Origin: Cytobacillus oceanisediminis 2691
GTDB taxonomy: Bacteria > Bacillota > Bacilli > Bacillales > Cytobacillaceae
DNA: 64,000 bases
Direction of reading: 5' to 3'
Assembly (NCBI RefSeq): GCF_007678455.1
Contig: NZ_VEEP01000011.1
Location: 1 to 64,000 of the forward strand
The translations under genes and the position numbers were made by a program. The notes beneath the pieces are model-generated. The model searched no databases and was not told where the DNA came from. It worked only from the letters and a program-made list of their open reading frames with translations. Positions 1-64,000 of this stretch are shown here, one piece after another (positions within the stretch are counted from its first letter, which is position 1; each line of letters opens with the position of its first letter).

Positions 1-30
1 TCATTTGAAAAAACCGATGAAATCCAAAAA

Positions 31-66
31 GGGGTTCGGAATGAGTGCATTCCGAACCCCTTTTGT
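31..66. terminator. Rho-independent terminator hairpin
   Basis: A perfect 13-bp stem (GGGGTTCGGAATG with CATTCCGAACCCC) is followed by TTTT on the + strand and preceded by AAAAA. It can therefore stop transcription from either side. The gene it serves on the left lies outside the window. Confidence 0.85.
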
Positions 67-80
67 CTACAAACTGACTC

Positions 81-110
81 AAAAAACCCCGTTATGTAAC
101 GGGGTTTTTT
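81..110 (-). terminator. Bidirectional terminator after the CBS gene
   Basis: AAAAAACCCCGTTA and TAACGGGGTTTTTT form a near-perfect hairpin just beyond the stop codon of the minus-strand CBS-domain gene. T-runs on both strands make it bidirectional. Confidence 0.85.
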
Positions 111-117
111 GAGTTTT

Positions 118-543
118 TTATTTTTCAGGTTCTGAAGGAGTCGAGATATCCTCCAAGGCATTTCCTGCATCATCTTCTAGATTAGCGGTAACTGCAAGGT
201 CTCCTAATGATACAATTCCGATCATTTTTCCATCTTCTACGATTGGCAGTCTGCGTATTTGAACATCTGCCATCAAATCTGCTGCTTCTTCTGCCGACAT
301 ATGGATAGTGCCTCGGACAGGATCGGTTGTCATTACCTCTGATATCGGGGAATCCAATGAAGTATTTACTGCAACAGCCTTTAAAACTATATCTCTGTCA
401 GTAGCCAGGCCTGCTAATTGCTCGCCCTCACAAATTGGCATGACTCCAACATCCAGTTCTTTCATTTTCGCTGCAACCTGATGAATCGGTGTATCAGGAC
501 GGCAATACTCTACATCTCTTGTCATAACTTTTTCTATATTCAT
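118..543 (-). CDS. CBS-domain protein (tandem CBS pair)
   Basis: A 141-residue cytoplasmic protein made almost wholly of two CBS motifs (about residues 8-60 and 73-125). Each ends in the typical strand-loop pattern (GLATDRDI and GIVSLGDLA). Such stand-alone pairs (YhcV-like in Bacillus) bind adenine nucleotides and act as energy or redox sensors, but the ligand cannot be read from sequence. The acidic tail after residue 125 is probably disordered. GGAGGAAG lies upstream of the ATG on the minus strand. The gene is monocistronic, followed by the hairpin at 81-110. Confidence 0.85.
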   Translation of the reverse strand: MNIEKVMTRDVEYCRPDTPIHQVAAKMKELDVGVMPICEGEQLAGLATDRDIVLKAVAVNTSLDSPISEVMTTDPVRGTIHMSAEEAADLMADVQIRRLPIVEDGKMIGIVSLGDLAVTANLEDDAGNALEDISTPSEPEK

Positions 544-798
544 AATAATAATCTTCCTCCTTGATGAATGTATAAAGGCTCTATTTAACCTTGTTGCTCT
601 CTAAAATGGATAAGATCCGGTGACGGACAAGAGAAGCCCAAAGTCTGTTAATTAATATGGAAACAATCAATTTAAGAAGATTCAGCCTTTGTTAAGGAAT
701 TACCCGAAGGCAGTTGAAAAGAAACTGTTAGTTTTTTGCAGGTTGGGTTGTTAAAATAAATATAATAGTAAACTTTACATAGAAATGAGGGGTAAGGA

Positions 799-1824
799 AT
801 GATTGATTTAAGAAGTGATACAGTTACAAAACCGACTGATGAAATGCGCAGAGCAATGTATGCCGCAGAAGTGGGTGATGATGTATATCAGGAAGATCCC
901 ACAGTAAATGAATTAGAAGAAATTGCAGCTGAAATACTTGGAAAAGAAAAAGCGCTATATGTTACAAGTGGTACCCAGGGAAATCAAATAGCTGTGCTCT
1001 CTCATTGCCGGCCGGGTCAGGAATTGCTGCTTGAAGAAGAATCCCATATTTTTTATTATGAATCAGGTGCAGTAGCTGCACTTGCCGGAGTCCAGACGCG
1101 TACAATCGCGGGCAAAAAAGGGGCTATGGATCCAAAAGATGTTCTTAGTGCAATACGTACTGAAGATATCCATTACCCCGAAACAGGATTAATTTGCCTC
1201 GAAAATACTCATAACAGGGCAGGCGGAGCAGTAATTCCAGTCGAAAACATGGAAGCTATTTACAACGTAGCAAAAGCGAATAAAGTTCCTGTTCATCTCG
1301 ATGGCGCGAGATTATTCAATGCTGCGGCAGCAGCTGGAGTCGATGTAAAGGAATTTGCTAAGTACACGGATACTGTTCAAATATGTCTTTCAAAGGGATT
1401 AGGAGCCCCAGTGGGTTCTATCATTGCGGGCAGTTCCGATTTTATAAAATCAGCAAGAAAATGGAGAAAACGTTTAGGTGGGGGAATGAGGCAGGCAGGT
1501 ATCATCGCTGCACCGGGTTTAATCGCTTTGACGAAAATGAAAGATCGTCTTGGAGAAGATCAGTGGAATGCCAGGATTCTTGCAGAGGGAATCGAATCGA
1601 TTCCAGGAATGAAACTTGCAAGACAGCCGGAAACAAATATTGTAGTTGCTGATGTTACAGATTTAAATATCACCTCTGAAGCATTTGTTGAGAAACTGCG
1701 ATCAGAAGGAGTGATTTCAGGAACCTTTGGTCCAACATTCGTGCGTTTTGTTACGCATTACGATGTAAATGAGGATCAGATCCAGAAGGCAATTGAAGCA
1801 ATTGCAAAGGTTGCCAAAAATTAA
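799..1824 (+). CDS. ltaE: Low-specificity L-threonine aldolase
   Basis: A 341-residue PLP enzyme that cleaves L-threonine or allo-threonine to glycine and acetaldehyde. The N-terminal DLRSDTVTKPT signature is typical of the beta-eliminating lyase/threonine aldolase family. HLDGARLFNA carries the conserved Asp-Gly-Ala-Arg, and Lys199 in LSKGLGAPVGS is the expected Schiff-base lysine. Length is normal. GAGGGGTAAGG precedes the ATG. A TATAAT at 761-766 with a weak TTGCAG upstream may be the promoter. It is a single gene closed by the hairpin at 1828-1858. Confidence 0.93.
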   Translation: MIDLRSDTVTKPTDEMRRAMYAAEVGDDVYQEDPTVNELEEIAAEILGKEKALYVTSGTQGNQIAVLSHCRPGQELLLEEESHIFYYESGAVAALAGVQTRTIAGKKGAMDPKDVLSAIRTEDIHYPETGLICLENTHNRAGGAVIPVENMEAIYNVAKANKVPVHLDGARLFNAAAAAGVDVKEFAKYTDTVQICLSKGLGAPVGSIIAGSSDFIKSARKWRKRLGGGMRQAGIIAAPGLIALTKMKDRLGEDQWNARILAEGIESIPGMKLARQPETNIVVADVTDLNITSEAFVEKLRSEGVISGTFGPTFVRFVTHYDVNEDQIQKAIEAIAKVAKN

Positions 1825-1827
1825 AGT

Positions 1828-1858
1828 CAGGGCTGGATGTTCGGCATCCAGCCCTGAT
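1828..1858. terminator. Terminator shared by convergent genes
   Basis: CAGGGCTGGATG-ttcg-GCATCCAGCCCTG is a 12-bp stem with a stable tetraloop between the convergent aldolase and acetyltransferase genes. U-tracts are weak on both strands, so termination may be partial. Confidence 0.7.
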
Positions 1859-1860
1859 TC

Positions 1861-2643
1861 TTATCTATACATTGTCCACATGCCTATATCTGTAAAGCCC
1901 AGCCGCTTATAAATCCTGCCAGCCTCAGGATTATCATAGAATAGGCATAGAAGCTTTCCTTCGTCCATAACATCTTTGAAAAGCTTTTGCATCACAGCTG
2001 TTGCAAGCCCTTTTCTCCTATATTCTTTATGTGCACAAACACCAACGATCATCGCTGATTTTGAATTTTCAGCAGCAGTTGCTGCTGAAGCGGCCATTTT
2101 TCCATCCATTTCAATATAGTAAGTTCTCCCAGTGCCTGCTTCCAGCGACTGTAAAAAAATCTCACGTGCATTCGGATTAGGAAAAAATTCGTCAATACTG
2201 GCTCTTAACTCAATAATACGATCAACATCTTCAGGACCTGCTGTAAAAATATCATGTTCAGTTTCTTCTAAGTAGGAATCCGTAGTGCATTCCGCGAAAT
2301 AGGTGATCTGCTTTTTACCAAGGTCTAATCCATTTATTCCCTCGAATTTTTCAACTAGTTCACTTTTTCCTGATAAAAAGATTTTTCCTGAGTATTTCTT
2401 GATAATTTCTGAGAATTCCTTAACAGGGAGCCTATCATTTTTTGCGTAAGGAATGAAAGAGTTATGGAATCGGAGTAATACCGCTGATAGTTCATCATCC
2501 TCGAAGAAGCCCCATAATTCCTGGAAATCAGAATCGTATCCAAATGCTTCAATATCTCCTATGATAAAGAGGTTGAGAGACGCTTCTTCCAGTAAAAAGT
2601 TCATTGCTATATCGTTATCTTTTTCATGAAGTTTTCTAATCAT
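1861..2643 (-). CDS. GNAT N-acetyltransferase, two-lobed
   Basis: A 260-residue protein. The last ~140 residues form a GNAT domain with the acetyl-CoA pyrophosphate loop in HKEYRRKGLATAVMQ and the conserved C-terminal YKRLGF. The N-terminal ~120 residues are a divergent lobe, possibly a decayed second GNAT fold. The substrate is unknown. GGGAGA lies 8 bases before the ATG. It converges on ltaE. Confidence 0.85.
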   Translation of the reverse strand: MIRKLHEKDNDIAMNFLLEEASLNLFIIGDIEAFGYDSDFQELWGFFEDDELSAVLLRFHNSFIPYAKNDRLPVKEFSEIIKKYSGKIFLSGKSELVEKFEGINGLDLGKKQITYFAECTTDSYLEETEHDIFTAGPEDVDRIIELRASIDEFFPNPNAREIFLQSLEAGTGRTYYIEMDGKMAASAATAAENSKSAMIVGVCAHKEYRRKGLATAVMQKLFKDVMDEGKLLCLFYDNPEAGRIYKRLGFTDIGMWTMYR

Positions 2644-2740
2644 GCCAGAATCTCCCTTTAAATAGCTTTTTAGTATGATAATTTATTTGGAGATAAATAA
2701 CAAGACTTTTTTCAGTTGCACTTTCTGAGAAATGCTTAAT

Positions 2741-2769
2741 TTGATAGGCGGTAAAAGGAAATGTATAAT
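2741..2769 (+). promoter_or_regulatory. Sigma-A promoter of the heme/B12/STAS operon
   Basis: TTGATA (2741-2746), a 17-bp spacer and a perfect TATAAT (2764-2769) predict a start near 2776. That is 33 bases before the ATG at 2809, and it rules out the upstream in-frame ATG at 2761 as the translation start. Confidence 0.8.
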
Positions 2770-2808
2770 TGGACTATGTTTGCAAAAAAGAACAGGAGGA
2801 GATCGAAC

Positions 2809-3114
2809 ATGTATATCGTTCATTCAACAGTGGTTATTCCTGAAGATAAAGTTGATGAAGTGATTGGCATCTATCAAAAAAGATCAAGATTGGTAGATGA
2901 GTATGAGGGGTTCGTTTCCTTCCAATTGTTACAGAACGAAAATAACCCGACAGAACTGACCGTTCAGATATCATGGGATTCAAAAGAAAATTATATAAAA
3001 TATATTACAAGTGATGCATACAAGAAAGTACATGAACTAGAGAAAAATTATCCTGACCAGGAACTTGCAGCAATCCGTCCCTCGGTAGGCCGGTATAAGG
3101 TGGTAGCAAAATGA
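2809..3114 (+). CDS. IsdG/HmoB-like heme monooxygenase (ABM domain)
   Basis: A 101-residue dimeric ferredoxin-like (ABM) protein. The C-terminal half matches the IsdG/IsdI pattern: Trp56 in ISWDSKENY and His75 in SDAYKKVH correspond to the Trp and His of the Asn-Trp-His heme-degradation triad. The Asn position is not conserved (His5/Ser6 there). IsdG-type enzymes open heme to bilin products and iron, so a bilin- or heme-related role is plausible. The start is ATG 2809, with AGGAGG 10 bases upstream. An in-frame ATG at 2761 lies inside the promoter. It overlaps the next gene by 4 bases (ATGA) and is first in a four-gene operon. Confidence 0.75.
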   Translation: MYIVHSTVVIPEDKVDEVIGIYQKRSRLVDEYEGFVSFQLLQNENNPTELTVQISWDSKENYIKYITSDAYKKVHELEKNYPDQELAAIRPSVGRYKVVAK

Positions 3115-3464
3115 ATGAGGCTGTCATATCGTCGATCATTGAGGAAGTTACTGAGGGGATATACAATGATTTCCCTTTCCTGCTTGAAAAATACGGGGAG
3201 AGGGGACGCCAAAAGTGCAGAGAAGACAATGGACATCACATAAAATATATGCAGACTGCAGCAGATATGGATGATGACAAATATTTTATTGATTATGCAC
3301 ACTGGCTAAATGGAATTTTGACCTCCAGAGGAATGAAGACGGAACATCTGGTTGATAATTTTATGAGATTGAAGAAGGCATTTGAAAAAACAGATGAAGA
3401 GCTTAATGTAGTATTTATCAACATGCTTGAAAGTGCGATTAATTCATTAAGGGGTGTGAAATAA
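3111..3464 (+). CDS. Small helical protein, candidate stand-alone bilin-binding domain
   Basis: A 117-residue, predicted all-helical soluble protein. Cys36, His42-His43, Tyr46, Tyr58, Asp61-Tyr62, His64-Trp65, Arg73 and His79 cluster in the middle, an arrangement that suggests a cofactor pocket. I recall the pattern (Cys-x2-Asp...HH-x2-Tyr-Leu...Asp-Tyr-x-x-Trp-x4-Leu-x2-Arg) from N-terminal helical domains fused to B12-binding domains, including photocobilin-type receptors. That assignment is from memory and unverified. Translation is coupled to the heme monooxygenase by an ATGA overlap. If not bilin-binding, it is simply an uncharacterised stressosome-associated protein. Confidence 0.6.
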   Translation: MNEAVISSIIEEVTEGIYNDFPFLLEKYGERGRQKCREDNGHHIKYMQTAADMDDDKYFIDYAHWLNGILTSRGMKTEHLVDNFMRLKKAFEKTDEELNVVFINMLESAINSLRGVK

Positions 3465-3486
3465 CACCGGGATGAGGTGAGTGCCA

Positions 3487-4146
3487 ATGGAAAAAGCAAT
3501 CGAATTAGCCCAGCTTTTGCTCGAGGGCAATCAGGATGATTCATGGGCACTAATTGAACAAGAGTGCAAGGGATCAAAAGAAAGTTTATATATCTTTGAA
3601 AAAATAATCACCCCTGCAATGAGACAGATCGGTCATATGTGGGAAACAAACAAAATCACTGTTGCTGATGAGCATTTGGCGACATCAACATGTGTTTTTT
3701 TGCTTGCCCGTTACAATTGGGAAAAAAGAAGAACACTGCAAATTTCTCCTAATGGGAGAAGAGCGATGTTTCTTTGCGTTGAAAATGAACAGCACTACCT
3801 CGGACTGAAAATGGCCAGCCAGCTATTCAATGAGTATGGTTGGGAAACAAAGTTCCATGGTCCCAATCTTCCGCTAGAGTATGTGGTGAAAGCTGCACAA
3901 GAATGGAAAGCAAATGTAATATGCCTCTCTTTTTCAATCCTGTATCATGCTGAGCATCTTAGCCCATATATCCAAGCATTGGAAAAGCTTCCAAACCAGC
4001 CGGTTGTAATCGTTGGGGGCAGGCTGCTGGATCAATATGAATTTCATCGCTACGGATCAGACCGTACTATTTTCCATAAAAATATGGATGATGTGAAAAA
4101 TTGGCTTGGCCATCAGCATGGAGTGAAAATGAATGTCGGATCTTAA
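3487..4146 (+). CDS. CarH-like cobalamin-binding sensor without DNA-binding domain
   Basis: 219 residues. The N-terminal four-helix cap (about 1-85) contains W52-x9-E62-H63, the exact W-x9-EH spacing of the adenosylcobalamin-capping motif in CarH/LitR photoreceptors. The Rossmann-type B12 domain follows, with E101-x-H103-x-x-G106 supplying the lower axial histidine, and GGR near residue 178. Unlike CarH there is no MerR helix-turn-helix, so output must be by protein contact. The downstream STAS protein is the obvious partner, overlapping by 14 bases. ATG 3487 is preferred over GTG 3481 because GAGGTGA lies 6 bases before it. Confidence 0.85.
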   Translation: MEKAIELAQLLLEGNQDDSWALIEQECKGSKESLYIFEKIITPAMRQIGHMWETNKITVADEHLATSTCVFLLARYNWEKRRTLQISPNGRRAMFLCVENEQHYLGLKMASQLFNEYGWETKFHGPNLPLEYVVKAAQEWKANVICLSFSILYHAEHLSPYIQALEKLPNQPVVIVGGRLLDQYEFHRYGSDRTIFHKNMDDVKNWLGHQHGVKMNVGS

Positions 4147-4879
4147 ACATTTGCCATTACCATATTTTTTAATTGATATCGAATACAATATTCTTGCCTA
4201 TTCTGCTGCAAGTGAAGATGTTTTTTCTGTTGGGAAAAAATTTCTGGAGCTAGTGGATTGGGAAAGCCATAAAAAGATTAAGACCCTTTTTGAACACAAA
4301 GAAAGCAAGGCAGAAGGCGAACTGATCATGAAAACAAAATTTTCCCCTTATGCCTTGTTTGACATTAGTGTAAATTGGCATGAAGATAGAGGACATGTCA
4401 TTTGTATAGAAAAAAATCATCGATTATCTGAATTGGAAAATATTGTTGAAAAACATAGGGTTAGACTGGCAGAAACAGATTTGGAGCTGCTTGAAAAAAA
4501 AGAGCAGGTAGAAAAATCACTTCTTGAAATTAAAAGCCTTTCTTGTCCATTTATAAAATTAACGAAGACCTCAGCATTGGTTCCTTTATTTGGAAATTTA
4601 GATGAAAAATTGATTGGGCAAAACGAAGATAGAGTACTGAATCAATCACAGGAAGGTGGATATCAAGAGATCCTGTTTGATTTAAATGGGGTAGGAGAGC
4701 TGACCATTGAGGGAGTAGAAGCATTCATCTCCTTAGTTAAGGAGCTGCAAGTTATGGGTTTGCAACCGTCTATAATCGGTGTTAAACCCCACCATGCCTT
4801 TTTCCTGAACCATTCAACGGCCGTGCCAGATGTTCCGTATCTGAATAGTCTCAGCAAGGCCTTTAAAATATCGCATTAA
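4133..4879 (+). CDS. PAS-coiled-coil-STAS protein (RsbR-like output)
   Basis: 248 residues: a PAS-like N-terminal region (about 1-90), a charged coiled coil (about 95-145) and an RsbR-type STAS domain (about 148-248). LVPLFGNLDE matches the start of RsbR-family STAS domains (compare LLPLIGDIDT in the paralogue at 14863). The stretch equivalent to the phosphoacceptor loop reads DLNGVGELTIEG rather than DLSGVAMIDTMV. One Thr is kept in shifted context, and the second site of RsbRA (LTG/LSG) is replaced by IIG. It is the last gene of the operon and the likely output module of the B12 sensor. Partner-switching is inferred from family. Confidence 0.75.
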   Translation: MSDLKHLPLPYFLIDIEYNILAYSAASEDVFSVGKKFLELVDWESHKKIKTLFEHKESKAEGELIMKTKFSPYALFDISVNWHEDRGHVICIEKNHRLSELENIVEKHRVRLAETDLELLEKKEQVEKSLLEIKSLSCPFIKLTKTSALVPLFGNLDEKLIGQNEDRVLNQSQEGGYQEILFDLNGVGELTIEGVEAFISLVKELQVMGLQPSIIGVKPHHAFFLNHSTAVPDVPYLNSLSKAFKISH

Positions 4880-4884
4880 AGATG

Positions 4885-4914
4885 AACACTTCGATGGAAA
4901 TCGAGGTGTTTTTT
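4885..4914 (+). terminator. Terminator of the B12/STAS operon
   Basis: AACACTTCGAT-ggaa-ATCGAGGTGTT is an 11-bp stem with one G-U pair, followed by a T-run, 6 bases after the stop codon. Confidence 0.85.
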
Positions 4915-5184
4915 CTTGCTCTTTTTTTACTGGACGAAAGGATAGGCAAGCGTTTTCCCAATAAGTTAAGCTTCGTTTTTTACCATTTTTTTGATTTTGT
5001 TTTTCAACTCTATTTTGACATTTTCACATTATATATATTGAAAAGGACAAGTTCAAGTTGAGGATTACTTAGTGGGAAAAATGGAAGATGAATTGGTAAA
5101 TAACACCGGAAAGTTATGGTAAAAATGCATTGTTTTATCCTTCTTCCTTCTCGTTTTTCCCAATCATTTATGCCTATTTATTCG
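4915..5184. other. T-rich intergenic stretch
   Basis: AT-rich leader region between the B12/STAS operon terminator and the protease promoter. TTGACA at 5015-5020 has TATATT only 13 bases on, too close for a sigma-A promoter. I see no gene or convincing operator here, though a regulator site for the protease would be expected somewhere in it. Confidence 0.5.
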
Positions 5185-5214
5185 TTGATAAACACAGAAA
5201 ATTTGCAATATACT
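5185..5214 (+). promoter_or_regulatory. Sigma-A promoter of the subtilisin gene
   Basis: TTGATA (5185-5190), an 18-bp spacer and TATACT (5209-5214) predict initiation at about 5220-5222. Confidence 0.65.
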
Positions 5215-5220
5215 TAATCC

Positions 5221-5238
5221 TGCAGCCGACAAGCTGCA
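5221..5238 (+). promoter_or_regulatory. 5'-terminal mRNA hairpin in the protease leader
   Basis: TGCAGC-cgacaa-GCTGCA is a perfect 6-bp stem starting at the predicted transcript 5' end. The leader is only about 47 nt, with GAGAGGAG at 5253-5260. This mirrors the B. subtilis aprE leader, where a 5' stem-loop plus a strong ribosome binding site stabilises the message. Confidence 0.6.
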
Positions 5239-5267
5239 AATTTCTTAAAGGTGAGAGGAGCAAAAGG

Positions 5268-6542
5268 ATGAAGAAGAAAAGAGTTTTCGGATCCGCTGTA
5301 CTTAGTTTGGCAATGGGTGTTTCCATGTTCGCGACTGGCGCTTTTGGTGCCGGTGCACAGGAAAGCCAGGATACTTATCGTGTGTTAATTCAGGGTCCGA
5401 GTGCAGAAAAAGCTAAAGTTAAAGAACAATATGGGAAACGCTGGGATTTTGGAGGCCAAGGTTTTACAACTGAAGTGAACAGCAAGCAATATCAAGCATT
5501 GTTGAAAAACAAGAATATTGAAGTGTCCCAGGTTGGCACGCATACAATCGATGCCCGAGTAGAAGCAAATGGAAAAGGCAAAGGTGACTATTCGACCATG
5601 GCATCTTATCCGTCAGACCAGACACCATGGGGCATTCAAGCAATTTATAACGATAACTACATCCAAGCGACAAGCGGTGGGGATGGAATCAAGGTAGCTG
5701 TCCTAGACACAGGCATTAACCGAAACCATATTGATTTGACAGACAATGTTGAACAATGTAAGGATTTCACCCAAACTTCTTCATCGATGGTTAATGGGAC
5801 TTGTACTGACCGCCAGGGCCATGGTACACATGTTGCCGGAACTGCTGTAGCAAATGGCGGTTATGATGGAGCAGGTATCTATGGAGTTGCTCCTCAAGCA
5901 GAACTCTGGGGCTATAAAGTCCTCGGGGACAATGGATCCGGATATTCTGATGATATTGCTGGTGCCATCCGCCATGCTGCCGATGAAGGTGTCCGTACAG
6001 GATCAAAGGTCGTCATCTCGATGTCACTTGGTTCAAGCGGCAAGGATTCAATGATTGCAAGTGCTGTTGACTATGCATACAGCAAAGGTGCATTAGTGGT
6101 AGCAGCAGCAGGGAACAGTGGTCCGAGTGCCAATACGATTGGTTATCCAGGCGCATTAACAAATGCAATCGCTGTAGCATCACTGGATAATACATTTGTC
6201 AATGGAACACACAAAGTATCTGATTTCTCTTCTCGTGGCAACCCAAATACTGACGGCGACTACTACATCCAGGAAAAGGACGTTGAAGTATCAGCACCTG
6301 GCGGCGGAATCTATTCAACAGCTGTAGATGGAAACTATACAACAATGAGCGGCACATCTATGGCAACGCCACACATTTCAGGCCTTGCAGCTAAACTGTG
6401 GTCTTCGAATAAATCATGGAGCAACTCTCAGCTCCGTACAGAAATTCAAAGACGCGCGAAGCTTTATGACATCAAAGGCGGAACTGGAGCTGGAACTGGT
6501 GATGATTACGCATCAGGATTCGGTTTCCCTCGCGTAAAATAA
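5268..6542 (+). CDS. Secreted subtilisin-family serine protease (S8)
   Basis: A 424-residue preproenzyme. It has a signal peptide (about 1-28), an I9-type propeptide (about 33-95, YRVLIQG to SQV) and an S8 domain with Asp in VAVLDTGI, His in GHGTHVAGT and Ser in GTSMATPHISG. Two cysteines flanking the His region (EQCKDF and GTCTDR) can form a disulfide, as in thermostable Ak.1/EA1-type Bacillus subtilisins. The C-terminal WSNSQLRTEIQRRA segment also fits that group. The start is ATG 5268 (Lys-rich signal peptide, GAGAGGAG upstream), not the longer in-frame ATG at 5130. The NprR-type regulator and peptide lie just downstream, suggesting cell-density control. Confidence 0.93.
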   Translation: MKKKRVFGSAVLSLAMGVSMFATGAFGAGAQESQDTYRVLIQGPSAEKAKVKEQYGKRWDFGGQGFTTEVNSKQYQALLKNKNIEVSQVGTHTIDARVEANGKGKGDYSTMASYPSDQTPWGIQAIYNDNYIQATSGGDGIKVAVLDTGINRNHIDLTDNVEQCKDFTQTSSSMVNGTCTDRQGHGTHVAGTAVANGGYDGAGIYGVAPQAELWGYKVLGDNGSGYSDDIAGAIRHAADEGVRTGSKVVISMSLGSSGKDSMIASAVDYAYSKGALVVAAAGNSGPSANTIGYPGALTNAIAVASLDNTFVNGTHKVSDFSSRGNPNTDGDYYIQEKDVEVSAPGGGIYSTAVDGNYTTMSGTSMATPHISGLAAKLWSSNKSWSNSQLRTEIQRRAKLYDIKGGTGAGTGDDYASGFGFPRVK

Positions 6543-6575
6543 TTACCTAAAAAAATATAATGCACAAACTTGCAG

Positions 6576-6610
6576 GCCATCCGGATTAAATGATTGATTC
6601 GGGTGGCTTT
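6576..6610 (+). terminator. Probable terminator after subtilisin gene
   Basis: GCCATCCG (6576-6583) pairs with CGGGTGGC (6600-6607) with one G-U, followed by TTTATT. The 16-nt loop and modest U-tract make it moderate. Confidence 0.55.
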
Positions 6611-6739
6611 ATTATCTTATTTGAGGTAATATATGAAGAAACAATTTCTAATATATAGAATTTTATAAAAATAGTACTTTTGGACTGTTTAAATTGTTGG
6701 AAAAGATGGTAGATTAATAAGAAAACAGAAGGTGAACGT

Positions 6740-7960
6740 ATGCAGTTTGGACCATTAATTAAATTTTACAGAATCCAGCAAGGTTTAACACAAAAGGAAC
6801 TGGCAAATGGCATATGTTCAGTTCCCCACTTAAGCAAGATTGAAAGCAACTCTAAAGAAGCAAATGAAGAAACAATGGGCCTCCTGCTCGAAAGACTGGG
6901 AGTCAACCTTGCATCCATCACTGAAAATGAGGAACAGATTAAGCAGCTAATTAAAGAACTTAATGAAAAGATTGATTTTATTCAAGACGAAGAAGCAGAT
7001 ACAACAATGGAAATGCTAAAGGAATTTGAAGGAATTATTCCATTCACTACAAATCTACATACATATGAACTTACTAAATTCAGGTATTTAATCTTTAAAC
7101 ACAGATTTTCCGAGGCCCAAGAACAATACGAATTATTAAAGAAACAAAAGAAAATATTTTCCCAACCTCAAATGGCTTTATTTTCCTATCTGCATGCTGT
7201 AATGTTATTAAAAAAGAGAATTTATAAGAAAGCAGATCAGATCTTAGACACCATTGGCAGAGGATCTAAGTTCGACATACCCGATGGAGAAATACTTTAT
7301 CATCGGGCTTTGGCTAAAACTTCTCCAGAAGATTTAGGATATGCCATTTACTATGGAAAGATGGCACTGCAAGAATTTATGGAACAACACAATTTTAAAA
7401 GAATTCTACATGTGTTGATGTTGCTTGGGATCAACTATACTAATTCCAAGATCTATGAAGAAGCCCAGGATTGCTATAAAAATCTCATCAGAAACGCAGA
7501 GATTTTACAGGAAAAAAATTTATTACCTGAAATATATCATAATATGGGTTACCTTCAAAAAAAGCTTAAGAACTATCGAGAGGCCATTTTCTTTTTTGAA
7601 AAAAGCCTATCTTTACAAACAAAAGGAACACAACACTATCTCATTACTCTTTATTCCATTGGAGAAATCCAATATGAGTTGCAAAATGAAGAAAAAGCAA
7701 GGGAAGCCTTTGAGGAAGTATACCAATTATCTAAGGATTCTGAAAACCGCAAGTATAGAATGTTAGCTAATTATTATTTAATGACTTTGGACTCTCCAGA
7801 AAAATCGCTAGATTACTCAGAAACTAAAGTAATACCATTTCTTGAAGAAAGCGATGGTAAAAGTGAAGAATTAATTTGGTTTTACAAAATGCTATCAAAT
7901 CACTATCGGGAGATGGGAAGGTTTGATCAAGCAGTAAAATATATAGAAAAAATCAATTAA
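6740..7960 (+). CDS. RRNPP quorum-sensing regulator (NprR/PlcR type)
   Basis: A 406-residue protein: an XRE-type helix-turn-helix (about 5-60, GLTQKELANGI and HLSKIESN) followed by about 330 residues of TPR helices (for example YHNMGYLQKKLKNYREAIFFFEKSL). This is the architecture of NprR and PlcR, transcription factors that bind a re-imported linear peptide in the TPR groove. AGAAGGTGA lies before the ATG. The gene sits between a secreted protease and a 29-residue signal-peptide ORF that starts 13 bases after its stop. That matches the nprR-nprX arrangement in order and function, though the peptide sequence is not NprX-like. It probably regulates the upstream subtilisin. Confidence 0.88.
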   Translation: MQFGPLIKFYRIQQGLTQKELANGICSVPHLSKIESNSKEANEETMGLLLERLGVNLASITENEEQIKQLIKELNEKIDFIQDEEADTTMEMLKEFEGIIPFTTNLHTYELTKFRYLIFKHRFSEAQEQYELLKKQKKIFSQPQMALFSYLHAVMLLKKRIYKKADQILDTIGRGSKFDIPDGEILYHRALAKTSPEDLGYAIYYGKMALQEFMEQHNFKRILHVLMLLGINYTNSKIYEEAQDCYKNLIRNAEILQEKNLLPEIYHNMGYLQKKLKNYREAIFFFEKSLSLQTKGTQHYLITLYSIGEIQYELQNEEKAREAFEEVYQLSKDSENRKYRMLANYYLMTLDSPEKSLDYSETKVIPFLEESDGKSEELIWFYKMLSNHYREMGRFDQAVKYIEKIN

Positions 7961-7973
7961 GGAGGAAATCCGT

Positions 7974-8063
7974 ATGAAAAAGATGTTAACAGCCTTAATG
8001 ACAGGTGCCATGGCTCTGGGTGTATTAGCAGCAAGCATGCCGCCAATTTTACCTCCAGCATGA
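7974..8063 (+). CDS. Secreted signalling pro-peptide of the RRNPP regulator
   Basis: A 29-codon ORF with GGAGGAAAT just before its ATG. It encodes a lysine start (MKKM), a hydrophobic segment (LTALMTGAMALGVLAA) and a short tail, SMPPILPPA. This is the organisation of Phr/NprX/PapR pre-peptides: export signal plus C-terminal mature peptide. The proline-rich tail, or a 5-8 residue piece of it such as MPPILPP, is the expected ligand of the upstream TPR regulator. Adjacency (13 bases) and a shared terminator support co-transcription. The exact mature form is unknown. Confidence 0.8.
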   Translation: MKKMLTALMTGAMALGVLAASMPPILPPA

Positions 8064-8072
8064 TTAACTACC

Positions 8073-8099
8073 AAAAAGGCCTTCTAATTAGGCCTTTTT
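8073..8099 (+). terminator. Terminator of the regulator-peptide unit
   Basis: AAAAAGGCC-ttctaatta-GGCCTTTTT followed by GTTTTTT, 9 bases after the peptide stop codon. Confidence 0.88.
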
Positions 8100-8308
8100 G
8101 TTTTTTAAAAGGCATACTTCCATTTAAACTGATGCTTGTGTCTTCGAGTTTCATTTCTAAAAAGTTCTTAAATAATTGATTACTAATTAACAACTTGGGA
8201 AAATTTTCACTGCGTTAAATGACCCCCAGAACCCTCATATAATATACGAACTATTTTCACGAAGCCCGCATGGACAATGGATGGCTAAAATGAATGAGGA
8301 GGTTCGGT

Positions 8309-8437
8309 ATGGGAAGAATTAGCATGGATATTGACGAGCTGTTGGAAGATACAATGGAAATTGCTGAAGATGATTTAAGTTTTTCGCTGAACCCAATTGA
8401 GATTGACAGTTTGCTTGAAAATACACGCCATTGGTAA
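8309..8437 (+). CDS. 42-residue acidic small protein
   Basis: GAGGAGGT sits 5 bases before an ATG opening a 42-codon frame, which is closed by the terminator at 8450. The product is acidic and amphipathic. It contains two similar segments, MDIDELLEDT and IEIDSLLENT, about 26 residues apart, suggesting an internal duplication or two copies of a docking helix. There is no signal peptide or membrane segment. No family is recognised. The strong ribosome binding site plus its own terminator make it likely to be real. Confidence 0.6.
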   Translation: MGRISMDIDELLEDTMEIAEDDLSFSLNPIEIDSLLENTRHW

Positions 8438-8449
8438 AAAGATATCAAT

Positions 8450-8478
8450 CCGTTCCAGGTTTCCTGGGACGGTTTTTT
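8450..8478 (+). terminator. Terminator of the 42-residue ORF
   Basis: CCGTTCCAGG-ttt-CCTGGGACGG (one G-U) followed by six T. It shows that the long in-frame extension of the next gene back to 8431 is not translated. Confidence 0.85.
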
Positions 8479-8484
8479 ATTTTA

Positions 8485-8514
8485 TTGAATAAAAGAGAAC
8501 GTATGTACTATAAT
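8485..8514 (+). promoter_or_regulatory. Sigma-A promoter of the helicase gene
   Basis: TTGAAT (8485-8490), an 18-bp spacer and a perfect TATAAT (8509-8514), 34 bases before the ATG at 8548. Confidence 0.65.
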
Positions 8515-8547
8515 GGGAGAAGGAAGTCAAACAGGGAGGTGAGCAGG

Positions 8548-10836
8548 ATGGAGCATGTAATAAAAATCCCGGTGAGGATGCTGGCTGAATATGTATTTAA
8601 AACAGGAAGCATTGAATCGGGTTTTAAAACGGCCTCATCATTCTCTGAAGGCTCAAGAATCCATCGGGAAGTCCAGAATACTTATCAAGAGATGGATCAG
8701 AGTGAAGTCTTTTTAAAAACAGAAATTGAATTTGATAACCTTTTATTTATTATCGAAGGACGCTGTGATGGTTTGCTTTTTTCAGGGGAGAAAACAACGA
8801 TTGATGAAATTAAATCGACTTCTTTGCCTTTGGAAAGTATCGAAGAGAACTCAAACCCTGCTCATTGGGCCCAAGCAGAATGCTATGGTTATATGTTTTT
8901 AAAGGAACATCAAAATGAAGAGATTGATATCCAGCTGACTTATGTTCATAAAACTTCTGGTGATAAGAAGTTTTTTAAAAGATCATTTACCAAAGAGGAG
9001 TTGGAAAACTCCGTTAAAGGAATGGTCGCAGATTTTGCACCATATGCCCGGTTGCAGGCGGAACATGGTTTGAAAAGGGATCAAAGCATTAAAAAGTTGA
9101 AGTTTCCTTTTCCTCGATACCGACATGGCCAGCGACAGCTTGCAGGGGCTGTCTATAAGACAATCGAGGAAGGAAGGACGTTATTTGCAAATGCACCAAC
9201 TGGGATAGGCAAAACCATTTCAACTGTATTTCCTTCAGTTAAGGCAATTGGGGAGGAACAGATTAAGAAGTTATTTTATTTAACTGCCAAGACGACAACA
9301 AGACAGACCGCAGAGGAAGCGTTCAGTCTTATGATAAAAAAAGGCTTGGAGATTAGGACTGTTACAATAACCGCAAAGGATAAGGTATGTTTTACAGGTG
9401 AGGGAAAGTGCAGCAAGGAACATTGTGAATTTGCAGATGGATATTATGACAGGATTAACGGTGCGGTACTGGATATCCTCAGAAATGAAGCTATCCTGGA
9501 TAGATGCTGTATTGAAAAGTATGCAAAAAAACATAGAGTCTGTCCCTTTGAGTTTTCATTGGATTTAGCATACGCAGCAGATGCGGTCATATGCGATTAC
9601 AATTATATATTTGATCCAAAAGTCTCTTTGAAAAGGCTATTCGACGAACAAAAAAAGAAAACAGTCCTTCTTGTCGATGAGGCACATAATCTCGTTGACA
9701 GAGGAAGGGATATGTTCACAGCTGCTCTGGAGAAATCACCATTCCTTCAGTTGAAAAGGGAGTTTAAAGAAAAGAATCATTCATTAGGCCATATATCCAA
9801 ACGTCTAAATGACTATTTTATCCAATTAAGAAAGCAGGCTGGATTCTCAAAAACAATTGAGTGCGTGGAGCCACTAGAGGAACTGAATCAGTTAATAGCA
9901 GAGTTTATGGAACATGCGGAAAAAGAACTCCTTAGAGGGAGTGCAGGAGAATCAGACTTGCTGCTTGAAACTTTTTTCGTTGCGCAAAATTGGCAAAGAA
10001 TCAGCAGTTTATATGATGAACGCTTCATTGTATATGCTCTAATCGAAAAAAATGATGTGCGTATTAAACAATTTTGTCTGGATCCTTCTCATTTAATCAA
10101 ACAGGCAGGAAAAAGCTTTAAGTCCCGAATCTTTTTTTCAGCTACTCTTAATCCTATGGGCTATTACAGAGATATGCTTGGCGGTGATAGCGAGGATTAT
10201 GTCTCTTTGATTCCTTCTCCTTTTTCTAGTGAACAGACAGATGTGAAGATTCAATCCTTATCAACAAGGTACAAAGACCGGACAAGGTCAATTAAACCAA
10301 TAGTCAAAACAATGTCTGATTTAGTTCACAATTATCCAGGTAATTATCTGTTTTTCTTTCCATCCTACCAATATCTTAATATGGTACTGGAGGAGTGGAG
10401 CATTTCCAATGAGGATATCTGTACGATTGTCCAGGGTACAGGGATGAACGAAGAAGAACGTGCCGCATTTCTGGAATCCTTCACAGCTGATAATCAAGGA
10501 TCACTCGTTGGTTTTGCTGTTCTTGGAGGTGTATTTTCTGAAGGAATCGATTTAAAGGGGGACAGGCTTAACGGGGTTGTGGTTGTAGGTGTGGGTCTCC
10601 CTCAGATTGGGTTCGAAAGGGACTTGATTAGTAAGCATTTTGCTGCTATAGGTAAGAATGGTTATGATTATGCATACGTCTTTCCTGGAATGAATAAAGT
10701 ACTGCAGGCCGGAGGAAGACTTATTCGGTCAGAAGATGACACAGGCAGAATTGTGTTGATTGACGACCGTTACCTGCACAATAAATATCAGGCACTTCTG
10801 CCCGATGCTTGGAAAAAATTCACGCTTCTGTATTGA
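8548..10836 (+). CDS. PD-(D/E)XK nuclease fused to XPD/DinG-type helicase
   Basis: 762 residues. The N-terminal ~170 residues carry a RecB/Cas4-like nuclease core: His39, Asp74 in EGRCDGL, Glu87-x-Lys89 in IDEIKS and a QAECYGYM helix. After that comes a superfamily 2 helicase with Walker A APTGIGKT (216-223), four spaced cysteines (KVCF, GKCS, EHCE, RVCPFE) matching the XPD-type 4Fe-4S cluster, and a DEAH box (VDEAHN). Motif VI is near the C terminus (QAGGRLIRS). A role in DNA repair or structure resolution is expected. The start is set by GGGAGGTGA and the upstream terminator. The gene stands alone. Confidence 0.87.
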   Translation: MEHVIKIPVRMLAEYVFKTGSIESGFKTASSFSEGSRIHREVQNTYQEMDQSEVFLKTEIEFDNLLFIIEGRCDGLLFSGEKTTIDEIKSTSLPLESIEENSNPAHWAQAECYGYMFLKEHQNEEIDIQLTYVHKTSGDKKFFKRSFTKEELENSVKGMVADFAPYARLQAEHGLKRDQSIKKLKFPFPRYRHGQRQLAGAVYKTIEEGRTLFANAPTGIGKTISTVFPSVKAIGEEQIKKLFYLTAKTTTRQTAEEAFSLMIKKGLEIRTVTITAKDKVCFTGEGKCSKEHCEFADGYYDRINGAVLDILRNEAILDRCCIEKYAKKHRVCPFEFSLDLAYAADAVICDYNYIFDPKVSLKRLFDEQKKKTVLLVDEAHNLVDRGRDMFTAALEKSPFLQLKREFKEKNHSLGHISKRLNDYFIQLRKQAGFSKTIECVEPLEELNQLIAEFMEHAEKELLRGSAGESDLLLETFFVAQNWQRISSLYDERFIVYALIEKNDVRIKQFCLDPSHLIKQAGKSFKSRIFFSATLNPMGYYRDMLGGDSEDYVSLIPSPFSSEQTDVKIQSLSTRYKDRTRSIKPIVKTMSDLVHNYPGNYLFFFPSYQYLNMVLEEWSISNEDICTIVQGTGMNEEERAAFLESFTADNQGSLVGFAVLGGVFSEGIDLKGDRLNGVVVVGVGLPQIGFERDLISKHFAAIGKNGYDYAYVFPGMNKVLQAGGRLIRSEDDTGRIVLIDDRYLHNKYQALLPDAWKKFTLLY

Positions 10837-10838
10837 TG

Positions 10839-10866
10839 AACATCCTTTCTATAAAGGGTGTTTTTT
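10839..10866 (+). terminator. Terminator after the helicase gene
   Basis: AACATCCTTT-ctat-AAAGGGTGTT with one G-U, followed by TTTT. Confidence 0.85.
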
Positions 10867-10997
10867 CTTTTGCAAGACGTTTGGATTTACAGCTTGGTTT
10901 GATAGCCTAGACATTTGAATTTTTTTACAGGATATTAAAGCCAAACTGGCGAATCTAACGTCTAATGGATAACAAGGAGTACAAGGGAGTGCATCTA

Positions 10998-11522
10998 ATG
11001 CTGAAATTAATAAAAAAAGCACAAAAAGGCAATGATAAGGCATTTTTGGAGCTGTTCCAGCTATATGAACAGGATTTATACAGAATGGCGTTTATCTATG
11101 TAAAAAACCAGAATGACGCAATGGATGTTGTCCAGGAAACTGCTTACAGATCATTCAAGTCCATCAAAGATCTTAAAGAACCCAAATATTTTAAAACCTG
11201 GCTGATGAGGATTGCCATCAGCTGTTCCATTGACCTATTGAGAATAAGAAAGAACATTGTACCTTTAAAACCAGAATTTGCGGAATATACAAAAGAAGCT
11301 GTTCAAGAAGATGATATCTTAGGAATCGATTTGAAGGATTTAATTGAAAAACTTCAGGAAGAAGAAAAAAGTGTCATTCTCCTGAAATTCTATCAGCAAA
11401 TGACATTCAAGGAAATCGCCGATATTCTCCAGCTTCCGCTTGGCACAGTAAAGACAATTCTTTATCGCAGTCTTGGAAAACTTCGAAAGACATTAAAGGA
11501 GGATGAAGCTAATGAACAATAA
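10998..11522 (+). CDS. ECF RNA polymerase sigma factor (SigV-like group)
   Basis: A 174-residue ECF sigma factor. Region 2 (about 20-90) contains VKNQNDAMDVVQET and FKTWLMRIAI. Region 4 (about 118-170) contains YQQMTFKEIADILQLPLGTVKTILYR split across helix-turn-helix. ATG 10998 is chosen because AAGGGAG lies 8 bases before it; an ATG at 10965 lacks such a site. The 3' end overlaps the membrane protein gene by 11 bases, the usual sigma/anti-sigma coupling. No clear autoregulatory ECF promoter was found upstream. Confidence 0.87.
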   Translation: MLKLIKKAQKGNDKAFLELFQLYEQDLYRMAFIYVKNQNDAMDVVQETAYRSFKSIKDLKEPKYFKTWLMRIAISCSIDLLRIRKNIVPLKPEFAEYTKEAVQEDDILGIDLKDLIEKLQEEEKSVILLKFYQQMTFKEIADILQLPLGTVKTILYRSLGKLRKTLKEDEANEQ

Positions 11523-12144
11523 CATTCAATCAGAAATTAATAAAATCGAGATACCAGAGGGTTTAAGCAGAAGAACTGAACTGGGAGTCCAAAAGGCCAA
11601 GACAGAAATGAGCAGCAAAACAAAAAAACGGAAGTTGCTGGCAGCCCCTGCAATCGCAGCAGCCATCGCACTTTCAGTTGCCGGATCAGTCCTATTTTTA
11701 GAGAATACTCCGGGAAATCCGGAAGTACAGAACATCCCGGCGAGCTATGCATTTGATGTAACGGACCAAAAACAACTCGTTGGATGGGCGGATAATGTTT
11801 TTATTGGGAAGGTACAAGAGACGAAGGGAACAAGTAATGAAGATGGGATACTTGAAACTCAATATGAAGTTGAGGTTGCCGAAAATATCAAAGGCCAATT
11901 GAATGGCCGGATAACTGTGAACCAACAGGGGGGATACGAAGGAAACAAACTGGTCCTGGTTGAAAATGATCAACTTCTGAAAGAAGGTGAGAGCTATTTA
12001 TTCGTGTCACGTCAAAACAAAAAACACGGATGGCACACTATTGTCCCAGCTTATGGGGATATTTTAATAGAGAATGAAAAGCAAAAGGAGGAATTGATCA
12101 GCATCTATAAAGCCGCCTATGACGATGAGGTTCCGTTTGAATAA
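11512..12144 (+). CDS. Putative membrane-bound anti-sigma factor
   Basis: 210 residues: a short charged cytosolic N-terminus (1-41), one transmembrane helix (about 42-63, Ala/Leu rich) and an extracytoplasmic domain of about 145 residues with beta-rich character (VTVNQQGGYEG, YLFVSRQ). Location directly behind an ECF sigma gene, with an 11-base overlap, is the main evidence for an anti-sigma role. It has no ZAS Cys/His motif. ATG 11512 is chosen because AAGGAGG lies 9 bases upstream; ATG 11503 is too close. Confidence 0.7.
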   Translation: MNNNIQSEINKIEIPEGLSRRTELGVQKAKTEMSSKTKKRKLLAAPAIAAAIALSVAGSVLFLENTPGNPEVQNIPASYAFDVTDQKQLVGWADNVFIGKVQETKGTSNEDGILETQYEVEVAENIKGQLNGRITVNQQGGYEGNKLVLVENDQLLKEGESYLFVSRQNKKHGWHTIVPAYGDILIENEKQKEELISIYKAAYDDEVPFE

Positions 12145-12174
12145 TGTGATTGGTTAAAATCAAATTTGTGGTTT

Positions 12175-12202
12175 GAGGCTATGGTTCATGGCCTCTTTTT
12201 TT
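12175..12202 (+). terminator. Terminator of the sigma/anti-sigma unit
   Basis: GAGGC-tATGgttCATg-GCCTC followed by seven T. Confidence 0.82.
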
Positions 12203-12222
12203 CAATTTTAATTCCCTATAAG

Positions 12223-12972
12223 CTAGTTGTCTTTAATATTGGCCTGGAAAAAGGACTTAATGGTATTTTTCATTTTCTCTTTGTTAGTGGTAAATTGCTG
12301 CAGGCGGTGACCGTTTGCACCTGACGGGTGAGGGAATCCAAAGAGAATATTTCTTTCTTCCAGAAGGCCTTCACTGGCATACACCCTCATGATTTCTTCG
12401 ACACTCTTTCCGAGCGGGATCACAAGCGTATTCCGAAGCATGGCAGCCTGTGGTTCAAAATATCCCTTTAAGAAACCCAAAAGCATATTGTTCTTTAGAA
12501 TACTAGGTTTATGTCCAGTGTAATTCTTCCCATCATTAAAAACCGCATATGGAATGAGAGATGTTGTATGGAGAAGGTTGTCATTTTCATCAAATAGTTG
12601 CGCGCAGGATTCCAATGAAAGCCATTTTTGTAAGCCAAGTTCATCAAGCATTTCAATGATATGATTACGAAGTATTCCGGAAAATCTCGCTTCACGCTTG
12701 CATAAATAAGGAATCAGGGAAACTGGATAGTTTACTTCAATCAGGGAGCGGGCAACAGCGATTGATTTGCTCATTTGCTGGAAACCCGGTGTTATTCCTA
12801 CGATAAATACTTTCGCATCTGGATTTACATACTCGTTATGCGTACAATAATAGACCGCAAGGCGCCCTTCATTAGCTAATAAAAAGTCCTGAGTCAAAAG
12901 TTCCTCCCGTGAATAACTGTCTTTTAAAGGGAGATCAGCAATCTTTTCTATATATTCAACCAGTCTAGGCAT
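12223..12972 (-). CDS. Uracil-DNA-glycosylase-superfamily protein
   Basis: A 249-residue soluble protein with two hallmark loops of the UDG fold: GITPGFQQ (about 59-66, the GxxPG water-activating loop region) and GFPHPSGANG (about 216-225, the HPS minor-groove loop). The Asp or Asn catalytic residue of classical UDG is not obvious after the first loop, so it may be an atypical glycosylase or a related nucleotide-binding protein. GGGGGATC lies before the ATG on the minus strand. Confidence 0.65.
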   Translation of the reverse strand: MPRLVEYIEKIADLPLKDSYSREELLTQDFLLANEGRLAVYYCTHNEYVNPDAKVFIVGITPGFQQMSKSIAVARSLIEVNYPVSLIPYLCKREARFSGILRNHIIEMLDELGLQKWLSLESCAQLFDENDNLLHTTSLIPYAVFNDGKNYTGHKPSILKNNMLLGFLKGYFEPQAAMLRNTLVIPLGKSVEEIMRVYASEGLLEERNILFGFPHPSGANGHRLQQFTTNKEKMKNTIKSFFQANIKDN

Positions 12973-13090
12973 GAATGATCCCCCTTGGATTTAATAACTG
13001 TATTATGATCGTATCTGTTTAAAAATATCAATTAATTGAACTAGCTGGCAAAGGAGATTTAAGGGTGGGTAGTGTAAGAAACGGTCTTTA

Positions 13091-13336
13091 TTAGACATTT
13101 CAGCAGAGTGAGCAGGGCAAAATGTCCGATAACCCCTATTTAATAGACATTTCAGCAGCGGGAGCAGGGGAAAGTGTCCAAGAACCCCTATTTAATAGAC
13201 ATTTCAGCAGTGTGAGCAGGGCAAAATGTCCAAGAACCCCTATTTAATAGACATTTCAGAAGCCGGAGCGGGGCAAAATGTCCAAGAATCCCCATTTAAT
13301 AGACATTTCAAGAAAGGGAGCATGCCAAAATGTCCA
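13091..13336. repeat. Five-unit 52-bp tandem array with internal inverted repeat
   Basis: Five copies begin with TAGACATTTC at 13091, 13144, 13196, 13248 and 13300 (steps 53, 52, 52, 52). Each copy has GACATTT about 19 bases before AAATGTC, so every unit can form a 7-bp stem. The linker is typically AAGAACCCCTATTTAA. The array fills most of the space between the divergent UDG-like and MerR genes. The 118 bases before it hold no recognisable gene. There are no unique spacers, so it is not a CRISPR array. It shares only the 52-bp period and dyad layout with the arrays at 29363 and 51558. Confidence 0.9.
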
Positions 13337-13429
13337 TGAAAAGGAGAATTCACGAAAATCGATATAGCTTTAATGTCAAATAGATTATAAAAGTATTATG
13401 TAAACTTTAAAAATAAATTCAGAACCCTG

Positions 13430-13460
13430 TTGACCCTGACGCAAGGTGATAGTTTACGCT
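13430..13460 (+). promoter_or_regulatory. MerR-type promoter with 19-bp spacer
   Basis: TTGACC (13430-13435) and TACGCT (13455-13460) are separated by exactly 19 bases. The imperfect dyad ACCCT-gacgc-AAGGT lies in the spacer. This is the overlong spacer that MerR-family activators untwist, so autoregulation of the next gene is expected. Confidence 0.7.
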
Positions 13461-13483
13461 ATAGGTGTGGAGGTGATCAAGAT

Positions 13484-14242
13484 ATGTTCAAGGTGAAAGA
13501 AGTTGCCAACCTGACAGGAGTGAGTATTAGAACTCTGCATCATTACGACAGGATTGGTTTGCTGCAGCCAGAGGCTGTGACTGATGCTGGATATCGGCTT
13601 TATTCAGAAAGAGACCTAGAACGCCTGCAGCAAATATTGTTTTTTAAAGAAATGGATTTCACCCTGCAAGAAATTAAGGATATTTTGGACCGGCCCGATT
13701 TCAACAGGAAAGAATCCTTGAAGAATCATAAAGCTTTGCTTTTAAAGAAAAAGAAGCGGCTAGATGAGATCATCAGGACAGTGGAAAAGACGATTAATTC
13801 AATTGAAGGGGGATATCAAATGAAGGAGAAAGATATGTTCGAAGGATTCGGTATGAAAGAAATTGAAGAACATCAGAAGAAATATAGTGAGGAAGCAAAG
13901 GCGAGATACGGAAAAGAGACAGTTGAAAAGGTAGAAAAGAGGACTGCGAATTATACTCCTGATGACTGGGGAAATATTCAGGCGAAAACAGAAGAGATAT
14001 ACCAGAGGCTGATTTCCGGTATGGCTGATGGCCCGAATGATCCGGCTGTTCAGGAAGCAGTTGCGGATTGGAGACAGTTCATCACAGATCACTATTATGA
14101 TTGTACCATTGATATTTTTCGAGGGCTGGGGGATCTATATGTCGATGATCCACGCTTCACAAAGAATATCGATAAATATCAGCCCGGCTTGGCTGCATTC
14201 TTCAAAAGAGCGATCCATCCTTATTGCGATGAACAAGAATAG
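13484..14242 (+). CDS. mta: MerR-family multidrug-responsive activator with TipAS domain
   Basis: 252 residues. The MerR DNA-binding head (1-70) includes VKEVANLTGVSIRTLHHYDR and GYRLYSE. A coiled-coil dimer helix (about 80-110) follows, then a TipAS ligand-binding domain (about 118-250, EEHQKKYSEEAKARYG to AFFKRAIHPYC). This is the layout of B. subtilis Mta and Streptomyces TipA. The start ATG 13484 follows GGAGGTGATC. The 19-bp-spacer promoter directly upstream supports autoregulation. No efflux gene is adjacent, so its targets are elsewhere. Confidence 0.85.
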   Translation: MFKVKEVANLTGVSIRTLHHYDRIGLLQPEAVTDAGYRLYSERDLERLQQILFFKEMDFTLQEIKDILDRPDFNRKESLKNHKALLLKKKKRLDEIIRTVEKTINSIEGGYQMKEKDMFEGFGMKEIEEHQKKYSEEAKARYGKETVEKVEKRTANYTPDDWGNIQAKTEEIYQRLISGMADGPNDPAVQEAVADWRQFITDHYYDCTIDIFRGLGDLYVDDPRFTKNIDKYQPGLAAFFKRAIHPYCDEQE

Positions 14243-14254
14243 TAAAGAAACTGG

Positions 14255-14281
14255 GCGGCCATTGAAATGGCTGCTTTTTTT
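14255..14281 (+). terminator. Terminator of the MerR gene
   Basis: GCGGCCAT-tgaa-ATGGCTGC (one G-U) followed by seven T. Confidence 0.85.
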
Positions 14282-14418
14282 AAAATCGGCAGTCCTTGGG
14301 CAAACGTTATTTTTCTTTTTTGGATGAACACTGTGATATTTACGAAAATAGACTTTGATAAAATGAAACGAATCCACCTGCTGATCGTAAATAATTATAT
14401 CTCAAGGAGGTTTTAAAA

Positions 14419-14446
14419 CTGACAAGTGGTGAAAGAAGGATATAAT
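14419..14446 (+). promoter_or_regulatory. Sigma-A promoter of the YkvA-like gene
   Basis: CTGACA (14419-14424), a 16-bp spacer and TATAAT (14441-14446), about 26 bases before the ATG. Confidence 0.55.
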
Positions 14447-14471
14447 AGTCTCTATAAAAGAGGTGGATGAA

Positions 14472-14747
14472 ATGAAGAAGTTTTTTAAAAGAATTCGGTT
14501 GGTTTTTAAAGTGAAAAAGTTCTTTCCCTTTCTTATAGAATTTTTTACTTCCGGAATTGTTCCGGTCAGGCAAAAAATAATTTCAGCGAGCTTGATCATT
14601 GGTTATTTTTTGCTTCCATTTGATATTATTCCGGACTTTTTTACACTAATTGGAATCGTTGATGATGTTGGTGTGCTGTTAATTGTATTTCAACAAATTA
14701 TTAAAATGGCACCTAAAGAATTAAGGGAAAAGCACAACTTGGAATAA
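14472..14747 (+). CDS. YkvA/DUF1232 small membrane protein
   Basis: 91 residues with the DUF1232 signature FLLPFDIIPDFFTLIGIVDD in a hydrophobic centre (about 33-65). A basic N-terminus follows the start, and a further hydrophobic stretch (VLLIVFQQII) lies after it. The family is widespread and membrane-associated, without an established function. ATG 14472 is chosen because AAAGAGGTGG ends 5 bases before it; the in-frame GTG at 14463 lies inside that site. Confidence 0.82.
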   Translation: MKKFFKRIRLVFKVKKFFPFLIEFFTSGIVPVRQKIISASLIIGYFLLPFDIIPDFFTLIGIVDDVGVLLIVFQQIIKMAPKELREKHNLE

Positions 14748-14862
14748 AGCACCGGCGTTAAAATTTTTTAATAGGAGAATGTTTGTTATAATCCTTTTAG
14801 GCTGAGTAAAGGCTTACGAATATTTTGATCATCTGTTTGCTTCCAGACGAGGGGGGATTTCT

Positions 14863-15693
14863 TTGCATAGAAATCAGGAGTTATACAATTTTTTAAGGGA
14901 AAATAGTCGGAATTTAACGGAGGAATGGCATCAAAATATCGATAAAGAAAATACCGCAGGTGTATACGCCTCTAGTGATCCAGATGTCGTTTCTGCGCTG
15001 AAAGAACAAAATCATGAATTTCACCTTCATTTCATTGAATTATTCAAAAAGGCAGAAGGGGAATTCTTTCAGGACTTTAAACCATGGATCGAGAAGATTG
15101 CAAGTGATGGCGAGCATGTGAAAACTCCGATTCAGTTTGTGATAAAGGAATTTAAAAATGTAAGAAACCAGTACTTTGATTATATCCGCCGATTTGCAAA
15201 GTTACATCCTGAAATAGCAAGAGAAGAGGTCGATTTTTGGTATGATATCATCCTTAAAGAAATGGATGAGGTAATCCTGCGTTTTATAGAAGCTACGTAT
15301 AAATACTCCCAGGGTGTGTTGAAAGCACAGCAGGAAACAATCAATGAATTAAGCGCCCCTGTCATTTCGCTGACGAACCGTCAAGGGTTGCTGCCGCTTA
15401 TTGGGGATATTGATACATCAAGGGCTAAAATGATCCTTGAAAATACATTGCATCAGTGCACCCAAAGGGGAATCCAACATTTGTTTGTTGATTTATCAGG
15501 GGTTGCAATGATTGATACCATGGTTGCCCATCAGATATTCCAGCTGTTGAATGCCTTGAAACTAATAGGGGTAAATGCAACACTTTCCGGTATGCGCCCT
15601 GAGATTGCACAAACAGCTGTGCAGCTGGGAATTTCCTTTAAAGAAATAGACATTAAAACGAATCTTGCCCAGGCTATTGACCAGCGTAAATAA
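14863..15693 (+). CDS. rsbRD: Stressosome co-antagonist of the RsbR family
   Basis: 276 residues: an all-helical, globin-like non-heme N-terminal domain (about 1-150) and an RsbR-type STAS domain (about 160-276). The STAS has the full motif set: LLPLIGDIDTSRA, DLSGVAMIDTMVAHQIF with the phosphoacceptor Thr, and LSGMRPEIAQTA, where the second site is Ser. The N-terminal sequence and length fit B. subtilis RsbRD (YqhA) best. Translation starts at TTG 14863 behind AGGGGGG. It acts upstream of sigma-B as part of the stressosome shell. Monocistronic here. Confidence 0.85.
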   Translation: MHRNQELYNFLRENSRNLTEEWHQNIDKENTAGVYASSDPDVVSALKEQNHEFHLHFIELFKKAEGEFFQDFKPWIEKIASDGEHVKTPIQFVIKEFKNVRNQYFDYIRRFAKLHPEIAREEVDFWYDIILKEMDEVILRFIEATYKYSQGVLKAQQETINELSAPVISLTNRQGLLPLIGDIDTSRAKMILENTLHQCTQRGIQHLFVDLSGVAMIDTMVAHQIFQLLNALKLIGVNATLSGMRPEIAQTAVQLGISFKEIDIKTNLAQAIDQRK

Positions 15694-15731
15694 AAAAGGA
15701 TTTCCGATATCTTATTCGGAAATCCTTTTTT
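15693..15731. terminator. Bidirectional terminator between rsbRD and ftsH-like gene
   Basis: AAAAAGGATTTCCGA and TCGGAAATCCTTTTT form a 15-bp stem with an 8-nt loop, with T-rich flanks on both strands. Confidence 0.9.
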
Positions 15732-15743
15732 TATAGAAATCTT

Positions 15744-17486
15744 TTATACCATTACATATCGATCTTCACGAAAACCAGATTTATCCTGGACAATTTCATC
15801 TACTTCAGAGCCTTCAAGTGTTTCTTTCTTTAATAATGCTTCGACAAGTTGTCCAAACTGATTTTGATGAGACCTGATAATCATTTCGGATTTTTCGAGA
15901 GCGTCATCAAAAAGTTCCTGCATTTTTGTTTCTTTTAATCCTTTGCTGAATGTGAGTGAGAAACCTTCCTGCAACAAACCAGTATCGACCATTTGTTCAA
16001 TGATTTGTTTCGCCTGTTGAACATCTCCGCTTACCCCAATACTGTGCTCCCCTAGGAACATTCTTTCAGCGACACCACCAGCAAGGATCATCGCGATGCG
16101 GTCAATCAAATCGCTGTGGGTAGACAATTGCAGCTCTTTTGGAATCGGGGCTACATAACCAAGTGCCTGGCCGCGCGGGATAATGGTCGCTTTCCGGACA
16201 GAACCAGGTTTGGTGACAGCAGACACAAGGGCATGTCCAGCTTCATGAATGGCAACCCTGCGCTTAGTGTCGGCATCCTGAAGTGTCCTGGATGTGCTGC
16301 CAAGGATTGTACGGTCCAGGGCATAATCAATATCGCTTTTTGAAATGAAATCCTGTCCATTTCTCAATGCACGTCTGCTGGCAGTTTCAAACAATGAGTG
16401 GAGCTCTGCACCTGAAAAACCTGAAGTGCTTTCTGCCAGGTCATCCAATGATGAGAAGACATCTGGAGCAAGATTTTTCCCTTTAATATGGATATCAATG
16501 ATTTCCCTTCTGCCTTTAGTATCCGGAAGAGGCACATTGAAAGAGAAATCAATCCGTCCAGGACGAAGGAATGCATCATCCAGCATGTCCTTTCTATTTG
16601 TGGCTGCAATGAACAGAATGCCATCGTTTGAATGTCCGCCATCAAGCTGGACCAGAAGCTCAGTGAGTGTCTTTTCGCCTTCTTCACCGCCATGTGGTTT
16701 ACGCTTTCCGGCAAGTGCGTCGACTTCATCAATGAAGATGACAGCAGGACCTTGCTTCCGTGCACTCTGGAACAAGCTTCGCACCCTTGAAGCACCAACT
16801 CCGATAAACATTTCATTGAAAGCCGATCCGCTGGCTGAGAAAAAGTTTGCATTGAGCTCATGGGCAATTGCCTGGGCAAGAAGAGTCTTGCCGGTACCTG
16901 GAGGGCCGTATAAAAGAATTCCCTTAGGAGGTTTAATACCCATCCTTGCTGATTTTTCTGGGTTTTTCAGGATGGAAAGTGTTTGGCTTATTTCTTCTTT
17001 CATTTCCTCCTGTAAACCTCCAACATCAGTTAGCGTGATGGAAGGCAAAGGATTAGGCTTGGAAAGGCTGTTTTTCATTCGATTACCGGCACCAATTCCT
17101 CCGGTTTTCTTTTGGATTACAAATGCAGCACCCATCAAAAGCAGCAGAACACCGCCAAGAATCCAGGCACCATACTTACTATTATTCATATATTCATAAC
17201 TGATATTATATTTTTCTACTAATTTATCGACCATATCACTGCCAGGGGGAACTTGGGAAACAAATGTTGAATCATTTGTTTTAAGTATGAGAGTTCCATC
17301 CATTTTTTCAATCAGGGTAGCCTCATCGCCGTTAAGACTTTCTACTGACTTGACAAGCGAATTAAATGGAACCGATACTTGGTCATCATTATTTTGAACG
17401 ACTATTGTCGCTGCTATTGTTACCAATACCATAAACGCCGCAAAAAGCGGAAGGACCTTAGAAACAAATTTCGGATTTGAATTCAT
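15744..17486 (-). CDS. FtsH-type membrane AAA metalloprotease (short paralogue)
   Basis: 580 residues: an N-terminal membrane helix (about 8-28), an extracytoplasmic segment (about 30-105), a second helix (about 107-125), then an AAA module with Walker A GPPGTGKT, Walker B FIDEVDA and arginine-finger region RPGRIDFSF. An M41 protease domain with HEAGH follows, plus the third zinc ligand Asp in GVSGDVQQA. Classical Bacillus FtsH is about 635 residues. The shorter length, missing C-terminal tail and isolated location suggest a second, paralogous FtsH rather than the hpt-linked one. AAGGAGCTG precedes the ATG. Confidence 0.88.
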   Translation of the reverse strand: MNSNPKFVSKVLPLFAAFMVLVTIAATIVVQNNDDQVSVPFNSLVKSVESLNGDEATLIEKMDGTLILKTNDSTFVSQVPPGSDMVDKLVEKYNISYEYMNNSKYGAWILGGVLLLLMGAAFVIQKKTGGIGAGNRMKNSLSKPNPLPSITLTDVGGLQEEMKEEISQTLSILKNPEKSARMGIKPPKGILLYGPPGTGKTLLAQAIAHELNANFFSASGSAFNEMFIGVGASRVRSLFQSARKQGPAVIFIDEVDALAGKRKPHGGEEGEKTLTELLVQLDGGHSNDGILFIAATNRKDMLDDAFLRPGRIDFSFNVPLPDTKGRREIIDIHIKGKNLAPDVFSSLDDLAESTSGFSGAELHSLFETASRRALRNGQDFISKSDIDYALDRTILGSTSRTLQDADTKRRVAIHEAGHALVSAVTKPGSVRKATIIPRGQALGYVAPIPKELQLSTHSDLIDRIAMILAGGVAERMFLGEHSIGVSGDVQQAKQIIEQMVDTGLLQEGFSLTFSKGLKETKMQELFDDALEKSEMIIRSHQNQFGQLVEALLKKETLEGSEVDEIVQDKSGFREDRYVMV

Positions 17487-17811
17487 GCTTTCAGCTCCTT
17501 ATCGAATCTATATACCATTATAAGTAATATACCGATGTTATAAATGGGTAAATTGTCGTGGAGGCGGTGGTAAATATATGAAACTTTAAATAAAAGAGTT
17601 TAAGAGTGCTAAAAATGCGGGTATAAAGCATGTTTCAAATAATTTTGTTGGGAAAATTTATATGGACAAATTGTGACAAAGATTATATATGGAATAAATT
17701 GTAATTTATTTTGATTAGATACTTGAAACTTTTGGAAGTTACCGATAGGATGAAAGAGAAAAAAGCTTGATAAAATTCCGACAACTTTGTCTGTATTCAG
17801 GAGGGGTTTGC
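17487..17811. other. Intergenic region between divergent ftsH-like and MFS genes
   Basis: 325 bp of AT-rich sequence that should hold the two divergent promoters. TGAAAC at about 17713 is followed by CGAT after only 13 bases, too short for an ECF promoter. I see no gene, repeat or clear operator. Confidence 0.5.
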
Positions 17812-19047
17812 TTGAAGGGATGGAAAAATCCCATATTATTGATTCTTGGAATTGGGATTTCGAACATTGGCAACTGGATTTATTTTGTGGCAATTAACTT
17901 ATTGGTATTAAAGATCACAGGCTCAGCTGCAGCTATTGCTGGCTTGTTTATTATCAGGCCCCTGGCGATCCTTTTGACCAATACATGGGCTGGAAGCGTA
18001 ATCGATCGTGTAAACAAAAGAAAGTTGATGATCTGGATTGATATTATCCGGGGGATATTCATTGTAGCGATTCCTTTTTTTACGTCGCTTTTTCCTATTT
18101 ATATCATCATGTTTTTGACTAATATTGCTGGCGCTTTTTTTGGCCCTACTTCTGAAACATACATAGCAAAGTTGGTTCCCCCGGAAAAAAGAAAACGGTT
18201 TAATTCCATTTTTTCATTCGCGACTTCAGGAGCCATGCTGGTCGGGCCAAGTGTCTCTGGCCTGCTGATCATGTATGGAAGCATAAATACCAGCATTTAT
18301 ATTAATGCAGTTACATTCTTTTTCTGTGCCGCGGCTATATACTTCCTGCCAGACGTCGATAGGGAAGAGGGAAAAGAAAAATACAGAGACAGTATCACTG
18401 TGAAAATGATTGCTGCTGATTGGAAGGCAGTGGCCGATTTTGGAAAGACAGCGGTTGGATTTATGGTGGTATTTATGATTTTCCAATTCATTACATTGAT
18501 ATCCTTTGCACTTGATTCACAGGAGGTAACCTTTATCCAGCAAGTCATCGGTTTATCAGAAAAAAATTATGGCTTGCTAGTCAGTCTTACAGGCGCAGGT
18601 TATATGGCTGGTTCCTTCGCAGTTTCTGCGTTGGCATCGAGGCTTTCAATTCGTACGCTGCTGGGTTTAGGGTCATTTTTATCGGTGACAGGATACTTTA
18701 TGTTTTTTCTGGCAACTTCAGATACTGTTCCTATGGCTGTAATAGGCTTCATTATAATCGGATTCTTCTCTCCATTTTCATTTACAGGATACACGACCTT
18801 TTTTCAGAACAATGTCCCTCTGGATTTAATGGGAAGGTTTAGCAGCGCATTTGCATTTTTTCAGGCGATACTCCAAATCCTGTTGACACTCTTGTTGGGA
18901 TACCTGGCTGAAACCTTAAAGCTGCAAACGGCTACCATCGGATTTGCGTCATTTGGGCTGCTCTTGGCAATAACGTTGACAGCAATGGTTTTCCTCCAAT
19001 CCAAAAAGAATCTTTTTGTCCTGGAATCCGAGAGGAATTTGAATTGA
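17812..19047 (+). CDS. MFS efflux transporter
   Basis: A 411-residue major facilitator with 12 predicted helices and the loop 2-3 motif GSVIDRVNKRKLM. It resembles the MFS_3/enterobactin-exporter and macrolide-efflux group (FFGPTSETYIAKLVP after helix 4). The substrate is unknown. TTG 17812 is the likely start: CAGGAGGGG lies 6 bases before it, while the in-frame ATG at 17767 has no ribosome binding site. Ends at the strong hairpin at 19061. Confidence 0.8.
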   Translation: MKGWKNPILLILGIGISNIGNWIYFVAINLLVLKITGSAAAIAGLFIIRPLAILLTNTWAGSVIDRVNKRKLMIWIDIIRGIFIVAIPFFTSLFPIYIIMFLTNIAGAFFGPTSETYIAKLVPPEKRKRFNSIFSFATSGAMLVGPSVSGLLIMYGSINTSIYINAVTFFFCAAAIYFLPDVDREEGKEKYRDSITVKMIAADWKAVADFGKTAVGFMVVFMIFQFITLISFALDSQEVTFIQQVIGLSEKNYGLLVSLTGAGYMAGSFAVSALASRLSIRTLLGLGSFLSVTGYFMFFLATSDTVPMAVIGFIIIGFFSPFSFTGYTTFFQNNVPLDLMGRFSSAFAFFQAILQILLTLLLGYLAETLKLQTATIGFASFGLLLAITLTAMVFLQSKKNLFVLESERNLN

Positions 19048-19060
19048 AAGAGATTTGAAA

Positions 19061-19099
19061 GGCTGTAATGGCAATTTAATTGCCATTACAGCCTTTTTT
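19061..19099 (+). terminator. Terminator of the MFS gene
   Basis: GGCTGTAATGGCA-atttaat-TGCCATTACAGCC followed by six T: a perfect 13-bp stem. Confidence 0.92.
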
Positions 19100-19470
19100 C
19101 TTTATTCATAGATATTTGTTGGGCCATACATAAAAAATGAGAGAAAGTTCAAAAATACCTTTAATAAACGCGTTCTTCAATTGTGTTTCTGGAAAATGCA
19201 CCTTTAGCAAATGCCTTGAGAAAGCACCCTTTTTTGAATCTGTTTTCGCTTTGATTGTTGCTTTTCAAATTTATACACTTTTCCTCTGTTAATAGGGTTA
19301 CAGTGCTCTTTTCAACGATACTTCCGAATATGATAGGCAAAAATATTCGTAAAACCCAGAACCCGGTTTTTACAATTGATATGGATGTAACAAAATTTAT
19401 GGGAAGAGCTTTGTTTTAAAATCTGGATGTTCCGAAGTTGCAAGGGTCCTTAGTAAAGGAGGTTGAAAGC
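19100..19470. other. Intergenic region before the CBO0543-type gene
   Basis: About 370 bp without a convincing ORF on either strand. TTGATA at 19376 has no good -10 partner. No repeat, riboswitch-like fold or terminator was seen. Confidence 0.45.
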
Positions 19471-19974
19471 TTGTTCCATGCTGCAGTGATAGTAAGCGGG
19501 GTTTTGTTTTCATTTGGTAAGGGGAAGTGGCAAAGATGGAGAGAGTTTTTACCAACCTTTTATTATTGGGCCTTGTTTAGTTGCTTCTATGAATATATAT
19601 CATACATTGGCAAAAAACATTTGTGGGAGTTTGACAGAAATTTCATCAGTCTATTTGTAACGGAATCTTTATATACATTTTTGTTTTATCCGAGTATGAT
19701 CGTTTTGTTTTTGGGAAATTTCCCTGAACATCGAAACAAACAGATTTTGCATTATTTCAAATGGATATCACTTTCCGTCCTGATAGAGGCACTGGCATTA
19801 AAGTATGGAGCCATTAAATTTGACCATGGATGGTCGATTATTTGGGAAATTTTCTTTTACAGTACGATGTATCCCATGCTAAGGCTCCACTATAAAAAGC
19901 CTTTAAATGCATTGTTCCTGTCAGTATTATTTGTACTTTTCTATCTGATTGTCTTTGATTTTGATGTTCTCTAA
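19471..19974 (+). CDS. CBO0543-family membrane protein
   Basis: 167 residues with four to five predicted membrane helices. The pattern KWQRWREFLPTFYYW, then LW-x-(F/Y) and later HYKKPLNALF, matches the paralogue at 34845 (KRWRDFYPTIQYY, HYKRPLAGIL). This fits the uncharacterised CBO0543 family of sporeformers. TTG 19471 is chosen because AAAGGAGG lies 8 bases before it. Function unknown. It lies 100 bp upstream of the glycosylation operon and may or may not belong to it. Confidence 0.68.
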   Translation: MFHAAVIVSGVLFSFGKGKWQRWREFLPTFYYWALFSCFYEYISYIGKKHLWEFDRNFISLFVTESLYTFLFYPSMIVLFLGNFPEHRNKQILHYFKWISLSVLIEALALKYGAIKFDHGWSIIWEIFFYSTMYPMLRLHYKKPLNALFLSVLFVLFYLIVFDFDVL

Positions 19975-20073
19975 AGAAAAGTATTATGGAAGTTGTTTAA
20001 CTGTTAAGGGAATATTTTCTGTCGTTGTGCAAATCTTAAAAAGGCGAACATGGAATATGAGGTGTAATGTGAT

Positions 20074-21744
20074 TTGTCTTATTTGCAGGAAAAAGAGAGT
20101 AAATACATCATACTATCTCTTCTCGTGATTTCAGTCTTCGTTTCGCCGTATTTTATTTTGGGGGACGATGCCCATATTCGGGTCCATGATAATCTGGATT
20201 CCAATTTGGCATGGTATAAATTTCTTGCAGAGAGTGGTCAAATTGCTGGATCAGCAGAAACTGTTATTCCCCAAGTCATCAATGGGCTTCCAAGAAATGC
20301 GCTTGGGACTGAATTCAGCCTGATTGTTTGGCTATATGTTTGGTTCCCAACAATGATCGCTTATGGAATTAGCCAGGCAATTACTAGATTTTTCGCCTTC
20401 CTTGGCATGTATTTACTTTTAAAGGACCATTTTATTACAAGTAGGGAGAGAACCCTGATCCTCATTGGTACGGCATTGGCGTTTGCCTTAACGCCTTTTT
20501 GGCCCTCTGGGATGCTGAGTACCTTAGGGATGCCATTGGCACTATGGGCTTTCTTGCATATCAGACAAGGGAATGGAAAGTGGAGTCATTATCTTACCCT
20601 TACACTTTTGCCATTTTACTCTAGCATTGTTTTAGGTTTTTTCTTTTTCCTGAGCGCCATGGGTTTACTCTGGATTAGCGATGCCATCCGCCAAAAAGCG
20701 TTCAACTGGCGTTTCTTGATTGCGATTGTTTATATGACAGCGGTTTACCTGATTACGGACTACAGACTGGTATACTCTTTTCTGTTTGATAGTGAACCGA
20801 ACAGCAGGGACGAATATTTTCACGCACGGCTGTCGTTTTTTGATTCTGTAAGACTCACTTTTAAAAACTTCATCTTCGGTCATACTCATGTCATGACGGT
20901 GCATACGTTTATCATTTTGCCGGTCATTATTGCTGCCATGCTGATTGTATGGAAGCACCGGAGATGGGAAAAAGAGCGCATATTTGTTTTTCTTTTCCTG
21001 CTGAATTTTCTATTATCGGCATGGTACTCATTCTGGTTTTATAAAGGCTGGGTTCCTTTAACTGAAAGATTCCACTTCCTTGATACTTTCAATTTTGCCA
21101 GATATCATTTTTTGCGGCCATTGATCATTTATATTCTTTTTGCGGTTGGGCTTAGGATTCTCTGGGAAGAAAAGTTATTTCAAAAAACTGTTCCATTCCT
21201 GATTGGAGCACAAATTATCTTATTATTGTTTAGCAATGAAGAGATCGTCCAGAGCAAAAAACCGAGTGTGAGTGAATTTTATGCTGAAAAACAATTTGAA
21301 GCAATAAAGGACCACATTGGGAAACCCCAAAGCAGCTACCGAATAGCCAATATCGGGCTGCATCCTGCTATCGCCCAATATAACGGATTTTACACACTTG
21401 ATACCTATAATAATTTTTATCCCTTAAGGTATAAGCACCAATTTCGCAAGATTATCGAAAACGAGCTGGAAAAGAACCAGCAAATCCGTACTTATTTTGA
21501 TGAATGGGGAGGACGATGTTACCTCTTCACAGATGAATTGGGCAAGCATTACATGTTCAAGAAAAACTCCAAAAAAAGAATCAAGAATCTGGATATCAAT
21601 ATCGAGCCATTCAAACAAATGGGTGGCGAATACATTTTTTCAGCGGTCCCGATCGATAATGCAATTGAGAATGATTTGAAGCTTGATGCCATCTTCACTT
21701 CAGATGCGAGTGCCTGGAAAATTTACCTATATCAGGTTTTATAA
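20074..21744 (+). CDS. YkoS/DUF6044-like polytopic membrane protein (GT-C type candidate)
   Basis: 556 residues with about ten membrane helices and a C-terminal extracytoplasmic domain (about 410-556, HPAIAQYNGFYTLDTYNNFYP). An early luminal loop holds DDAHIRVHDN, an acidic motif typical of GT-C glycosyltransferases that use polyprenyl-phosphate sugars. In B. subtilis, YkoS is paired with the CsbB-like YkoT, as here. The proposed role is transfer of the flipped sugar to a surface polymer, as YfhO does for lipoteichoic acid. Starts at TTG 20074 behind ATGAGGTGT. Confidence 0.75.
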   Translation: MSYLQEKESKYIILSLLVISVFVSPYFILGDDAHIRVHDNLDSNLAWYKFLAESGQIAGSAETVIPQVINGLPRNALGTEFSLIVWLYVWFPTMIAYGISQAITRFFAFLGMYLLLKDHFITSRERTLILIGTALAFALTPFWPSGMLSTLGMPLALWAFLHIRQGNGKWSHYLTLTLLPFYSSIVLGFFFFLSAMGLLWISDAIRQKAFNWRFLIAIVYMTAVYLITDYRLVYSFLFDSEPNSRDEYFHARLSFFDSVRLTFKNFIFGHTHVMTVHTFIILPVIIAAMLIVWKHRRWEKERIFVFLFLLNFLLSAWYSFWFYKGWVPLTERFHFLDTFNFARYHFLRPLIIYILFAVGLRILWEEKLFQKTVPFLIGAQIILLLFSNEEIVQSKKPSVSEFYAEKQFEAIKDHIGKPQSSYRIANIGLHPAIAQYNGFYTLDTYNNFYPLRYKHQFRKIIENELEKNQQIRTYFDEWGGRCYLFTDELGKHYMFKKNSKKRIKNLDINIEPFKQMGGEYIFSAVPIDNAIENDLKLDAIFTSDASAWKIYLYQVL

Positions 21745-21762
21745 CAACAAGGAGGCCCATCC

Positions 21763-22797
21763 ATGAATTTGCCAATCTTATCTATTATCGTTCCCTGCTA
21801 CAATGAGCAGGAAGTGTTGGAAGAAACTATTGAGCAGCTAACAATAAAACTTGAGCAAATGATAAACGAAAACCTGGTTTCGAAAAAAAGTAAAATCCTG
21901 TTTGTTGATGACGGGAGCAAAGACAATACATGGCACTTGATATACAAAGCCAGCCTTAAGAATGAATTAATAAAAGGCTTGAAGCTGTCCAAAAATGCAG
22001 GCCATCAAAATGCCTTGCTAGCAGGTCTTTTTGCGGCAAGAGATTCTTCAGATTGTCTGGTGAGCATTGATGCAGACCTTCAGGACGATATCGATGCAAT
22101 CAATAAAATGGTTAGAAAGTACATTGAAGGATACGAAATTGTCTATGGCGTAAGAAGCAGCAGGGAGTCGGATACATTCTTCAAACGTTTGACCGCAGAA
22201 GGATTTTACAAGCTAATGGATAAACTGGGGGTAAAACTAATTTTTAATCATGCGGACTTCCGTTTAATGAGCAGGAGAGCGGTAGATGAATTGGAGCGAT
22301 TTGCTGAGAGTAATATGTTCTTGCGAGGAATTGTTCCGTTAATTGGATTCAACTCAGCTAATGTCTATTATGAAAGAAAGGAAAGGTTTGCAGGGGAAAC
22401 AAAGTACCCATTGAAAAAAATGCTTGCATTTGCCTTCGATGGAATAACATCGTTTTCGGTCACTCCAATCAGGCTCGTCATGCTTATCGGATGCCTATCA
22501 TTTATTGTCAGCCTGATATCTGGCATTTACTTTTTAGCTTTAAAGTTTTTTGGAAATACAGAGCTTGGGTGGACGTCCTTGATCACATCGATTTGGCTTA
22601 TTGGCGGCTTGCAGCTGATTGCCCTCGGATTGGTCGGAGAATATATTGGGAAAATCTACAAGGAAACGAAGCGCAGGCCAAAATATATTGTCGATGTTGA
22701 CCTGTTCAACCTGCCCCTACCAAGAAAATTGGTGAACAAGGAGGAGGACGAGTATGAGTCAATCATTGAAACACGGAAGCTATCTGAGAACAACTAG
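21763..22797 (+). CDS. Polyprenyl-phosphate glycosyltransferase (YkoT/CsbB type)
   Basis: A 344-residue GT2 enzyme: IIVPCYNEQE at the start, FVDDGSKDNT, SIDADLQDD (DXD region) and two C-terminal membrane helices (about 233-310) that anchor it to the inner leaflet. CsbB/YkoT/DPM1-like enzymes charge undecaprenyl phosphate with one sugar from a nucleotide donor. Starts 19 bases after the YkoS-like gene with AAGGAGG. Overlaps the GtrA gene by 44 bases, so the three are one operon. Confidence 0.88.
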   Translation: MNLPILSIIVPCYNEQEVLEETIEQLTIKLEQMINENLVSKKSKILFVDDGSKDNTWHLIYKASLKNELIKGLKLSKNAGHQNALLAGLFAARDSSDCLVSIDADLQDDIDAINKMVRKYIEGYEIVYGVRSSRESDTFFKRLTAEGFYKLMDKLGVKLIFNHADFRLMSRRAVDELERFAESNMFLRGIVPLIGFNSANVYYERKERFAGETKYPLKKMLAFAFDGITSFSVTPIRLVMLIGCLSFIVSLISGIYFLALKFFGNTELGWTSLITSIWLIGGLQLIALGLVGEYIGKIYKETKRRPKYIVDVDLFNLPLPRKLVNKEEDEYESIIETRKLSENN

Positions 22798-23248
22798 CCA
22801 TTTGAACAAGTGGATCGGAGGACGTTTTGTAAACTCCATGCAATTCTTGAGGTTCCTCATCGTCGGCATGTTTAACACCATGGTTGGAATGGGTTTGATG
22901 TTTTTGCTGAAAAATGGGCTTGACTGGCCATATTGGCATTCCACCTTTACCGGCAACAGCATAGGTGCTGCTGTCAGCTTCATATTAAATAGGGCATTTA
23001 CCTTTCAGAGCAGCGTTCCAGTACGTGTTGGGGCACCTCGATTTGTTTTAGTGATCCTGGTCAGTTATATTCTTTCATTCTCGGTTAGTCATAGTATAAC
23101 GGAAAGGATAAATGAAAGTACGATTCATGATCTATATTTGAGTTTAGACTCTATTGCAATTATTCTAGGATCTATTTTCTATACCATTACGAATTTTATC
23201 GGCCAGAAAGTATTTGTCTTTAAAGAAAGGGATTATTGCAGCTCTTGA
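22754..23248 (+). CDS. GtrA-family lipid-linked sugar flippase
   Basis: 164 residues, four membrane helices. GtrA motifs are present: FLRFLIVGMFNTMVGMG, SFILNRAFTFQS and NFIGQKVFVFK. The family is proposed to flip polyprenyl-phosphate sugars to the outer face. ATG 22754 follows AAGGAGGAGGAC inside the end of the glycosyltransferase gene. Its stop codon lies in the loop of the operon terminator. Confidence 0.87.
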   Translation: MSQSLKHGSYLRTTSHLNKWIGGRFVNSMQFLRFLIVGMFNTMVGMGLMFLLKNGLDWPYWHSTFTGNSIGAAVSFILNRAFTFQSSVPVRVGAPRFVLVILVSYILSFSVSHSITERINESTIHDLYLSLDSIAIILGSIFYTITNFIGQKVFVFKERDYCSS

Positions 23249-23262
23249 GGCTGCATTTTTTT
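23237..23262 (+). terminator. Terminator of the glycosylation operon
   Basis: TGCAGC-tcttgag-GCTGCA followed by seven T. The gtrA stop codon is inside the loop. Confidence 0.85.
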
Positions 23263-23263
23263 A

Positions 23264-23345
23264 TTGACTATTTATCCTATAAGAGATAAAACTGAAAGAG
23301 TGCATGCTGTTTTGGTACCTTTTCATTACGAAAAGGGGAAACAGC
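23264..23345 (+). promoter_or_regulatory. uppP promoter and structured leader
   Basis: TTGACT (23264-23269) and TAAAAC (23287-23292) with a 17-bp spacer predict a start near 23299. A two-part hairpin follows almost at once. The outer stem GCTGTTT/AAACAGC spans 23306-23345 and the inner stem CCTTTTC-attac-GAAAAGG spans 23318-23336. No U-run follows, so it is a leader structure and not a terminator. Confidence 0.55.
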
Positions 23346-23381
23346 AGCATACTTTCATCTTCTAAAGGAGTAATATACTTA

Positions 23382-24209
23382 ATGGATATTTGGGAATTGT
23401 TTGTAGCATTCATACTTGGTCTGGTAGAAGGATTAACCGAATTTGCTCCTGTTTCATCAACAGGGCATATGATTATTGTCGATGACCTTCTTTTGCATTC
23501 TAAAGACATATTTACGGAACCTGTTGCCAATACATTTAAAGTCGTCATCCAATTAGGATCTATTCTTGCCGTAGTAATCGTGTTTAAGGATCGATTCATA
23601 AACCTGCTGGGCTTGCAAAAGGGAGTTTCTATCTCAGATTCCAGGGGAAGACTTAGTCTTTCAAAAGTAATCGTTGGTTTGATTCCTGCAGGTGTAATTG
23701 GTGTTTTATTCGAGGATTATATTGATGAGCACCTATTCTCTGTGGAAACCGTCATAATTGGGTTAGTAATCGGTGCCATCCTGATGATCATCGCCGACCG
23801 CCTGCACCCTCGTGTGGTTAAGATTGATGATGTTGATCAAATCAGCTATAAGCAGGCACTTGGTATCGGTTTATTCCAATGTCTTGGTTTATGGCCAGGG
23901 TTTTCAAGATCAGGATCCACGATTTCAGGTGGTGTACTGCTTGGTTTGAACCACCGTGCAGCTTCTGATTTCACTTTTATCATGGCAGTACCAATCATGC
24001 TTGGTGCAAGCGCGATCTCTTTAATGAAGAATTGGCAGTACTTTACGGTGGATGCCCTGCCATTTTTTACGGTAGGATTCATTAGTGCGTTTGTATTTGC
24101 TTTACTTTTCATTCGATTTTTCCTTAAACTGATCAATAAAATTAAATTGGTGCCATTTGCGATTTATCGAATTATTTTGGCAGCTGCCATTTATTTTATT
24201 TTTCTTTAA
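23382..24209 (+). CDS. uppP: Undecaprenyl-diphosphatase
   Basis: A 275-residue BacA/UppP integral membrane phosphatase that recycles undecaprenyl pyrophosphate to the monophosphate carrier and gives bacitracin tolerance. Both signature loops are present: EGLTEFAPVSSTGH near the N-terminus and GLWPGFSRSGSTIS in the middle. Start ATG 23382 is preceded by AAAGGAG; upstream in-frame codons lie in the leader hairpin. It sits right after a carrier-lipid-dependent glycosylation operon. Confidence 0.95.
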   Translation: MDIWELFVAFILGLVEGLTEFAPVSSTGHMIIVDDLLLHSKDIFTEPVANTFKVVIQLGSILAVVIVFKDRFINLLGLQKGVSISDSRGRLSLSKVIVGLIPAGVIGVLFEDYIDEHLFSVETVIIGLVIGAILMIIADRLHPRVVKIDDVDQISYKQALGIGLFQCLGLWPGFSRSGSTISGGVLLGLNHRAASDFTFIMAVPIMLGASAISLMKNWQYFTVDALPFFTVGFISAFVFALLFIRFFLKLINKIKLVPFAIYRIILAAAIYFIFL

Positions 24210-24234
24210 ACCTTGTTACTTTGAGTTTTTATGA

Positions 24235-24268
24235 GAAAAGACGCCCTGGGGCGTCTTTTCCTTTTTTT
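24235..24268. terminator. Bidirectional terminator between uppP and the YpzG-like gene
   Basis: GAAAAGACGCC-ctgg-GGCGTCTTTTC followed by CTTTTTTT on the + strand and by a short T-run on the minus strand. Confidence 0.9.
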
Positions 24269-24279
24269 GTTTCAAAAAT

Positions 24280-24432
24280 TCAAAATCGGTGTGCTTTCGC
24301 ATTACTTCTTGCAAGTATAGTGTTTTTGGTTACCTGGGTTTCACCATTGACCTGCGAATTGGTATGCTTCCGCCTAGTCCAAGTGTGGTGGAATAGTTGT
24401 GAGTGTGGATCTAAATGATCTTTGTAACTCAT
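24280..24432 (-). CDS. YpzG-like small protein
   Basis: A 50-codon minus-strand frame with GAGGTGATT just before its ATG and the shared hairpin just after its stop. The product is hydrophilic and rich in His, Asn, Thr and Arg. The block TRRKHTNSQVNGETQ resembles the conserved centre of the small Bacillus YpzG proteins, which lack a known function and are often sporulation-associated. The family match is from memory. Confidence 0.65.
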   Translation of the reverse strand: MSYKDHLDPHSQLFHHTWTRRKHTNSQVNGETQVTKNTILARSNAKAHRF

Positions 24433-24559
24433 ACAATCACCTCATGATTGGATTTTTGAAACACAGGATATTCGCTTGAATATCAGTTATATCGTTTGTA
24501 TTAATGACTGGCAATATACTGGCTATTCAGAGACGATATAGAATCTTTTCTATCTTTTT

Positions 24560-24585
24560 TGTAACTTTTTACAATATTTTTCGTA
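24560..24585 (+). promoter_or_regulatory. Candidate ECF (sigma-W/X/M type) promoter
   Basis: TGTAAC (24560-24565), exactly 16 bases, then CGTA (24582-24585). This fits the TGWAAC-N16-CGTA pattern of Bacillus cell-envelope-stress sigma factors. It lies 47 bases before the ABC transporter ATG. Confidence 0.6.
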
Positions 24586-24631
24586 TTAATCATTGGATAT
24601 ACGTATTTTTTTCATGAAGAGAGGAGATTCT

Positions 24632-25573
24632 ATGTCGCATTTTGCATTAGAAGTAAAGTCACTGACTAAAACGATTGGTAAAAAGACAATCGTGGATGAA
24701 GTTAGCTTTCAAGTAGAAAAAGGCGAGATATTTGGACTTCTTGGCCCAAATGGCGCAGGGAAGACAACAATCATCCGTATGATTGTCAGCCTGATCAACC
24801 GTACGGGCGGGACAGTGCTTGTGAATGGGAACGATCTGGACAATTCTTTTACGGCAGCAATGAATGAACTTGGTGCCATCGTAGAAAACCCTGAGTTTTA
24901 TAAGTACCTTAGTGGTTTTAAAAACCTCAGGCATTATGCCCGCATGGCTTTAGGTGAGGTAAGTGAAGAGCGAATCAATGAAGTCACAGAACTGGTAGGG
25001 CTGGAGAATGCAATACATGATAAAGTTCGAACTTATTCATTAGGGATGCGTCAGAGGCTTGGAGTAGCACAAGCTATTCTGCATAAACCTTCCATCTTGA
25101 TTTTGGATGAACCGACAAATGGACTGGATCCCCAGGGCATCAGGGAATTCCGCGATTATTTGCGTTTACTTACCAGTCAGGGAACATCCGTATTGGTATC
25201 ATCTCATTTATTGTCTGAAATGCAGTTGATGTGTGACCGATTCGCGATCATTGAACATGGAAAGCTCATACATATTTCATCCATGCACGAAAATGAAACG
25301 TCAGAGACAGAGAAGCCAAGAACGGTAGTTGTGGAAATATCAGACCCTGTCATAGCGGCCAGGCTGCTGGCAGAGCAAATGCCTGGGATTAAAGTGACAT
25401 CAAAGGATGGTTCACGTCTGACATTATCAATGAGAAAAGAACAAATACCCGTTCTTAACAAGCTGTTAGTCGAAAATAAGATTGATGTTTTCGAAATATT
25501 GAATGTAAAAGCAACGTTGGAAGATCGCTTCCTGGAAATCACAAATAAGGACAGAAAGGAGCAAATGACATGA
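24632..25573 (+). CDS. ABC transporter ATP-binding subunit (BcrA/lantibiotic-immunity type)
   Basis: 313 residues. Walker A GPNGAGKT, signature YSLGMRQRLG, Walker B ILILDEPTNGLDP, H-loop SSHLLSE, and a C-terminal accessory domain typical of BcrA-like and drug-export ABC ATPases. It powers the permease encoded 4 bases into its stop (ATGA overlap). Start ATG 24632 follows GAGAGGAGA. The ECF-type promoter suggests induction by wall-active compounds. Confidence 0.9.
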   Translation: MSHFALEVKSLTKTIGKKTIVDEVSFQVEKGEIFGLLGPNGAGKTTIIRMIVSLINRTGGTVLVNGNDLDNSFTAAMNELGAIVENPEFYKYLSGFKNLRHYARMALGEVSEERINEVTELVGLENAIHDKVRTYSLGMRQRLGVAQAILHKPSILILDEPTNGLDPQGIREFRDYLRLLTSQGTSVLVSSHLLSEMQLMCDRFAIIEHGKLIHISSMHENETSETEKPRTVVVEISDPVIAARLLAEQMPGIKVTSKDGSRLTLSMRKEQIPVLNKLLVENKIDVFEILNVKATLEDRFLEITNKDRKEQMT

Positions 25574-26514
25574 TTGGATTAATCCAGAATGAATTAATGA
25601 AGATCTTCGGAAAAATGGCAAGCTGGATTTATATGGTCATTATTGTCCTGGCTGTTTTAATTGCAGGAATTATCTATATGAAGGTCAGTGCTGATCCAAA
25701 TCCAAATTGGCGTCAGGATACGGAGGCGGAAATCGCCATGCTTGAAAACCAGCTGGCATCTGCCTCTAATGATGAAAAGGCAATGATCCAAAACCAAATT
25801 GATCAAACTCAGGAGTTTTTGGATGAGGACATCAATCCAAATGCAAAGACTAACTGGCACTTCATGAATGATGTCGTTGTTGGTGTCAGCTCGCTTGTTA
25901 CTTTGTTCGTAGTTGTAGTAGGGAGTGCCAACGTAGCGGCAGAATTCTCTGATGGAACGATAAAGCAGTTATTGATTCGCCCTCACCACAGATGGAGGAT
26001 CCTGCTGTCAAAGTACATAGCCGTCATCATCTATGCCTTGATGTTGGTCATTACGTTGATCGTATCCGGCTATATTATTGGTTTGGTTCTATTTGGAAGC
26101 GGTGATTTTAATATGAAGATTTTTGAAATCACACTAGAGGGAAGGAAGGTTGCCATTGTAGGTGAACAATTCCTTTTGAAAATGCTTTACTTCATTCCGA
26201 GCCTGCTCATGATCATGACGATTGCATTCATGCTTTCTACGCTATTTAAAAGCCAGGCTCTAGCAGTCGGTATCGGTATTTTTGTCCTTTTCTTTTCGTC
26301 TACACTGGGTGGCATAATCCTGATGCTTGCTGACAAGTATACTTGGGCAAAATTTTTAATTTTCCCTCATTTGGATTTAACAGTCTATGCTCTTCAGGAA
26401 AGGATCCTAGAGGATATAACACTGCCGGTATCACTGTCTATACTCGCTGTATATTACGCAATATTCATGATGTTAACCTTTTTCTTTTTTCAAAAGAGGG
26501 ATATCAGCATATAG
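25570..26514 (+). CDS. ABC-2 type permease subunit
   Basis: 314 residues, six predicted helices (first at about 18-38, then five from about 105 onward). A large extracytoplasmic loop after helix 1 contains a Gln/Asn-rich amphipathic stretch. The SDGTIKQLLIRPHHRWRILLSK motif region before helix 3 is typical of ABC-2 drug exporters. It is co-translated with the ATPase. Confidence 0.85.
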   Translation: MIGLIQNELMKIFGKMASWIYMVIIVLAVLIAGIIYMKVSADPNPNWRQDTEAEIAMLENQLASASNDEKAMIQNQIDQTQEFLDEDINPNAKTNWHFMNDVVVGVSSLVTLFVVVVGSANVAAEFSDGTIKQLLIRPHHRWRILLSKYIAVIIYALMLVITLIVSGYIIGLVLFGSGDFNMKIFEITLEGRKVAIVGEQFLLKMLYFIPSLLMIMTIAFMLSTLFKSQALAVGIGIFVLFFSSTLGGIILMLADKYTWAKFLIFPHLDLTVYALQERILEDITLPVSLSILAVYYAIFMMLTFFFFQKRDISI

Positions 26515-26525
26515 GGAGAATAATT

Positions 26526-26553
26526 AAAGAGCGGCTCTGGCCGCTCTTTTTTA
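26526..26553 (+). terminator. Terminator of the ABC operon
   Basis: AAAGAGCGGC-tctg-GCCGCTCTTT followed by TTT. Confidence 0.9.
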
Positions 26554-26583
26554 ATTGGGAAATTAGAGAAAGGAGAGGTCAGT

Positions 26584-27144
26584 ATGGTAAACCCTATTTT
26601 ATTGGAGTTTCCAGGTGAATTTGAAACAGACAGACTTTTGATCAGGATGCCGTTACCCGGAGATGGAGAGGTTACATGTCAATCCGTCAACGCTTCTTTA
26701 AAGGAACTTCAACCCTGGATGCCATTCGCCCAAAAGGAACAAACAGTTGAAGAAACAGAAGTGGTGATCAGGCAAGGCTACCTGAATTTTTTAAATCGTA
26801 CAGACCTAAGGCTGCTGGTATTCAAGAAAGATACCGGGGAATTTATAGCCTCATCTGGTTTACATAGGATTGACTGGGACGTTCCTAAATTTGAAATCGG
26901 TTACTGGATCGACACACGTTATAGTGGGAGAGGATATATGACAGAGGCGGTACAGGGGATCACAGAGTTTGCGGTAAAAGAACTTAAAGCTCGCAGAATT
27001 GAAATCAGATGCGATTCATTGAATAGTAAAAGCAGGGCAATTCCCGAGAAATTAGGTTTCTCCCTTGATGGAATATTAAAAAACGATTCAGTTTCCGTTG
27101 AGGGTGATTTGCGGGATACTTGTATTTATTCTAAGACTTTTTAA
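26584..27144 (+). CDS. RimJ/RimL-type GNAT acetyltransferase
   Basis: 186 residues with the RimL layout: FETDRLLIRMPLPGD at the start, EIGYWIDTRYSGRGYMTEA (acetyl-CoA loop SGRGYM) and the late EKLGFSLDGIL. Such enzymes acetylate ribosomal-protein N-termini or small molecules. The conserved Asn/Arg pair near KSRAIPEKLGF is altered from the common NxxSxxVxEK form. AAAGGAGAGG before the ATG. Confidence 0.85.
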   Translation: MVNPILLEFPGEFETDRLLIRMPLPGDGEVTCQSVNASLKELQPWMPFAQKEQTVEETEVVIRQGYLNFLNRTDLRLLVFKKDTGEFIASSGLHRIDWDVPKFEIGYWIDTRYSGRGYMTEAVQGITEFAVKELKARRIEIRCDSLNSKSRAIPEKLGFSLDGILKNDSVSVEGDLRDTCIYSKTF

Positions 27145-27160
27145 CTTAATAAGGAATATA

Positions 27161-27191
27161 AAAAAGAGAGCAGCCACATTTAACTGCTCTC
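27161..27191 (-). terminator. Terminator of the class A PBP gene
   Basis: On the minus strand, GAGAGCAG-(10 nt)-CTGCTCTC followed by TTTTT, 10 bases beyond the pbpF-like stop codon. Confidence 0.82.
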
Positions 27192-27200
27192 ACTTTGTCT

Positions 27201-29315
27201 TTACTGTCCTTTCCATTCACGTAGCTTATCAATGACTTTATCGCCGACTTTACCTGCATCCTCCTGCATCTGTTCAAAAACCTTTTTCCACTTCGGAGCT
27301 TCCTCTTTTAATTTTTCTTCAACCTTACCAGCGCGGTCTTTTAATTCTTCTTCTAATTTATCTGCTTTATCCTTGATTGCCTTTTCGGTTTGTTTATAGT
27401 CAATGTCTCCAGTGTTGCTTTCATTGATTGATTTGACTGCGAATTCCTCATGTTCAACATGTGGCAAAGTTTCTTCCATAATGGCCCTGAATAAAGGAAC
27501 CACATCCTTCGAGCTGCTGCTGGATAAATAATGCTTTCGGTCTGTTTGATCATATCCGAGCCAGACAGCACCTACGATATTGGGGGTGTATCCAACAAAC
27601 CATTGGTCCTTCGTCCCATTGATATCAGCATATGGCAGCTGTGTTGAACCAGTTTTTCCGGCAAGGTCGACTCCTTTTATATAGGTTCCTTTTCCAGTAC
27701 CAGATTCCACTACATTCAACAGCATGGATGTCATTTTATTGGCCACCGACTTAGAGGTTACACGAGTGGTGGAGCCATCATGCTCGGCTATTACTTTTCC
27801 CGTAGGACCGACGATTTTCGTAATCAGGTGTCCATCTTGGCGTTTACCGCCGTTTGGAAAGGCAGAGTAGGCTTCGGCCATCTTAAGGGGTGAAACTCCA
27901 TTATGCATCCCGCCTAAAGCCAGAGCCAGATTCTGGTCTTCTTTCTCGACCTTGATGCCAAACCTCCTGACAGCATCAATACCTTTATTCAAGCCAATTT
28001 CATTCAATAGCCAGACAGCAGGGAGGTTTATTGAATTTTCAATTGCCTCATACATTGGCACTTCTCCCTTGTAGGTATCTGAGAAGTTTTTCGGACTGTA
28101 GTTTTTAAAGCTCATTTTTTTGTCAATCAGCATCGAATCATACTCATATCCTTCTTCTAGAGCTGGTGTGTAAACAGCCAGCGGCTTCATGGTCGAGCCT
28201 GGCTGGGCCCTTAAATGTGTCGCCCGGTTGAAGCCACGGAAGACCTTATCGCCGCGGCCGCCGACCAGGGCTCGGACTCCGCCGCTTTTAGGGTCTAGAA
28301 GCACAGATCCGCTTTGTACCAATACATCACTCGTCCGATCAGGGAACAGATAATCCTGCCGGTATACCTTCTCTAAGCCGGATTGGATATTCTGGTCCAG
28401 TTCTGTGTAAATCCGGTAGCCTCTTGTCATGATTTCATCCTGTGTCAATCCGTATTTGCTAGTAGCTTCATCCAATACGGCATCTACATAGGAAGGATAT
28501 TTACGATCTGCAAGTGAACCGCCGCCGTCTTCTAATTGTATCTCTTCAGACTTTGCTGTCTTAAACTCCGAATCAGTAATCATCCCTAATTCGTTCATTT
28601 TTGCAAGAACCACATTCCGACGCTTGATAGCAGCATCGTAATTATTATAGGGATCAAGAGCGGAAGGAGCTTTAAGCAAGCCGGCGAGCAGTGCCGCTTC
28701 ACTAATCGTCACATCCTGAATATCCTTGGCAAAATACTTCTTGCTGGCATTATTGATTCCGAATGCACCACTGCCGAAATAAACCTGATTTAGGTACATT
28801 TCAATAATTTCATCTTTTTCATAGACCTTTTCAAGTTCTACGGCTAGAAAAAGTTCTTCCACTTTACGTTTATAAGTCCGTTCAGAAGAAAGCAGGGCAT
28901 TTTTCGTCAGCTGCTGGGTCAGCGTACTTCCGCCACCGGTAATCTGTCCTGCAAACAGGTTTCCGAAGAATGCACGCGCAATTCCCTTGATATCAAAACC
29001 ATGATGTTCGTAAAATCGCTCATCTTCAATGGCGACTACCGCATTCGGCACATGCTCTGGCATATCTTCAATCGGCACCCCGCCAGTACGGTTTGTCGCA
29101 AGTTTGCTGGCTTCCTCTCCATTTTGGTCATAGATTGTGGTTGCCTGGCTTAAACCATCCTTTAACGTCTGGACATTGGCCCTGCTGGCAATAAAAGCAA
29201 ACCAAAGGATGGACAGCAATATAAAAATCAATAAGATCAATAACAAAATTTGTGTCAGGTGGCGTCTTTTCCAGAATCGGACAATAGCCTCCCAGAGTCG
29301 TTGCAACAATTGCAT
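27201..29315 (-). CDS. pbpF: Class A penicillin-binding protein (PbpF-like)
   Basis: 704 residues: a cytosolic basic N-terminus, one membrane helix (about 22-44), a GT51 glycosyltransferase domain (EDERFYEHHG, GGSTLTQQLTKN, VYFGSGAFGI) and a transpeptidase with STMK in AQPGSTMKP, SIN and KTGST. The C-terminal ~70 residues are Lys/Glu-rich helix. Size and order fit PbpF. The real start is ATG 29315 behind AAAGGAGAAA; an in-frame extension runs into the 52-bp repeats and is not translated. The repeat array lies directly upstream. Confidence 0.9.
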   Translation of the reverse strand: MQLLQRLWEAIVRFWKRRHLTQILLLILLIFILLSILWFAFIASRANVQTLKDGLSQATTIYDQNGEEASKLATNRTGGVPIEDMPEHVPNAVVAIEDERFYEHHGFDIKGIARAFFGNLFAGQITGGGSTLTQQLTKNALLSSERTYKRKVEELFLAVELEKVYEKDEIIEMYLNQVYFGSGAFGINNASKKYFAKDIQDVTISEAALLAGLLKAPSALDPYNNYDAAIKRRNVVLAKMNELGMITDSEFKTAKSEEIQLEDGGGSLADRKYPSYVDAVLDEATSKYGLTQDEIMTRGYRIYTELDQNIQSGLEKVYRQDYLFPDRTSDVLVQSGSVLLDPKSGGVRALVGGRGDKVFRGFNRATHLRAQPGSTMKPLAVYTPALEEGYEYDSMLIDKKMSFKNYSPKNFSDTYKGEVPMYEAIENSINLPAVWLLNEIGLNKGIDAVRRFGIKVEKEDQNLALALGGMHNGVSPLKMAEAYSAFPNGGKRQDGHLITKIVGPTGKVIAEHDGSTTRVTSKSVANKMTSMLLNVVESGTGKGTYIKGVDLAGKTGSTQLPYADINGTKDQWFVGYTPNIVGAVWLGYDQTDRKHYLSSSSSKDVVPLFRAIMEETLPHVEHEEFAVKSINESNTGDIDYKQTEKAIKDKADKLEEELKDRAGKVEEKLKEEAPKWKKVFEQMQEDAGKVGDKVIDKLREWKGQ

Positions 29316-29362
29316 AAAATTTCTCCTTTTGTGAATCAAACGTTTTAAAATCAGGTAGCTTT

Positions 29363-30078
29363 TTGACAGGTTTGAGCTCCATTGATGGAAAGCTGTCAAA
29401 ATACCGATGTTTTCTTGACAGTTTTGAGCTCCATTGATGGGAAGCTGTCAAAATAAAGGTGTTTTCTTGACAGGTTTGAGCTCCATTGATGGAAAGCTGT
29501 CAAAATAAAGGTGTTTTCTTGACAGGTTAGAGCTCCATTGATGGAAAGCTGTCAAAATACCGATGGTTTCTTGACAGGTTTGGGTTCCTTTGATGAAAAG
29601 CTGTCAAAATACCGATGGTTTCTTGACAGGTTTGAGCTCCATTGATGGAAAGCTGTCAAAATACCGATGGTTTCTTGACAGGTTTGATGTCCATTGATGG
29701 AAAGCTGTCAAAATACCGATGGTTTCTTGACAGGTTTGTGCTCCATTGATGGAAAGCTGTCAAAATACCGATGGTTTCTTGACAGGTTTGGCTTCCTTTG
29801 ATGGAAAGCTGTCAAAATACCGATGGTTTCTTGACAGTTTTGAGCTCCATTGATGGGAAGCTGTCAAAATACCGATGGTTTCTTGACAGGTTTGGATTCC
29901 TTTTACGGAAAGCTGTCAAAATACCGATGTTTTCTTGACAGGTTTGGGTTCCTTTGATGAAAAGCTGTCAAAATAAAGGTGTTTTCTTGACAACTTCGGC
30001 TCTTGATCATGAAAACCTGTCAAAATAAAGACGGTTTCAAGACAATTTGAGTTACCCTTTCTTGAAACTTGTCAAAAT
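29363..30078. repeat. Fourteen-unit 52-bp tandem array with internal hairpin
   Basis: Fourteen copies spaced exactly 52 bp apart, starting at 29363, 29415, 29467 and so on to 30039. A typical unit is TTGACAG, a 23-nt centre and CTGTCAA, then a linker AAATACCGATGGTTTC or AAATAAAGGTGTTTTC. The centre itself has CCAT-tg-ATGG flanked by AGCT on both sides, so the unit can form an extended hairpin. Divergence rises toward the right end. The last unit has GACAA/TTGTC in place of GACAG/CTGTC, a compensatory change. It lies upstream of the PBP gene on the minus strand. Confidence 0.95.
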
Positions 30079-30440
30079 TAAAATTAGGTTAGCAACCTAA
30101 AGTATCTTTCATTATATATTTTTTTTTAGTTTCGGAAAAGCTGGAGCCCTTTTGGCCTGTAGTTATTAGTATGACAATAAATGATAAATACTTGTATTAT
30201 GCAGCAACAATATGACCTACTAACGAATGGAACATGAACAAATAGCAGGGGATAATTAGCGCATATTTACTTTATTTTTAAAAATATCTTAGAAGGGGAG
30301 AAGAATATCATACGTAACAATCCCATAAAAAGAGTAGAGGAAAACAAAAAAAGAATGAGATTTAGATGATTTTTTCGCATCAGCATAAAAGACTTTGTAA
30401 ATAACTTTAAGAAAACAAACACCGGCAATCTATCATAGAA
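30079..30440. other. Intergenic region right of the repeat array
   Basis: AT-rich, without an intact gene. A fragment at about 30294-30361 has GGGGAG followed by a frame reading IRNNPIKRVEENKK, but it lacks a start codon and stops early. It may be a degraded small gene. Together with the pseudogene beyond, this looks like a decaying locus. Confidence 0.45.
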
Positions 30441-30470
30441 AAAAGGCGAACCTATAAAGTTCCGCCTTTT
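30441..30470 (-). terminator. Terminator after the broken gene
   Basis: AAAAGGCG-AAC and GTT-C-CGCCTTTT form a stem with one bulged base. On the minus strand it follows the pseudogene stop by 10 bases. Confidence 0.75.
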
Positions 30471-30479
30471 ACATTCTTC

Positions 30480-30868
30480 TTACCAGCCTGCTGGAAGCAT
30501 GGCAACAGGCATCAGGGATACTTGATATGTATACCCTCCATCTTTTGTACCGGTAGGCCATAATGCAGTGTAAATAACTTTGATGGAATTGTCTTGAGAG
30601 AATTCAGTTACATATACGACTCTGTCAGCCATGAAGCCGATTTGCTGTTCAGTCCAAAGGATTCTGTCAGCCATCATTCCAATTGAGCTGACTGTATATA
30701 AAACGCCTTCCAAATTTGGGAATAGGAATCTGCACCTTGATGACCGACAGTAACCAATACATCCGCCCGGTTGTGGCAGCTTCAGCTTTTTCTGTGGGGT
30801 ACCACCAACAGCTGCCATGGAAAAAACAAGCGTTAATGCCAAAAGAGTTTTGCGATCATATTCTTCAT
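30480..30868 (-). pseudogene. Frameshifted secreted-protein gene
   Basis: From ATG 30868 (GAGGAA upstream) the frame MKNMIAK ends after 11 codons. Adding one base to the T-run at 30848-30851 continues it as TLLALTLVFSMAAVGG, completing a signal peptide. Three further single-base losses, at 30796-30799 (G4), 30776-30778 (C3) and 30700-30703 (A4), would recover a coherent chain including EKAEAATTGADVLVTVGHQG and SQIWKAFLYTVSSIG. This joins the intact C-terminal frame with GMMADRILWTEQQIGFMADR and VVYVTEFSQ. Three extra losses restore the original frame exactly, which supports the reading. The reconstructed product is a secreted protein of about 130 residues with MADR repeats, function unknown. 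Decay or homopolymer sequencing error cannot be told apart here. Confidence 0.7.
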
Positions 30869-31204
30869 TAAATTATTATTCCTCGTTATTACTACCATAA
30901 AGGGGTATCTAAGTTTTCTGATATATACCCAAATATGTATATTGTCAGCGTTTTTATTAAAATACCTGATGACTTTTTCTATATTGATATTCCATTAAGA
31001 CTGTTTTCTTATTGATGGTTGTATCACCTTTATTAAAGTAACTATTTGCCGAGATGCCGCTCACTTGAATTGGTTTATACAGGTTTCATTATAGTGTTAA
31101 AGCAATAAAACCTACGAATAGAGCAGTGATAGAAAAATACCATTGTACTTTAACGCAGTCAGGAGTAATATGTAAGAGGTGAAAAAAGAGAGGAGTTGGT
31201 ATCT
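30869..31204. other. Intergenic region left of the 36-residue ORF
   Basis: 336 bp, AT-rich, with no ORF I can support, no repeat and no clear terminator. It should hold the promoters of the broken gene and of the small ORF at 31205. Confidence 0.45.
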
Positions 31205-31315
31205 TTGGGTTATTCAATAGAACCTGATCCCGATAGGCGCGGGGAAGTCGATAATCTAGTAGATTTGATACAATTGAAAGCTGGAAGACTATCAACTCTG
31301 ATAAACGGTAATTGA
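31205..31315 (+). CDS. 36-residue hypothetical protein
   Basis: TTG 31205 is preceded by AGAGAGGAG with 9-base spacing and opens a 36-codon frame ending at TGA 31313. The product, beginning MGYSIEPDPDRRGEVDNLV, is soluble, charged and predicted amphipathic helical (VDLIQLKAGRLSTLI). No family is recognised. It ends 33 bases before the CorA gene and could be co-transcribed with it. Support rests on the ribosome binding site and protein-like composition only. Confidence 0.5.
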   Translation: MGYSIEPDPDRRGEVDNLVDLIQLKAGRLSTLINGN

Positions 31316-31348
31316 CTTCCTCAATTTAAAAACGAGGAGGTGGCGGAA

Positions 31349-32287
31349 ATGTTAGAAATCTACAAAAGCAATGAAGATAGATGTTTAACACGTGTTGAAG
31401 AAATTTCAAAAGGCTGCTGGATCAATATGGTGCATCCTTCTGAGGATGAAATTACGAGAGTGGCCGGTGAAACGGGGATAGCGGTTGATTTTATCAGGGA
31501 CGCCCTTGATGACGAAGAACGCCCTCGTATTGATAAGGAAGATGGCAATGTATATATTATTGTCGACTATCCATATATTACCCATGATGAGTCGGGTTTT
31601 CCAATTTATGAAACGATTCCTGTAGGAATTATCCAGACATCCAGCTGTATTATTACTGTTTCTTTAAAAGAGACACCAGTACTTGAGGAATTCCGCAATA
31701 ACCGGGTAAAAGAATTCTATACATTCAAAAAAACCAGGTTTGCTCTGCAGATCCTTTACGTTATTTCAATTTACTATTTGCGTTATTTGAAACAGATTAA
31801 TAAAAAGACGAATGAAATCGAGCGGGAACTGCACCAATCCATGAAAAACAAGGAATTATATGCCTTCCTTGCTCTCGAGAAGAGTCTGGTATACTTCACT
31901 ACTTCATTGAAATCCAACAAGGTAGTGCTTGCAAAAATCATGCGCTTTAATTATTTGAAAATGTATGAAGAAGACAAGGATTTACTTGAGGATGTCATCA
32001 TCGAAAATACACAAGCAATTGAAATGGCTGAAACATACAGCTCCATTTTAAGCGGAATGATGGATGCTTTTGCCTCTATCATTTCAAATAATCTTAATAT
32101 GGTGATGAAGTTTTTGACATCCATTACCATCATCCTGTCATTCCCAACAATGGTGGCAAGCTTTTATGGTATGAACGTTGAACTGCCTTTCCAGCACAAT
32201 CCATATGCCTTCTTCCTGGCCATCAGCATGGCCGTGCTCCTGGCGGGGATCACTGCCTTCATTTTCTGGAAAAAAAGATATTTTTAA
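31349..32287 (+). CDS. CorA-family divalent cation transporter (first copy)
   Basis: 312 residues: a large acidic cytosolic domain (about 1-245), a long stalk helix, and two C-terminal membrane helices joined by the YGMN motif (SFYGMNVELPFQ), ending in a basic KKRYF tail. CorA pentamers import Mg2+ or related ions. ATG 31349 is chosen with GAGGAGG 8 bases upstream. No M-box-like leader is visible. The second CorA at 33798 differs substantially. Confidence 0.88.
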   Translation: MLEIYKSNEDRCLTRVEEISKGCWINMVHPSEDEITRVAGETGIAVDFIRDALDDEERPRIDKEDGNVYIIVDYPYITHDESGFPIYETIPVGIIQTSSCIITVSLKETPVLEEFRNNRVKEFYTFKKTRFALQILYVISIYYLRYLKQINKKTNEIERELHQSMKNKELYAFLALEKSLVYFTTSLKSNKVVLAKIMRFNYLKMYEEDKDLLEDVIIENTQAIEMAETYSSILSGMMDAFASIISNNLNMVMKFLTSITIILSFPTMVASFYGMNVELPFQHNPYAFFLAISMAVLLAGITAFIFWKKRYF

Positions 32288-32350
32288 TGTTATTCGCATA
32301 CTAATTTTTGCAGGGTGTTATTTTACAGGATTCATTTTCACATAAAAAAC

Positions 32351-32380
32351 AACGTCTGGACTTATGTCCAGGCGTTTTTT
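32351..32380 (+). terminator. Terminator of the first corA gene
   Basis: AACGTCTGGAC-ttat-GTCCAGGCGTT (one G-U) followed by TTTT. Confidence 0.88.
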
Positions 32381-32450
32381 AGTCTAAAATCTTGTTTTTT
32401 ACATATTCATGAATTAAAAGAATTCGTATCACATGTATAAGGGTGATTGA

Positions 32451-33581
32451 ATGACTGAAATTTTTGTTAAAATATACAGAAAAATTTTGATGATTTTCCT
32501 CATTTTGATCAGCACAATAAGTTTGTTCCTGGCAGCAGGACTTCTTTCTTCTTCGAATATCAGCTTTTTTAAGTTCAAAGTCAACGGTGATATAGGTGCT
32601 GAGGTTTTCCTGCGTATCATCGGTTATGAGAATCCGCTTATAGGACATGCTTTAACGGGTGCAAATACTGATTACCCGATTTTTTCCACAGGTTTCAAAT
32701 TGCTTACAAATATTGAGACGAATGATATCAGGAGCCTGATTAGGAGTGAACTGCCAGGTTTCATGGCCTTTGATTCAAATTTCATCATCGCTGAAGAGGG
32801 TGTGGATTTTACGGATATACCGATTGAATCGGCTCCGCCTATTGATGTGCTTTTGCAGGAAAGGAATATGGCAGCGAATGAGCTGAAGGAGCTTAATAGT
32901 GGGAAGGTATATTCTGGGTCTTCACCATCAGAAAAATCTGTTTTCATTTATCATACTCATAGTTGGGAATCTTACCTGCCATTGCTTGGCATGGAGGGTG
33001 CGGAGAATGAAAACGAAGCGGTGGATGGGAAGACCAACATTACCATTGTGGGTGAACTGCTCGGACAGGAATTGGAAAAGCGCGGTGTTGGAGCGAGCGT
33101 GGATAAGACCAATATTGGCCAGGAGTTGGATAAAAAGGGCTGGCTCAGTTATAAATCTTATGAGATTTCACGTTCGCTGGTCCAAAAGGCGATGGCGGGG
33201 AATCAAAAATTGGATTATTTCATAGACCTGCACCGAGATTCAGTCAGAAAGGATTCAACCACTACTGTTATAAATAATCAACCATATGCGAGGATTGTCT
33301 TTGTCATTGGTGAGGAAAATAAGAACTTCCAAAAAAACCTCAAGTTTGCGAATGAGCTTCATAAAATCCTTAATAAGCAATATCCAGGCATAAGCAAGGG
33401 GGTCCTCCCTAAAAAAGGTATTGGTGTTGATGGGATCTATAATCAGGATTTGAATGCCAATTCTCTGGTAGTGGAAGTTGGCGGTGTCGATAATAATATG
33501 AAAGAATTAAAAAATACAGTGGAAGCATTGGCCGAAGCCATCAGCCAAATTTATTGGAAGGCGGAAGAGGTTAATGGCTGA
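32451..33581 (+). CDS. SpoIIP-type peptidoglycan hydrolase
   Basis: 376 residues: an N-terminal membrane anchor (about 9-31), an extracytoplasmic linker and a SpoIIP catalytic domain (about 160-370). Motifs are VFIYHTHSWESYLP (zinc-binding His-x-His), DYFIDLHRDS and VVEVGGVDNN. SpoIIP is an amidase/endopeptidase that works with SpoIID and SpoIIM in septal thinning and engulfment. The usual gpr-spoIIP context is absent, so this may be a paralogue. AAGGGTGATTGA precedes the ATG. Confidence 0.87.
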   Translation: MTEIFVKIYRKILMIFLILISTISLFLAAGLLSSSNISFFKFKVNGDIGAEVFLRIIGYENPLIGHALTGANTDYPIFSTGFKLLTNIETNDIRSLIRSELPGFMAFDSNFIIAEEGVDFTDIPIESAPPIDVLLQERNMAANELKELNSGKVYSGSSPSEKSVFIYHTHSWESYLPLLGMEGAENENEAVDGKTNITIVGELLGQELEKRGVGASVDKTNIGQELDKKGWLSYKSYEISRSLVQKAMAGNQKLDYFIDLHRDSVRKDSTTTVINNQPYARIVFVIGEENKNFQKNLKFANELHKILNKQYPGISKGVLPKKGIGVDGIYNQDLNANSLVVEVGGVDNNMKELKNTVEALAEAISQIYWKAEEVNG

Positions 33582-33747
33582 GCATCGGGAAAAATACCTT
33601 TGGCTGCTTTTGACGGTTTGCTCTACGCTTTTGTCTTTTCATTATTTAACTTATGAGACCACTATTGCTTGTTTCCTGTCTGGACTTATTATAAGCAGTA
33701 AATGCCTTGTGGAGGATTTTATCAGGCTTGATAAAGATGAAGAATAG
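33574..33747 (+). CDS. 57-residue membrane protein downstream of SpoIIP-like gene
   Basis: A 57-codon frame that starts inside the last codons of the SpoIIP-like gene (8-base overlap, GGAAGAGG upstream), so translation is coupled. It encodes two short hydrophobic stretches (LWLLLTVCSTLLSF and TIACFLSGLIISS) and an acidic tail LDKDEE. No family is recognised; it is not an obvious YqxA homologue. It ends just before a strong bidirectional terminator, which supports it being a real operon member. Confidence 0.65.
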   Translation: MAEHREKYLWLLLTVCSTLLSFHYLTYETTIACFLSGLIISSKCLVEDFIRLDKDEE

Positions 33748-33751
33748 AAAA

Positions 33752-33788
33752 GCAAGAGACCATTGAAAACACTTCAATGGTCTCTTGC
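33752..33788. terminator. Bidirectional terminator
   Basis: GCAAGAGACCATTGA and TTCAATGGTCTCTTGC form a perfect 15-bp stem between convergent genes. U-tracts are weak, but the stem is very stable. Confidence 0.8.
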
Positions 33789-33797
33789 ATAGGCACT

Positions 33798-34748
33798 TTA
33801 TTTAAACCAGCCTTTTTTTCTGAACCAGAGAAACATGGCTATTCCAATGATGAACATGGCGAATAAAGCTCCAAAATAACCGAACTTCCAAGAAAGTTCT
33901 GGCATTTTCTCAAAGTTCATTCCGTAAATTCCGGCTATGAAGGTAAGAGGCATGAAAATGGTTGTGATCACAGTGAGTACTTTCATCACCCGGTTCGTTT
34001 CATGAGCGTTCATCGATAAATAGCTATCACGAATATCTGTTGTCAATTCACGGCTTGCTTCCACCTTTTCAGCCAATCTCAATAAATGGTCATGAATGTC
34101 CGCAAAATATTCTTTTTGCTCAAGAACACCAGAGAGACGATGAGAGTTGATCATTCTGTATGCCAGATCTCTCATAGGGGTGATGGTATGACGGAGTGAT
34201 AGGAGCTCATGCCTTGTGTCGAATAGGTCCTCGAGCAATTCTTCCATTGACCGGTCTGCTGAATTTTCGTCTATTTCGTTCAACAAATCCTCGATGCGAT
34301 AGACATGCGGAAAATAGTTATCAACTATTTTATCCAAAACATGATAAAGGACAATAGAGGGATTCCATTCTGCTGGTGTCTTGGAAAGCTCCAATCTCAT
34401 CCAGACATCTTCAACTTCACGTGTGTTGTCACTATGGAAAGTGATGATATAGTTGGGGCCCAAGAATAGGTCGACCTCTTCCTTGTGCATGGTTTCTGGA
34501 TTCAATGCCTGAAAAACAAAAAAATGATAATCATCATAGTAATCCAGTTTAGGTCTTTGCAAGGTATGGATACAATCTTCAATCGATAATGGATGGAATT
34601 TAAGAGGCTCTCTTAAAAATTCAATTTCTTCTTCTGTCGGTGCATTGAAATCAATCCAATACCATTTGTCATTTTCTGATAAAATTTTCTCTATACTTCG
34701 GCCAGTTTGAATCTGGTCAGAATGACTAACAGAAATTGTACGTATCAT
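33798..34748 (-). CDS. corA: CorA-family magnesium transporter (second copy)
   Basis: 316 residues with an N-terminal cytosolic domain (for example WYWIDFNAPTEEE and FHPLSIEDCIHTLQRPKLD, close to the canonical CorA pattern). Two C-terminal helices surround YGMNFEKMPEL, the canonical GMN selectivity loop with the acidic follow-on. It ends in a basic tail. GGGAGATTTT precedes the ATG at 34748; the longer frame to 34784 lacks a ribosome binding site. It is nearer to classical CorA than the copy at 31349. Confidence 0.92.
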   Translation of the reverse strand: MIRTISVSHSDQIQTGRSIEKILSENDKWYWIDFNAPTEEEIEFLREPLKFHPLSIEDCIHTLQRPKLDYYDDYHFFVFQALNPETMHKEEVDLFLGPNYIITFHSDNTREVEDVWMRLELSKTPAEWNPSIVLYHVLDKIVDNYFPHVYRIEDLLNEIDENSADRSMEELLEDLFDTRHELLSLRHTITPMRDLAYRMINSHRLSGVLEQKEYFADIHDHLLRLAEKVEASRELTTDIRDSYLSMNAHETNRVMKVLTVITTIFMPLTFIAGIYGMNFEKMPELSWKFGYFGALFAMFIIGIAMFLWFRKKGWFK

Positions 34749-34844
34749 AAAATCTCCCTGAATGAAAGTTTCGTCTTTAATCACTTTTCATTATTATATT
34801 AACAAAAGCGAACAGGAAGCAAAGCTAAAGGCTGAGAATCTTAA

Positions 34845-35357
34845 TTATTTTAAATCCATGAATGTTGGGTGGTGGAAATAGAGCAGAAGGATAATGATGG
34901 GAATCGAGATCAATATGCCTGCTAAAGGACGTTTATAATGAACCCAAAGCACAGTGAACATTATCCCGTTGAAGAGTGCTGAATGCATGATTTTCCATCC
35001 ATTACGATAAATAAATAAGTCCATTTTCTGAAAAAAATACTCGATGACAGTAAACAGCACAACCCATCCTGTCCAATAAAGCAGTTTCTTTATAAATACC
35101 GCAGGGATATGTTCCAGATAGATCATAATGATGATCGGGATGATGATTAAACTGAAAACCAAATCTATAACCGTGTGATTCAGCCATGGAGTCCTTGGAT
35201 TGTATGCCCACAAGGTATGGTTAAAGAAAATAAAGTTATACATTAAATTGCATATTATATAATATTGTATTGTCGGATAGAAATCCCGCCAACGTTTCCA
35301 GTCAACGACAAAATAGCCTAAAATAAGGAATATAGCTACGGTTACAACCAGATACAT
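34845..35357 (-). CDS. CBO0543-family membrane protein (paralogue)
   Basis: 170 residues, about five membrane helices. It shares DWKRWRDFYPTIQYY, LWAYNP and HYKRPLAGIL with the gene at 19471, indicating a paralogous pair. Function unknown. AAAGGA lies 9 bases before the ATG. It is divergent from the VOC gene with a short 89-bp shared promoter region. Confidence 0.7.
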   Translation of the reverse strand: MYLVVTVAIFLILGYFVVDWKRWRDFYPTIQYYIICNLMYNFIFFNHTLWAYNPRTPWLNHTVIDLVFSLIIIPIIIMIYLEHIPAVFIKKLLYWTGWVVLFTVIEYFFQKMDLFIYRNGWKIMHSALFNGIMFTVLWVHYKRPLAGILISIPIIILLLYFHHPTFMDLK

Positions 35358-35446
35358 AGCATGACGTCCTTTATCATTTTATGATATTGTTTCCAATTAA
35401 AAGGTTCCCGATACAAAAGGCGGTATTGGAAAGGGGGAGAAACCAG

Positions 35447-35830
35447 ATGTTGCATCATGTCGAAATCAATGTAACGGACCTTAATCAAACAATTGCGTTT
35501 TGGGACTGGTTTTTAAGCGAATTAGGATACGAAGTCCATCAAAAATGGGATCGGGGAATCAGCTGGAAATACCAGTCGACTTATCTGGTCTTTGTACAGA
35601 CAGAGGATCAATTTATTAAATCAGGTTATCATCGTTCCAGAGTAGGCCTGAACCATCTTGCTTTCCATGCAAGTTCAAGGGAACAAGTAAATTGGATGAC
35701 AGAGAAGCTCAAGGAAAAAAACATCCCAATCCTATATCAAGACAGGCACCCTTTTGCTGGTGGGAATGGACATTATGCAGTCTTTTTCGAAGATCCAGAT
35801 CGGATAAAAGTAGAATTAGTCGCACCATGA
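35447..35830 (+). CDS. VOC/glyoxalase-fold metal-dependent protein
   Basis: 127 residues, two beta-alpha-beta-beta-beta modules. Likely metal ligands are His in LHHVEINV, His in LNHLAFHA and Glu in IKVELVAP, the usual VOC triad. YAVFFEDPDRIKVE is the standard C-terminal motif. The substrate is unknown (lyase, dioxygenase or resistance protein). ATG 35447 follows AAGGGGGAGA. Confidence 0.82.
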   Translation: MLHHVEINVTDLNQTIAFWDWFLSELGYEVHQKWDRGISWKYQSTYLVFVQTEDQFIKSGYHRSRVGLNHLAFHASSREQVNWMTEKLKEKNIPILYQDRHPFAGGNGHYAVFFEDPDRIKVELVAP

Positions 35831-35859
35831 AAATACAAAGAATAATTTTTCCAAGTGTA

Positions 35860-35901
35860 ATTTCCCTATTTAAGGGAAATAGTATTTTACTTTTGTAAAA
35901 T
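35860..35901. promoter_or_regulatory. Two adjacent perfect dyads before the ZIP gene
   Basis: ATTTCCCT-attta-AGGGAAAT (35860-35880) and ATTTTAC-tttt-GTAAAAT (35884-35901) stand back to back, the second touching the AGGAGG at 35902. Either could be an operator or an mRNA hairpin; the second would occlude the ribosome binding site region. Confidence 0.5.
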
Positions 35902-35921
35902 AGGAGGCATTGGAAAAAATT

Positions 35922-36650
35922 ATGGCTGAAGCTTTTTTGGGCATGGTCATCTCCGCGATGGCAACGGGTTTGGGAGCAATACCAGTTTTATTCTTAAATA
36001 ATGTCTCTTCCAGAGTGAAGTCACTTCTTCTTGGTTATGCATCAGGCATTATGATGGCAGCGACAACATTCAGCTTGATACCCGAGTCTTTAAAAGCATC
36101 GAATATCTGGGTGTTAAGCGTTGGTATGCTGCTAGGGACATTTGTTCTGAATTTCATCAACTCAAAATCGGAAGATCTTGATACTAGTGACATTAAATTT
36201 TTATCAGGTGTTGATCGTAAAACATTATTGATTGTTACGGCGATCACACTTCATAACTTGCCCGAAGGTTTATCAGTCGGTGTCAGTTACGGATCCGGTG
36301 AGGATAATCTTGGTGCTATCATAGCCTTTGCTATTGGCCTGCAGAATGCACCTGAGGGATTCCTCGTAGGGATCTATTTAATACATCAGAATATGTCGAA
36401 ACTGAAATCGCTTTTAATTGCTACCTTTACAGGGGCTGTAGAAATTGTAACAGCGGTAATCGGGTATTTTCTTGCAGCAGATGTTGATGGGCTGGTACCA
36501 TACGGTTTAAGTTTTGCAGCTGGGGCGATGCTTTTTGTTATATATAAGGAACTGATACCAGAAAGCCAGGAGAAGCATATAAAGTTTCCAACATATTCTT
36601 TTATCCTCGGATTGATTTCAATGCTGTATCTAACGATTAAATTTGGATGA
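35922..36650 (+). CDS. ZIP-family metal transporter
   Basis: 242 residues from ATG 35922, eight predicted helices. The family metal-binding helices are clear: HNLPEGLSVG and LQNAPEGFLVG (HNxPEG and QNxPEG). ZIP proteins import zinc or other divalent cations. The start is uncertain: AGGAGG at 35902 is 14 bases from this ATG but only 2 from the in-frame TTG 35910, and an ATT at 35919 is also possible. Confidence 0.87.
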   Translation: MAEAFLGMVISAMATGLGAIPVLFLNNVSSRVKSLLLGYASGIMMAATTFSLIPESLKASNIWVLSVGMLLGTFVLNFINSKSEDLDTSDIKFLSGVDRKTLLIVTAITLHNLPEGLSVGVSYGSGEDNLGAIIAFAIGLQNAPEGFLVGIYLIHQNMSKLKSLLIATFTGAVEIVTAVIGYFLAADVDGLVPYGLSFAAGAMLFVIYKELIPESQEKHIKFPTYSFILGLISMLYLTIKFG

Positions 36651-36771
36651 GTCAGGTTTGGAATATTCATCAGGATTAATAAAGGAATCCAAACAATTAA
36701 TTAAGTGAATTGAAGATGCAATTGAGAGTCTGTTATGCTAACAGTATCCATTGTAAGGAGGGATTTTTGAT

Positions 36772-37005
36772 ATGGGAGAATGCAAAATTGACCATAGCAA
36801 GGAAGATGTCCAAAAAAAGTACGAGTCACAGAAGGAGTTCCTGCCGCAGGAAATCCAAGCCTCATTCAGCAAATTTCTGGAAGAAGAACATACCCAGGAT
36901 ATCCTGAACGAAGTGTTCCATCTCCTTAAAAAGTATGACCTTGCGGACGAAAAGGAAAAAGAAGAGCGTAACAACAGATTGAAATTGGTCTTGAATAACG
37001 TTTAA
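36772..37005 (+). CDS. 77-residue hypothetical soluble protein
   Basis: AAGGAGGGATTTTTGAT precedes the ATG. The product is highly charged and predicted helical throughout (SKFLEEEHTQDILNEVFHLL, then a Lys/Glu-rich tail). No family is recognised. It has its own terminator at 37011, so it is probably a monocistronic small protein. Confidence 0.68.
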   Translation: MGECKIDHSKEDVQKKYESQKEFLPQEIQASFSKFLEEEHTQDILNEVFHLLKKYDLADEKEKEERNNRLKLVLNNV

Positions 37006-37010
37006 TCGCA

Positions 37011-37034
37011 AAGGAGCCTAATGCTCCTTTTTTT
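37011..37034 (+). terminator. Terminator
   Basis: AAGGAGC-ctaat-GCTCCTT followed by a seven-T run, just after the 77-residue ORF. Confidence 0.88.
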
Positions 37035-37179
37035 CATGCCTCAAGAAAGAAATTCTCAGAATAATCTTTGTTTAAATAATGGATAAAATTCTTATTGCCA
37101 GTAAAAAACAGAAGGAGTAAAATTAGGTAGATATTTCGATTTACAAAATAATTTGAATCATTTGAAAGAGGAAGAAGAT

Positions 37180-38433
37180 ATGCAAAGTCCTTCTGAACAG
37201 GCACTCCGGAATGAAAAAAATAGTATCTTAAATGGTGTTGCTTCAACAATTGTAACCAGCATGAGCAATAATTATTTTGCTCTTTTCGCGATCGGTGTCC
37301 TTGGTGCAACGAATTACCAAGTAGGTTTAATTAGTTCGCTTCCGCAAATCGTAGGGATGTTCGCCATGATTCTCGGGACCGCAATCATGAGCCGGCTTCA
37401 GGAAAAGAAGAGGTTCACTGGCCTTTCAATCTTATTTACTCGCTTCTTTTTGCTTGCGATGTTCCTTGTCATTTACCTGCCTCAGGAGTACAGGGCATGG
37501 ACGTTTGTTATTTTAATCGGCCTTATGAATCTTCCTGGTTCATTTGCGATGCTCAGTTGGCAGTCATTTATTGGCGATCTTATTTCTGATAGCAGGAGGA
37601 GCGGTTTTTTCAGTGAGAGGAACAGGATTCTGACCATTGCTGGCATGTTCACCACATTGATGATTGGTATTGGGCTTCAGTGGTTTGACAAAGCGAATCC
37701 TATGCCATATCAGATACTGTTTGTTCTGGCATTCTTCTTCGGTGTCGTGGAAGTGTTTTATTTGAATAAACATATAGAACCGAAAAAAGAAGTGAAAAAA
37801 GAATTGAAACGGGTGAATTTCGGCTGGGACGCTTATAAACATAAACCATTCATCTATTTTCTGATCTGCGGATTATTCTTCAACTTTGCCTGGCAGCTGG
37901 CTTGGCCGCTGTTCAATATTTATAATATTAAAATTGCGCATATGTCTGGGTTTTGGATCAGCATTATCACAGTGGCGAACCAGGTAGGACAAATCATCAG
38001 CTTCAAATGGTGGGGTAGGATGGCTGATAAGCACAGCAATGCCAAAATGCTTGCATTTACAGCGGCAGGCATGGCGACCGCACCTTTTTTAACGATCCTT
38101 TCGACGAATATGTACTATTTGACATTTGTGAATTTCACTTCAGGCTTGTTTGTTTCCGGAACTGTGCTTTTGCTATTCAATCAACTTCTTGAAGTTACAT
38201 TGGAGGAAAATCGCAGCAGCTTCATTGCGCAATATAATATCATTTTAGCTATTATCGGTTTTGTCGCTCCGCAAGTTGGGGTATTTTTGCTGCAGTTTAG
38301 TTCAATCAATACTGCTATGAATCTTGCTGCCGGTATGCGTCTAGTCAGCGGTGCTGTTTTTTTAGTCTTCTACTATTATATGAGGAAGCAGCAATACTTC
38401 AGGGGCACTCTCGTGTCTGTTCAGAAATCTTAG
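37180..38433 (+). CDS. MFS transporter
   Basis: 417 residues with 12 predicted helices. The cytosolic loop between helices 2 and 3 (MSRLQEKKRFTGLS) is a weak form of the MFS motif A. SDSRRSGFFSERNRI follows helix 4. A basic central loop (EPKKEVKKELKR) separates the halves. The substrate is unknown. ATG 37180 sits behind AGAGGAAGAAG; a TTG at 37153 is less likely. Confidence 0.75.
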   Translation: MQSPSEQALRNEKNSILNGVASTIVTSMSNNYFALFAIGVLGATNYQVGLISSLPQIVGMFAMILGTAIMSRLQEKKRFTGLSILFTRFFLLAMFLVIYLPQEYRAWTFVILIGLMNLPGSFAMLSWQSFIGDLISDSRRSGFFSERNRILTIAGMFTTLMIGIGLQWFDKANPMPYQILFVLAFFFGVVEVFYLNKHIEPKKEVKKELKRVNFGWDAYKHKPFIYFLICGLFFNFAWQLAWPLFNIYNIKIAHMSGFWISIITVANQVGQIISFKWWGRMADKHSNAKMLAFTAAGMATAPFLTILSTNMYYLTFVNFTSGLFVSGTVLLLFNQLLEVTLEENRSSFIAQYNIILAIIGFVAPQVGVFLLQFSSINTAMNLAAGMRLVSGAVFLVFYYYMRKQQYFRGTLVSVQKS

Positions 38434-38434
38434 A

Positions 38435-38460
38435 AGGGAGCCGGTCAAAGGCTCCTTTTT
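38435..38460 (+). terminator. Terminator of the MFS gene
   Basis: AAGGGAGCC-ggtcaaa-GGCTCCTTT followed by TT. Confidence 0.85.
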
Positions 38461-38485
38461 CTAATGGTTTCAGTTAAAGGAATTT

Positions 38486-39100
38486 ATGTCTTTTTACCGA
38501 ATAAACTTTAATAATAATTTAAGACAGGTTGTGTCTATTTTGGCTATAATTACTTTTTTTGTATGTTCATACTTGCTGGGAAGCTTGATGGCAGGATTTG
38601 TTGTAGTAAAGCTGCTGGGAAAAAAGGATATAAGGACTGAAGGCAGCCGAAATGTAGGGGCACGCAATGCCGGCCGGGTAAATGGGAAGTTGTCATTCAT
38701 CTTAACATTTATTGGAGATGCCCTAAAAGGGGCGCTTGTCATTATCGCAGGCCATTACTTTGGATTTTCATCAGATTTAGTACTCGGAGGGTTAGGATTT
38801 GCAATCTTAGGCCATGTAAAACCCATTACTTTGAAATTTAAAGGCGGGATGGGAATCTCCACTTTCATCGGCGGGATGATCGCTTTTGAACCGTTTACTG
38901 CACTGGTCATCATCGGCGGCTTCCTATTACTCTATCCGTTTTTAAAAAGTTTTACGTTTGCCGGTCTTGGTTCTTTTCTATTGATCCCAATCAGCTTTTA
39001 TTTTCTTGGAACAGACACTGCAGTTATCATGATTAGCGGATTTCTCGTAATGGCAATCATTTATATTCACCGCGAAGATATCCTTGAGAGACTAAGGTAA
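38486..39100 (+). CDS. PlsY-like acyl-phosphate:glycerol-3-phosphate acyltransferase
   Basis: 204 residues, five to six membrane helices. The three PlsY loops are present: EGSRNVGARNAGR, GDALKGALVI and GHVKPITLKFKGGMG. PlsY makes lysophosphatidate from acyl-phosphate for phospholipid synthesis. The first loop reads RNVGARN where the usual form is GNIGATN, and the usual parE neighbour is missing. It may therefore be a second, divergent copy. AAAGG lies before the ATG. Confidence 0.8.
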   Translation: MSFYRINFNNNLRQVVSILAIITFFVCSYLLGSLMAGFVVVKLLGKKDIRTEGSRNVGARNAGRVNGKLSFILTFIGDALKGALVIIAGHYFGFSSDLVLGGLGFAILGHVKPITLKFKGGMGISTFIGGMIAFEPFTALVIIGGFLLLYPFLKSFTFAGLGSFLLIPISFYFLGTDTAVIMISGFLVMAIIYIHREDILERLR

Positions 39101-39221
39101 GGAATGAAAATCTTCCTTCGGCGATGATCCTTTTTTCCATCAATACTGTCAATGTTTAACTCTTACACATGTTGAGGTAAAGAATTGAATAGGATAATAT
39201 ATCTGTTCGAAAGGAGCCTGA

Positions 39222-39410
39222 ATGATGTGGACGTGGATATGGTATTTGATTCTGCCAATTGTATTATTGCTGTTAATAGAAGAGATCAGTCAGTTCATTT
39301 GGCGGCATTATTTAAAAAATCCGGAAGAAGATCATGAATCAATGTTTATTAGAATCCGAAATAGTATGAAAGGCACACTGAAAAAGTATCGAAAGGATCC
39401 TTCACATTAA
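39222..39410 (+). CDS. 62-residue single-pass membrane protein
   Basis: AAAGGAGCCTGA precedes ATG 39222. One N-terminal membrane helix (about 5-22, WYLILPIVLLLLIEE) is followed by a basic cytosolic tail with RIRNSMKGTLKKYRK. No family is recognised. The terminator overlaps its last codons. Confidence 0.65.
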   Translation: MMWTWIWYLILPIVLLLLIEEISQFIWRHYLKNPEEDHESMFIRIRNSMKGTLKKYRKDPSH

Positions 39411-39430
39411 GGTGGCGGATTCTTTTTTTA
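39394..39430 (+). terminator. Terminator overlapping the 3' end of the small membrane protein
   Basis: AAGGATCC (39394-39401) pairs with GGATTCTT (39418-39425) with one G-U, followed by T-run. Confidence 0.65.
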
Positions 39431-39526
39431 ATATAATAAATTACTTGTCTTTGTTGAATTATTAAGTGTATTAAATTATGATATGGATATTCAGAAAATT
39501 TTGACATGTAGAGAAAGGATGATAAT

Positions 39527-40525
39527 ATGAGTAAAGTGGTTCCTGAAAGCTGGTGGGATCAACTGACAGTACCAGCTATAGCAGCACCGATGTTCCTTGT
39601 TTCCGGGCCTGACCTTGTGAGCGCATGTTGCAAAAACGGAGTGATTGGATCGTTTCCAGCCCCTAATGCCAGGCCAATCGAGGTACTTGATGAGTGGATG
39701 GGCAAGCTGAATGAAGATTTAGCAGATGTGAGAACTCATGAACCCGAACGGAAAATCGCACCATGGGCAATGAATATGGTCGTGCATAGTACATACAGCC
39801 GTCTTGACGAAGAGCTTGCATTATTAAAAAAGCATAAGCCGCAGCTCGTCATCACCTCTCTGGGAAGCCCAAGGAAAGTAGTGGAAATTGTCCACGAATA
39901 TGGCGGATTAGTGTTTTCTGATGTGAGTGATGTGAAGTTTGCCAGGAAAGCGGCAGAGACCGGAGTAGATGGCCTCATTCTTGTTGCCAATGGGGCTGGA
40001 GGGCATGCTGGAGAATTGAACAGCTTTGCTTTTGTGGATTCTGTCAGGACCTTCTGGGATGGAATCATTGTGCTGGCTGGATCTATTACTACAGGAAAAT
40101 CGATCCTTGCTGCCCAGGCCGCAGGAGCGGATCTTGCCTATATGGGAACAAGATTCATTGTAGCAGAGGAAAGTATGGCAAATGACGAATACAAGAAGAT
40201 GGTAGTTGACGCAACACAAGAAGACCTTATCCTTACAGATGCTTTTTCAGGTGTAAAGGCCAACATGCTAATGCCAAGCATTGTGAAAGCTGGATTAAAT
40301 CCAGAAACACTTAAGAAAAAGGAAAGTGTCAATTTTGATTCCATGCAGAGGGAGACCAATGCCAAGGCGTGGAAAGACATTTGGTCAGCGGGGCAGGGAG
40401 TTGGGGCCATCAATGAAATTCAGCCTGCATCTGAGATTATCAAACAATTAGAAGCTGAATATAAAGAGGCTTTATCTAGTCTTAATGGAAAAGCGGTCAA
40501 ATTGGCAGCCAATGCTGTAAAATAA
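39527..40525 (+). CDS. Nitronate monooxygenase (FMN)
   Basis: A 332-residue TIM-barrel flavoenzyme. Markers are APMFLVSGPDLVSACC near the start, NGAGGHAGELNSFAFV (with the catalytic-region His) and AGADLAYMGTRFIVAEES (FMN phosphate site). It oxidises toxic alkyl nitronates, and related enzymes are NAD(P)H:quinone reductases. GAAAGGATGAT precedes the ATG. It is monocistronic without an evident terminator. Confidence 0.88.
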   Translation: MSKVVPESWWDQLTVPAIAAPMFLVSGPDLVSACCKNGVIGSFPAPNARPIEVLDEWMGKLNEDLADVRTHEPERKIAPWAMNMVVHSTYSRLDEELALLKKHKPQLVITSLGSPRKVVEIVHEYGGLVFSDVSDVKFARKAAETGVDGLILVANGAGGHAGELNSFAFVDSVRTFWDGIIVLAGSITTGKSILAAQAAGADLAYMGTRFIVAEESMANDEYKKMVVDATQEDLILTDAFSGVKANMLMPSIVKAGLNPETLKKKESVNFDSMQRETNAKAWKDIWSAGQGVGAINEIQPASEIIKQLEAEYKEALSSLNGKAVKLAANAVK

Positions 40526-40613
40526 ACACCAATTTATTTTATATAGTAAATGTTCATGAATATGGCGGATGCTTGATGTGGAAAATGGATCAGCCATTAA
40601 AATGAAAAACACG

Positions 40614-40647
40614 TTTAATCGATTAAAGGAAGGAAGTATGATATAAT
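40614..40647 (+). promoter_or_regulatory. Palindrome over the -35 region of the MEDS gene
   Basis: TTTAATCGATTAAA (40614-40627) is a perfect 14-bp palindrome. It covers the -35 position of a promoter with TATAAT at 40642-40647. The symmetric site suggests a dimeric regulator. Confidence 0.5.
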
Positions 40648-40715
40648 AAAGGTTATAGTTTGAATATGTGAATTCATTGTTTGTTTCCCTTGAATTCAGG
40701 AGGAGACTGATAACA

Positions 40716-41285
40716 ATGCACAATAAAATCCTAAACCTGATTTCATCAGCGGAAGAAACCGGTGCCCATATCTTTTATTCATTCAGGGATGATCATAAAT
40801 ATATTAGTAATCTTTTTGTCTATTTAAATGCTGCGATTGCACTTGGCAACCATGTCATGATTATTGAAAATGACCGGTTTATGCCTGAAATCCAGAAAAG
40901 GATCAAATCTGAATTTGATGAGACGCAGAGAGATATGATCCATACCCTTAATAATTACGATTTCTACTGCTATCGAGGCAACTTCCATAAAGAAACGATT
41001 TTAAGTTATCTGGAAAATATGATTGAACCATTCCTGGAAAAAAATATTCCCATCCAGACTTGGGCCCATGTAGAATGGAGAGATCAGGATGAAATCTTCC
41101 AGAATCTTGGCGAATATGAAAGAGAAGCTGATATCATGCTTAAGGATACAAAGCTGATTACAATCTGCGCCTATGATTTCGAGAGGGTACCAGACTCACT
41201 TGAAAAGATACTTATGGATTGCCATGATTATCATATGACCGATGACAACATAGACCTTATAGAACGTAAAAGCAGTATAAACTAA
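40716..41285 (+). CDS. MEDS-domain sensor-like protein
   Basis: 189 residues from ATG 40716 (AGGAGGAG 10 bases upstream). The run HIFYSFRDDHKYISNLFVYL then GNHVMIIENDRFMPEI matches the MEDS (DcmR-type sensory) domain, a RecA-like fold found in regulators of one-carbon metabolism and in some two-component and stress proteins. The P-loop is not preserved. There is no DNA-binding domain, so it likely acts through a partner. Family assignment moderate. Confidence 0.65.
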   Translation: MHNKILNLISSAEETGAHIFYSFRDDHKYISNLFVYLNAAIALGNHVMIIENDRFMPEIQKRIKSEFDETQRDMIHTLNNYDFYCYRGNFHKETILSYLENMIEPFLEKNIPIQTWAHVEWRDQDEIFQNLGEYEREADIMLKDTKLITICAYDFERVPDSLEKILMDCHDYHMTDDNIDLIERKSSIN

Positions 41286-41290
41286 TACAT

Positions 41291-41316
41291 CACCTGCCTA
41301 ATATAGGCAGGTTTTT
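41291..41316. terminator. Terminator between convergent genes
   Basis: CACCTGCCTA-ata-TAGGCAGGT-type hairpin (CCTGCCTA/TAGGCAGG core) followed by TTTTT. Confidence 0.85.
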
Positions 41317-41335
41317 CTTTTATTGATAGCGTCCC

Positions 41336-42310
41336 TCAAACGGAACCTCTTTCGATTAATTGAAATGGAAGGGTGATCTTTTTCGCAAATCCTTTTTTCT
41401 CTGAGCGCTTAAGCAATGCTTGGAAGGCGGTGGTACCTAATTGTTTAGTGGGTATGCTTATTGTCGTGATGTCCATGATTTCTGAAATAGGGTGATTATC
41501 AAAGCTGATTATGGCCAATTCTCCGGGGATATCAACTCCATATTTTTTTGCCTCTGTCACCATGCCTGTCGCGACCTGGTCATTACCAACTATGAAGGCA
41601 GTCGGCCTTACCTCCATTTTTAAATACTGCTCAATCACTTCTTTTCCATCTTCTATCATTAAACATTGACCAAGGACCCACTCTGATCGCACATCCTCGC
41701 CAATCATCTTCATCTTTTTCTCGTAAGCATCTTTTCGTTTACGGCTATTTGTCCCTTCAAGCCTTCCCAGGCATATCGCTATTTTTTGATGACCTTTTAA
41801 GATTAAGTAGTCCAGCCCGAGATTGAACGCATCAACATGTTTTATCGATATTGAAGGAAACTCCTCCTGATCAGAGTCTTCACATAACACAATTGGGCCT
41901 GCACCTTTATAATTCATTAAAGTTCCAAATGGTATTGCCCGTGAAGCGAAAATGACTCCGTCAATAAGCTGGCCTCTTAATTGTTCCAATGCTTCGAACT
42001 CTTTTTCTTCACGGTAGCCTGTCTGGAAAATAACCAGCTGGATATTATGATTCATTCCCTCTTCAGCAATACCTTCGAGCAGCTCCGAAAAATAAGGATG
42101 GTTAATGGTTGGCAGTACGACTCCTACCATATTTGTCCTGCCGCGCGATAAGTGGACTGCATTAATATTAGGGCTGTAATCCAGCTTTCTCATCGTTTCC
42201 AACACTGCATCCCGTTTCTCCGGACTAACATAAGGATGGTTATTCAATACCCGGGAAACGGTTGAAACAGAGACTCCAGCCAGTCGGGCAATTTCTCGTA
42301 TATTAGCCAT
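41336..42310 (-). CDS. LacI-family transcriptional repressor
   Basis: 324 residues. A DNA-binding head (IREIARLAGVSVSTVSRVLN) and hinge helix with NAVHLSRGRT precede a periplasmic-binding-protein-like sensor domain (VGVVLPTINHPYFSELLEG, FIVGNDQVATGM, ISFDNHPISEI). The inducer is unknown and no sugar-utilisation gene is adjacent. A candidate operator lies 31 bases upstream of its start codon, suggesting autoregulation. GAGG lies 10 bases before the ATG. Confidence 0.9.
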   Translation of the reverse strand: MANIREIARLAGVSVSTVSRVLNNHPYVSPEKRDAVLETMRKLDYSPNINAVHLSRGRTNMVGVVLPTINHPYFSELLEGIAEEGMNHNIQLVIFQTGYREEKEFEALEQLRGQLIDGVIFASRAIPFGTLMNYKGAGPIVLCEDSDQEEFPSISIKHVDAFNLGLDYLILKGHQKIAICLGRLEGTNSRKRKDAYEKKMKMIGEDVRSEWVLGQCLMIEDGKEVIEQYLKMEVRPTAFIVGNDQVATGMVTEAKKYGVDIPGELAIISFDNHPISEIMDITTISIPTKQLGTTAFQALLKRSEKKGFAKKITLPFQLIERGSV

Positions 42311-42340
42311 TTAAAAAACCTCACAAAAATATTCTTGACC

Positions 42341-42354
42341 TGAAACGCGTTCCA
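42341..42354. promoter_or_regulatory. LacI-type operator between divergent genes
   Basis: TGAAACGCGTTCCA is palindromic except for one pair (TGRAACG-CGTTYCA). It has the AACG-CGTT centre typical of LacI-family sites. It overlaps TTGACC (42335-42340), a possible -35 for the + strand small ORF. Confidence 0.65.
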
Positions 42355-42396
42355 TAAATTATGGTATAAGCAAATAGAATTTAAGGAGCTGTCATT

Positions 42397-42522
42397 ATGT
42401 TTACAGGAATAGTTACATTAACAGGATTATGCCTATTTGAAATTATTTTAGCAAAAATTGCATTGGGAAAGTCAGAAATAGAGGATTTTAATTTTGAAGA
42501 ATTCTTTAATGGGGAATCTTAA
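42397..42522 (+). CDS. 41-residue membrane protein under the LacI operator
   Basis: AAGGAGCTGTCATT precedes ATG 42397. The 41-codon product has one hydrophobic helix (TGIVTLTGLCLFEIILAKIA) and an acidic, Phe-rich tail (FNFEEFFNGES). It is transcribed divergently from the LacI gene across a shared operator, so it is probably regulated by it. No family is recognised. Confidence 0.6.
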   Translation: MFTGIVTLTGLCLFEIILAKIALGKSEIEDFNFEEFFNGES

Positions 42523-42693
42523 TTACAGATGGACTTTAGGTTTTAAATACTCAGAATGCGTAGCAGGAAGAAATGAGGACTTAGGGTAAAAGAACGACAT
42601 ATTGTGATGATCCGGTAGAGATAAGGAGATACCTTATTGTGCATCATTTCAACCAGGGAAATGTTAGAATGAATTAAAGTTTGCATGAAATTT

Positions 42694-42719
42694 TGAAACT
42701 TTTTTCTTAGGTTGCCGTA
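42694..42719 (+). promoter_or_regulatory. Sigma-W promoter
   Basis: TGAAAC (42694-42699), exactly 16 bases, then CGTA (42716-42719), the textbook sigma-W consensus, 34 bases before the lipoprotein ATG. The spacer begins with six T, also usual for sigma-W promoters. Confidence 0.8.
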
Positions 42720-42752
42720 AATACATCTGTTGAATAGAAAGAGGTGAAAAAT

Positions 42753-43193
42753 ATGAACAAAACCAAAAAGGTTATGGCTGGGATTTCAGCTACAGCTCTT
42801 TTAATGGGAGCTACAGCATGTAATAATCCGCAGGTTTTACCAGACAGAGATTGGGATGAGGGTTCATCTGCAGGTGAGGGACAGGATTGGAGTGCATCAC
42901 AGGATCAGGATATCCCTCCGGTACCAGAAGGGACAGATTGTAGTGACTGGGAATGGGATGCTGAAGATGGGGTCTGGGAATGTGATGATAATAATTCCCC
43001 ATACTTTGGCCATTTCTTTTTTGCCGGTATGTTCTTTGCCAATCGATCGATGCTTTATAAGAGCAATGATTATATGAAGTATAAGAACAGCTCGTCATTT
43101 AAAGGGGCCAGGCTGGACAGCAATTACAAAAACAGGACGCCAAAAGGCAGCTCTGGATTCGGAAGCGGGTCAAGAAGCACGACTGGCGGCTAA
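42753..43193 (+). CDS. Lipoprotein-like secreted protein with Gly-Gly C-terminus
   Basis: 146 residues. A Lys-rich signal sequence ends at GATAC with Cys23 as possible lipidation site; the lipobox is weak at -3 (Ala instead of Leu). An acidic, Trp/Asp-rich middle (Cys63, Cys76) follows, then a hydrophobic patch (GHFFFAGMFF). The tail is basic and Ser/Gly-rich, ending SGFGSGSRSTTGG. Organisation and context resemble the YjfM/YgiB (DUF1190) group found beside glutathionylspermidine-synthase-like ligases. ATG 42753 is preferred over GTG 42744. First gene of the sigma-W operon. Confidence 0.7.
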   Translation: MNKTKKVMAGISATALLMGATACNNPQVLPDRDWDEGSSAGEGQDWSASQDQDIPPVPEGTDCSDWEWDAEDGVWECDDNNSPYFGHFFFAGMFFANRSMLYKSNDYMKYKNSSSFKGARLDSNYKNRTPKGSSGFGSGSRSTTGG

Positions 43194-43208
43194 GGGAGAG
43201 AATGAATA

Positions 43209-43607
43209 ATGAATTTATATATAAATTTTGCCTCTTATTTAGGACTTGGACTGCTTTTGCTGACAGCAGGGGTAGGGTTATTCGTGCTTGCTACTCCTAA
43301 AATCAAGGAATTTGAACTGATCGGCAAGAGAAATGTTACTGCTGCTCTTTCTCTTGGCGGGAAAATGCTCGGACTCGCCATTGTCCTTGGGGCTGCGGCA
43401 GAATATTCAATTTCCCTGCTTGATATGGCAATTTGGGGGTCTATTGGAATTTTCACTCAAATCCTCGTGTTTTTTGTCGCCGAGGTTGTAACAATCAGGT
43501 ACAGCCTTCAAAAAGCGATAGAGGAAGATAATCGTTCTGTCGGTGTCATTCTATTTTCACTTTCACTTGCTGTTGGCTGGATTGTAGCCAAGAGTCTTTC
43601 GTATTAA
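43209..43607 (+). CDS. DUF350 membrane protein (YjfL type)
   Basis: 132 residues with four membrane helices. Two similar helical pairs (LGLGLLLLTAGVGLFVL and later VGVILFSLSLAVGWIVA) fit the duplicated DUF350 fold. The family co-occurs with YgiC/YjfC ligases and is of unknown function. It starts 15 bases after the lipoprotein stop with AAGGGAGA. Confidence 0.78.
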   Translation: MNLYINFASYLGLGLLLLTAGVGLFVLATPKIKEFELIGKRNVTAALSLGGKMLGLAIVLGAAAEYSISLLDMAIWGSIGIFTQILVFFVAEVVTIRYSLQKAIEEDNRSVGVILFSLSLAVGWIVAKSLSY

Positions 43608-43622
43608 GGAGATTTTAGTGCC

Positions 43623-44087
43623 ATGAAAAAACTGACTTATTTTATCCATGATGGAAAAGGCGGCTACGAACCTTTATATGAATATACGACCGCGACTGTT
43701 GGCATAGATGAGTTTTATGCACGACAGTTATGCACCTATTTCGTGATCAAGGGAAACCAATATGAATTAGTGTCGAATGAAATGAACGGGGAAGAAGAAA
43801 TCCTGGTTCTTGAGGACCGTGGAAGGAACAATTCAGTCATTGACGAGAAAAATTATAGGGGATTGGGCATTCACGTTGAATTTCGCAGGTATAGTGAATT
43901 TGAGAATTACAAATTGCTATCCACTGTTCCTTGCCAAACCCATCTCGATGTCATTCGTTATCTTTTAAAGGATGTAACGGATGTCCCGGAAATTGGCCAA
44001 ATGTTGGTTACTTCTACTGAAATTGATGAGGACCGGGGAGTATACGTTCTGTATGTGAAAAATTTGCATGAAAACGACATGGAATAG
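43623..44087 (+). CDS. Conserved protein of the amidoligase operon
   Basis: A 154-residue soluble protein, mixed alpha/beta (LTYFIHDGKGGYEPLYEYT, then VYVLYVKNLHEND). I do not recognise the family with certainty. By position it corresponds to the accessory cytosolic proteins (for example YjfK) found in such clusters. AAGGAGATTTT precedes the ATG. It ends 10 bases before the ligase start, consistent with one polycistronic message. Confidence 0.6.
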   Translation: MKKLTYFIHDGKGGYEPLYEYTTATVGIDEFYARQLCTYFVIKGNQYELVSNEMNGEEEILVLEDRGRNNSVIDEKNYRGLGIHVEFRRYSEFENYKLLSTVPCQTHLDVIRYLLKDVTDVPEIGQMLVTSTEIDEDRGVYVLYVKNLHENDME

Positions 44088-44097
44088 GAGGCATTCC

Positions 44098-45330
44098 ATG
44101 GAAGACCATCGAAAAAGACGAATGAATTTCTATAGAGGGATCAAGAATTTCTGGCCTGACTTATATGGGGAAGAATACGCTTTATACGATGTAGCAGCAA
44201 TTTCCCAGAACGAAGCGGATGAAATCAGGCTTTGTACTTCCAGAGTTGGAAAAGTGTTTTTCAAAATCTGTGACCTGCTGAGAAAGGTGGATAAAGATAC
44301 CTTACTTGAGTTAGGATTTCCTCACCAAACCGTAGATTTTATCCGGCTAAAAACCTTGAATCCAGAAAGTGTCATTGCAAGACTTGATCTCATAAAAACG
44401 GATGATACATACAAATGCATTGAAATTAATGCCGATACTCCTACTTTCATCAAAGAGTTGTTTCACGTAAATGGACTGGTGGCAAAGAGTTTTGGCTATG
44501 GAGATCCAAATGAATCAAAAGAAGAGCAGCTAGCCGCAGCTATCAGGAAAGCCGTTCATGCCTCTGCAAAATGGGTAGCCGAAGTGGAACCATACGTCGT
44601 TTTTACAGCGCATGAAGATAATATTGAGGACAAGAACACTGTTTTGTATTTACAAGAATTGTACGGATTACCTTCAAGGTTTATCTCATTGGATAAATTA
44701 AGAATCCAGCCAGGAGAGGGCCTTTTTGATGAATATGGACGCAAAATTGACATTCTGTACAGGCAAACTTTCCCGATTGAGAGCATGATCCTTGATGAAG
44801 ACCATTCAGGGAATAGAATCGGGCTCTGGTTGATGGATCTTATAAAAACAAAGAAACTGGCTGTGATTAATCCTCCATCTGCGTTCTTGTTGCAAAATAA
44901 AGCAGTACAGGCGGTAATTTGGGGAATGCATGAAAATAAGGATCCTTTCTTCAGTAAAGAAGAGCACCAATGGATACACCAATATTTTCTTCCCACGTAT
45001 CTGGAAGCAGACTATTTCCTCGAAAAAAAAATCCCTTATGTCAAAAAACCGATTTTTGGGAGGGAAGGAGACACAGTTCAGATTTTCGATTCGAGCGGTC
45101 AATTGGTTCTTGAGGAGCAACAGAAAAATTACGATCAAGTACCATCAATTTTTCAGCAGTATATCAAATTGCCTTCTGTCCAATACCTATCTGAATATGG
45201 GAGACAAAACGGACATATACTGACCGGGAGCTTTCTTGTCTATGGTGAACCGTCCGCTTTTGGTTACAGGGTTGGCGGCAAGATCACAAACAACCTATCA
45301 TGCTTTTTGCCGGCTGGCTTGATCGTTTAG
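44098..45330 (+). CDS. Glutathionylspermidine-synthase-like ATP-grasp ligase
   Basis: 410 residues matching the YgiC/YjfC group. The N-terminal RMNFYRGIKNFWPDLYGEEYAL, the KCIEINADTPTF motif and the C-terminal KKPIFGREGDTVQIF (ATP/Mg-binding glycine loop) are typical. Full glutathionylspermidine synthetases also have an amidase domain, which is absent here. Such stand-alone ligases are predicted to form amide bonds at peptide or protein C-termini. ATG 44098 follows TAGGAGG; the upstream frame extension overlaps the previous gene. Confidence 0.85.
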   Translation: MEDHRKRRMNFYRGIKNFWPDLYGEEYALYDVAAISQNEADEIRLCTSRVGKVFFKICDLLRKVDKDTLLELGFPHQTVDFIRLKTLNPESVIARLDLIKTDDTYKCIEINADTPTFIKELFHVNGLVAKSFGYGDPNESKEEQLAAAIRKAVHASAKWVAEVEPYVVFTAHEDNIEDKNTVLYLQELYGLPSRFISLDKLRIQPGEGLFDEYGRKIDILYRQTFPIESMILDEDHSGNRIGLWLMDLIKTKKLAVINPPSAFLLQNKAVQAVIWGMHENKDPFFSKEEHQWIHQYFLPTYLEADYFLEKKIPYVKKPIFGREGDTVQIFDSSGQLVLEEQQKNYDQVPSIFQQYIKLPSVQYLSEYGRQNGHILTGSFLVYGEPSAFGYRVGGKITNNLSCFLPAGLIV

Positions 45331-45346
45331 GATAGGAGGTACATAC

Positions 45347-46375
45347 ATGTGGATTTTACAAAGATTATTCACAAAGATGATGAGAATCAGTCTGTGGAAA
45401 ATCACACTGATTGTTTTGGCTGTGATCCTGTTAAGCAGTCTGATTATTAAAACTCTTGAACCTGAAACATTTCCAAGATATCTGGATGCCGTCTGGTGGA
45501 CAATGACAACAGTCGTCACAGTTGGATATGGAGATTACTCTCCAAGCAGTGACCTCGGAAGGATTTTCACAATGGTATTGCTCTATACAGTTGGAATCGG
45601 AGCAATGGGCATCATAATTGGCAAAATTTTTGAAAGCCTGGCACTTTATAAAAAGATGAAGGAGGAAGGGGAATTGGCATACAAAGGCAAGGACCACTAT
45701 ATTTTGATTGGTTCCTCCAAAGATAAGCTGAAAAACGTTGTTGAAGAAATCCTGAACTCCAATAATAGATCTGATATCGTTATTGTCGACCACAGCAATG
45801 AATCACCGGTGAAGCATGAACGAGTCCATTTTGTCAGTGGCAACCCTGCAGAGGAAGAAGTGCTGATTAAGGCTAATATCCTGGAGTCAAAGTCAGTGGC
45901 AGTATTTACAGATGATCGTATCGGGCTGCCAGAATATGCTGATGGGAAAACTTTGCTTATTGCTTCAAGGGTGGAGCATATATCCAAACAGTCTGGAAAA
46001 AACATATACACAATCGCCGAGATTATGAAGGAAAAGCATATTGCACTGTTCGAACATGCAAATATAGATGAATTCATATTATCGAATGAATCAGTATCCA
46101 AGCTGATGGCCCAGGCGGCAATCTTTCATGGCTCAAGTAAGCTATTCAAACAATTGCTCAGTAACATGGAAGGTGAAAACTTGTATGAGGTCGAAAAGAA
46201 ACCGCATTGGGGGACATACAAGCAGGCAGCGATGGAGTTGTTCGATTTAGGAGCGACGCTCATTTCAGACGGCCATGCACTTGATGTTGCCAGAAAGCAT
46301 AATGAACCTATTCCAGACGGAGCAAAGATGTTTATCATCTGTGATGAAGAGACTTTTAGGAAAATCAGCAGTTGA
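45347..46375 (+). CDS. Two-helix potassium channel with RCK domain (YugO-like)
   Basis: 342 residues: two membrane helices (about 17-38 and 76-100) flank the pore with TTVVTVGYGDYSP, the K+ selectivity filter. A TrkA-N/RCK domain (about 118-260, YILIGSSKDKLKNVV) and a C-terminal regulatory domain follow. It is closest in layout to B. subtilis YugO, the channel used in biofilm electrical signalling. The glycine fingerprint of NAD-binding RCK is modified (GSSKDK). AGGAGGT lies before the ATG. Last gene of the sigma-W operon. Confidence 0.87.
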   Translation: MWILQRLFTKMMRISLWKITLIVLAVILLSSLIIKTLEPETFPRYLDAVWWTMTTVVTVGYGDYSPSSDLGRIFTMVLLYTVGIGAMGIIIGKIFESLALYKKMKEEGELAYKGKDHYILIGSSKDKLKNVVEEILNSNNRSDIVIVDHSNESPVKHERVHFVSGNPAEEEVLIKANILESKSVAVFTDDRIGLPEYADGKTLLIASRVEHISKQSGKNIYTIAEIMKEKHIALFEHANIDEFILSNESVSKLMAQAAIFHGSSKLFKQLLSNMEGENLYEVEKKPHWGTYKQAAMELFDLGATLISDGHALDVARKHNEPIPDGAKMFIICDEETFRKISS

Positions 46376-46558
46376 AAATCAATAGAAAAGAAGCAGGTAA
46401 ATGAAAGCAGCGTGTTTCTCGTTGCTCGTCTGGGAGATACTGGTTTTCAGTCCTTCCTAAAAAAAATCCTATTTTAGAGTTTAAAATATTCATGAATGGA
46501 TATAATAATCACGCAAGGTTAAATTGCAATTTTCTTAAATCGCTAGGAGGCAACAATA

Positions 46559-46759
46559 GTGGAACGTGGTAAGGTAAAATGGTTTAACAGTGAAAAAGGC
46601 TTTGGGTTCATTGAGCGTGAAGGTGGAGACGATGTGTTCGTACATTTCTCAGCAATCCAGGGTGAAGGCTACAAATCTTTAGATGAAGGACAAGAAGTAT
46701 CGTTTGATGTTGAACAGGGCCAGCGTGGTCCGCAGGCTACAAACGTACAGAAGCTCTAA
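46559..46759 (+). CDS. cspD: Cold-shock protein, CspD type
   Basis: A 66-residue OB-fold protein with both RNA-binding motifs, KGFGFIE and DVFVHFSAI. The sequence differs from B. subtilis CspD at few positions. It acts as an RNA chaperone and antiterminator. Translation starts at GTG 46559 behind TAGGAGG, unusual for csp genes. TATAAT at 46501-46506 without a good -35 is the likely promoter, giving a leader of about 45 nt. Confidence 0.92.
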
Positions 46760-46772
46760 CTAAGGATATCCA

Positions 46773-46804
46773 AAACAGACTCAGTAATTTGGGTCTGTTT
46801 TTTT
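46773..46804 (+). terminator. Terminator of cspD
   Basis: AAACAGAC-(11 nt)-GGTCTGTTT followed by TTTT. Confidence 0.82.
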
Positions 46805-46819
46805 GTTTGAACAAGACCA

Positions 46820-46843
46820 AAAAAAAAACACATCCACGATGTG
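46820..46843 (-). terminator. Terminator of racA
   Basis: On the minus strand CACATC-gtg-GATGTG is followed by a nine-T run. Confidence 0.8.
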
Positions 46844-46849
46844 CGAGGC

Positions 46850-47371
46850 TTAAAATCCAAAAAAAGAACTAATGATGTTTTTCTTTTTGAATTTCCTTAG
46901 AGGTGAGAGCGACGATGACAATTCTGTCTTTACCTCGGTGGTTTCTTTTTCCCTCTCTGCGGCAGCTTCCTGCATGCTGATGATAAGATTCTTAAGAACG
47001 TCTATTTCATTCTGTAGCTCATCTATTTCCCTTCTGTGCTGGAGAATCTGATATGCAACCACTTCATCCGCCTTTCTTTCAAGCTTTTGATCAAATTCAT
47101 CCATCCGCCTGACCAGCGGTCCAAGAGCCATCTCAGTTGATCCGCCTATTACGGTTGCTTTTCTTGGCTTTCTCCCTTTAATTTTTAAATCCTGAAGCAG
47201 AACACCGTTATTAAGCTGATCTTTGATATCTTTCAAGATTTCGATGCTCTCATCCGAAAATTGATAATGCCCTAGCTCTGTACGTTCCATTTGAAGGTTC
47301 GCCTGTTTCACCCAACGCTGTATCGTACTTGGCGAAACCCCAAGCAACTTTGCGACTGCACTAGTGTTCAT
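46850..47371 (-). CDS. racA: Chromosome-anchoring protein RacA
   Basis: 173 residues. A MerR-like winged helix-turn-helix (1-65, VAKLLGVSPSTIQRWVKQANL then ERTELGHYQFS, split in register) is followed by a long coiled coil (about 85-150) and a basic tail. B. subtilis RacA has the same head motif and length and bridges the origin region to the cell pole through DivIVA during sporulation. ATG 47371 follows GGGAGGGATG. Paralogue assignment rests on remembered similarity. Confidence 0.8.
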   Translation of the reverse strand: MNTSAVAKLLGVSPSTIQRWVKQANLQMERTELGHYQFSDESIEILKDIKDQLNNGVLLQDLKIKGRKPRKATVIGGSTEMALGPLVRRMDEFDQKLERKADEVVAYQILQHRREIDELQNEIDVLKNLIISMQEAAAEREKETTEVKTELSSSLSPLRKFKKKNIISSFFGF

Positions 47372-47611
47372 GATCATCCCTCCCATAAAAAAATTTCGCT
47401 GTTATAATAGTCAATTCCTTTGTGCCTGACAAAACTAGTTGTCTTTCGTCAAAGATAGTGAAGAAGCAACAGAATATGATTGAAGAATCATTACTAGTGC
47501 TTAAAATCCTTTCCTAACAGTCAGATTTTTGTCATAATTTTACTGAATACCAAACAATTACACAAAAGGATGGTAATATGGTAGTAATTATTAGAAAGAC
47601 AGGTAAATAGT

Positions 47612-48202
47612 ATGAGGATAAAAGATAAAAGGTTTCTTAAAAGATGGTTAGTGGCTGGAGTGGTTCTTACCATGTTATACTTCGGCATACTCCATTATCA
47701 GATCATTCAACACGCTAATGAATCTGTGCCACAAAATGCAGATTACATGATCATTCTTGGTGCCCGTGTGAAGGGGGAAAACCCATCACTAGCGCTTCAA
47801 TTCAGGATAGACTCTGCGGCAGACTACCTAAAAGAAAACCTAAACACAATTGCCATAGCTTCAGGAGGTAAAGGTCCTGGCGAGGATATATCCGAAGCAG
47901 AAGCGATTAAACGAGCTCTGATGGAATACGGCATCGAAGAATCCAGAATTCTTCTCGAAGATCAATCTACAGATACATATGAAAATATTCGCTTCTCTAA
48001 AAGGTTAATACCGAAAGATGCTGTGTCTGGACTTGTCGTAACAAATGATTTCCATATTTACCGTGCCGGCATGATTGCAGAAAAAGAGGGACTCGCGTTG
48101 AACGGACTCCCAGCTGAGACCCCAGTACAAGCAGTCGTAAAGTCGTATGCAAGAGAATATCTTGCATTGACCAAATATTTTCTGATCAATGCATTCAGAT
48201 GA
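47612..48202 (+). CDS. YdcF/SanA-like DUF218 protein
   Basis: 196 residues: a membrane anchor (about 12-30) and an extracytoplasmic DUF218 domain. Its motifs are ADYMIILGARVKGENPS, IASGGKGPGEDISEAEAIKRA split, DQSTDTYENIRFS and VVTNDFHIYRA. The fold is Rossmann-like, and SanA/ElyC members affect envelope integrity and carrier-lipid handling. The ribosome binding site is weak (AGACAGGTAAAT). Confidence 0.85.
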   Translation: MRIKDKRFLKRWLVAGVVLTMLYFGILHYQIIQHANESVPQNADYMIILGARVKGENPSLALQFRIDSAADYLKENLNTIAIASGGKGPGEDISEAEAIKRALMEYGIEESRILLEDQSTDTYENIRFSKRLIPKDAVSGLVVTNDFHIYRAGMIAEKEGLALNGLPAETPVQAVVKSYAREYLALTKYFLINAFR

Positions 48203-48231
48203 AATGATTTAGAGGGATTTGAGGTGTGTAG

Positions 48232-48936
48232 ATGAACTTGACAATGTTTGTTATGAATTTTGTATCATGGATTCTGATTTTATTTATAGCTCTCAGGATT
48301 TACCGAGAGCAGGAAATTAAGCCAAAGATATGGAAGATGGCACTCGTAATTTTCATAGGGTTATTCTCATTTTCTATTAATCTTCCTTATATGGACCAGC
48401 AGATTAAAGTAGCTATACTTCCACTCGGAGTTTGGATTCTCTTTGCTCGATATAATAAAAGGAACGAAGGTACTGGCTGGTCCCGATACCGAAAATATGC
48501 ATGGTTAGGATTCCTGGCTAATTATATTTTCCTTTTGTCAGCATTATTGAGTCCTCTGATTCAATCGAGCATTTATCCAAATGACAAGTTATCAACATAC
48601 ATTTCAGACATCAGTGAAGCATCCATCCTGAAAACTCATCCATCTGCGAACGAAAAAATGCTGGACGCAGAATCATTTCAATCTGAAATTCCAAAAATGG
48701 ATAAAAAGAAAATTTCCAGCGATGCCTGGTATTATGATTCAATGGAGAACGTTGAAACGCAGGCTCAGGCCGATGAACGATTTGCATATCAAATAACCGG
48801 GGTAAAAGCCAGAATGGGCAGCGGGGTTCACCCGGTGATCTATGTAGAAGAGGATGGAAGAGGGATTTTAATTATAACACCACAGGAACAATTTTATTTC
48901 CGCTCAAAAGCCTCTTTTTTAAAGGAGGGGAAGTAG
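48232..48936 (+). CDS. Membrane protein of unknown function
   Basis: 234 residues: four predicted helices in the first ~120 residues (MNFVSWILILFIALRIY at the start) and an extracytoplasmic C-terminal domain of about 110 residues ending ILIITPQEQFYFRSK. No family is recognised. It ends 1 base before the next gene, with an AAGGAGGGGAAG ribosome binding site for that gene inside its 3' end. The two are translationally linked. Confidence 0.7.
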   Translation: MNLTMFVMNFVSWILILFIALRIYREQEIKPKIWKMALVIFIGLFSFSINLPYMDQQIKVAILPLGVWILFARYNKRNEGTGWSRYRKYAWLGFLANYIFLLSALLSPLIQSSIYPNDKLSTYISDISEASILKTHPSANEKMLDAESFQSEIPKMDKKKISSDAWYYDSMENVETQAQADERFAYQITGVKARMGSGVHPVIYVEEDGRGILIITPQEQFYFRSKASFLKEGK

Positions 48937-48937
48937 A

Positions 48938-49687
48938 ATGGGAAATAAAAAAAGTATGCTGCTCCTTGGGGGGCTGGGGCTGACCCTATTGGTGATACTC
49001 GCTGGTTACTGGTTCTATTTCGCTCCCCCGGGTGGGTTTCCTGGCAAACAACAAGCCATTAATGAAATGATGAAGGAATTCCCTGAGGCAGACATAGAGT
49101 TGATTCAAGATATCATTTTTATTGATTCAAAGCATGTTCTGGCCCCTTTTATTACAAAAAATGAAGGATATGGTCTCAGTTTCTGGGAGTGGAGAAAACA
49201 CAAGTGGGAATTTGCACGCATTGACACAGGTGCGACTCCTCAATTATGGAAAACAGACCCTAAAGATCCCGGGAGCTACTATATTATCTGGAATTTTCAT
49301 CCGGATAATCAGCTTGCAAACCTGAACTTTTATTTAAAGAAAGACGGAAACTTCAGCATATCTGATGGAAAGCACCACTACTTTCCAAAGGTCCAAATGG
49401 AATTGGAAATAGAAGTAGGTGGAAAGTCCAGTTATGGTTTTACTAAAATTCCTGATGAATGGATTGAATTTATCACTGTAGAAAATCAGTTGACTGCTTC
49501 CAGTATGCCGAATTCGATTTTTTCTGATTTTTTTCCGCCTGAACAATACTATTTAGGATGGAGCTCCGTTAACAAGGATGGAAGCGATGAGTATCCGCCT
49601 TTACCAGGGAACTCACATGGTTTTGGGAGTGGAGAGAGCCATATTGAACATATCAGGTATTTGGATAAGAGGGAAATTTACCAATGA
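48938..49687 (+). CDS. Membrane-anchored extracytoplasmic protein, unknown
   Basis: 249 residues: a signal anchor (about 7-27) followed by an extracytoplasmic, Trp/Tyr-rich beta domain (WNFHPDNQLANLNFYL, YYLGWSSVNKDG). No family is recognised. Directly coupled to the membrane protein before it, so a two-protein envelope unit is likely. Confidence 0.7.
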   Translation: MGNKKSMLLLGGLGLTLLVILAGYWFYFAPPGGFPGKQQAINEMMKEFPEADIELIQDIIFIDSKHVLAPFITKNEGYGLSFWEWRKHKWEFARIDTGATPQLWKTDPKDPGSYYIIWNFHPDNQLANLNFYLKKDGNFSISDGKHHYFPKVQMELEIEVGGKSSYGFTKIPDEWIEFITVENQLTASSMPNSIFSDFFPPEQYYLGWSSVNKDGSDEYPPLPGNSHGFGSGESHIEHIRYLDKREIYQ

Positions 49688-49738
49688 TTTTCTCCAGGAT
49701 TCTTTAATAGAGCAGAAAAATTTCATATTGAACTTAGT

Positions 49739-49765
49739 TGAAACTTTTATACCATTTTTATCGTA
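49739..49765 (+). promoter_or_regulatory. Candidate ECF promoter of the ypuA unit
   Basis: TGAAAC (49739-49744), 17 bases, then CGTA (49762-49765), 28 bases before the 75-residue ORF. In B. subtilis ypuA is known as a sigma-M target, which fits. Confidence 0.6.
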
Positions 49766-49792
49766 CATATAGATGTACTGAAGGGTGGAGAA

Positions 49793-50020
49793 ATGGATAA
49801 TTGGCTGTTTATATTCATTGCAAATCTTTTTGGAGGTATTATATTATTCTATTTGTTAATGTTTTTATTTTCCGGGTTTGAAGTTGATTCTGCTTTGTTC
49901 GTGGGAATTTTCATGTTGATCCAGCTCAGTTTTATGACTGCTTTGATCTATAACTTAATGCACAAAGTTCAAAGGCTGGAAAGGCAAGTGGCCAGAAAGC
50001 TTGAATCTGGTGAAAAATAA
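49793..50020 (+). CDS. 75-residue two-helix membrane protein
   Basis: GGGTGGAGAA precedes ATG 49793. Two membrane helices (about 4-27 and 33-56) are followed by a basic, coiled-coil-like tail (HKVQRLERQVARKLESGEK). No family is recognised. It lies 39 bases upstream of ypuA and downstream of an ECF-type promoter, so it is likely co-transcribed with ypuA. Confidence 0.68.
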   Translation: MDNWLFIFIANLFGGIILFYLLMFLFSGFEVDSALFVGIFMLIQLSFMTALIYNLMHKVQRLERQVARKLESGEK

Positions 50021-50059
50021 GATTGTTTTATAAGAATTGGTTTGAAAAGGAGAATATAT

Positions 50060-50980
50060 ATGAAACCGAAATACTTGTTGAAAATCACAGCATTATTCAA
50101 TCTACTCATTTTGTCTTTAGGGATGATTGCTGTACCAGCATTTGCGTCTAATGATAATGATGAGGATGCCATTAATGAAAAATATGGCCTTCCGATTGTT
50201 GTATACGGCGAAGCTCTTTCTGAAAAACAGAAGGATGAGGTCAGGGAGCTGCTGGGAGTGAAGGACCCATCAAAAGTTAAAGAAATAATTGTCACAGGAA
50301 AAGACCTAGTAAATTATATAGACGGTGACGAACATTCAAACATGTACTCGTCGGCGAAAATCACCAGGAAAGATACAGGAGAGGGACTGGTGATTAACCA
50401 GGTCACTCCGGAAAATATTACAGAAGTAACCGATGAAATGTATGCGAACGCCCTGTTGACTGCAGGAATCGAGGATGCAGTCGTGGATGTGGTTTCCCCG
50501 GTGAAGGTTACTGGTCACTCAGCACTCGTTGGAATTTACAAGGCGTATGATGAAGGTGAAGGAACAGAACTCAATAAGGACCGCACAGAAGTAGCGAATC
50601 AAGAATTGAACCTGGCGACAAAACTGGCTAAAAAGGATGGCCTTGATCAGGATAAAGTCAGTGAACTCCTGACTGAAATCAAGAAGGAAATTGCCGAGCA
50701 AAATCCGGCAACAAAAGAAGAAATCGAAAAAATCATTGATGATAAGTTAAAAACACTTGAGATTCAGCTAAGTCCTGAAGACAGGCAGCTCCTTATCGAC
50801 CTGTTCAATAAGATGAGGGACCTGAATATAAATTTTGACAATGTAAAAACCCAATTAGAAACACTTTCGGATGATATCCAGAAAAGGATCGAGGAAGCAG
50901 TGGGTGATAAAGGGTTCCTGGAATCAGTCTCCAACTTCTTCAAGGAACTAATAGAAAGCATCAAAAGCATTTTTTCATAA
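50060..50980 (+). CDS. ypuA: DUF1002 envelope protein YpuA
   Basis: 306 residues: a signal peptide (about 1-29, ending AVPAFAS), a DUF1002 domain (about 40-190, including YGEALSEKQKDEVRELLG and VVSPVKVTGHSALVGIYKA) and a helical C-terminal region (about 195-306). B. subtilis YpuA has the same layout and belongs to the sigma-M envelope-stress regulon. Start ATG 50060 with AAAAGGAGA upstream; the TTG at 50042 lies before that site. Molecular role unknown. Confidence 0.85.
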   Translation: MKPKYLLKITALFNLLILSLGMIAVPAFASNDNDEDAINEKYGLPIVVYGEALSEKQKDEVRELLGVKDPSKVKEIIVTGKDLVNYIDGDEHSNMYSSAKITRKDTGEGLVINQVTPENITEVTDEMYANALLTAGIEDAVVDVVSPVKVTGHSALVGIYKAYDEGEGTELNKDRTEVANQELNLATKLAKKDGLDQDKVSELLTEIKKEIAEQNPATKEEIEKIIDDKLKTLEIQLSPEDRQLLIDLFNKMRDLNINFDNVKTQLETLSDDIQKRIEEAVGDKGFLESVSNFFKELIESIKSIFS

Positions 50981-51006
50981 AAACAGAGGAATCTTTCCTC
51001 TGTTTT
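50981..51006 (+). terminator. Terminator of ypuA
   Basis: AAACAGAGGA-atct-TTCCTCTGTTT followed by T-rich sequence. Confidence 0.9.
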
Positions 51007-51041
51007 CTTTTTCTTAAAACTATAATGAAAGAGGTGTTTCC

Positions 51042-51539
51042 ATGGAGATCAGACAAGCCGAGGAACGGGACGCAGATAAGTTTGCAACACTAATGCAAGA
51101 GGTGGAAAGTTCCTCAGATTTTATGCTTTTTGGGCCAGGTGAAAGAAAGTTCAATCCGGACACTCAAAAGAAAATGATTCATGTACTTATATCCGAACAA
51201 AACTCAAATATCTTTCTGGCGGAGACTGGTGGTGAATTAACCGGATATTTAATCGCCAAAGGCGGAAGTGCGCCCAGAACAAAGCATTCAGCATATCTGG
51301 TAATTGGGATAAAAGATCTATATCGCGGAAAAGGGGTTGGGACAAGTCTCTTCACTGAATTATTGGATTGGGCGAGCGGCATAGGACTGCGCAGACTGGA
51401 ACTAACCGTGATAACAAAGAATCAGGGAGCCATTGCATTATACACAAAAATGGGATTTGAAATAGAAGGAACGAAGAAGGATTCAATGTTCAAGGATGGA
51501 CAATTCTACGACGAATTTTATATGTCGAGAATCCTTTAG
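51042..51539 (+). CDS. GNAT acetyltransferase
   Basis: 165 residues. Acetyl-CoA loop YRGKGVGTSLF, preceding beta strand YLVIGIKDL, and C-terminal ALYTKMGFEIEGTKKDSM, typical of the YkwB/Pat-like subgroup that acts on small amines or proteins. The substrate is unknown. GAAAGAGGTG precedes the ATG. Confidence 0.85.
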   Translation: MEIRQAEERDADKFATLMQEVESSSDFMLFGPGERKFNPDTQKKMIHVLISEQNSNIFLAETGGELTGYLIAKGGSAPRTKHSAYLVIGIKDLYRGKGVGTSLFTELLDWASGIGLRRLELTVITKNQGAIALYTKMGFEIEGTKKDSMFKDGQFYDEFYMSRIL

Positions 51540-51557
51540 ACCAGGGGATTTTTTCAG

Positions 51558-51709
51558 GATTATAGCTTGTTGAGCGTTAGGCATTCCATTGATGCCTACT
51601 CTTAAGTGATTCCGGAGATTCAGGTCACCAATAGACTTCATTGGTGCACACTTTTATGGGATTCCGGAAAGTAAGGTCACCATTCCGCCGAAAATCATTG
51701 AGGTCCATC
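51558..51709. repeat. Degenerate three-unit ~52-bp repeat with internal inverted repeat
   Basis: GATTCCGGA occurs at 51608 and 51660 (52 bp apart), each followed by AGGTCACCA. A more diverged copy starts at 51558, and the shared CATTG lies at 51587 and 51639 (again 52 bp). Unit 2 contains CACCAAT-agacttc-ATTGGTG and unit 1 contains GGCAT-tccattg-ATGCC. The third unit has a small insertion. It lies between convergent acetyltransferase genes. Confidence 0.7.
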
Positions 51710-51710
51710 A

Positions 51711-51740
51711 AAAAACGCCTGACAGAAGCCAGGCATTTTT
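51711..51740. terminator. Terminator between convergent GNAT genes
   Basis: AAAAACGCCTG-(8 nt)-CAGGCATTTTT; the stem GCCTG/CAGGC has A and T runs on both flanks, so it works in both directions. Confidence 0.75.
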
Positions 51741-51774
51741 CCTTTCAATCTGATAGGGATAATGATTTATAAGA

Positions 51775-52338
51775 TTATCCCTGATACCGTTCATCCCATT
51801 CTTCCCTTAACAACCCCATTTTGATTGAATCATAGTATTTTCCGTTATATAGCCTGCACTTTCTGATTCTTGCCTCTTCAACCATGCCGAGTTTTTTGCC
51901 GACAGTCAGCATCCTGGCGTTTCCAGACCAGGTGGTAAAACCTATGCGGGGGATGGGGAAAGTGTCGAAAAGATGCTGGATCCAGGCTATTAGAGCATCT
52001 GTTCCATATCCACCATTCCAGAATTCAGGGAGATAGATGACGATCCCGATTTCAAGCCACTGAGATGATTCGTGCTCCCAATAATATGTGACCATTCCAA
52101 TGATTTCATCATCGACTTTGATTAAATATTTCCGATCATAGCCCTGTTGGATCAGGTTGCTCATCTGTTCCCTGAATTTTTCATATTCAATATGCCTCAA
52201 CGGATAATAAGGAGCATCCCATTTTTTCCACTCGGGGTGTTCATCATTATGGATAAGGCTCCACCATTTTTCTAAATCATCTTCTTTCACCTTGCATAGT
52301 GCCACTTGTTCTCCGGGCAATATATCTGGGGTTTGCAT
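51775..52338 (-). CDS. RimJ/RimL-type GNAT acetyltransferase
   Basis: 187 residues. Pattern LEIGIVIYLPEFWNGGYGTDA (acetyl-CoA loop WNGGYG) and the late GKKLGMVEEARIRK, with NARMLTVGKK as the CoA-contacting helix. The WW-rich N-terminal part (EKWWSLIHND) is typical of the YoaA/AacA4-like subgroup. GGAGGTACGG precedes the ATG. Confidence 0.85.
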   Translation of the reverse strand: MQTPDILPGEQVALCKVKEDDLEKWWSLIHNDEHPEWKKWDAPYYPLRHIEYEKFREQMSNLIQQGYDRKYLIKVDDEIIGMVTYYWEHESSQWLEIGIVIYLPEFWNGGYGTDALIAWIQHLFDTFPIPRIGFTTWSGNARMLTVGKKLGMVEEARIRKCRLYNGKYYDSIKMGLLREEWDERYQG

Positions 52339-52458
52339 GAATCCGTACCTCCTTAATTGAAATGAGGCTAGCAGTTTATGCTTAAGTATTTCTCTTTTAT
52401 TCTATTATTTCCTGCGACAGCTTAAAAATACAATAAAAGTTTCAAAATTGGCACAGAA

Positions 52459-52486
52459 AAAAGAGACGCTGCTGCAGCGTCTCTTT
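52459..52486 (-). terminator. Terminator of the 36-residue membrane protein
   Basis: AAAGAGACGCTG-ctg-CAGCGTCTCTTT is a near-perfect hairpin at the stop codon of the minus-strand small gene. T-run follows on that strand. Confidence 0.88.
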
Positions 52487-52595
52487 AGTTAATTGCTTCA
52501 TCATCTATAAATGCATTTTCATCATTAACTGCAAAGAAATTTAAACCAGCGGCGATTGCGAAAGCTCCACCAAGTAATACAAATGTAGTCATCAT
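52485..52595 (-). CDS. 36-residue single-pass membrane protein
   Basis: A minus-strand frame starting MMTTFVLLGGAFAIAAGLNF, with AGGAGCG 8 bases before the first ATG and a strong terminator at its stop. The hydrophobic helix is followed by an acidic tail (DENAFIDDEAIN). No family is recognised. Ribosome binding site, terminator and composition together make it convincing. Confidence 0.65.
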   Translation of the reverse strand: MMTTFVLLGGAFAIAAGLNFFAVNDENAFIDDEAIN

Positions 52596-52774
52596 TATGT
52601 AATCGCTCCTGTCATCGTTTTGTTACTTGTAATATTCCCATATATAAAACTATTAAACCTGATATTACAAAAGAATGACAAATCAACCTAAAAAATTTAA
52701 TCTAAGGAAGGAATTTCATATTTTCTACTGAATTATTAAGTTTGCTTGCGAAAATAAAAAGGGGGGACATAAAG

Positions 52775-53245
52775 TTGGAATTCGTCAGCAACAAGATGAC
52801 CAGGGACCTTGCAGTAACAATCCTGAACTGGGTATATGACTCGCCTTATGAACTTTACAATAATACTGTCAGTGAGGAATCAATAGAGGAGCTCTTGAAT
52901 GAAGGTTATCGGTCTGTAGTAGATCAGGCAGGTACATTAATCGGTTTTTATTGCACAGGACCTTCTGCGCAAGTTCCTGCAGGAAGAGAGATCGGAGTTT
53001 ATAGTGAAACGGCTATAGATATAGGGATTGGCCTGGCACCGGAGATGACAGGAAAAGGTTATGGTTTTCTTTTCTTTTCTTTTGTATTGAAAGATTTGGA
53101 GTCCAGCACACAGAACCAGCCGTTTAGGCTTACTGTAGCGTCCTTTAATATAAGGGCCATTAAGTTGTATGAAAAAATCGGATTCATGAGGGAAGCTGAA
53201 TTCAAAACAATGACGAATGATTTTATTACAATGGTAAAGCGCTGA
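52775..53245 (+). CDS. GNAT acetyltransferase
   Basis: 156 residues from TTG 52775, with GGGGGG 8 bases upstream (the in-frame start at 52742 lacks one). Acetyl-CoA loop GLAPEMTGKGYGFLFF and the terminal IKLYEKIGFMREAEF are clear. The N-terminal VTILNWVYDSPYELYN motif is typical of YjdJ/RimI-like small-molecule acetyltransferases. Confidence 0.83.
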   Translation: MEFVSNKMTRDLAVTILNWVYDSPYELYNNTVSEESIEELLNEGYRSVVDQAGTLIGFYCTGPSAQVPAGREIGVYSETAIDIGIGLAPEMTGKGYGFLFFSFVLKDLESSTQNQPFRLTVASFNIRAIKLYEKIGFMREAEFKTMTNDFITMVKR

Positions 53246-53308
53246 AAAGATAATGCATTGCTGCTTCAAAGTAAATAGGGACTTTTTTTGAAAAAACAAA
53301 TAAAAAAT

Positions 53309-53368
53309 TTGATTTTTGTTAAATAATCCCTATATAATGAAAAAGCTGTGTGAAATTCCGGTTTCACA
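53309..53368 (+). promoter_or_regulatory. Promoter with palindrome at the transcript 5' end
   Basis: TTGATT (53309-53314), an 18-bp spacer and TATAAT (53333-53338) predict a start near 53345. TGTGAAA-ttccgg-TTTCACA (53349-53368) is a perfect 7-bp dyad just inside the transcript. It can be a 5' stability hairpin or an operator. Confidence 0.6.
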
Positions 53369-53403
53369 ACAAGCATATATATAGATTGAAGGGGAGTATC
53401 AGA

Positions 53404-53904
53404 ATGAAAAAGTTTTGGATTTTACTTGCTGCAATTACTTTTGCACTTGGATTGACAGGGTGTTCGGCGGACAAAGAAGCAGAACCCGAAAAAGCTGAAA
53501 CAGAAACAGCCGAAAAGCCGGCAGTAAACCCTAAGAGCGCCATGTACAAATTTTACATGAGCATTGTGAACACAATTAACGAGGCAGATGCTGACTTGAA
53601 TGCATATGAGGGAGCAGAGGAGCCTAAACCGGAAGAGAAGGCAGCGGCAAGTGAATCAGCAGCTGCAGTTGCAACTAAAGTTGAAGGACTGGAAGTTCCT
53701 GCTGAATTGAAGGATCAAAAAGCAGACCTTGAAGCGGCTCTTAAAGATCTTGCAGAATCATATAATTTGAAAGCAGAAGAGCTGAAGAAGGATGCTCCAG
53801 CATTGGAAGCAGCCGATGAGAAATTCGCACAGGCTGAAGAAAAGATTGGTGCAGCATTTGAAAGTGTTGACATGAAAAAGCCTTCTCTAGCAAAGGAATT
53901 GTAA
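53404..53904 (+). CDS. Ala/Glu/Lys-rich lipoprotein
   Basis: 166 residues: a signal peptide with lipobox LTGC (Cys20), an acidic linker and a helical domain (about 45-166) rich in Ala, Glu and Lys, likely forming a long helical bundle. No catalytic motif is visible. ATG 53404 follows GAAGGGGAG. Members with this composition are annotated as hypothetical lipoproteins in Bacillaceae. Function unknown. Confidence 0.78.
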   Translation: MKKFWILLAAITFALGLTGCSADKEAEPEKAETETAEKPAVNPKSAMYKFYMSIVNTINEADADLNAYEGAEEPKPEEKAAASESAAAVATKVEGLEVPAELKDQKADLEAALKDLAESYNLKAEELKKDAPALEAADEKFAQAEEKIGAAFESVDMKKPSLAKEL

Positions 53905-53913
53905 AAGAATAAG

Positions 53914-53942
53914 AAAAGCTGTGCCAGCCGGCACAGCTTTTT
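53914..53942. terminator. Terminator between the lipoprotein and PBP genes
   Basis: AAAAGCTGTGCC-agcc-GGCACAGCTTTT; a perfect stem with T-runs on both strands. Confidence 0.92.
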
Positions 53943-56029
53943 CATTGTTCATCATTCGGCTGCTTTGATGGGTTTTTCATATTGAAATATGCATCCATCA
54001 CGGCACGGCCGATTTTTTTATTCGCTCCGTGGTCAACACTGCCCTGATAAGCCCATGGCACGATGACCGCCATGGCGATTTCAGGATTTTCCGAAGGGGC
54101 ATAGCCAACTAGGCTAATATTCATTGTTTCGATGAGTGGGTCACCTTTTACTCTGTACTGGCCATCATAAAAGGCCTCCGCAGTACCAGTTTTTCCTGCC
54201 GGTGAATAGGTGGCATTGCCAAAATATCGATAAGCAGTACCTCCTGGTTCCTGCATGACTTTTTTAAAGCCGGTGTGGACGCGTGCAAGCCATTGATCTT
54301 CCATATCAATATCATTGAGAACTTTTGGCGAGAACGATTTATAAACCGGTCCGACCAGATCGCCGTTCATTGCTGGTTCACGTATTTCCTTGACAACCCT
54401 TGGCTGCATCCGGTGCCCGCCATTGGCAATCGTAGAAATATACTGGGCTAGCTGCATATTCGAATAGGTATCATACTGTCCAATTACCAAATCCAGCACT
54501 TTACCGACTGGAGAGTTGGCTCCTTTAGCTCCGGTTTGTTCGCTGGGCAAGTCGATACCTGTCCTGATACCTAAACCGAATGAAGCGAATGAGTTTCGGA
54601 TTGTATCCCAAACCTGTGGGTCCAGATTCAACGGTTTTTGATAGCGATAGACTCCATTCCCAATTCTGATTGCGGTATGGAACATATAAACGTTGGAGGA
54701 CTTTTTTAATGCTTCGATATCATTCAAGACCCCTAAATAACTATAGGATTTTTTTATCGGTGTACCTTTAATGTCCAAAGCCCGATCATCGAAACTGGTC
54801 CAGGGACTGATTGCGCCTGTTTTATAACCAGTCAGGACGGTTGCTCCCTTGACAACAGATCCAACATTATAGGTGTTGATGATGTTACCTAATGCGTCAT
54901 CTTGCATTTGGACTTCATTCGTTTTTTTATCTTTTACGATCTTTTTTCCTGCCATGGTCAATACTTCACCGGTATTTGGGTCCATCAGCACGACATAAGC
55001 ACTGTCGAGCAGTCGGGTTCCTGGCGACCTCTTCGCTGCCCATAATTCTTTTTCAATGATTTCTTCTACAGCCACTTGCAGGTCCATGTCTATACTGAGA
55101 ATTAAATCTTTACCGCGCTGGCCTTCGGCTACTAATTCTTTCTCCAGGAGAACGCCTGCTTTATCGGTGATATTTATAACCCTTTCTTTTGTTCCTTGCA
55201 AAATATCTTCATATTCTTGCTCAAGGTAACTCTTTCCTACCCTGTCATTTCGGGTATATCCGCGAGAAATGAAATAATCAATCCTGTCAGCGGGGAGACC
55301 TTCACTGCTAGTAGTCACTTTGCCCAATACAGGTTTGAAGGTTTCTTTATATTTATACTCGCGGTCCCAGTCTGTCGTTGCATTCACGCCTGGAAGAAGA
55401 GTCAGGTTTTCGCTGACAATGGCAAATTCATCTTTTGATACATCTTTATTTTTAATGATCTGTGGAACGAACTTATATCCGTTGTTCATGATGCTGAAAA
55501 TGGCAAGCTCCTCAATGTCCTGTTCACTTAATTGCTTGAGATGATCCTCTGTAATCCTTTCAATCTGGAGTTTATATAAATCCTTGTTTTTCAGCTTCTT
55601 ATTTCTGAACTGGTCCATTTCTTTTTCAGTTATAAGGTCTTTTGCTTCCTCTGGATGTTTGAGCATCCAGAAATCCTTCATATCTCTTTCACGGACTTTA
55701 TCAGTATCTTTATCGATGATTTTGGCCAGCTTTCCTGCTACATCGAGCATTTCCTCCTGGGACGCACCTTCATTTGTATATGTAATAGCATTTAGAGGTT
55801 TATTGTCGACAATGAGCTCCAGGTTTCTGTCCAGCATTCTTCCTCGCGGGACCGGGTTATTGACCGTAACATCTTCTTTACGGTTGATTTCCCGTTTATA
55901 GTCCTCTCCATGGACTATCTGAACAATCCCGAGACGCAGGACAAGCAGTGAAAAAAGGATAAAAACAGAAAAGAACAAAACATTGACTCGAATGGGTGTA
56001 GTATTTTTTTTTGGTGTCAAATATCTCAC
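53942..56029 (-). CDS. Class B penicillin-binding protein (PBP2A/PbpH-like)
   Basis: 695 residues: a membrane anchor (about 16-36), a PBP dimerisation domain (RGRMLDRN at about 62-69, with a long insertion 110-230), and a transpeptidase with SVVK in NVGSVVKG, SSN and KTGTA. Length and insertion fit the elongation-specific PbpA/PbpH pair of B. subtilis. The annotated start is GTG 56029; TTG 56020 has better spacing to AGGA and may be the true one. Confidence 0.88.
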   Translation of the reverse strand: MRYLTPKKNTTPIRVNVLFFSVFILFSLLVLRLGIVQIVHGEDYKREINRKEDVTVNNPVPRGRMLDRNLELIVDNKPLNAITYTNEGASQEEMLDVAGKLAKIIDKDTDKVRERDMKDFWMLKHPEEAKDLITEKEMDQFRNKKLKNKDLYKLQIERITEDHLKQLSEQDIEELAIFSIMNNGYKFVPQIIKNKDVSKDEFAIVSENLTLLPGVNATTDWDREYKYKETFKPVLGKVTTSSEGLPADRIDYFISRGYTRNDRVGKSYLEQEYEDILQGTKERVINITDKAGVLLEKELVAEGQRGKDLILSIDMDLQVAVEEIIEKELWAAKRSPGTRLLDSAYVVLMDPNTGEVLTMAGKKIVKDKKTNEVQMQDDALGNIINTYNVGSVVKGATVLTGYKTGAISPWTSFDDRALDIKGTPIKKSYSYLGVLNDIEALKKSSNVYMFHTAIRIGNGVYRYQKPLNLDPQVWDTIRNSFASFGLGIRTGIDLPSEQTGAKGANSPVGKVLDLVIGQYDTYSNMQLAQYISTIANGGHRMQPRVVKEIREPAMNGDLVGPVYKSFSPKVLNDIDMEDQWLARVHTGFKKVMQEPGGTAYRYFGNATYSPAGKTGTAEAFYDGQYRVKGDPLIETMNISLVGYAPSENPEIAMAVIVPWAYQGSVDHGANKKIGRAVMDAYFNMKNPSKQPNDEQ

Positions 56030-56227
56030 ATCCTATGGAATAATTCTATAAAACTAGTTCCTTGAATTTTTCAGATCTTCCCGACTTTCTGGGTTTGTTT
56101 AGTATTCAGGACTTGATGTATGGGTAAGAAGAACTGTTATAGACATAATAAGAAAGGGCTATTGCGAAACCATCTTTTACCATAAGTTTACATAACTTTT
56201 TACTTTGATGTAAAGGTTTTCCTGTTA

Positions 56228-56261
56228 AATAAAAGGAATCCCTTAATAAATTGGGATTCCT
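56228..56261 (-). terminator. Terminator of the VanW gene
   Basis: AGGAATCCC-(10 nt)-GGGATTCCT; on the minus strand it is followed by TTTTATTT. Confidence 0.82.
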
Positions 56262-56268
56262 CTGGTAT

Positions 56269-57177
56269 CTATAAAGGTTCTTCCGGAATTATGGCGTTAC
56301 TATCCGTACTTGGAACTTTACGTTTCTCAATATCGATTTCATCTGATGAATAAATTAAGACGACCATTTTTCCGGGATAGGTTTTCGCCCTGATCAAGAT
56401 TGGCTGGCTATGTTTGTTTTTAAAAGTAAAGTCCGGGCCATACCAGCTGACAGTCGCGTCTCTTCCAGGAGGGACATAAGGGACCTGCTTGCTGTGTGAG
56501 TATCGCTCAAGTATTTTCAAACCTGAGCGGTCTGCAGCATTGAACAAAGTCGAAGACACTTGGCAGATGCCTCCGCCGATTCCTTCCGATAGTTCCCCTC
56601 TCACAATAATCGGTGCGGGTTGATAACCACGGGAAGCTGTTCTTTTTCCGACAACTTTATTAAAGGAGAATATTTCACCAGGAAAAACGACATGGTTATT
56701 GATAGCATCTGCCGCAAGGGAAATATTATGGGTTCTTTCTTTATTGGCACTGTTGAAATAGGTTATGTAATGGCCAATTAGTTTAGTCCTGATGTTGGCG
56801 ATTATTTCACTGTCGACCTTGGGATACACGCGACGTGTTGGAACTAAGATTTGTGAAGGCCCGTGATCAAAAAAACTTTTAGCGAACCTTTCTTTGAATT
56901 TTTTTTCGTCAAGAGTGTAGCCAACCTTTTCAGGTATGATATTTCCATAATCATCAAGTCCTGCATTCTTCGGTTCTTTTTTTATTTGATTGGAAAGTTG
57001 CATATTCAAGGTGTGAAGCAATGTATGGTTAAGAATCGGAAATCCGAACCATGGTATGGAAAAATCCGTTCGATGGACTTCCGCAACCGGCTCATCTTCC
57101 CAAATAATAGATATATCATCATGGCTGTCCGAGGTACTGCTCGATAGTATAAGTCCAAATGCAAGCAACCATTTCAT
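56269..57177 (-). CDS. VanW-family protein
   Basis: 302 residues with an N-terminal signal sequence (about 1-17). The VanW domain (about 145-280) contains NISLAADAINNHVVFPGEIFSFN split, GEGIGGGICQVSSTLFNAA-type motif (here EGIGGGICQVSSTLFNA) and PPGRDATVSWYGPDF. The family is named after vancomycin clusters but is common in sporeformers without resistance. GGGAGGTGA precedes the ATG. Confidence 0.88.
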   Translation of the reverse strand: MKWLLAFGLILSSSTSDSHDDISIIWEDEPVAEVHRTDFSIPWFGFPILNHTLLHTLNMQLSNQIKKEPKNAGLDDYGNIIPEKVGYTLDEKKFKERFAKSFFDHGPSQILVPTRRVYPKVDSEIIANIRTKLIGHYITYFNSANKERTHNISLAADAINNHVVFPGEIFSFNKVVGKRTASRGYQPAPIIVRGELSEGIGGGICQVSSTLFNAADRSGLKILERYSHSKQVPYVPPGRDATVSWYGPDFTFKNKHSQPILIRAKTYPGKMVVLIYSSDEIDIEKRKVPSTDSNAIIPEEPL

Positions 57178-57564
57178 AGAAATTCACCTCCCGTAATATT
57201 ATGGTTTAATAAATTGGGTTTAATGTATTATGGGATTGATGGTGTTTAATGGAAAATGGAAAAGTGGAAAAGGAGTTTATTGAATTTGTCGAGATACAAA
57301 CGTCAGCGTCAAGTTTTTTCCGAATAGCACGCACGATAGATAAATACATTTTTCGCTATCACTCCATCTCATTGCTGGGGTATTTTTTTTTGAAAAAGTA
57401 AGGAATTCCAAAAATTTCTAAAATAGCTATTGAGTCGGATGTTAATAATCGTGTAAAATTACACCATGAGTAGGTGGCTTTTAAAATCACCTTTCTCGCT
57501 TTTCTTAATTTTTCTTAAGAAATTATTAAGAAATTTCCCCCTATCTTTCTGGAAGAGGTTGGCA
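57178..57564. other. Intergenic region with nested palindrome
   Basis: 387 bp without a gene. The notable element is TTTCTTAAGAAA at 57511-57522, a perfect 12-bp palindrome, flanked by TTTCTTAA (57501-57508) and TTAAGAAA (57526-57533), making a nested symmetric cluster about 90 bases before the ytrA-type start. The rest is AT-rich without a visible site. Confidence 0.5.
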
Positions 57565-57598
57565 TATAATTTAACTGTATTAATAATAATAGTACACT
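57565..57598 (+). promoter_or_regulatory. ytrA-type promoter with YtrA operator
   Basis: TATAAT (57565-57570) is followed by ACTGTA-N13-TACACT (57574-57598; the core TGTA-N13-TACA is exact), matching the YtrA consensus AGTGTA-N13-TACACT in 11 of 12 positions. The operator covers the expected transcription start, a repression position. Confidence 0.75.
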
Positions 57599-57619
57599 TA
57601 GTACAGATTGGGGGTCATT

Positions 57620-58027
57620 ATGTTTGAGCTTGACCTGAGGAGCCGAAAACCGATATACGAACAACTGGTTGATAAGATGAAAGAGTTGATTATCAATGAA
57701 GTGCTCAAACCTGATGAACAATTGCCTTCCGTACGACAGATGGCACAGCAGTTGACTATAAACCCGAACACAATCCAGAAGGCATATAGAGAACTTGAAA
57801 CACAGGGGTTCATTTATTCATTAAAAGGCAAGGGGAGTTTCGTCAACCCCATGGATACTGGTAAAGATATCGATAAAATACTGCAGGTAAAACAGGATTT
57901 GGAAAAACTCCTGAATGAGGCATTATACCTTGGTGTATCTGCAGAGGCACTCCATGAATTGGTCAAAAGCGTGGAAGCTACGAAAGGGGGACACGGGCAG
58001 GATGATTCAAATGATCGAAATAAATAA
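57620..58027 (+). CDS. GntR-family repressor, YtrA subfamily
   Basis: 135 residues: a winged helix-turn-helix (1-75, SRKPIYEQLVDKMKELI and LPSVRQMAQQLTINPNTIQKAYRELE split) and a short helical dimerisation tail, the YtrA pattern without a large ligand domain. YtrA regulators repress adjacent ABC transporters and respond to wall-active antibiotics. ATG 57620 is chosen after GGGGGTC. It overlaps the ABC gene. Confidence 0.88.
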   Translation: MFELDLRSRKPIYEQLVDKMKELIINEVLKPDEQLPSVRQMAQQLTINPNTIQKAYRELETQGFIYSLKGKGSFVNPMDTGKDIDKILQVKQDLEKLLNEALYLGVSAEALHELVKSVEATKGGHGQDDSNDRNK

Positions 58028-58901
58028 AGCATTTGAAAAACAAGAAGCTGTAAAAAATGTCAATATGACCATCAATAAAGGTTCAATCTATGGGCTGATC
58101 GGTTCCAACGGTGCAGGTAAGACCACCATCATTAAATTGCTTGCCGGCATTTACAAACAGGATTCGGGGAAAGTGATGCTTGAAGGAAATTCCATATATG
58201 AAAACCAGGCATTGAAGCAAAAAATCTTTTACATATCAGATCAGCCGTATTTTTTTCCTCAATATACAGTCAGGCAGATGGCCAATTTTTATAAAAGCAT
58301 TTTTCCATCCTGGAATGAGGAAAGATTTGTAAAATTAGCTGAGGTCTTTGATTTCAGCATAAAAAAGAAATTGCACACTTTTTCAAAAGGAATTCAGCGG
58401 CAGGCAGCATTCTGGCTTGCATTATCGACGATGCCAGAAGTCTTGATTCTTGATGAACCAATGGACGGGCTCGACCCTGTAGCAAGGAAAAAAGTTAAAA
58501 ACCTATTGATTCAGGATGTAGCAGATCGGGAAATGACCATTTTGATTTCTTCTCATAATTTGCGTGAAATCGAGGATATCTGTGACCATATTGGAATTTT
58601 GCATCAAGGCTCACTGCTTTTGGAAAAAGACCTTGATGACCTCAAGTCTGATATTCATAAAGTACAGGTGGCCTATAAGGGGGAAGCACCAGAATATCTT
58701 GGACAACGCCTGACAATGCTCCATTGCGAAAAAAGAGGAAGTGTAATGGTATGTATTATCCGGGGGAAAGAAGAAGAAATCGTAAAGGTCTTCAGTCAAA
58801 CCCAGCCTGTTATCTTCGACCTGCTTCCATTGACATTAGAAGAAATCTTCATTTATGAGATGGGGGATATCGGTTATGCCATCAAGAATATCATTGTTTA
58901 A
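58002..58901 (+). CDS. ABC transporter ATP-binding subunit (YtrB-like)
   Basis: 299 residues. Walker A GSNGAGKT, signature FSKGIQRQAA (a degenerate LSGGQ), Walker B LILDEPMDGLDP, H-loop SSHNLRE. The C-terminal domain is short. ATG 58002 lies inside the end of the GntR gene with AAAGGGGG upstream. With the next permease and the regulator it forms a YtrABC-type unit. Confidence 0.88.
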   Translation: MIQMIEINKAFEKQEAVKNVNMTINKGSIYGLIGSNGAGKTTIIKLLAGIYKQDSGKVMLEGNSIYENQALKQKIFYISDQPYFFPQYTVRQMANFYKSIFPSWNEERFVKLAEVFDFSIKKKLHTFSKGIQRQAAFWLALSTMPEVLILDEPMDGLDPVARKKVKNLLIQDVADREMTILISSHNLREIEDICDHIGILHQGSLLLEKDLDDLKSDIHKVQVAYKGEAPEYLGQRLTMLHCEKRGSVMVCIIRGKEEEIVKVFSQTQPVIFDLLPLTLEEIFIYEMGDIGYAIKNIIV

Positions 58902-60834
58902 TAATAAGGAAATGATCCTCCAGGTTGGAAGGAATATCGGCTGGATATCCGTCATCTATTTTCTTGCGTTATTCTTTGCCATACCATTAAGAATCATGAT
59001 GAACTATTCCGGTGATGACTACCGCTATTTTACACCTGTAGAAGGATTATTCGACTTCGACTTTGCGATCCAGTTTATCATGATCATCACGGTACCTGTG
59101 GTGATGGCAATCTTTCTTTACCGTTTCTTACATGTTAAACAGGCAGCTGATTTAATGCATAGTCTGCCTTTGAAACGGGAACATATTTTCCACTTCTATA
59201 CACTGACAGGGTTTGTGTTTCTGATTATCCCCGTTGTATTGAATGCTTTGATTGCGGTCATTATCCACAGTGCATTTGGGTTGGGTTTGTATTTCCAGCT
59301 TGGGGACATTCTCAGTTGGACTGGAATTGTCATTTTATACAATGCTGTATTTTTCCTATCCGGAGTATTAATGGCAATGGTTACTGGGATATCAGTGGTA
59401 CAGGGAGTTTTAACATATATCATGCTGTTGTTCCCGGCAGGCTTTACCTTGTTGATTATCTATAATCTTGGTCTGTTGTTATATGGTTTTCCTAGTGATT
59501 ATTTCCAAATCAGGAATATTGAATATCTTTCACCTATTTCGCATCTCGCTTTGCTTGAGAGTAAATCTATATCTGCTAAGGCCGTTCTCCTTTATCTAGT
59601 CATAGTGATAGCAGCTTACATATTGTCACTATTAATCTATAAAAAGAGGAATATAGAATCCGCGTCAGAAGCCATAGCTTTTAAAGGCTTAAAAAAGGTC
59701 TTTAAGTTCGGAGTTGTTTTTTGCATGACACTGCTGGGCGGCATGTATTTCGATGCTATGCAAAATGAATTCGCCTGGCTGATCTTCGGTTATGCTGCCG
59801 GAGCGACAATCGGTTATTTCGCTGCCGAGATGGTTCTGCAGAAAACATGGAGGGTATTTGGCAGCGGAAGAGGTCTGGTGGCCTATGCAGTCGTACTGGC
59901 AATCTTAATCATGATTACCCAGGCATTTGCTCCTTATGAGAAAAAGGTACCTGCACTTAATGACATCAAAAGTGTCATCTATGGGAACGGTATTTATTCC
60001 GATCCAAATGACCCTTATGCTCCAAAACCAATGTTCGAGCGGGAAAACATAGTGGCTGTAAGGGAATTCCATAAAAGTATCATTCATAATGAAAAAACAA
60101 ATGAACAAGGAATGAAATCTCAAGAGTATTCTCTTTTTATCTATGAATTAGAAAACGGAGACAGGTTGGTCCGCCAGTATAGAATCAATCCGAACGACTA
60201 TGTACCGCAATTAAAAAAGATCTATGAATCATCCGAGTATAAACATGCTCATAATCCAGTATTCAACATTAAAACCGAAGATGTTAATTCCATCCAGATC
60301 AATAAGAATATTACAGATGTGCCGTTGACGATTACAGATAAAGAGAAAATCAAACAGGCTATCTCCATCCTGAGGAAAGAAATTGAGCGGGAACCTTATA
60401 CCGTGAACAATTATCCAGTCGGAAATACGTCATCGATTGAAATCATGTCCGGTATCAATAACTATGAAAATGTAGAACTAAAACAGTCTTATTCAAGCTT
60501 CATCAAGTGGCTGGAGGATAACGGCATGCTTGAGGAAGCCATAGTGACTCCCAAGGACTTAGACTATATTGTCGTAACAAATGAATCTATAAAATCAGAT
60601 CAATTCAAAGAATATCAAGAAGAAGAATTATTAAATCGAATATTGAATGATGGAAATACGCTTAAAATAACGAACGATGACCAGCTGCGTGCCGCAATAG
60701 AGAAAGCAGGTTATGGGTGGTTTAATGAGGAACCTTATACCGCTGTTTTTGTCTACAAGAAAGGAAACCACAAAGAAATACGGACATTCAGCAGTAAAGA
60801 TGTTCCAACGTTCATTAAGCAGTACTTTAAATAG
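58876..60834 (+). CDS. ABC permease with large C-terminal extracytoplasmic domain
   Basis: 652 residues: about ten membrane helices in the first ~360, with a conserved HVKQAADLMHSLPLKREHIF loop typical of YtrC/YtrD-type permeases. A ~290-residue hydrophilic domain (MFERENIVAVREFHKS, DYIVVTNESIK) follows; I recall it as DUF6449. ATG 58876 is inside the end of the ATPase gene with TGGGGGAT before it. Substrate unknown; carrier-lipid or antibiotic-related transport is plausible. Confidence 0.8.
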   Translation: MPSRISLFNNKEMILQVGRNIGWISVIYFLALFFAIPLRIMMNYSGDDYRYFTPVEGLFDFDFAIQFIMIITVPVVMAIFLYRFLHVKQAADLMHSLPLKREHIFHFYTLTGFVFLIIPVVLNALIAVIIHSAFGLGLYFQLGDILSWTGIVILYNAVFFLSGVLMAMVTGISVVQGVLTYIMLLFPAGFTLLIIYNLGLLLYGFPSDYFQIRNIEYLSPISHLALLESKSISAKAVLLYLVIVIAAYILSLLIYKKRNIESASEAIAFKGLKKVFKFGVVFCMTLLGGMYFDAMQNEFAWLIFGYAAGATIGYFAAEMVLQKTWRVFGSGRGLVAYAVVLAILIMITQAFAPYEKKVPALNDIKSVIYGNGIYSDPNDPYAPKPMFERENIVAVREFHKSIIHNEKTNEQGMKSQEYSLFIYELENGDRLVRQYRINPNDYVPQLKKIYESSEYKHAHNPVFNIKTEDVNSIQINKNITDVPLTITDKEKIKQAISILRKEIEREPYTVNNYPVGNTSSIEIMSGINNYENVELKQSYSSFIKWLEDNGMLEEAIVTPKDLDYIVVTNESIKSDQFKEYQEEELLNRILNDGNTLKITNDDQLRAAIEKAGYGWFNEEPYTAVFVYKKGNHKEIRTFSSKDVPTFIKQYFK

Positions 60835-60988
60835 GGTACTGTAAAGGCACAATGTTGATATTTTATTGGATAGCAAATCGCCAGTAACGAAATCAACAGC
60901 CTTGCTTTACAGCTTTAATAATAGACAAATAGAGACAGGAAAGGTTGAAGTTGAAATGAATTTCAGCTTCTGGGCAAGGGGGATCGAT

Positions 60989-61510
60989 ATGGCTTATATT
61001 GATTTTGATGAACTCTATAGGATACATGGCAAAAAACTTCAGCAAATCGCTTTCAGGATTACTAAAGATCGACATTTAGCTGAAGACGTGGTCCAGGAAA
61101 CTTTTATAAAGGCATATAAAAAAGCTGATACCATTGTTGACGAGTATAAGATTGGTTCCTGGTTAGCGGCAATCGCAGCCAGGACCGCCATTGATTATTT
61201 GCGGGCAGAGAAGCGGAGAAGATGGCTACCATCCGATCAAAGCATCATGGAACAGATTTTTAGCGATCACGACGTTGAACAATCACTAGAGAAGGAAGTA
61301 GAAATACTTCTGTTCAAGGAGCAAATCCAGCATCTTCTATATCTTTTGACCCAAGAATATCAGCAGGTGCTTGTACTTAAACTCCAGTACGGCTTAAAGG
61401 AAAATGAGATCGCCAGTAAGTTGAACATCAAATCCGGGACAGTCAAAACAAGGCTGCATAGAGCCAGGAAACAATTGAAAAAAGTCATGTCAGAGAAATA
61501 TCCAGCTTGA
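60989..61510 (+). CDS. ECF RNA polymerase sigma factor
   Basis: 173 residues. Region 2 has FRITKDRHLAEDVVQETFIK and SWLAAIAARTAIDYLR split; region 4 has YGLKENEIASKLNIKSGTVKTRLHRAR split. It resembles the SigM/SigX/SigW group. No anti-sigma gene follows, which is unusual; the next genes are an ABC transporter 98 bases on. ATG 60989 is chosen because AAGGGGGATC precedes it; the longer frame back to 60866 lacks a site. Confidence 0.83.
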   Translation: MAYIDFDELYRIHGKKLQQIAFRITKDRHLAEDVVQETFIKAYKKADTIVDEYKIGSWLAAIAARTAIDYLRAEKRRRWLPSDQSIMEQIFSDHDVEQSLEKEVEILLFKEQIQHLLYLLTQEYQQVLVLKLQYGLKENEIASKLNIKSGTVKTRLHRARKQLKKVMSEKYPA

Positions 61511-61519
61511 TACAGGATT

Positions 61520-61548
61520 TAGGCGATGAAAGTAATCGCCTATGTTTT
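61520..61548 (+). terminator. Terminator after the ECF sigma gene
   Basis: TAGGCGAT-gaaagta-ATCGCCTA followed by TGTTTTT, a moderate terminator. Confidence 0.72.
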
Positions 61549-61608
61549 TCATCGTAGGTACCGGCATTTAATTACTAATATTCAATAAAATGTATGAGGA
61601 GTAGAGTT

Positions 61609-62307
61609 ATGATTTCAATAAACCATTTGAGTCATGAATTTGAAATTGGTAAAAAAGGGCGGAAGACAGTCATCCCTGTTTTAAAGGATGTTTCTTTGCA
61701 AGTTGGGAAAGGGGAAATCGTCACCATTGTAGGCAGAAGCGGTTCGGGAAAATCAACACTACTCAATCTAGTCAGTGGCTTCATTCGCCCAAAACATGGG
61801 GAAATAACCATCAATGGGATCAAAACATCGACATTGTCCGAGGCGAAGTTTGCAGATTTCCGAATTCACCATCTCGGTTTCATCTTTCAAAGCTTTCAGT
61901 TGATTCCAAGTATGACTGCCTATCAAAATATTGAGCTGCCTTTGATTTTAAAGGGCGTGAAAGAGCAAGAAAGAAAACTGCGGACAAGCGAAATTCTGGA
62001 TATGGTTGGATTGGCAGACTTTCAGGATCATTACCCCGGAGAACTATCGGGTGGTCAACAGCAAAGAGTGAGTATTGCCCGCGCTTTGATTGTCAATCCG
62101 CCGATCATATTGGCGGATGAACCGACTGGAAGTCTGGATTCAGAAACGGAAGAGGATTTGCTTAGGTTCATAAAAAAATTAAATAGTGAACTTGGCATAA
62201 CCTTTTTAATCATTACCCATGATGACAAGGTTGCAAGGATTGGCCATCGGACCATTGAATTAAAAGATGGAAGAGTAGTTGAAGAGGTGATTGCAAATGA
62301 GGCTTAA
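61609..62307 (+). CDS. MacB/LolD-type ABC ATP-binding protein
   Basis: 232 residues. Walker A GRSGSGKS, signature LSGGQQQRVSIARA, Walker B ILADEPTGSLDS, H-loop ITHDDKVA. The group (BceA, YknY, LolD) works with FtsX-type permeases in peptide resistance or lipoprotein handling. ATG 61609 follows ATGAGGAG. It overlaps the permease gene by 11 bases. Confidence 0.9.
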   Translation: MISINHLSHEFEIGKKGRKTVIPVLKDVSLQVGKGEIVTIVGRSGSGKSTLLNLVSGFIRPKHGEITINGIKTSTLSEAKFADFRIHHLGFIFQSFQLIPSMTAYQNIELPLILKGVKEQERKLRTSEILDMVGLADFQDHYPGELSGGQQQRVSIARALIVNPPIILADEPTGSLDSETEEDLLRFIKKLNSELGITFLIITHDDKVARIGHRTIELKDGRVVEEVIANEA

Positions 62308-63643
62308 AGATCAATTTCGTTTCGTCAGGCAAAACATGAAGAAGAACAGGACAAGGCTGTTCATGACCATCCTGGCCACAGCGATGAGTGTTGCATTCCT
62401 CATTGTCCTTGCTTCTGTAGGATTTGGGCTTCATAAATCGATTGTGAAAGAAACGCTGGAAAGAAGGATTGTGACAGAGATAGAAGTACCAGGAAAAGAA
62501 GATCCTCAAAATGGATTTAAACAGCTGAGCGAAAAGGATATTGCATTTTTTGAAAAAATTAAGGATGTTAAAGCTGTTACCAGAAGGAAAAACCTCCAGG
62601 ATTATCAGTTTGAAGTTGGTGAACACCAGACCTTTGCGCGGGCAGTGGTTGCCGATATGCCTTCCGAAATGAAGTCCGGGCTTGAATTATCAGATGGGCA
62701 TCTGCCGAAATCAGACAATGAGGTGCTTGTTGGCTACCATTTTGTTGAAGATTTGCGACCTAACGGAGATGCAACAGAAGACATATATAATGAAAACGGC
62801 CAGATAAAAGAAGAATATCAATACAAAGGTGAACTTGTAGGAAAGAAAATCATCATGAACGTAATCAAGTTTGAAGATGGCAAAGAAATAAAAGAGAAGC
62901 TGCAAGTTACCATTGCAGGAATCCGTAAGAAGCCCACGAAGGAATGGGTCTATGACAATGTGGTATTTGTTTCCGAAGGGGTCCTTAAGCAAGTAGAGGA
63001 GTTTACAGGAACACCGCGGGGAATGATGAAGGACCCGAACAACCCAGACATGGAACTGCCAGCAATAGCGGCTGACCAGTTTGACGAGGTTAAAATATAC
63101 GCTGAAGATATGGAAGCAGTAAAAGATATTACAGTTAAGCTTGAAGAAAACAATTTTCCATCCTATTCGGTCATTAATGAATTGAAGGATGTGAATGTAA
63201 TGTTCACGATCGTGAAGGCTGGACTTATTTTCATCGGAACGATTGCCATCATCATTGCCTCGATAGGAATTTATAACACAATGACCATGGCCGTTACAGA
63301 AAGGGCACCAGATATCGGAATCATGAAAGCGATCGGTGCCAATCCAAAGACAATCAAAAAGATCTTCATACTGGAAAGCAGTTATATCGGCTTGATCGGA
63401 GCAGCGATCGGCACGCTCGTAGCCTATGTTATAAGTATAATTGTTAATTTTGGATTGCCGATCATCATAAAGCATGCATTTGGTGAAGAACCGCCCGAGG
63501 GCTTGATATTTAGCCATATTCCCTTTACACTGCCAATAATCAGCTTCATAATTTGTTACCTTGTCACAATCCTTTCTGGTTTGCGTCCAGCACAGAGAGC
63601 TACAAAAGTAGATGTGCTCCAGGCTTTGAGAAGAGAAGTATAA
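62297..63643 (+). CDS. FtsX/MacB-type ABC permease
   Basis: 448 residues: a first helix (about 21-42), a MacB-like extracytoplasmic domain (about 43-295, GLELSDGHLPKSDNEVLVG), then three helices (about 303-325, 355-380, 410-435). The characteristic MTMAVTERAPDIGIMKAIGA cytosolic loop is present. Forms a mechanotransmission ABC complex with the ATPase. The preceding ECF sigma gene hints at stress control. ATG 62297 follows GAAGAGGTG. Confidence 0.9.
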   Translation: MRLKDQFRFVRQNMKKNRTRLFMTILATAMSVAFLIVLASVGFGLHKSIVKETLERRIVTEIEVPGKEDPQNGFKQLSEKDIAFFEKIKDVKAVTRRKNLQDYQFEVGEHQTFARAVVADMPSEMKSGLELSDGHLPKSDNEVLVGYHFVEDLRPNGDATEDIYNENGQIKEEYQYKGELVGKKIIMNVIKFEDGKEIKEKLQVTIAGIRKKPTKEWVYDNVVFVSEGVLKQVEEFTGTPRGMMKDPNNPDMELPAIAADQFDEVKIYAEDMEAVKDITVKLEENNFPSYSVINELKDVNVMFTIVKAGLIFIGTIAIIIASIGIYNTMTMAVTERAPDIGIMKAIGANPKTIKKIFILESSYIGLIGAAIGTLVAYVISIIVNFGLPIIIKHAFGEEPPEGLIFSHIPFTLPIISFIICYLVTILSGLRPAQRATKVDVLQALRREV

Positions 63644-63743
63644 CAGGATGCGCTACATCTTTATAACTCCTGACCAGGAATGAATAGATTTGTTGCCTTT
63701 GGAAAAATCTAAACCTATCGACCATTTTACAGGGGGATAGGAT

Positions 63744-64000
63744 ATGTCAGTCATTGTTATTCAAACATTTGAATTGAAACAAGATAAGTTCCCGGACGGG
63801 ATCAAGAATCTGCGCTTGATTCAAAATTTCCGGAACGAACAGTATGACCATAGGGTGGAGCTTTTGTCGCCAATATCAGGAGAAGATCATACCTATGCAT
63901 TAGTTTCCACCTATGAAGGGTTAGCGGAAATGGAGCTTCAAAATAAGAAAATGTTTGAAGATGAGGAGTATAAAGAGCTAGTTGGTGAATTCTTTCTTGA
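63744..64000 (+). CDS. Partial CDS, dimeric alpha-beta-barrel-like protein
   Basis: AGGGGGATAGG precedes ATG 63744, and the frame stays open to the window end (85 codons). The visible part (MSVIVIQTFELKQDKFPDG, later ALVSTYEGLAEMELQNKK) has the beta-alpha-beta-beta pattern of NIPSNAP/ABM-like proteins. The C-terminus is missing, so the family is uncertain. Confidence 0.55.
   Translation, partial: MSVIVIQTFELKQDKFPDGIKNLRLIQNFRNEQYDHRVELLSPISGEDHTYALVSTYEGLAEMELQNKKMFEDEEYKELVGEFFL

Follow-up and report, generated by a model that had tools for sequence, protein, structure and literature searches.

Four genes near the start of a 64,000-nucleotide stretch of Cytobacillus oceanisediminis 2691 (the whole stretch analysed, here called the window) probably build a predicted light sensor with two pigments, B12 and a bile pigment, whose output end varies among relatives. 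From sequence comparisons and structural models, we consider it likely that the operon is a modular two-chromophore sensor, namely, a split photocobilin with its parts made as separate proteins. Photocobilins bind adenosylcobalamin together with biliverdin, and both red and green light cleave their Co-C bond (Zhang et al. 2024, PMC10979010). All features of the locus lie on the forward strand. ORF1 (2809-3114) encodes a 101-aa ABM-domain (IsdG-like) protein, ORF2 (3111-3464) a 117-aa stand-alone globin of the bilin-binding type with Cys36, Asp39, and Trp65, ORF3 (3487-4146) a 219-aa B12-binding protein with a four-helix bundle and a Rossmann domain, and ORF4 (4133-4879) a 248-aa output protein comprising a PAS domain (about 4154-4411), a coiled coil, and a STAS domain (about 4550-4807). 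The original prediction of four co-directional, tightly packed genes between one promoter and one terminator was confirmed: ORF1 and ORF2 overlap by 4 bases (ATGA), ORF2 and ORF3 are separated by 22 bases, ORF3 and ORF4 overlap by 14 bases, a TTGATA-17-TATAAT promoter of the vegetative type (2741-2769) ends 39 bases before the start of ORF1, and a terminator-like hairpin of 12 pairs with a T-run (4884-4911) follows ORF4. The promoter scores 11/12 and is the top one of 15 promoter-like sites in the scanned stretch, where 12.3 sites are expected by chance. A -35/-10 pair scoring at least 10/12 is present upstream of ORF1 in 15 of the 18 aligned upstream regions, including that of the window.

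ORF2 is identified by its sequence and its model as a photocobilin-type bilin globin existing as its own protein, for which bilin binding is predicted. The AlphaFold2 model consists of five helices (pLDDT 95.6), and a Foldseek search placed the photocobilin SasPcob equal best with a probability of 1.00 and a TM-score of 0.77. Among the best 50 of 299 matches (E ≤10), 48 were phycobiliproteins, smURFP, a bacterial fluorescent protein, or SasPcob, and the other two were heme globins at ranks 34 and 49. Because the Foldseek E-values are weak (best 0.03, none ≤0.001) and a narrower first globin profile found SasPcob in the PDB at a non-significant E of 0.23, the case for ORF2 rests on the TM-score, the probability, a broader profile, and the fused chains described below. 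The broader profile (A5), which comprises 49 of 51 sequences, leaving out L156 and L002, a near-copy of the window, found SasPcob as the best PDB match (E 1.7e-4) and phycocyanin at 1.6e-3, without any heme globin among its 12 matches at E ≤1. We rejected a heme globin as the identity of ORF2 on the basis of this absence and of the fold search, in which heme globins rank below phycobiliproteins and the photocobilin. The Pfam family Phycobilisome matched ORF2 under the cut-off (E 0.13) and 7 of 25 globin family members at E ≤1 (best 1.6e-5); a search of the host genome with this family returned nothing.

The bilin-contact residues Asp270 and Trp296 of SasPcob align with D39 and W65 of ORF2. Both residues are invariant in a set of 25 globins gathered without motif selection. 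Among 115 collected globins besides that of the window, W65 is found in all 115 and D39 in 112, the exceptions being L147, L148, and L156, the last of which has Glu at position 39; in the broad-profile set, which does not include L156, D39 is kept in 47 of 49 sequences. The 80/80 counts of D39 and W65 in the named loci, which form part of the 115 globins, are biased because these loci (the best 80 of 157) were found by patterns including [KR][CT][RKT]EDNxHH and FxDY[AT]xWL. Outside the order, 12 globin-matching genomes of the same phylum contributed 10 loci, nine of which encode the globin followed by the B12 domain in one chain of ~360 aa, with the D39 and W65 equivalents kept in all nine. 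The suggestion that ORF2 represents a detached bilin-binding domain thus holds at the fold level: structure prediction against the photocobilin gave a related fold, that of phycobiliproteins and photocobilins, rather than an unrelated one, and the sequence is a relative of the photocobilin domain.

ORF3 belongs, by its sequence, to the B12 proteins of the photocobilin/CarH type and is predicted to bind cobalamin. It matches Pfam B12-binding_2 (8e-13) and B12-binding (1.9e-12), and the W-x9-EH and E-x-H-x-x-G motifs noted originally are indeed present as GHMW-x9-EH and E-x-H-x-x-G (W52, E62-H63, and E101-x-H103), including the E/D-x-H form used for photocobilins. Its family profile found SasPcob (2.5e-19), another cobalamin protein (8jbs, 3.2e-19), and CarH (1.3e-8) in the PDB, and the single sequence found 8jbs as the best solved match (1.2e-13), followed by SasPcob (4.3e-9) and CarH (4.2e-8). 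The five motif residues are invariant in 17 orthologues. Among the 58 ORF3 matches in the named loci, W52 and E62 were each found in 56, H63 and H103 each in 57, and E101 in all 58. The B12 photoreceptors CarH and LitR have the B12 domain type and motifs in common with ORF3, which lacks their MerR DNA-binding domain. Of the light-responsive CarH-type signature GxxW, EH, GxxH, and GxxxP, as given for CarH-type proteins in PMC11796333, ORF3 has GHMW, EH, and GPNLP, and at GxxH it keeps the His with Asn in place of Gly. Elsewhere in the host genome, two other B12 matches (C11 and C422) lie in frames of 295-303 aa whose N-terminus looks MerR-like by eye, and two Cob_adeno_trans genes are present.

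The role of ORF1 is less clear-cut. It falls in the ABM fold family (Pfam ABM, E 2.3e-11), its profile found 8avh (3.8e-8) and IsdI (5.3e-6) in the PDB, and it scores 38 bits against NCBIfam HmuQ (E 1.9e-9, cut-off 130). It had been proposed to keep both the Trp and the His of the IsdG triad. In the IsdI-aligned profile, the His is kept (His75) but the Trp is not, as Tyr65 occupies its position and the sole Trp of ORF1, W56, falls outside the triad; Ser6 replaces the Asn as well, so that the Asn-Trp-His triad of IsdG-type heme oxygenases is absent. The Asn is critical in IsdG, as reported in PMC6018153, and the corresponding position is Ser in all 76 homologues aligned there (77 in total, one gap). 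This replacement, the Tyr of the window protein at the Trp position, and two further ABM genes in the host genome, one of them in a 172-aa frame, all speak for ORF1 being a non-enzyme, such as a carrier of bilin or heme, a lyase-like loader, or a structural subunit, with the bilin supplied by another heme-degrading protein, for example, another ABM protein. We place this possibility only slightly below an even chance. Against it, 75 of the 77 homologues retain the heme-ligand His and 67 have Trp as residue 65 (Tyr in the remaining 10), which is beyond the needs of a dead fold. Canonical heme oxygenase (PF01126) was found in 0 of the 61 genomes searched, and some ABM protein is therefore a likely source of the bilin.

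Cys36 of ORF2 provides another connection to ORF1. It lies in the motif KCREDN in the window, aligns with the chromophore Cys of phycocyanin, and is found in 22 of the 25 globins of the A1 set. In the named set, which was gathered in part by a pattern that accepts C or T at this position, 76 of the 77 globins next to an ABM gene have it. None of the nine fused chains and none of six stand-alone globins of a second type, all of which have no ABM gene nearby, carries this Cys. There are exceptions in both directions: three loci (L077, L087, and L100) have Cys36 without an adjacent ABM gene, and six (L022, L026, L027, L107, L151, and L152) have Thr36 despite one; L150, with an ABM remnant, has Thr36, and L153 and L156, the latter with a degenerate ABM gene, have Cys36. 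As far as these sequences tell, Cys36 goes largely with the presence of ABM. One could imagine ORF1 as a dedicated chromophore factory or loader, that is, a Ser-Trp/Tyr-His ABM enzyme converting heme into a bilin other than biliverdin (staphylobilin- or formyloxobilin-like), which would then be passed to Cys36 of the globin. We regard this specific proposal as unlikely; if true, an IsdG-type enzyme would supply the pigment on which the photoreceptor runs, and the photoreceptor would be linked to B12 photochemistry and, via the PAS-STAS protein, to the general stress response.

By sequence and model (mean pLDDT 80, pTM 0.45), ORF4 is an output protein of PAS-coil-STAS architecture. The top Foldseek match was YtvA (2.2e-12; TM 0.42, with the domains not superposed together), followed by RsbS and stressosome RsbR. 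The STAS domain of the window scores 21.5 bits in Pfam, just below the cut-off of 22.6, and Pfam STAS was found at E ≤1 in 16 of the 16 family members scanned. The claim of an RsbR-type STAS domain therefore survived for the fold but not for the RsbR features: the domain ahead of STAS has PAS topology and is not the N-terminal non-heme globin of RsbR, and Glu and Ile occupy the positions of the phosphorylated Thr pair of RsbR. Among 22 homologues, the first phosphosite is Ser in two, and the second, which is also that of the RsbS Ser, is Ser or Thr in three (L004, L006, and L018). Since Glu and Ile replace the phosphothreonines, an input of ORF4 into the stressosome is something that we infer. 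ORF4 has a PAS-type sensor, a helix, and a STAS domain in common with the LOV-STAS blue-light receptor YtvA; NCBIfam YtvA_fam gave 49 bits (cut-off 250) and covers the coil/STAS part only. LOV domains carry a flavin-binding Cys motif, and inspection of the ORF4 sequence found none; unlike in YtvA, light would come from the partner proteins. The title of the solved YtvA structure calls this protein a stress-response regulator. The host genome has a cluster that we read from its open reading frames as rsbR-S-T-U-V-W-sigB-rsbX. In related operons, a PAS-HisKA-HATPase histidine kinase or a GGDEF protein takes the place of ORF4; a comparison of the GGDEF partners with the ORF4 PAS domain gave no match in sequence.

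The gene order is widespread rather than unique to this genome. The full four-gene order was found in 44 of these 80 named loci, with hosts including Mesobacillus, Cytobacillus, Domibacillus, Bhargavaea, and Fictibacillus; Priestia has the ABM-globin pair only. Across 249 genomes of the order Bacillales, the globin was found in 102. All 93 genomes with the ABM subfamily (E ≤1e-20) have its gene immediately upstream of the globin gene, in the same orientation and no more than 115 bases away; the subfamily was never found without the globin. Globin and B12 protein occurred together in 92 of the 249 genomes, the globin alone in 10, the B12 protein alone in 14, and neither in 133. In a set of 61 genomes, a B12 orthologue (E ≤1e-50) accompanied 25 of 25 intact globins and was present in 2 of 34 genomes without a globin match. 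These co-occurrences are raw genome counts ignoring kinship, and absences are upper bounds because the 249-genome and out-of-order searches scored part of the first-look candidates. Globin and B12 protein are not obligate partners, since 22 of the 80 loci have ABM-globin alone within 2.5 kb and 14 genomes have B12 without globin. The system is also dispensable, because the nearest relative (G013, also L030) carries an ABM gene whose frame is split into two parts and the operon has decayed in G006 and G012.

For the split photocobilin that we favor, the following mechanism could be envisaged. ORF2 would carry a linear tetrapyrrole and dock on ORF3 like the two domains of SasPcob. Green light acting on adenosylcobalamin, or red light acting on the bilin and passed to adenosylcobalamin, would break the Co-C bond and alter the ORF2-ORF3 assembly. 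The PAS domain of ORF4 would sense this change, and the signal would run through the coil and STAS to the stressosome/sigma-B pathway encoded in the genome. The part of ORF1 would be to produce, alter, or deliver the bilin, which is the least certain step. An alternative is a light-independent sensor of tetrapyrrole and cobalamin status, in which ORF2 binds heme or a breakdown product, ORF3 reports the availability of adenosylcobalamin, and the output protein, whether PAS-STAS or kinase, responds to the status of heme/B12 or oxygen instead of light. It would be in line with ORF1 being nearest to heme-degrading enzymes, with the 22 loci in which the ABM-globin pair without nearby B12 could handle heme or bilin by itself, with the three globins missing D39, and with the weak binding of biliverdin by AbDPcob, a known photocobilin, according to the paper cited above. 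The invariant adenosyl-pocket and Co-ligand motifs of ORF3 and the ranking of photocobilins and phycobiliproteins above all others by the broad globin profile argue against such a status sensor, which we judge improbable as a whole. An iron/heme acquisition operon, in which ORF1, as an ABM family member, frees heme iron with ORF2-ORF4 as bystanders, is very hard to reconcile with the ABM-globin linkage (93/93 genomes) and with the fixed neighbors in permuted orders, namely, a bilin-type globin, a B12 sensor, and signaling outputs.

If the split photocobilin model is right, a two-pigment sensor for green and red light would be widespread in Bacillales, which to our knowledge do not photosynthesise. 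It would also suggest a path by which red and green light reach sigma-B stress signaling, one that experiments could test directly; blue and red light are reported to activate SigB in Bacillus subtilis (PMC3019169). It may further reveal a use for the bilins of IsdG-type enzymes, as the destiny of bilins from bacterial heme breakdown has been called largely unknown (PMC6018153). The split parts with STAS, histidine kinase, and GGDEF outputs would make a kit for optogenetics and for dissecting bilin-B12 coupling.

The closest known systems are the photocobilins SasPcob and AbDPcob (PMC10979010). They have the W-x-EH and E/D-x-H motifs of the B12 domain and the bilin-contact Asp and Trp of the globin, as in ORF3 and ORF2, and AbDPcob has a GGDEF output, as do some split relatives here. 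However, photocobilins are single chains with B12 first and the globin last, whereas ORF2 and ORF3 are separate proteins, with the globin gene before the B12 gene; no dedicated ABM protein was found in the description of photocobilins, and most split globins here, unlike photocobilins, have Cys at the phycobiliprotein attachment position. The original prediction knew of no split arrangement. This did not hold, because Rockwell et al. 2023 (PMC10151467) describe, for Myxococcales, a globin gene and a distinct gene for a B12-binding protein that are associated with heme oxygenase. The BBAG-2 globins bind biliverdin where assayed, and the heme oxygenase is encoded either within the cluster or at another place in the genome. 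BBAG-2 clusters involve a canonical heme oxygenase, with a bilin reductase in pre-2, and the Cys motif RGMC, in contrast to the ABM protein and CxED here; PAS-STAS, kinase, or GGDEF partners are a feature of the operons here, and the main text of PMC10151467 does not mention Bacill-, Firmicutes, or IsdG. Among the publications that we consulted, we found no description of an ABM-globin-B12-STAS operon. Photoglobins are said to be a family of non-heme globins associated with B12 and signaling domains. The fused ~360-aa chains fit this family as presented by papers citing Schneider et al. 2022, and an overlap of the operon with it is possible. What looks new is a Bacillales form that combines a dedicated ABM protein, in genomes where no canonical heme oxygenase was detected (0/61), with exchangeable outputs.

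Four genes on the same strand make up the operon: an ABM gene (ORF1, 2809-3114), a globin gene (ORF2, 3111-3464), a B12 gene (ORF3, 3487-4146), and a PAS-STAS gene (ORF4, 4133-4879). Of 15 promoter-like sites detected in the scanned stretch, the promoter TTGATA-17-TATAAT (2741-2769) scores best; a T-run hairpin (4884-4911) lies 3' of ORF4. A -35/-10 pair of at least 10/12 precedes ORF1 in 15 of 18 aligned upstream regions, the window counted (absent: L004, L008, L015). Conservation of the four-gene order, named as a check in the original prediction, was found: ABM-globin-B12-PAS/STAS is complete in 44 of 80 named loci, which were fetched as the best 80 of 157 encoding a relative. Within the genome collection, Mesobacillus and unplaced Bacillus strains come closest among the named relatives; the very nearest carries the name Chryseobacterium sp. 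ISL-80, which is at odds with its neighbours in the list. In the closest relative (L002/L030, G013:C13), whose globin is 90% identical, the ABM gene aligns as two pieces in different frames, reflecting either a frameshift or a sequencing error. In two same-genus species (L117, G006:C29; L118, G012:C15), the operon has decayed: the globin gene is reduced to two remnants on opposite strands, the PAS-STAS sequence persists (in two pieces in L117), and no ABM or B12 match is left.

Single-sequence searches with ORF2 gave only hints (Phycobilisome, E 0.13; phycocyanin alpha, E 0.066). The AlphaFold2 model built from 25 orthologues has five helices with a mean pLDDT of 95.6, and 48 of the 50 Foldseek matches listed for it are phycobiliproteins, smURFP, a bacterial fluorescent protein, or the photocobilin SasPcob; heme globins appear at ranks 34 (DosC) and 49 (a hemoglobin). 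The Foldseek E-values are weak, with none at 0.001 and the lowest at 0.03. The predicted kinship with the photocobilin bilin domain held up, as SasPcob was joint top among the matches listed (TM 0.77 over 113 columns) and rose from E 0.23 with the first profile of 25 sequences (phycocyanin 0.0089, AbPcob 0.034) to 1.7e-4 with a broader one of 49 diverse homologues (phycocyanin 1.6e-3). The alignments place D39 and W65 of ORF2 opposite residues 265 and 291 of the SasPcob chain 8j2x. Because Trp61 of the B12 domain in the numbering of PMC10979010 is residue 56 of 8j2x in the ORF3 profile alignment, they correspond to Asp270 and Trp296, named as biliverdin-contact residues in passages of that paper. 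Both occur without exception in the 25-sequence set, gathered without motif selection; among 115 collected globins besides the window, W65 is present in all and D39 in 112 (absent: L147, L148, L156). Cys36 aligns with the cysteine in the KCARD stretch of phycocyanin and largely tracks the presence of the ABM gene. As judged from sequence and model, ORF2 is a globin of the bilin type, predicted to bind bilin. A second, divergent stand-alone globin type occurs in six loci (L145, L155, L146-L149) with no ABM or B12 match in the stretch examined; a PAS histidine kinase adjoins it in L145 and L155, and L147 and L148 lack the bilin Asp.

ORF3 matches both B12 Pfam domains. Its orthologue profile found SasPcob (2.5e-19), the putative cobalamin-binding protein 8jbs (3.2e-19), 1y80 (8e-12), and CarH (1.3e-8), while the single-sequence search ranked 8jbs (1.2e-13) before SasPcob (4.3e-9) and CarH (4.2e-8). 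W52, E62, H63, E101, and H103 are unchanged across 17 orthologues and kept by 56, 56, 57, 58, and 57, respectively, of 58 named-locus matches; the Gly of GxxH, which belongs to the published light signature, is absent. Six genomes (G117, G197, G198, G223, G224, G271) hold three ORF3-type matches each (E 1e-40 or better), and the sequences suggest that some Bacillales hold several B12 sensor-output pairs.

The globin profile matched 15 of 398 genomes of the phylum, 12 of them outside Bacillales, a count that, like the one over 249 genomes below, covers scored first-look candidates, a part of all candidates. In nine of the ten loci fetched from those 12 genomes, globin and B12 domains form one chain of ~360 residues, globin first, and all nine keep the equivalents of D39 and W65. 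In the tenth (L170, G366), the ORF of a group II intron maturase (RVT_1, GIIM; 4022-5449) separates the two halves. Among the neighbours searched against Pfam are three hybrid histidine kinases (L162, L169, L171) and three GGDEF proteins (L166, L167, L168). The stretches fetched gave no ABM match. Among the 249 Bacillales genomes, 102 have the globin, 93 the ABM subfamily (E 1e-20 or better), and 106 the B12 orthologue (E 1e-40 or better); globin and B12 co-occur in 92, with 10 globin-only, 14 B12-only, and 133 with neither. The ten globin-only genomes include a decayed operon (G006) and, on inspection, three with an adjacent but interrupted or divergent B12 gene (G087, G201, G203), one with an interrupted fused B12 gene (G137), and four without a B12 gene in the stretch inspected (G066, G110, G123, G218). 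Three of the 14 B12-only genomes were inspected, and a PAS-STAS gene (G099, G220) or an unassigned PAS-like gene (G054) lies beside the B12 gene. In a 61-genome set, the B12 orthologue (E 1e-50 or better) is present in 25/25 genomes with an intact globin, including two where it does not adjoin the globin (G041, G046), versus 2/34 without a globin match. By these sequence comparisons, ORF3 is the partner B12 domain of ORF2, with predicted cobalamin binding.

In all 93 genomes that have it, the ABM subfamily immediately precedes the globin in the same orientation, the two genes overlapping or separated by no more than 115 bases, and the job of ORF1 is therefore tied to the globin. Its nearest matches are IsdG-type proteins (8avh, 3.8e-8; IsdI, 5.3e-6), along with TT1380 (6.6e-8). 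Of the IsdG-type Trp and His that it was said to keep, the heme-ligand His is conserved in 75 of 77 homologues, but the Trp is Tyr in the window; the triad Asn is replaced by Ser. Since sections of PMC6018153 describe the Asn as critical, the Trp as ruffling heme, and the His as ligand, catalysis by ORF1 cannot be assumed. No canonical heme oxygenase was matched in the 61 genomes (the control matched in 3 of 14 known genomes), and the own genome has two further ABM matches, so a bilin would most simply come from one of the ABM proteins or from outside.

The ORF4 model (mean pLDDT 80, pTM 0.45) comprises the strands and helices of a PAS domain, a long coil, and a STAS domain; YtvA is its top structural match (2.2e-12), followed by RsbS and the stressosome RsbR. 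The STAS part of the predicted RsbR-type output thus stands, but not its phosphosites, as Glu and Ile occupy the two RsbR threonine positions, the second of which is the RsbS site as well. Among 22 homologues, the first site is Ser in two and the second Ser/Thr in three. Elsewhere, the B12 gene precedes a gene that joins an ORF4-type N-terminus (tblastn) to HisKA-HATPase in place of STAS, confirmed against Pfam in L056, L077, and L101, or adjoins a short protein consisting of that N-terminus alone (L100, L110, L111, L157). GGDEF proteins lie within the cluster in L152 and L153, resembling the ORF4 N-terminus by eye only, with no sequence match. Component gene orders are permuted between loci. 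Outputs exchange between operons; therefore, ABM-globin-B12(-PAS) would be the sensor part and the remainder the output. In L100, L110, L111, and L113, the B12 gene and a short PAS-like protein, which in L113 has no match to ORF4, lie beside a CheB/CheR-type gene, identified by Pfam in L100 and by eye in the others.

The own genome has a cluster read from ORF sequences as rsbR-S-T-U-V-W-sigB-rsbX, with STAS matches in three of its ORFs (the genome as a whole has 21), and two cobalamin adenosyltransferase matches; therefore, both a receiving pathway and a route to adenosylcobalamin are present. An RsbR-type paralogue whose STAS has both Thr phosphosites lies ~10 kb from the operon (14863-15693). 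Sequence and structure comparison thus establish what the proteins are, their folds, the conservation of ligand residues, the fused forms, the gene linkage, and the swapping of outputs. We infer that ORF2 would bind bilin and dock on ORF3, itself binding adenosylcobalamin, and that light may trigger a change in this pair that the PAS domain of ORF4 would read and pass to the STAS domain and then the stressosome.

The original claim that no split system had been described was too strong, because Myxococcales have a published arrangement in which the globin and B12 genes are separate and heme oxygenase is associated with them (in parts of PMC10151467). We came across no account of the Bacillales form and its dedicated ABM protein and exchangeable outputs in the literature compared, the photoglobin paper standing outside the comparison. 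Photocobilins are described as a single chain in excerpts of PMC10979010, whereas globin and B12 are separate here. The operon shares this separation with the Myxococcales clusters, as far as those parts of PMC10151467 describe them, but has an ABM gene in place of the heme oxygenase associated with them.
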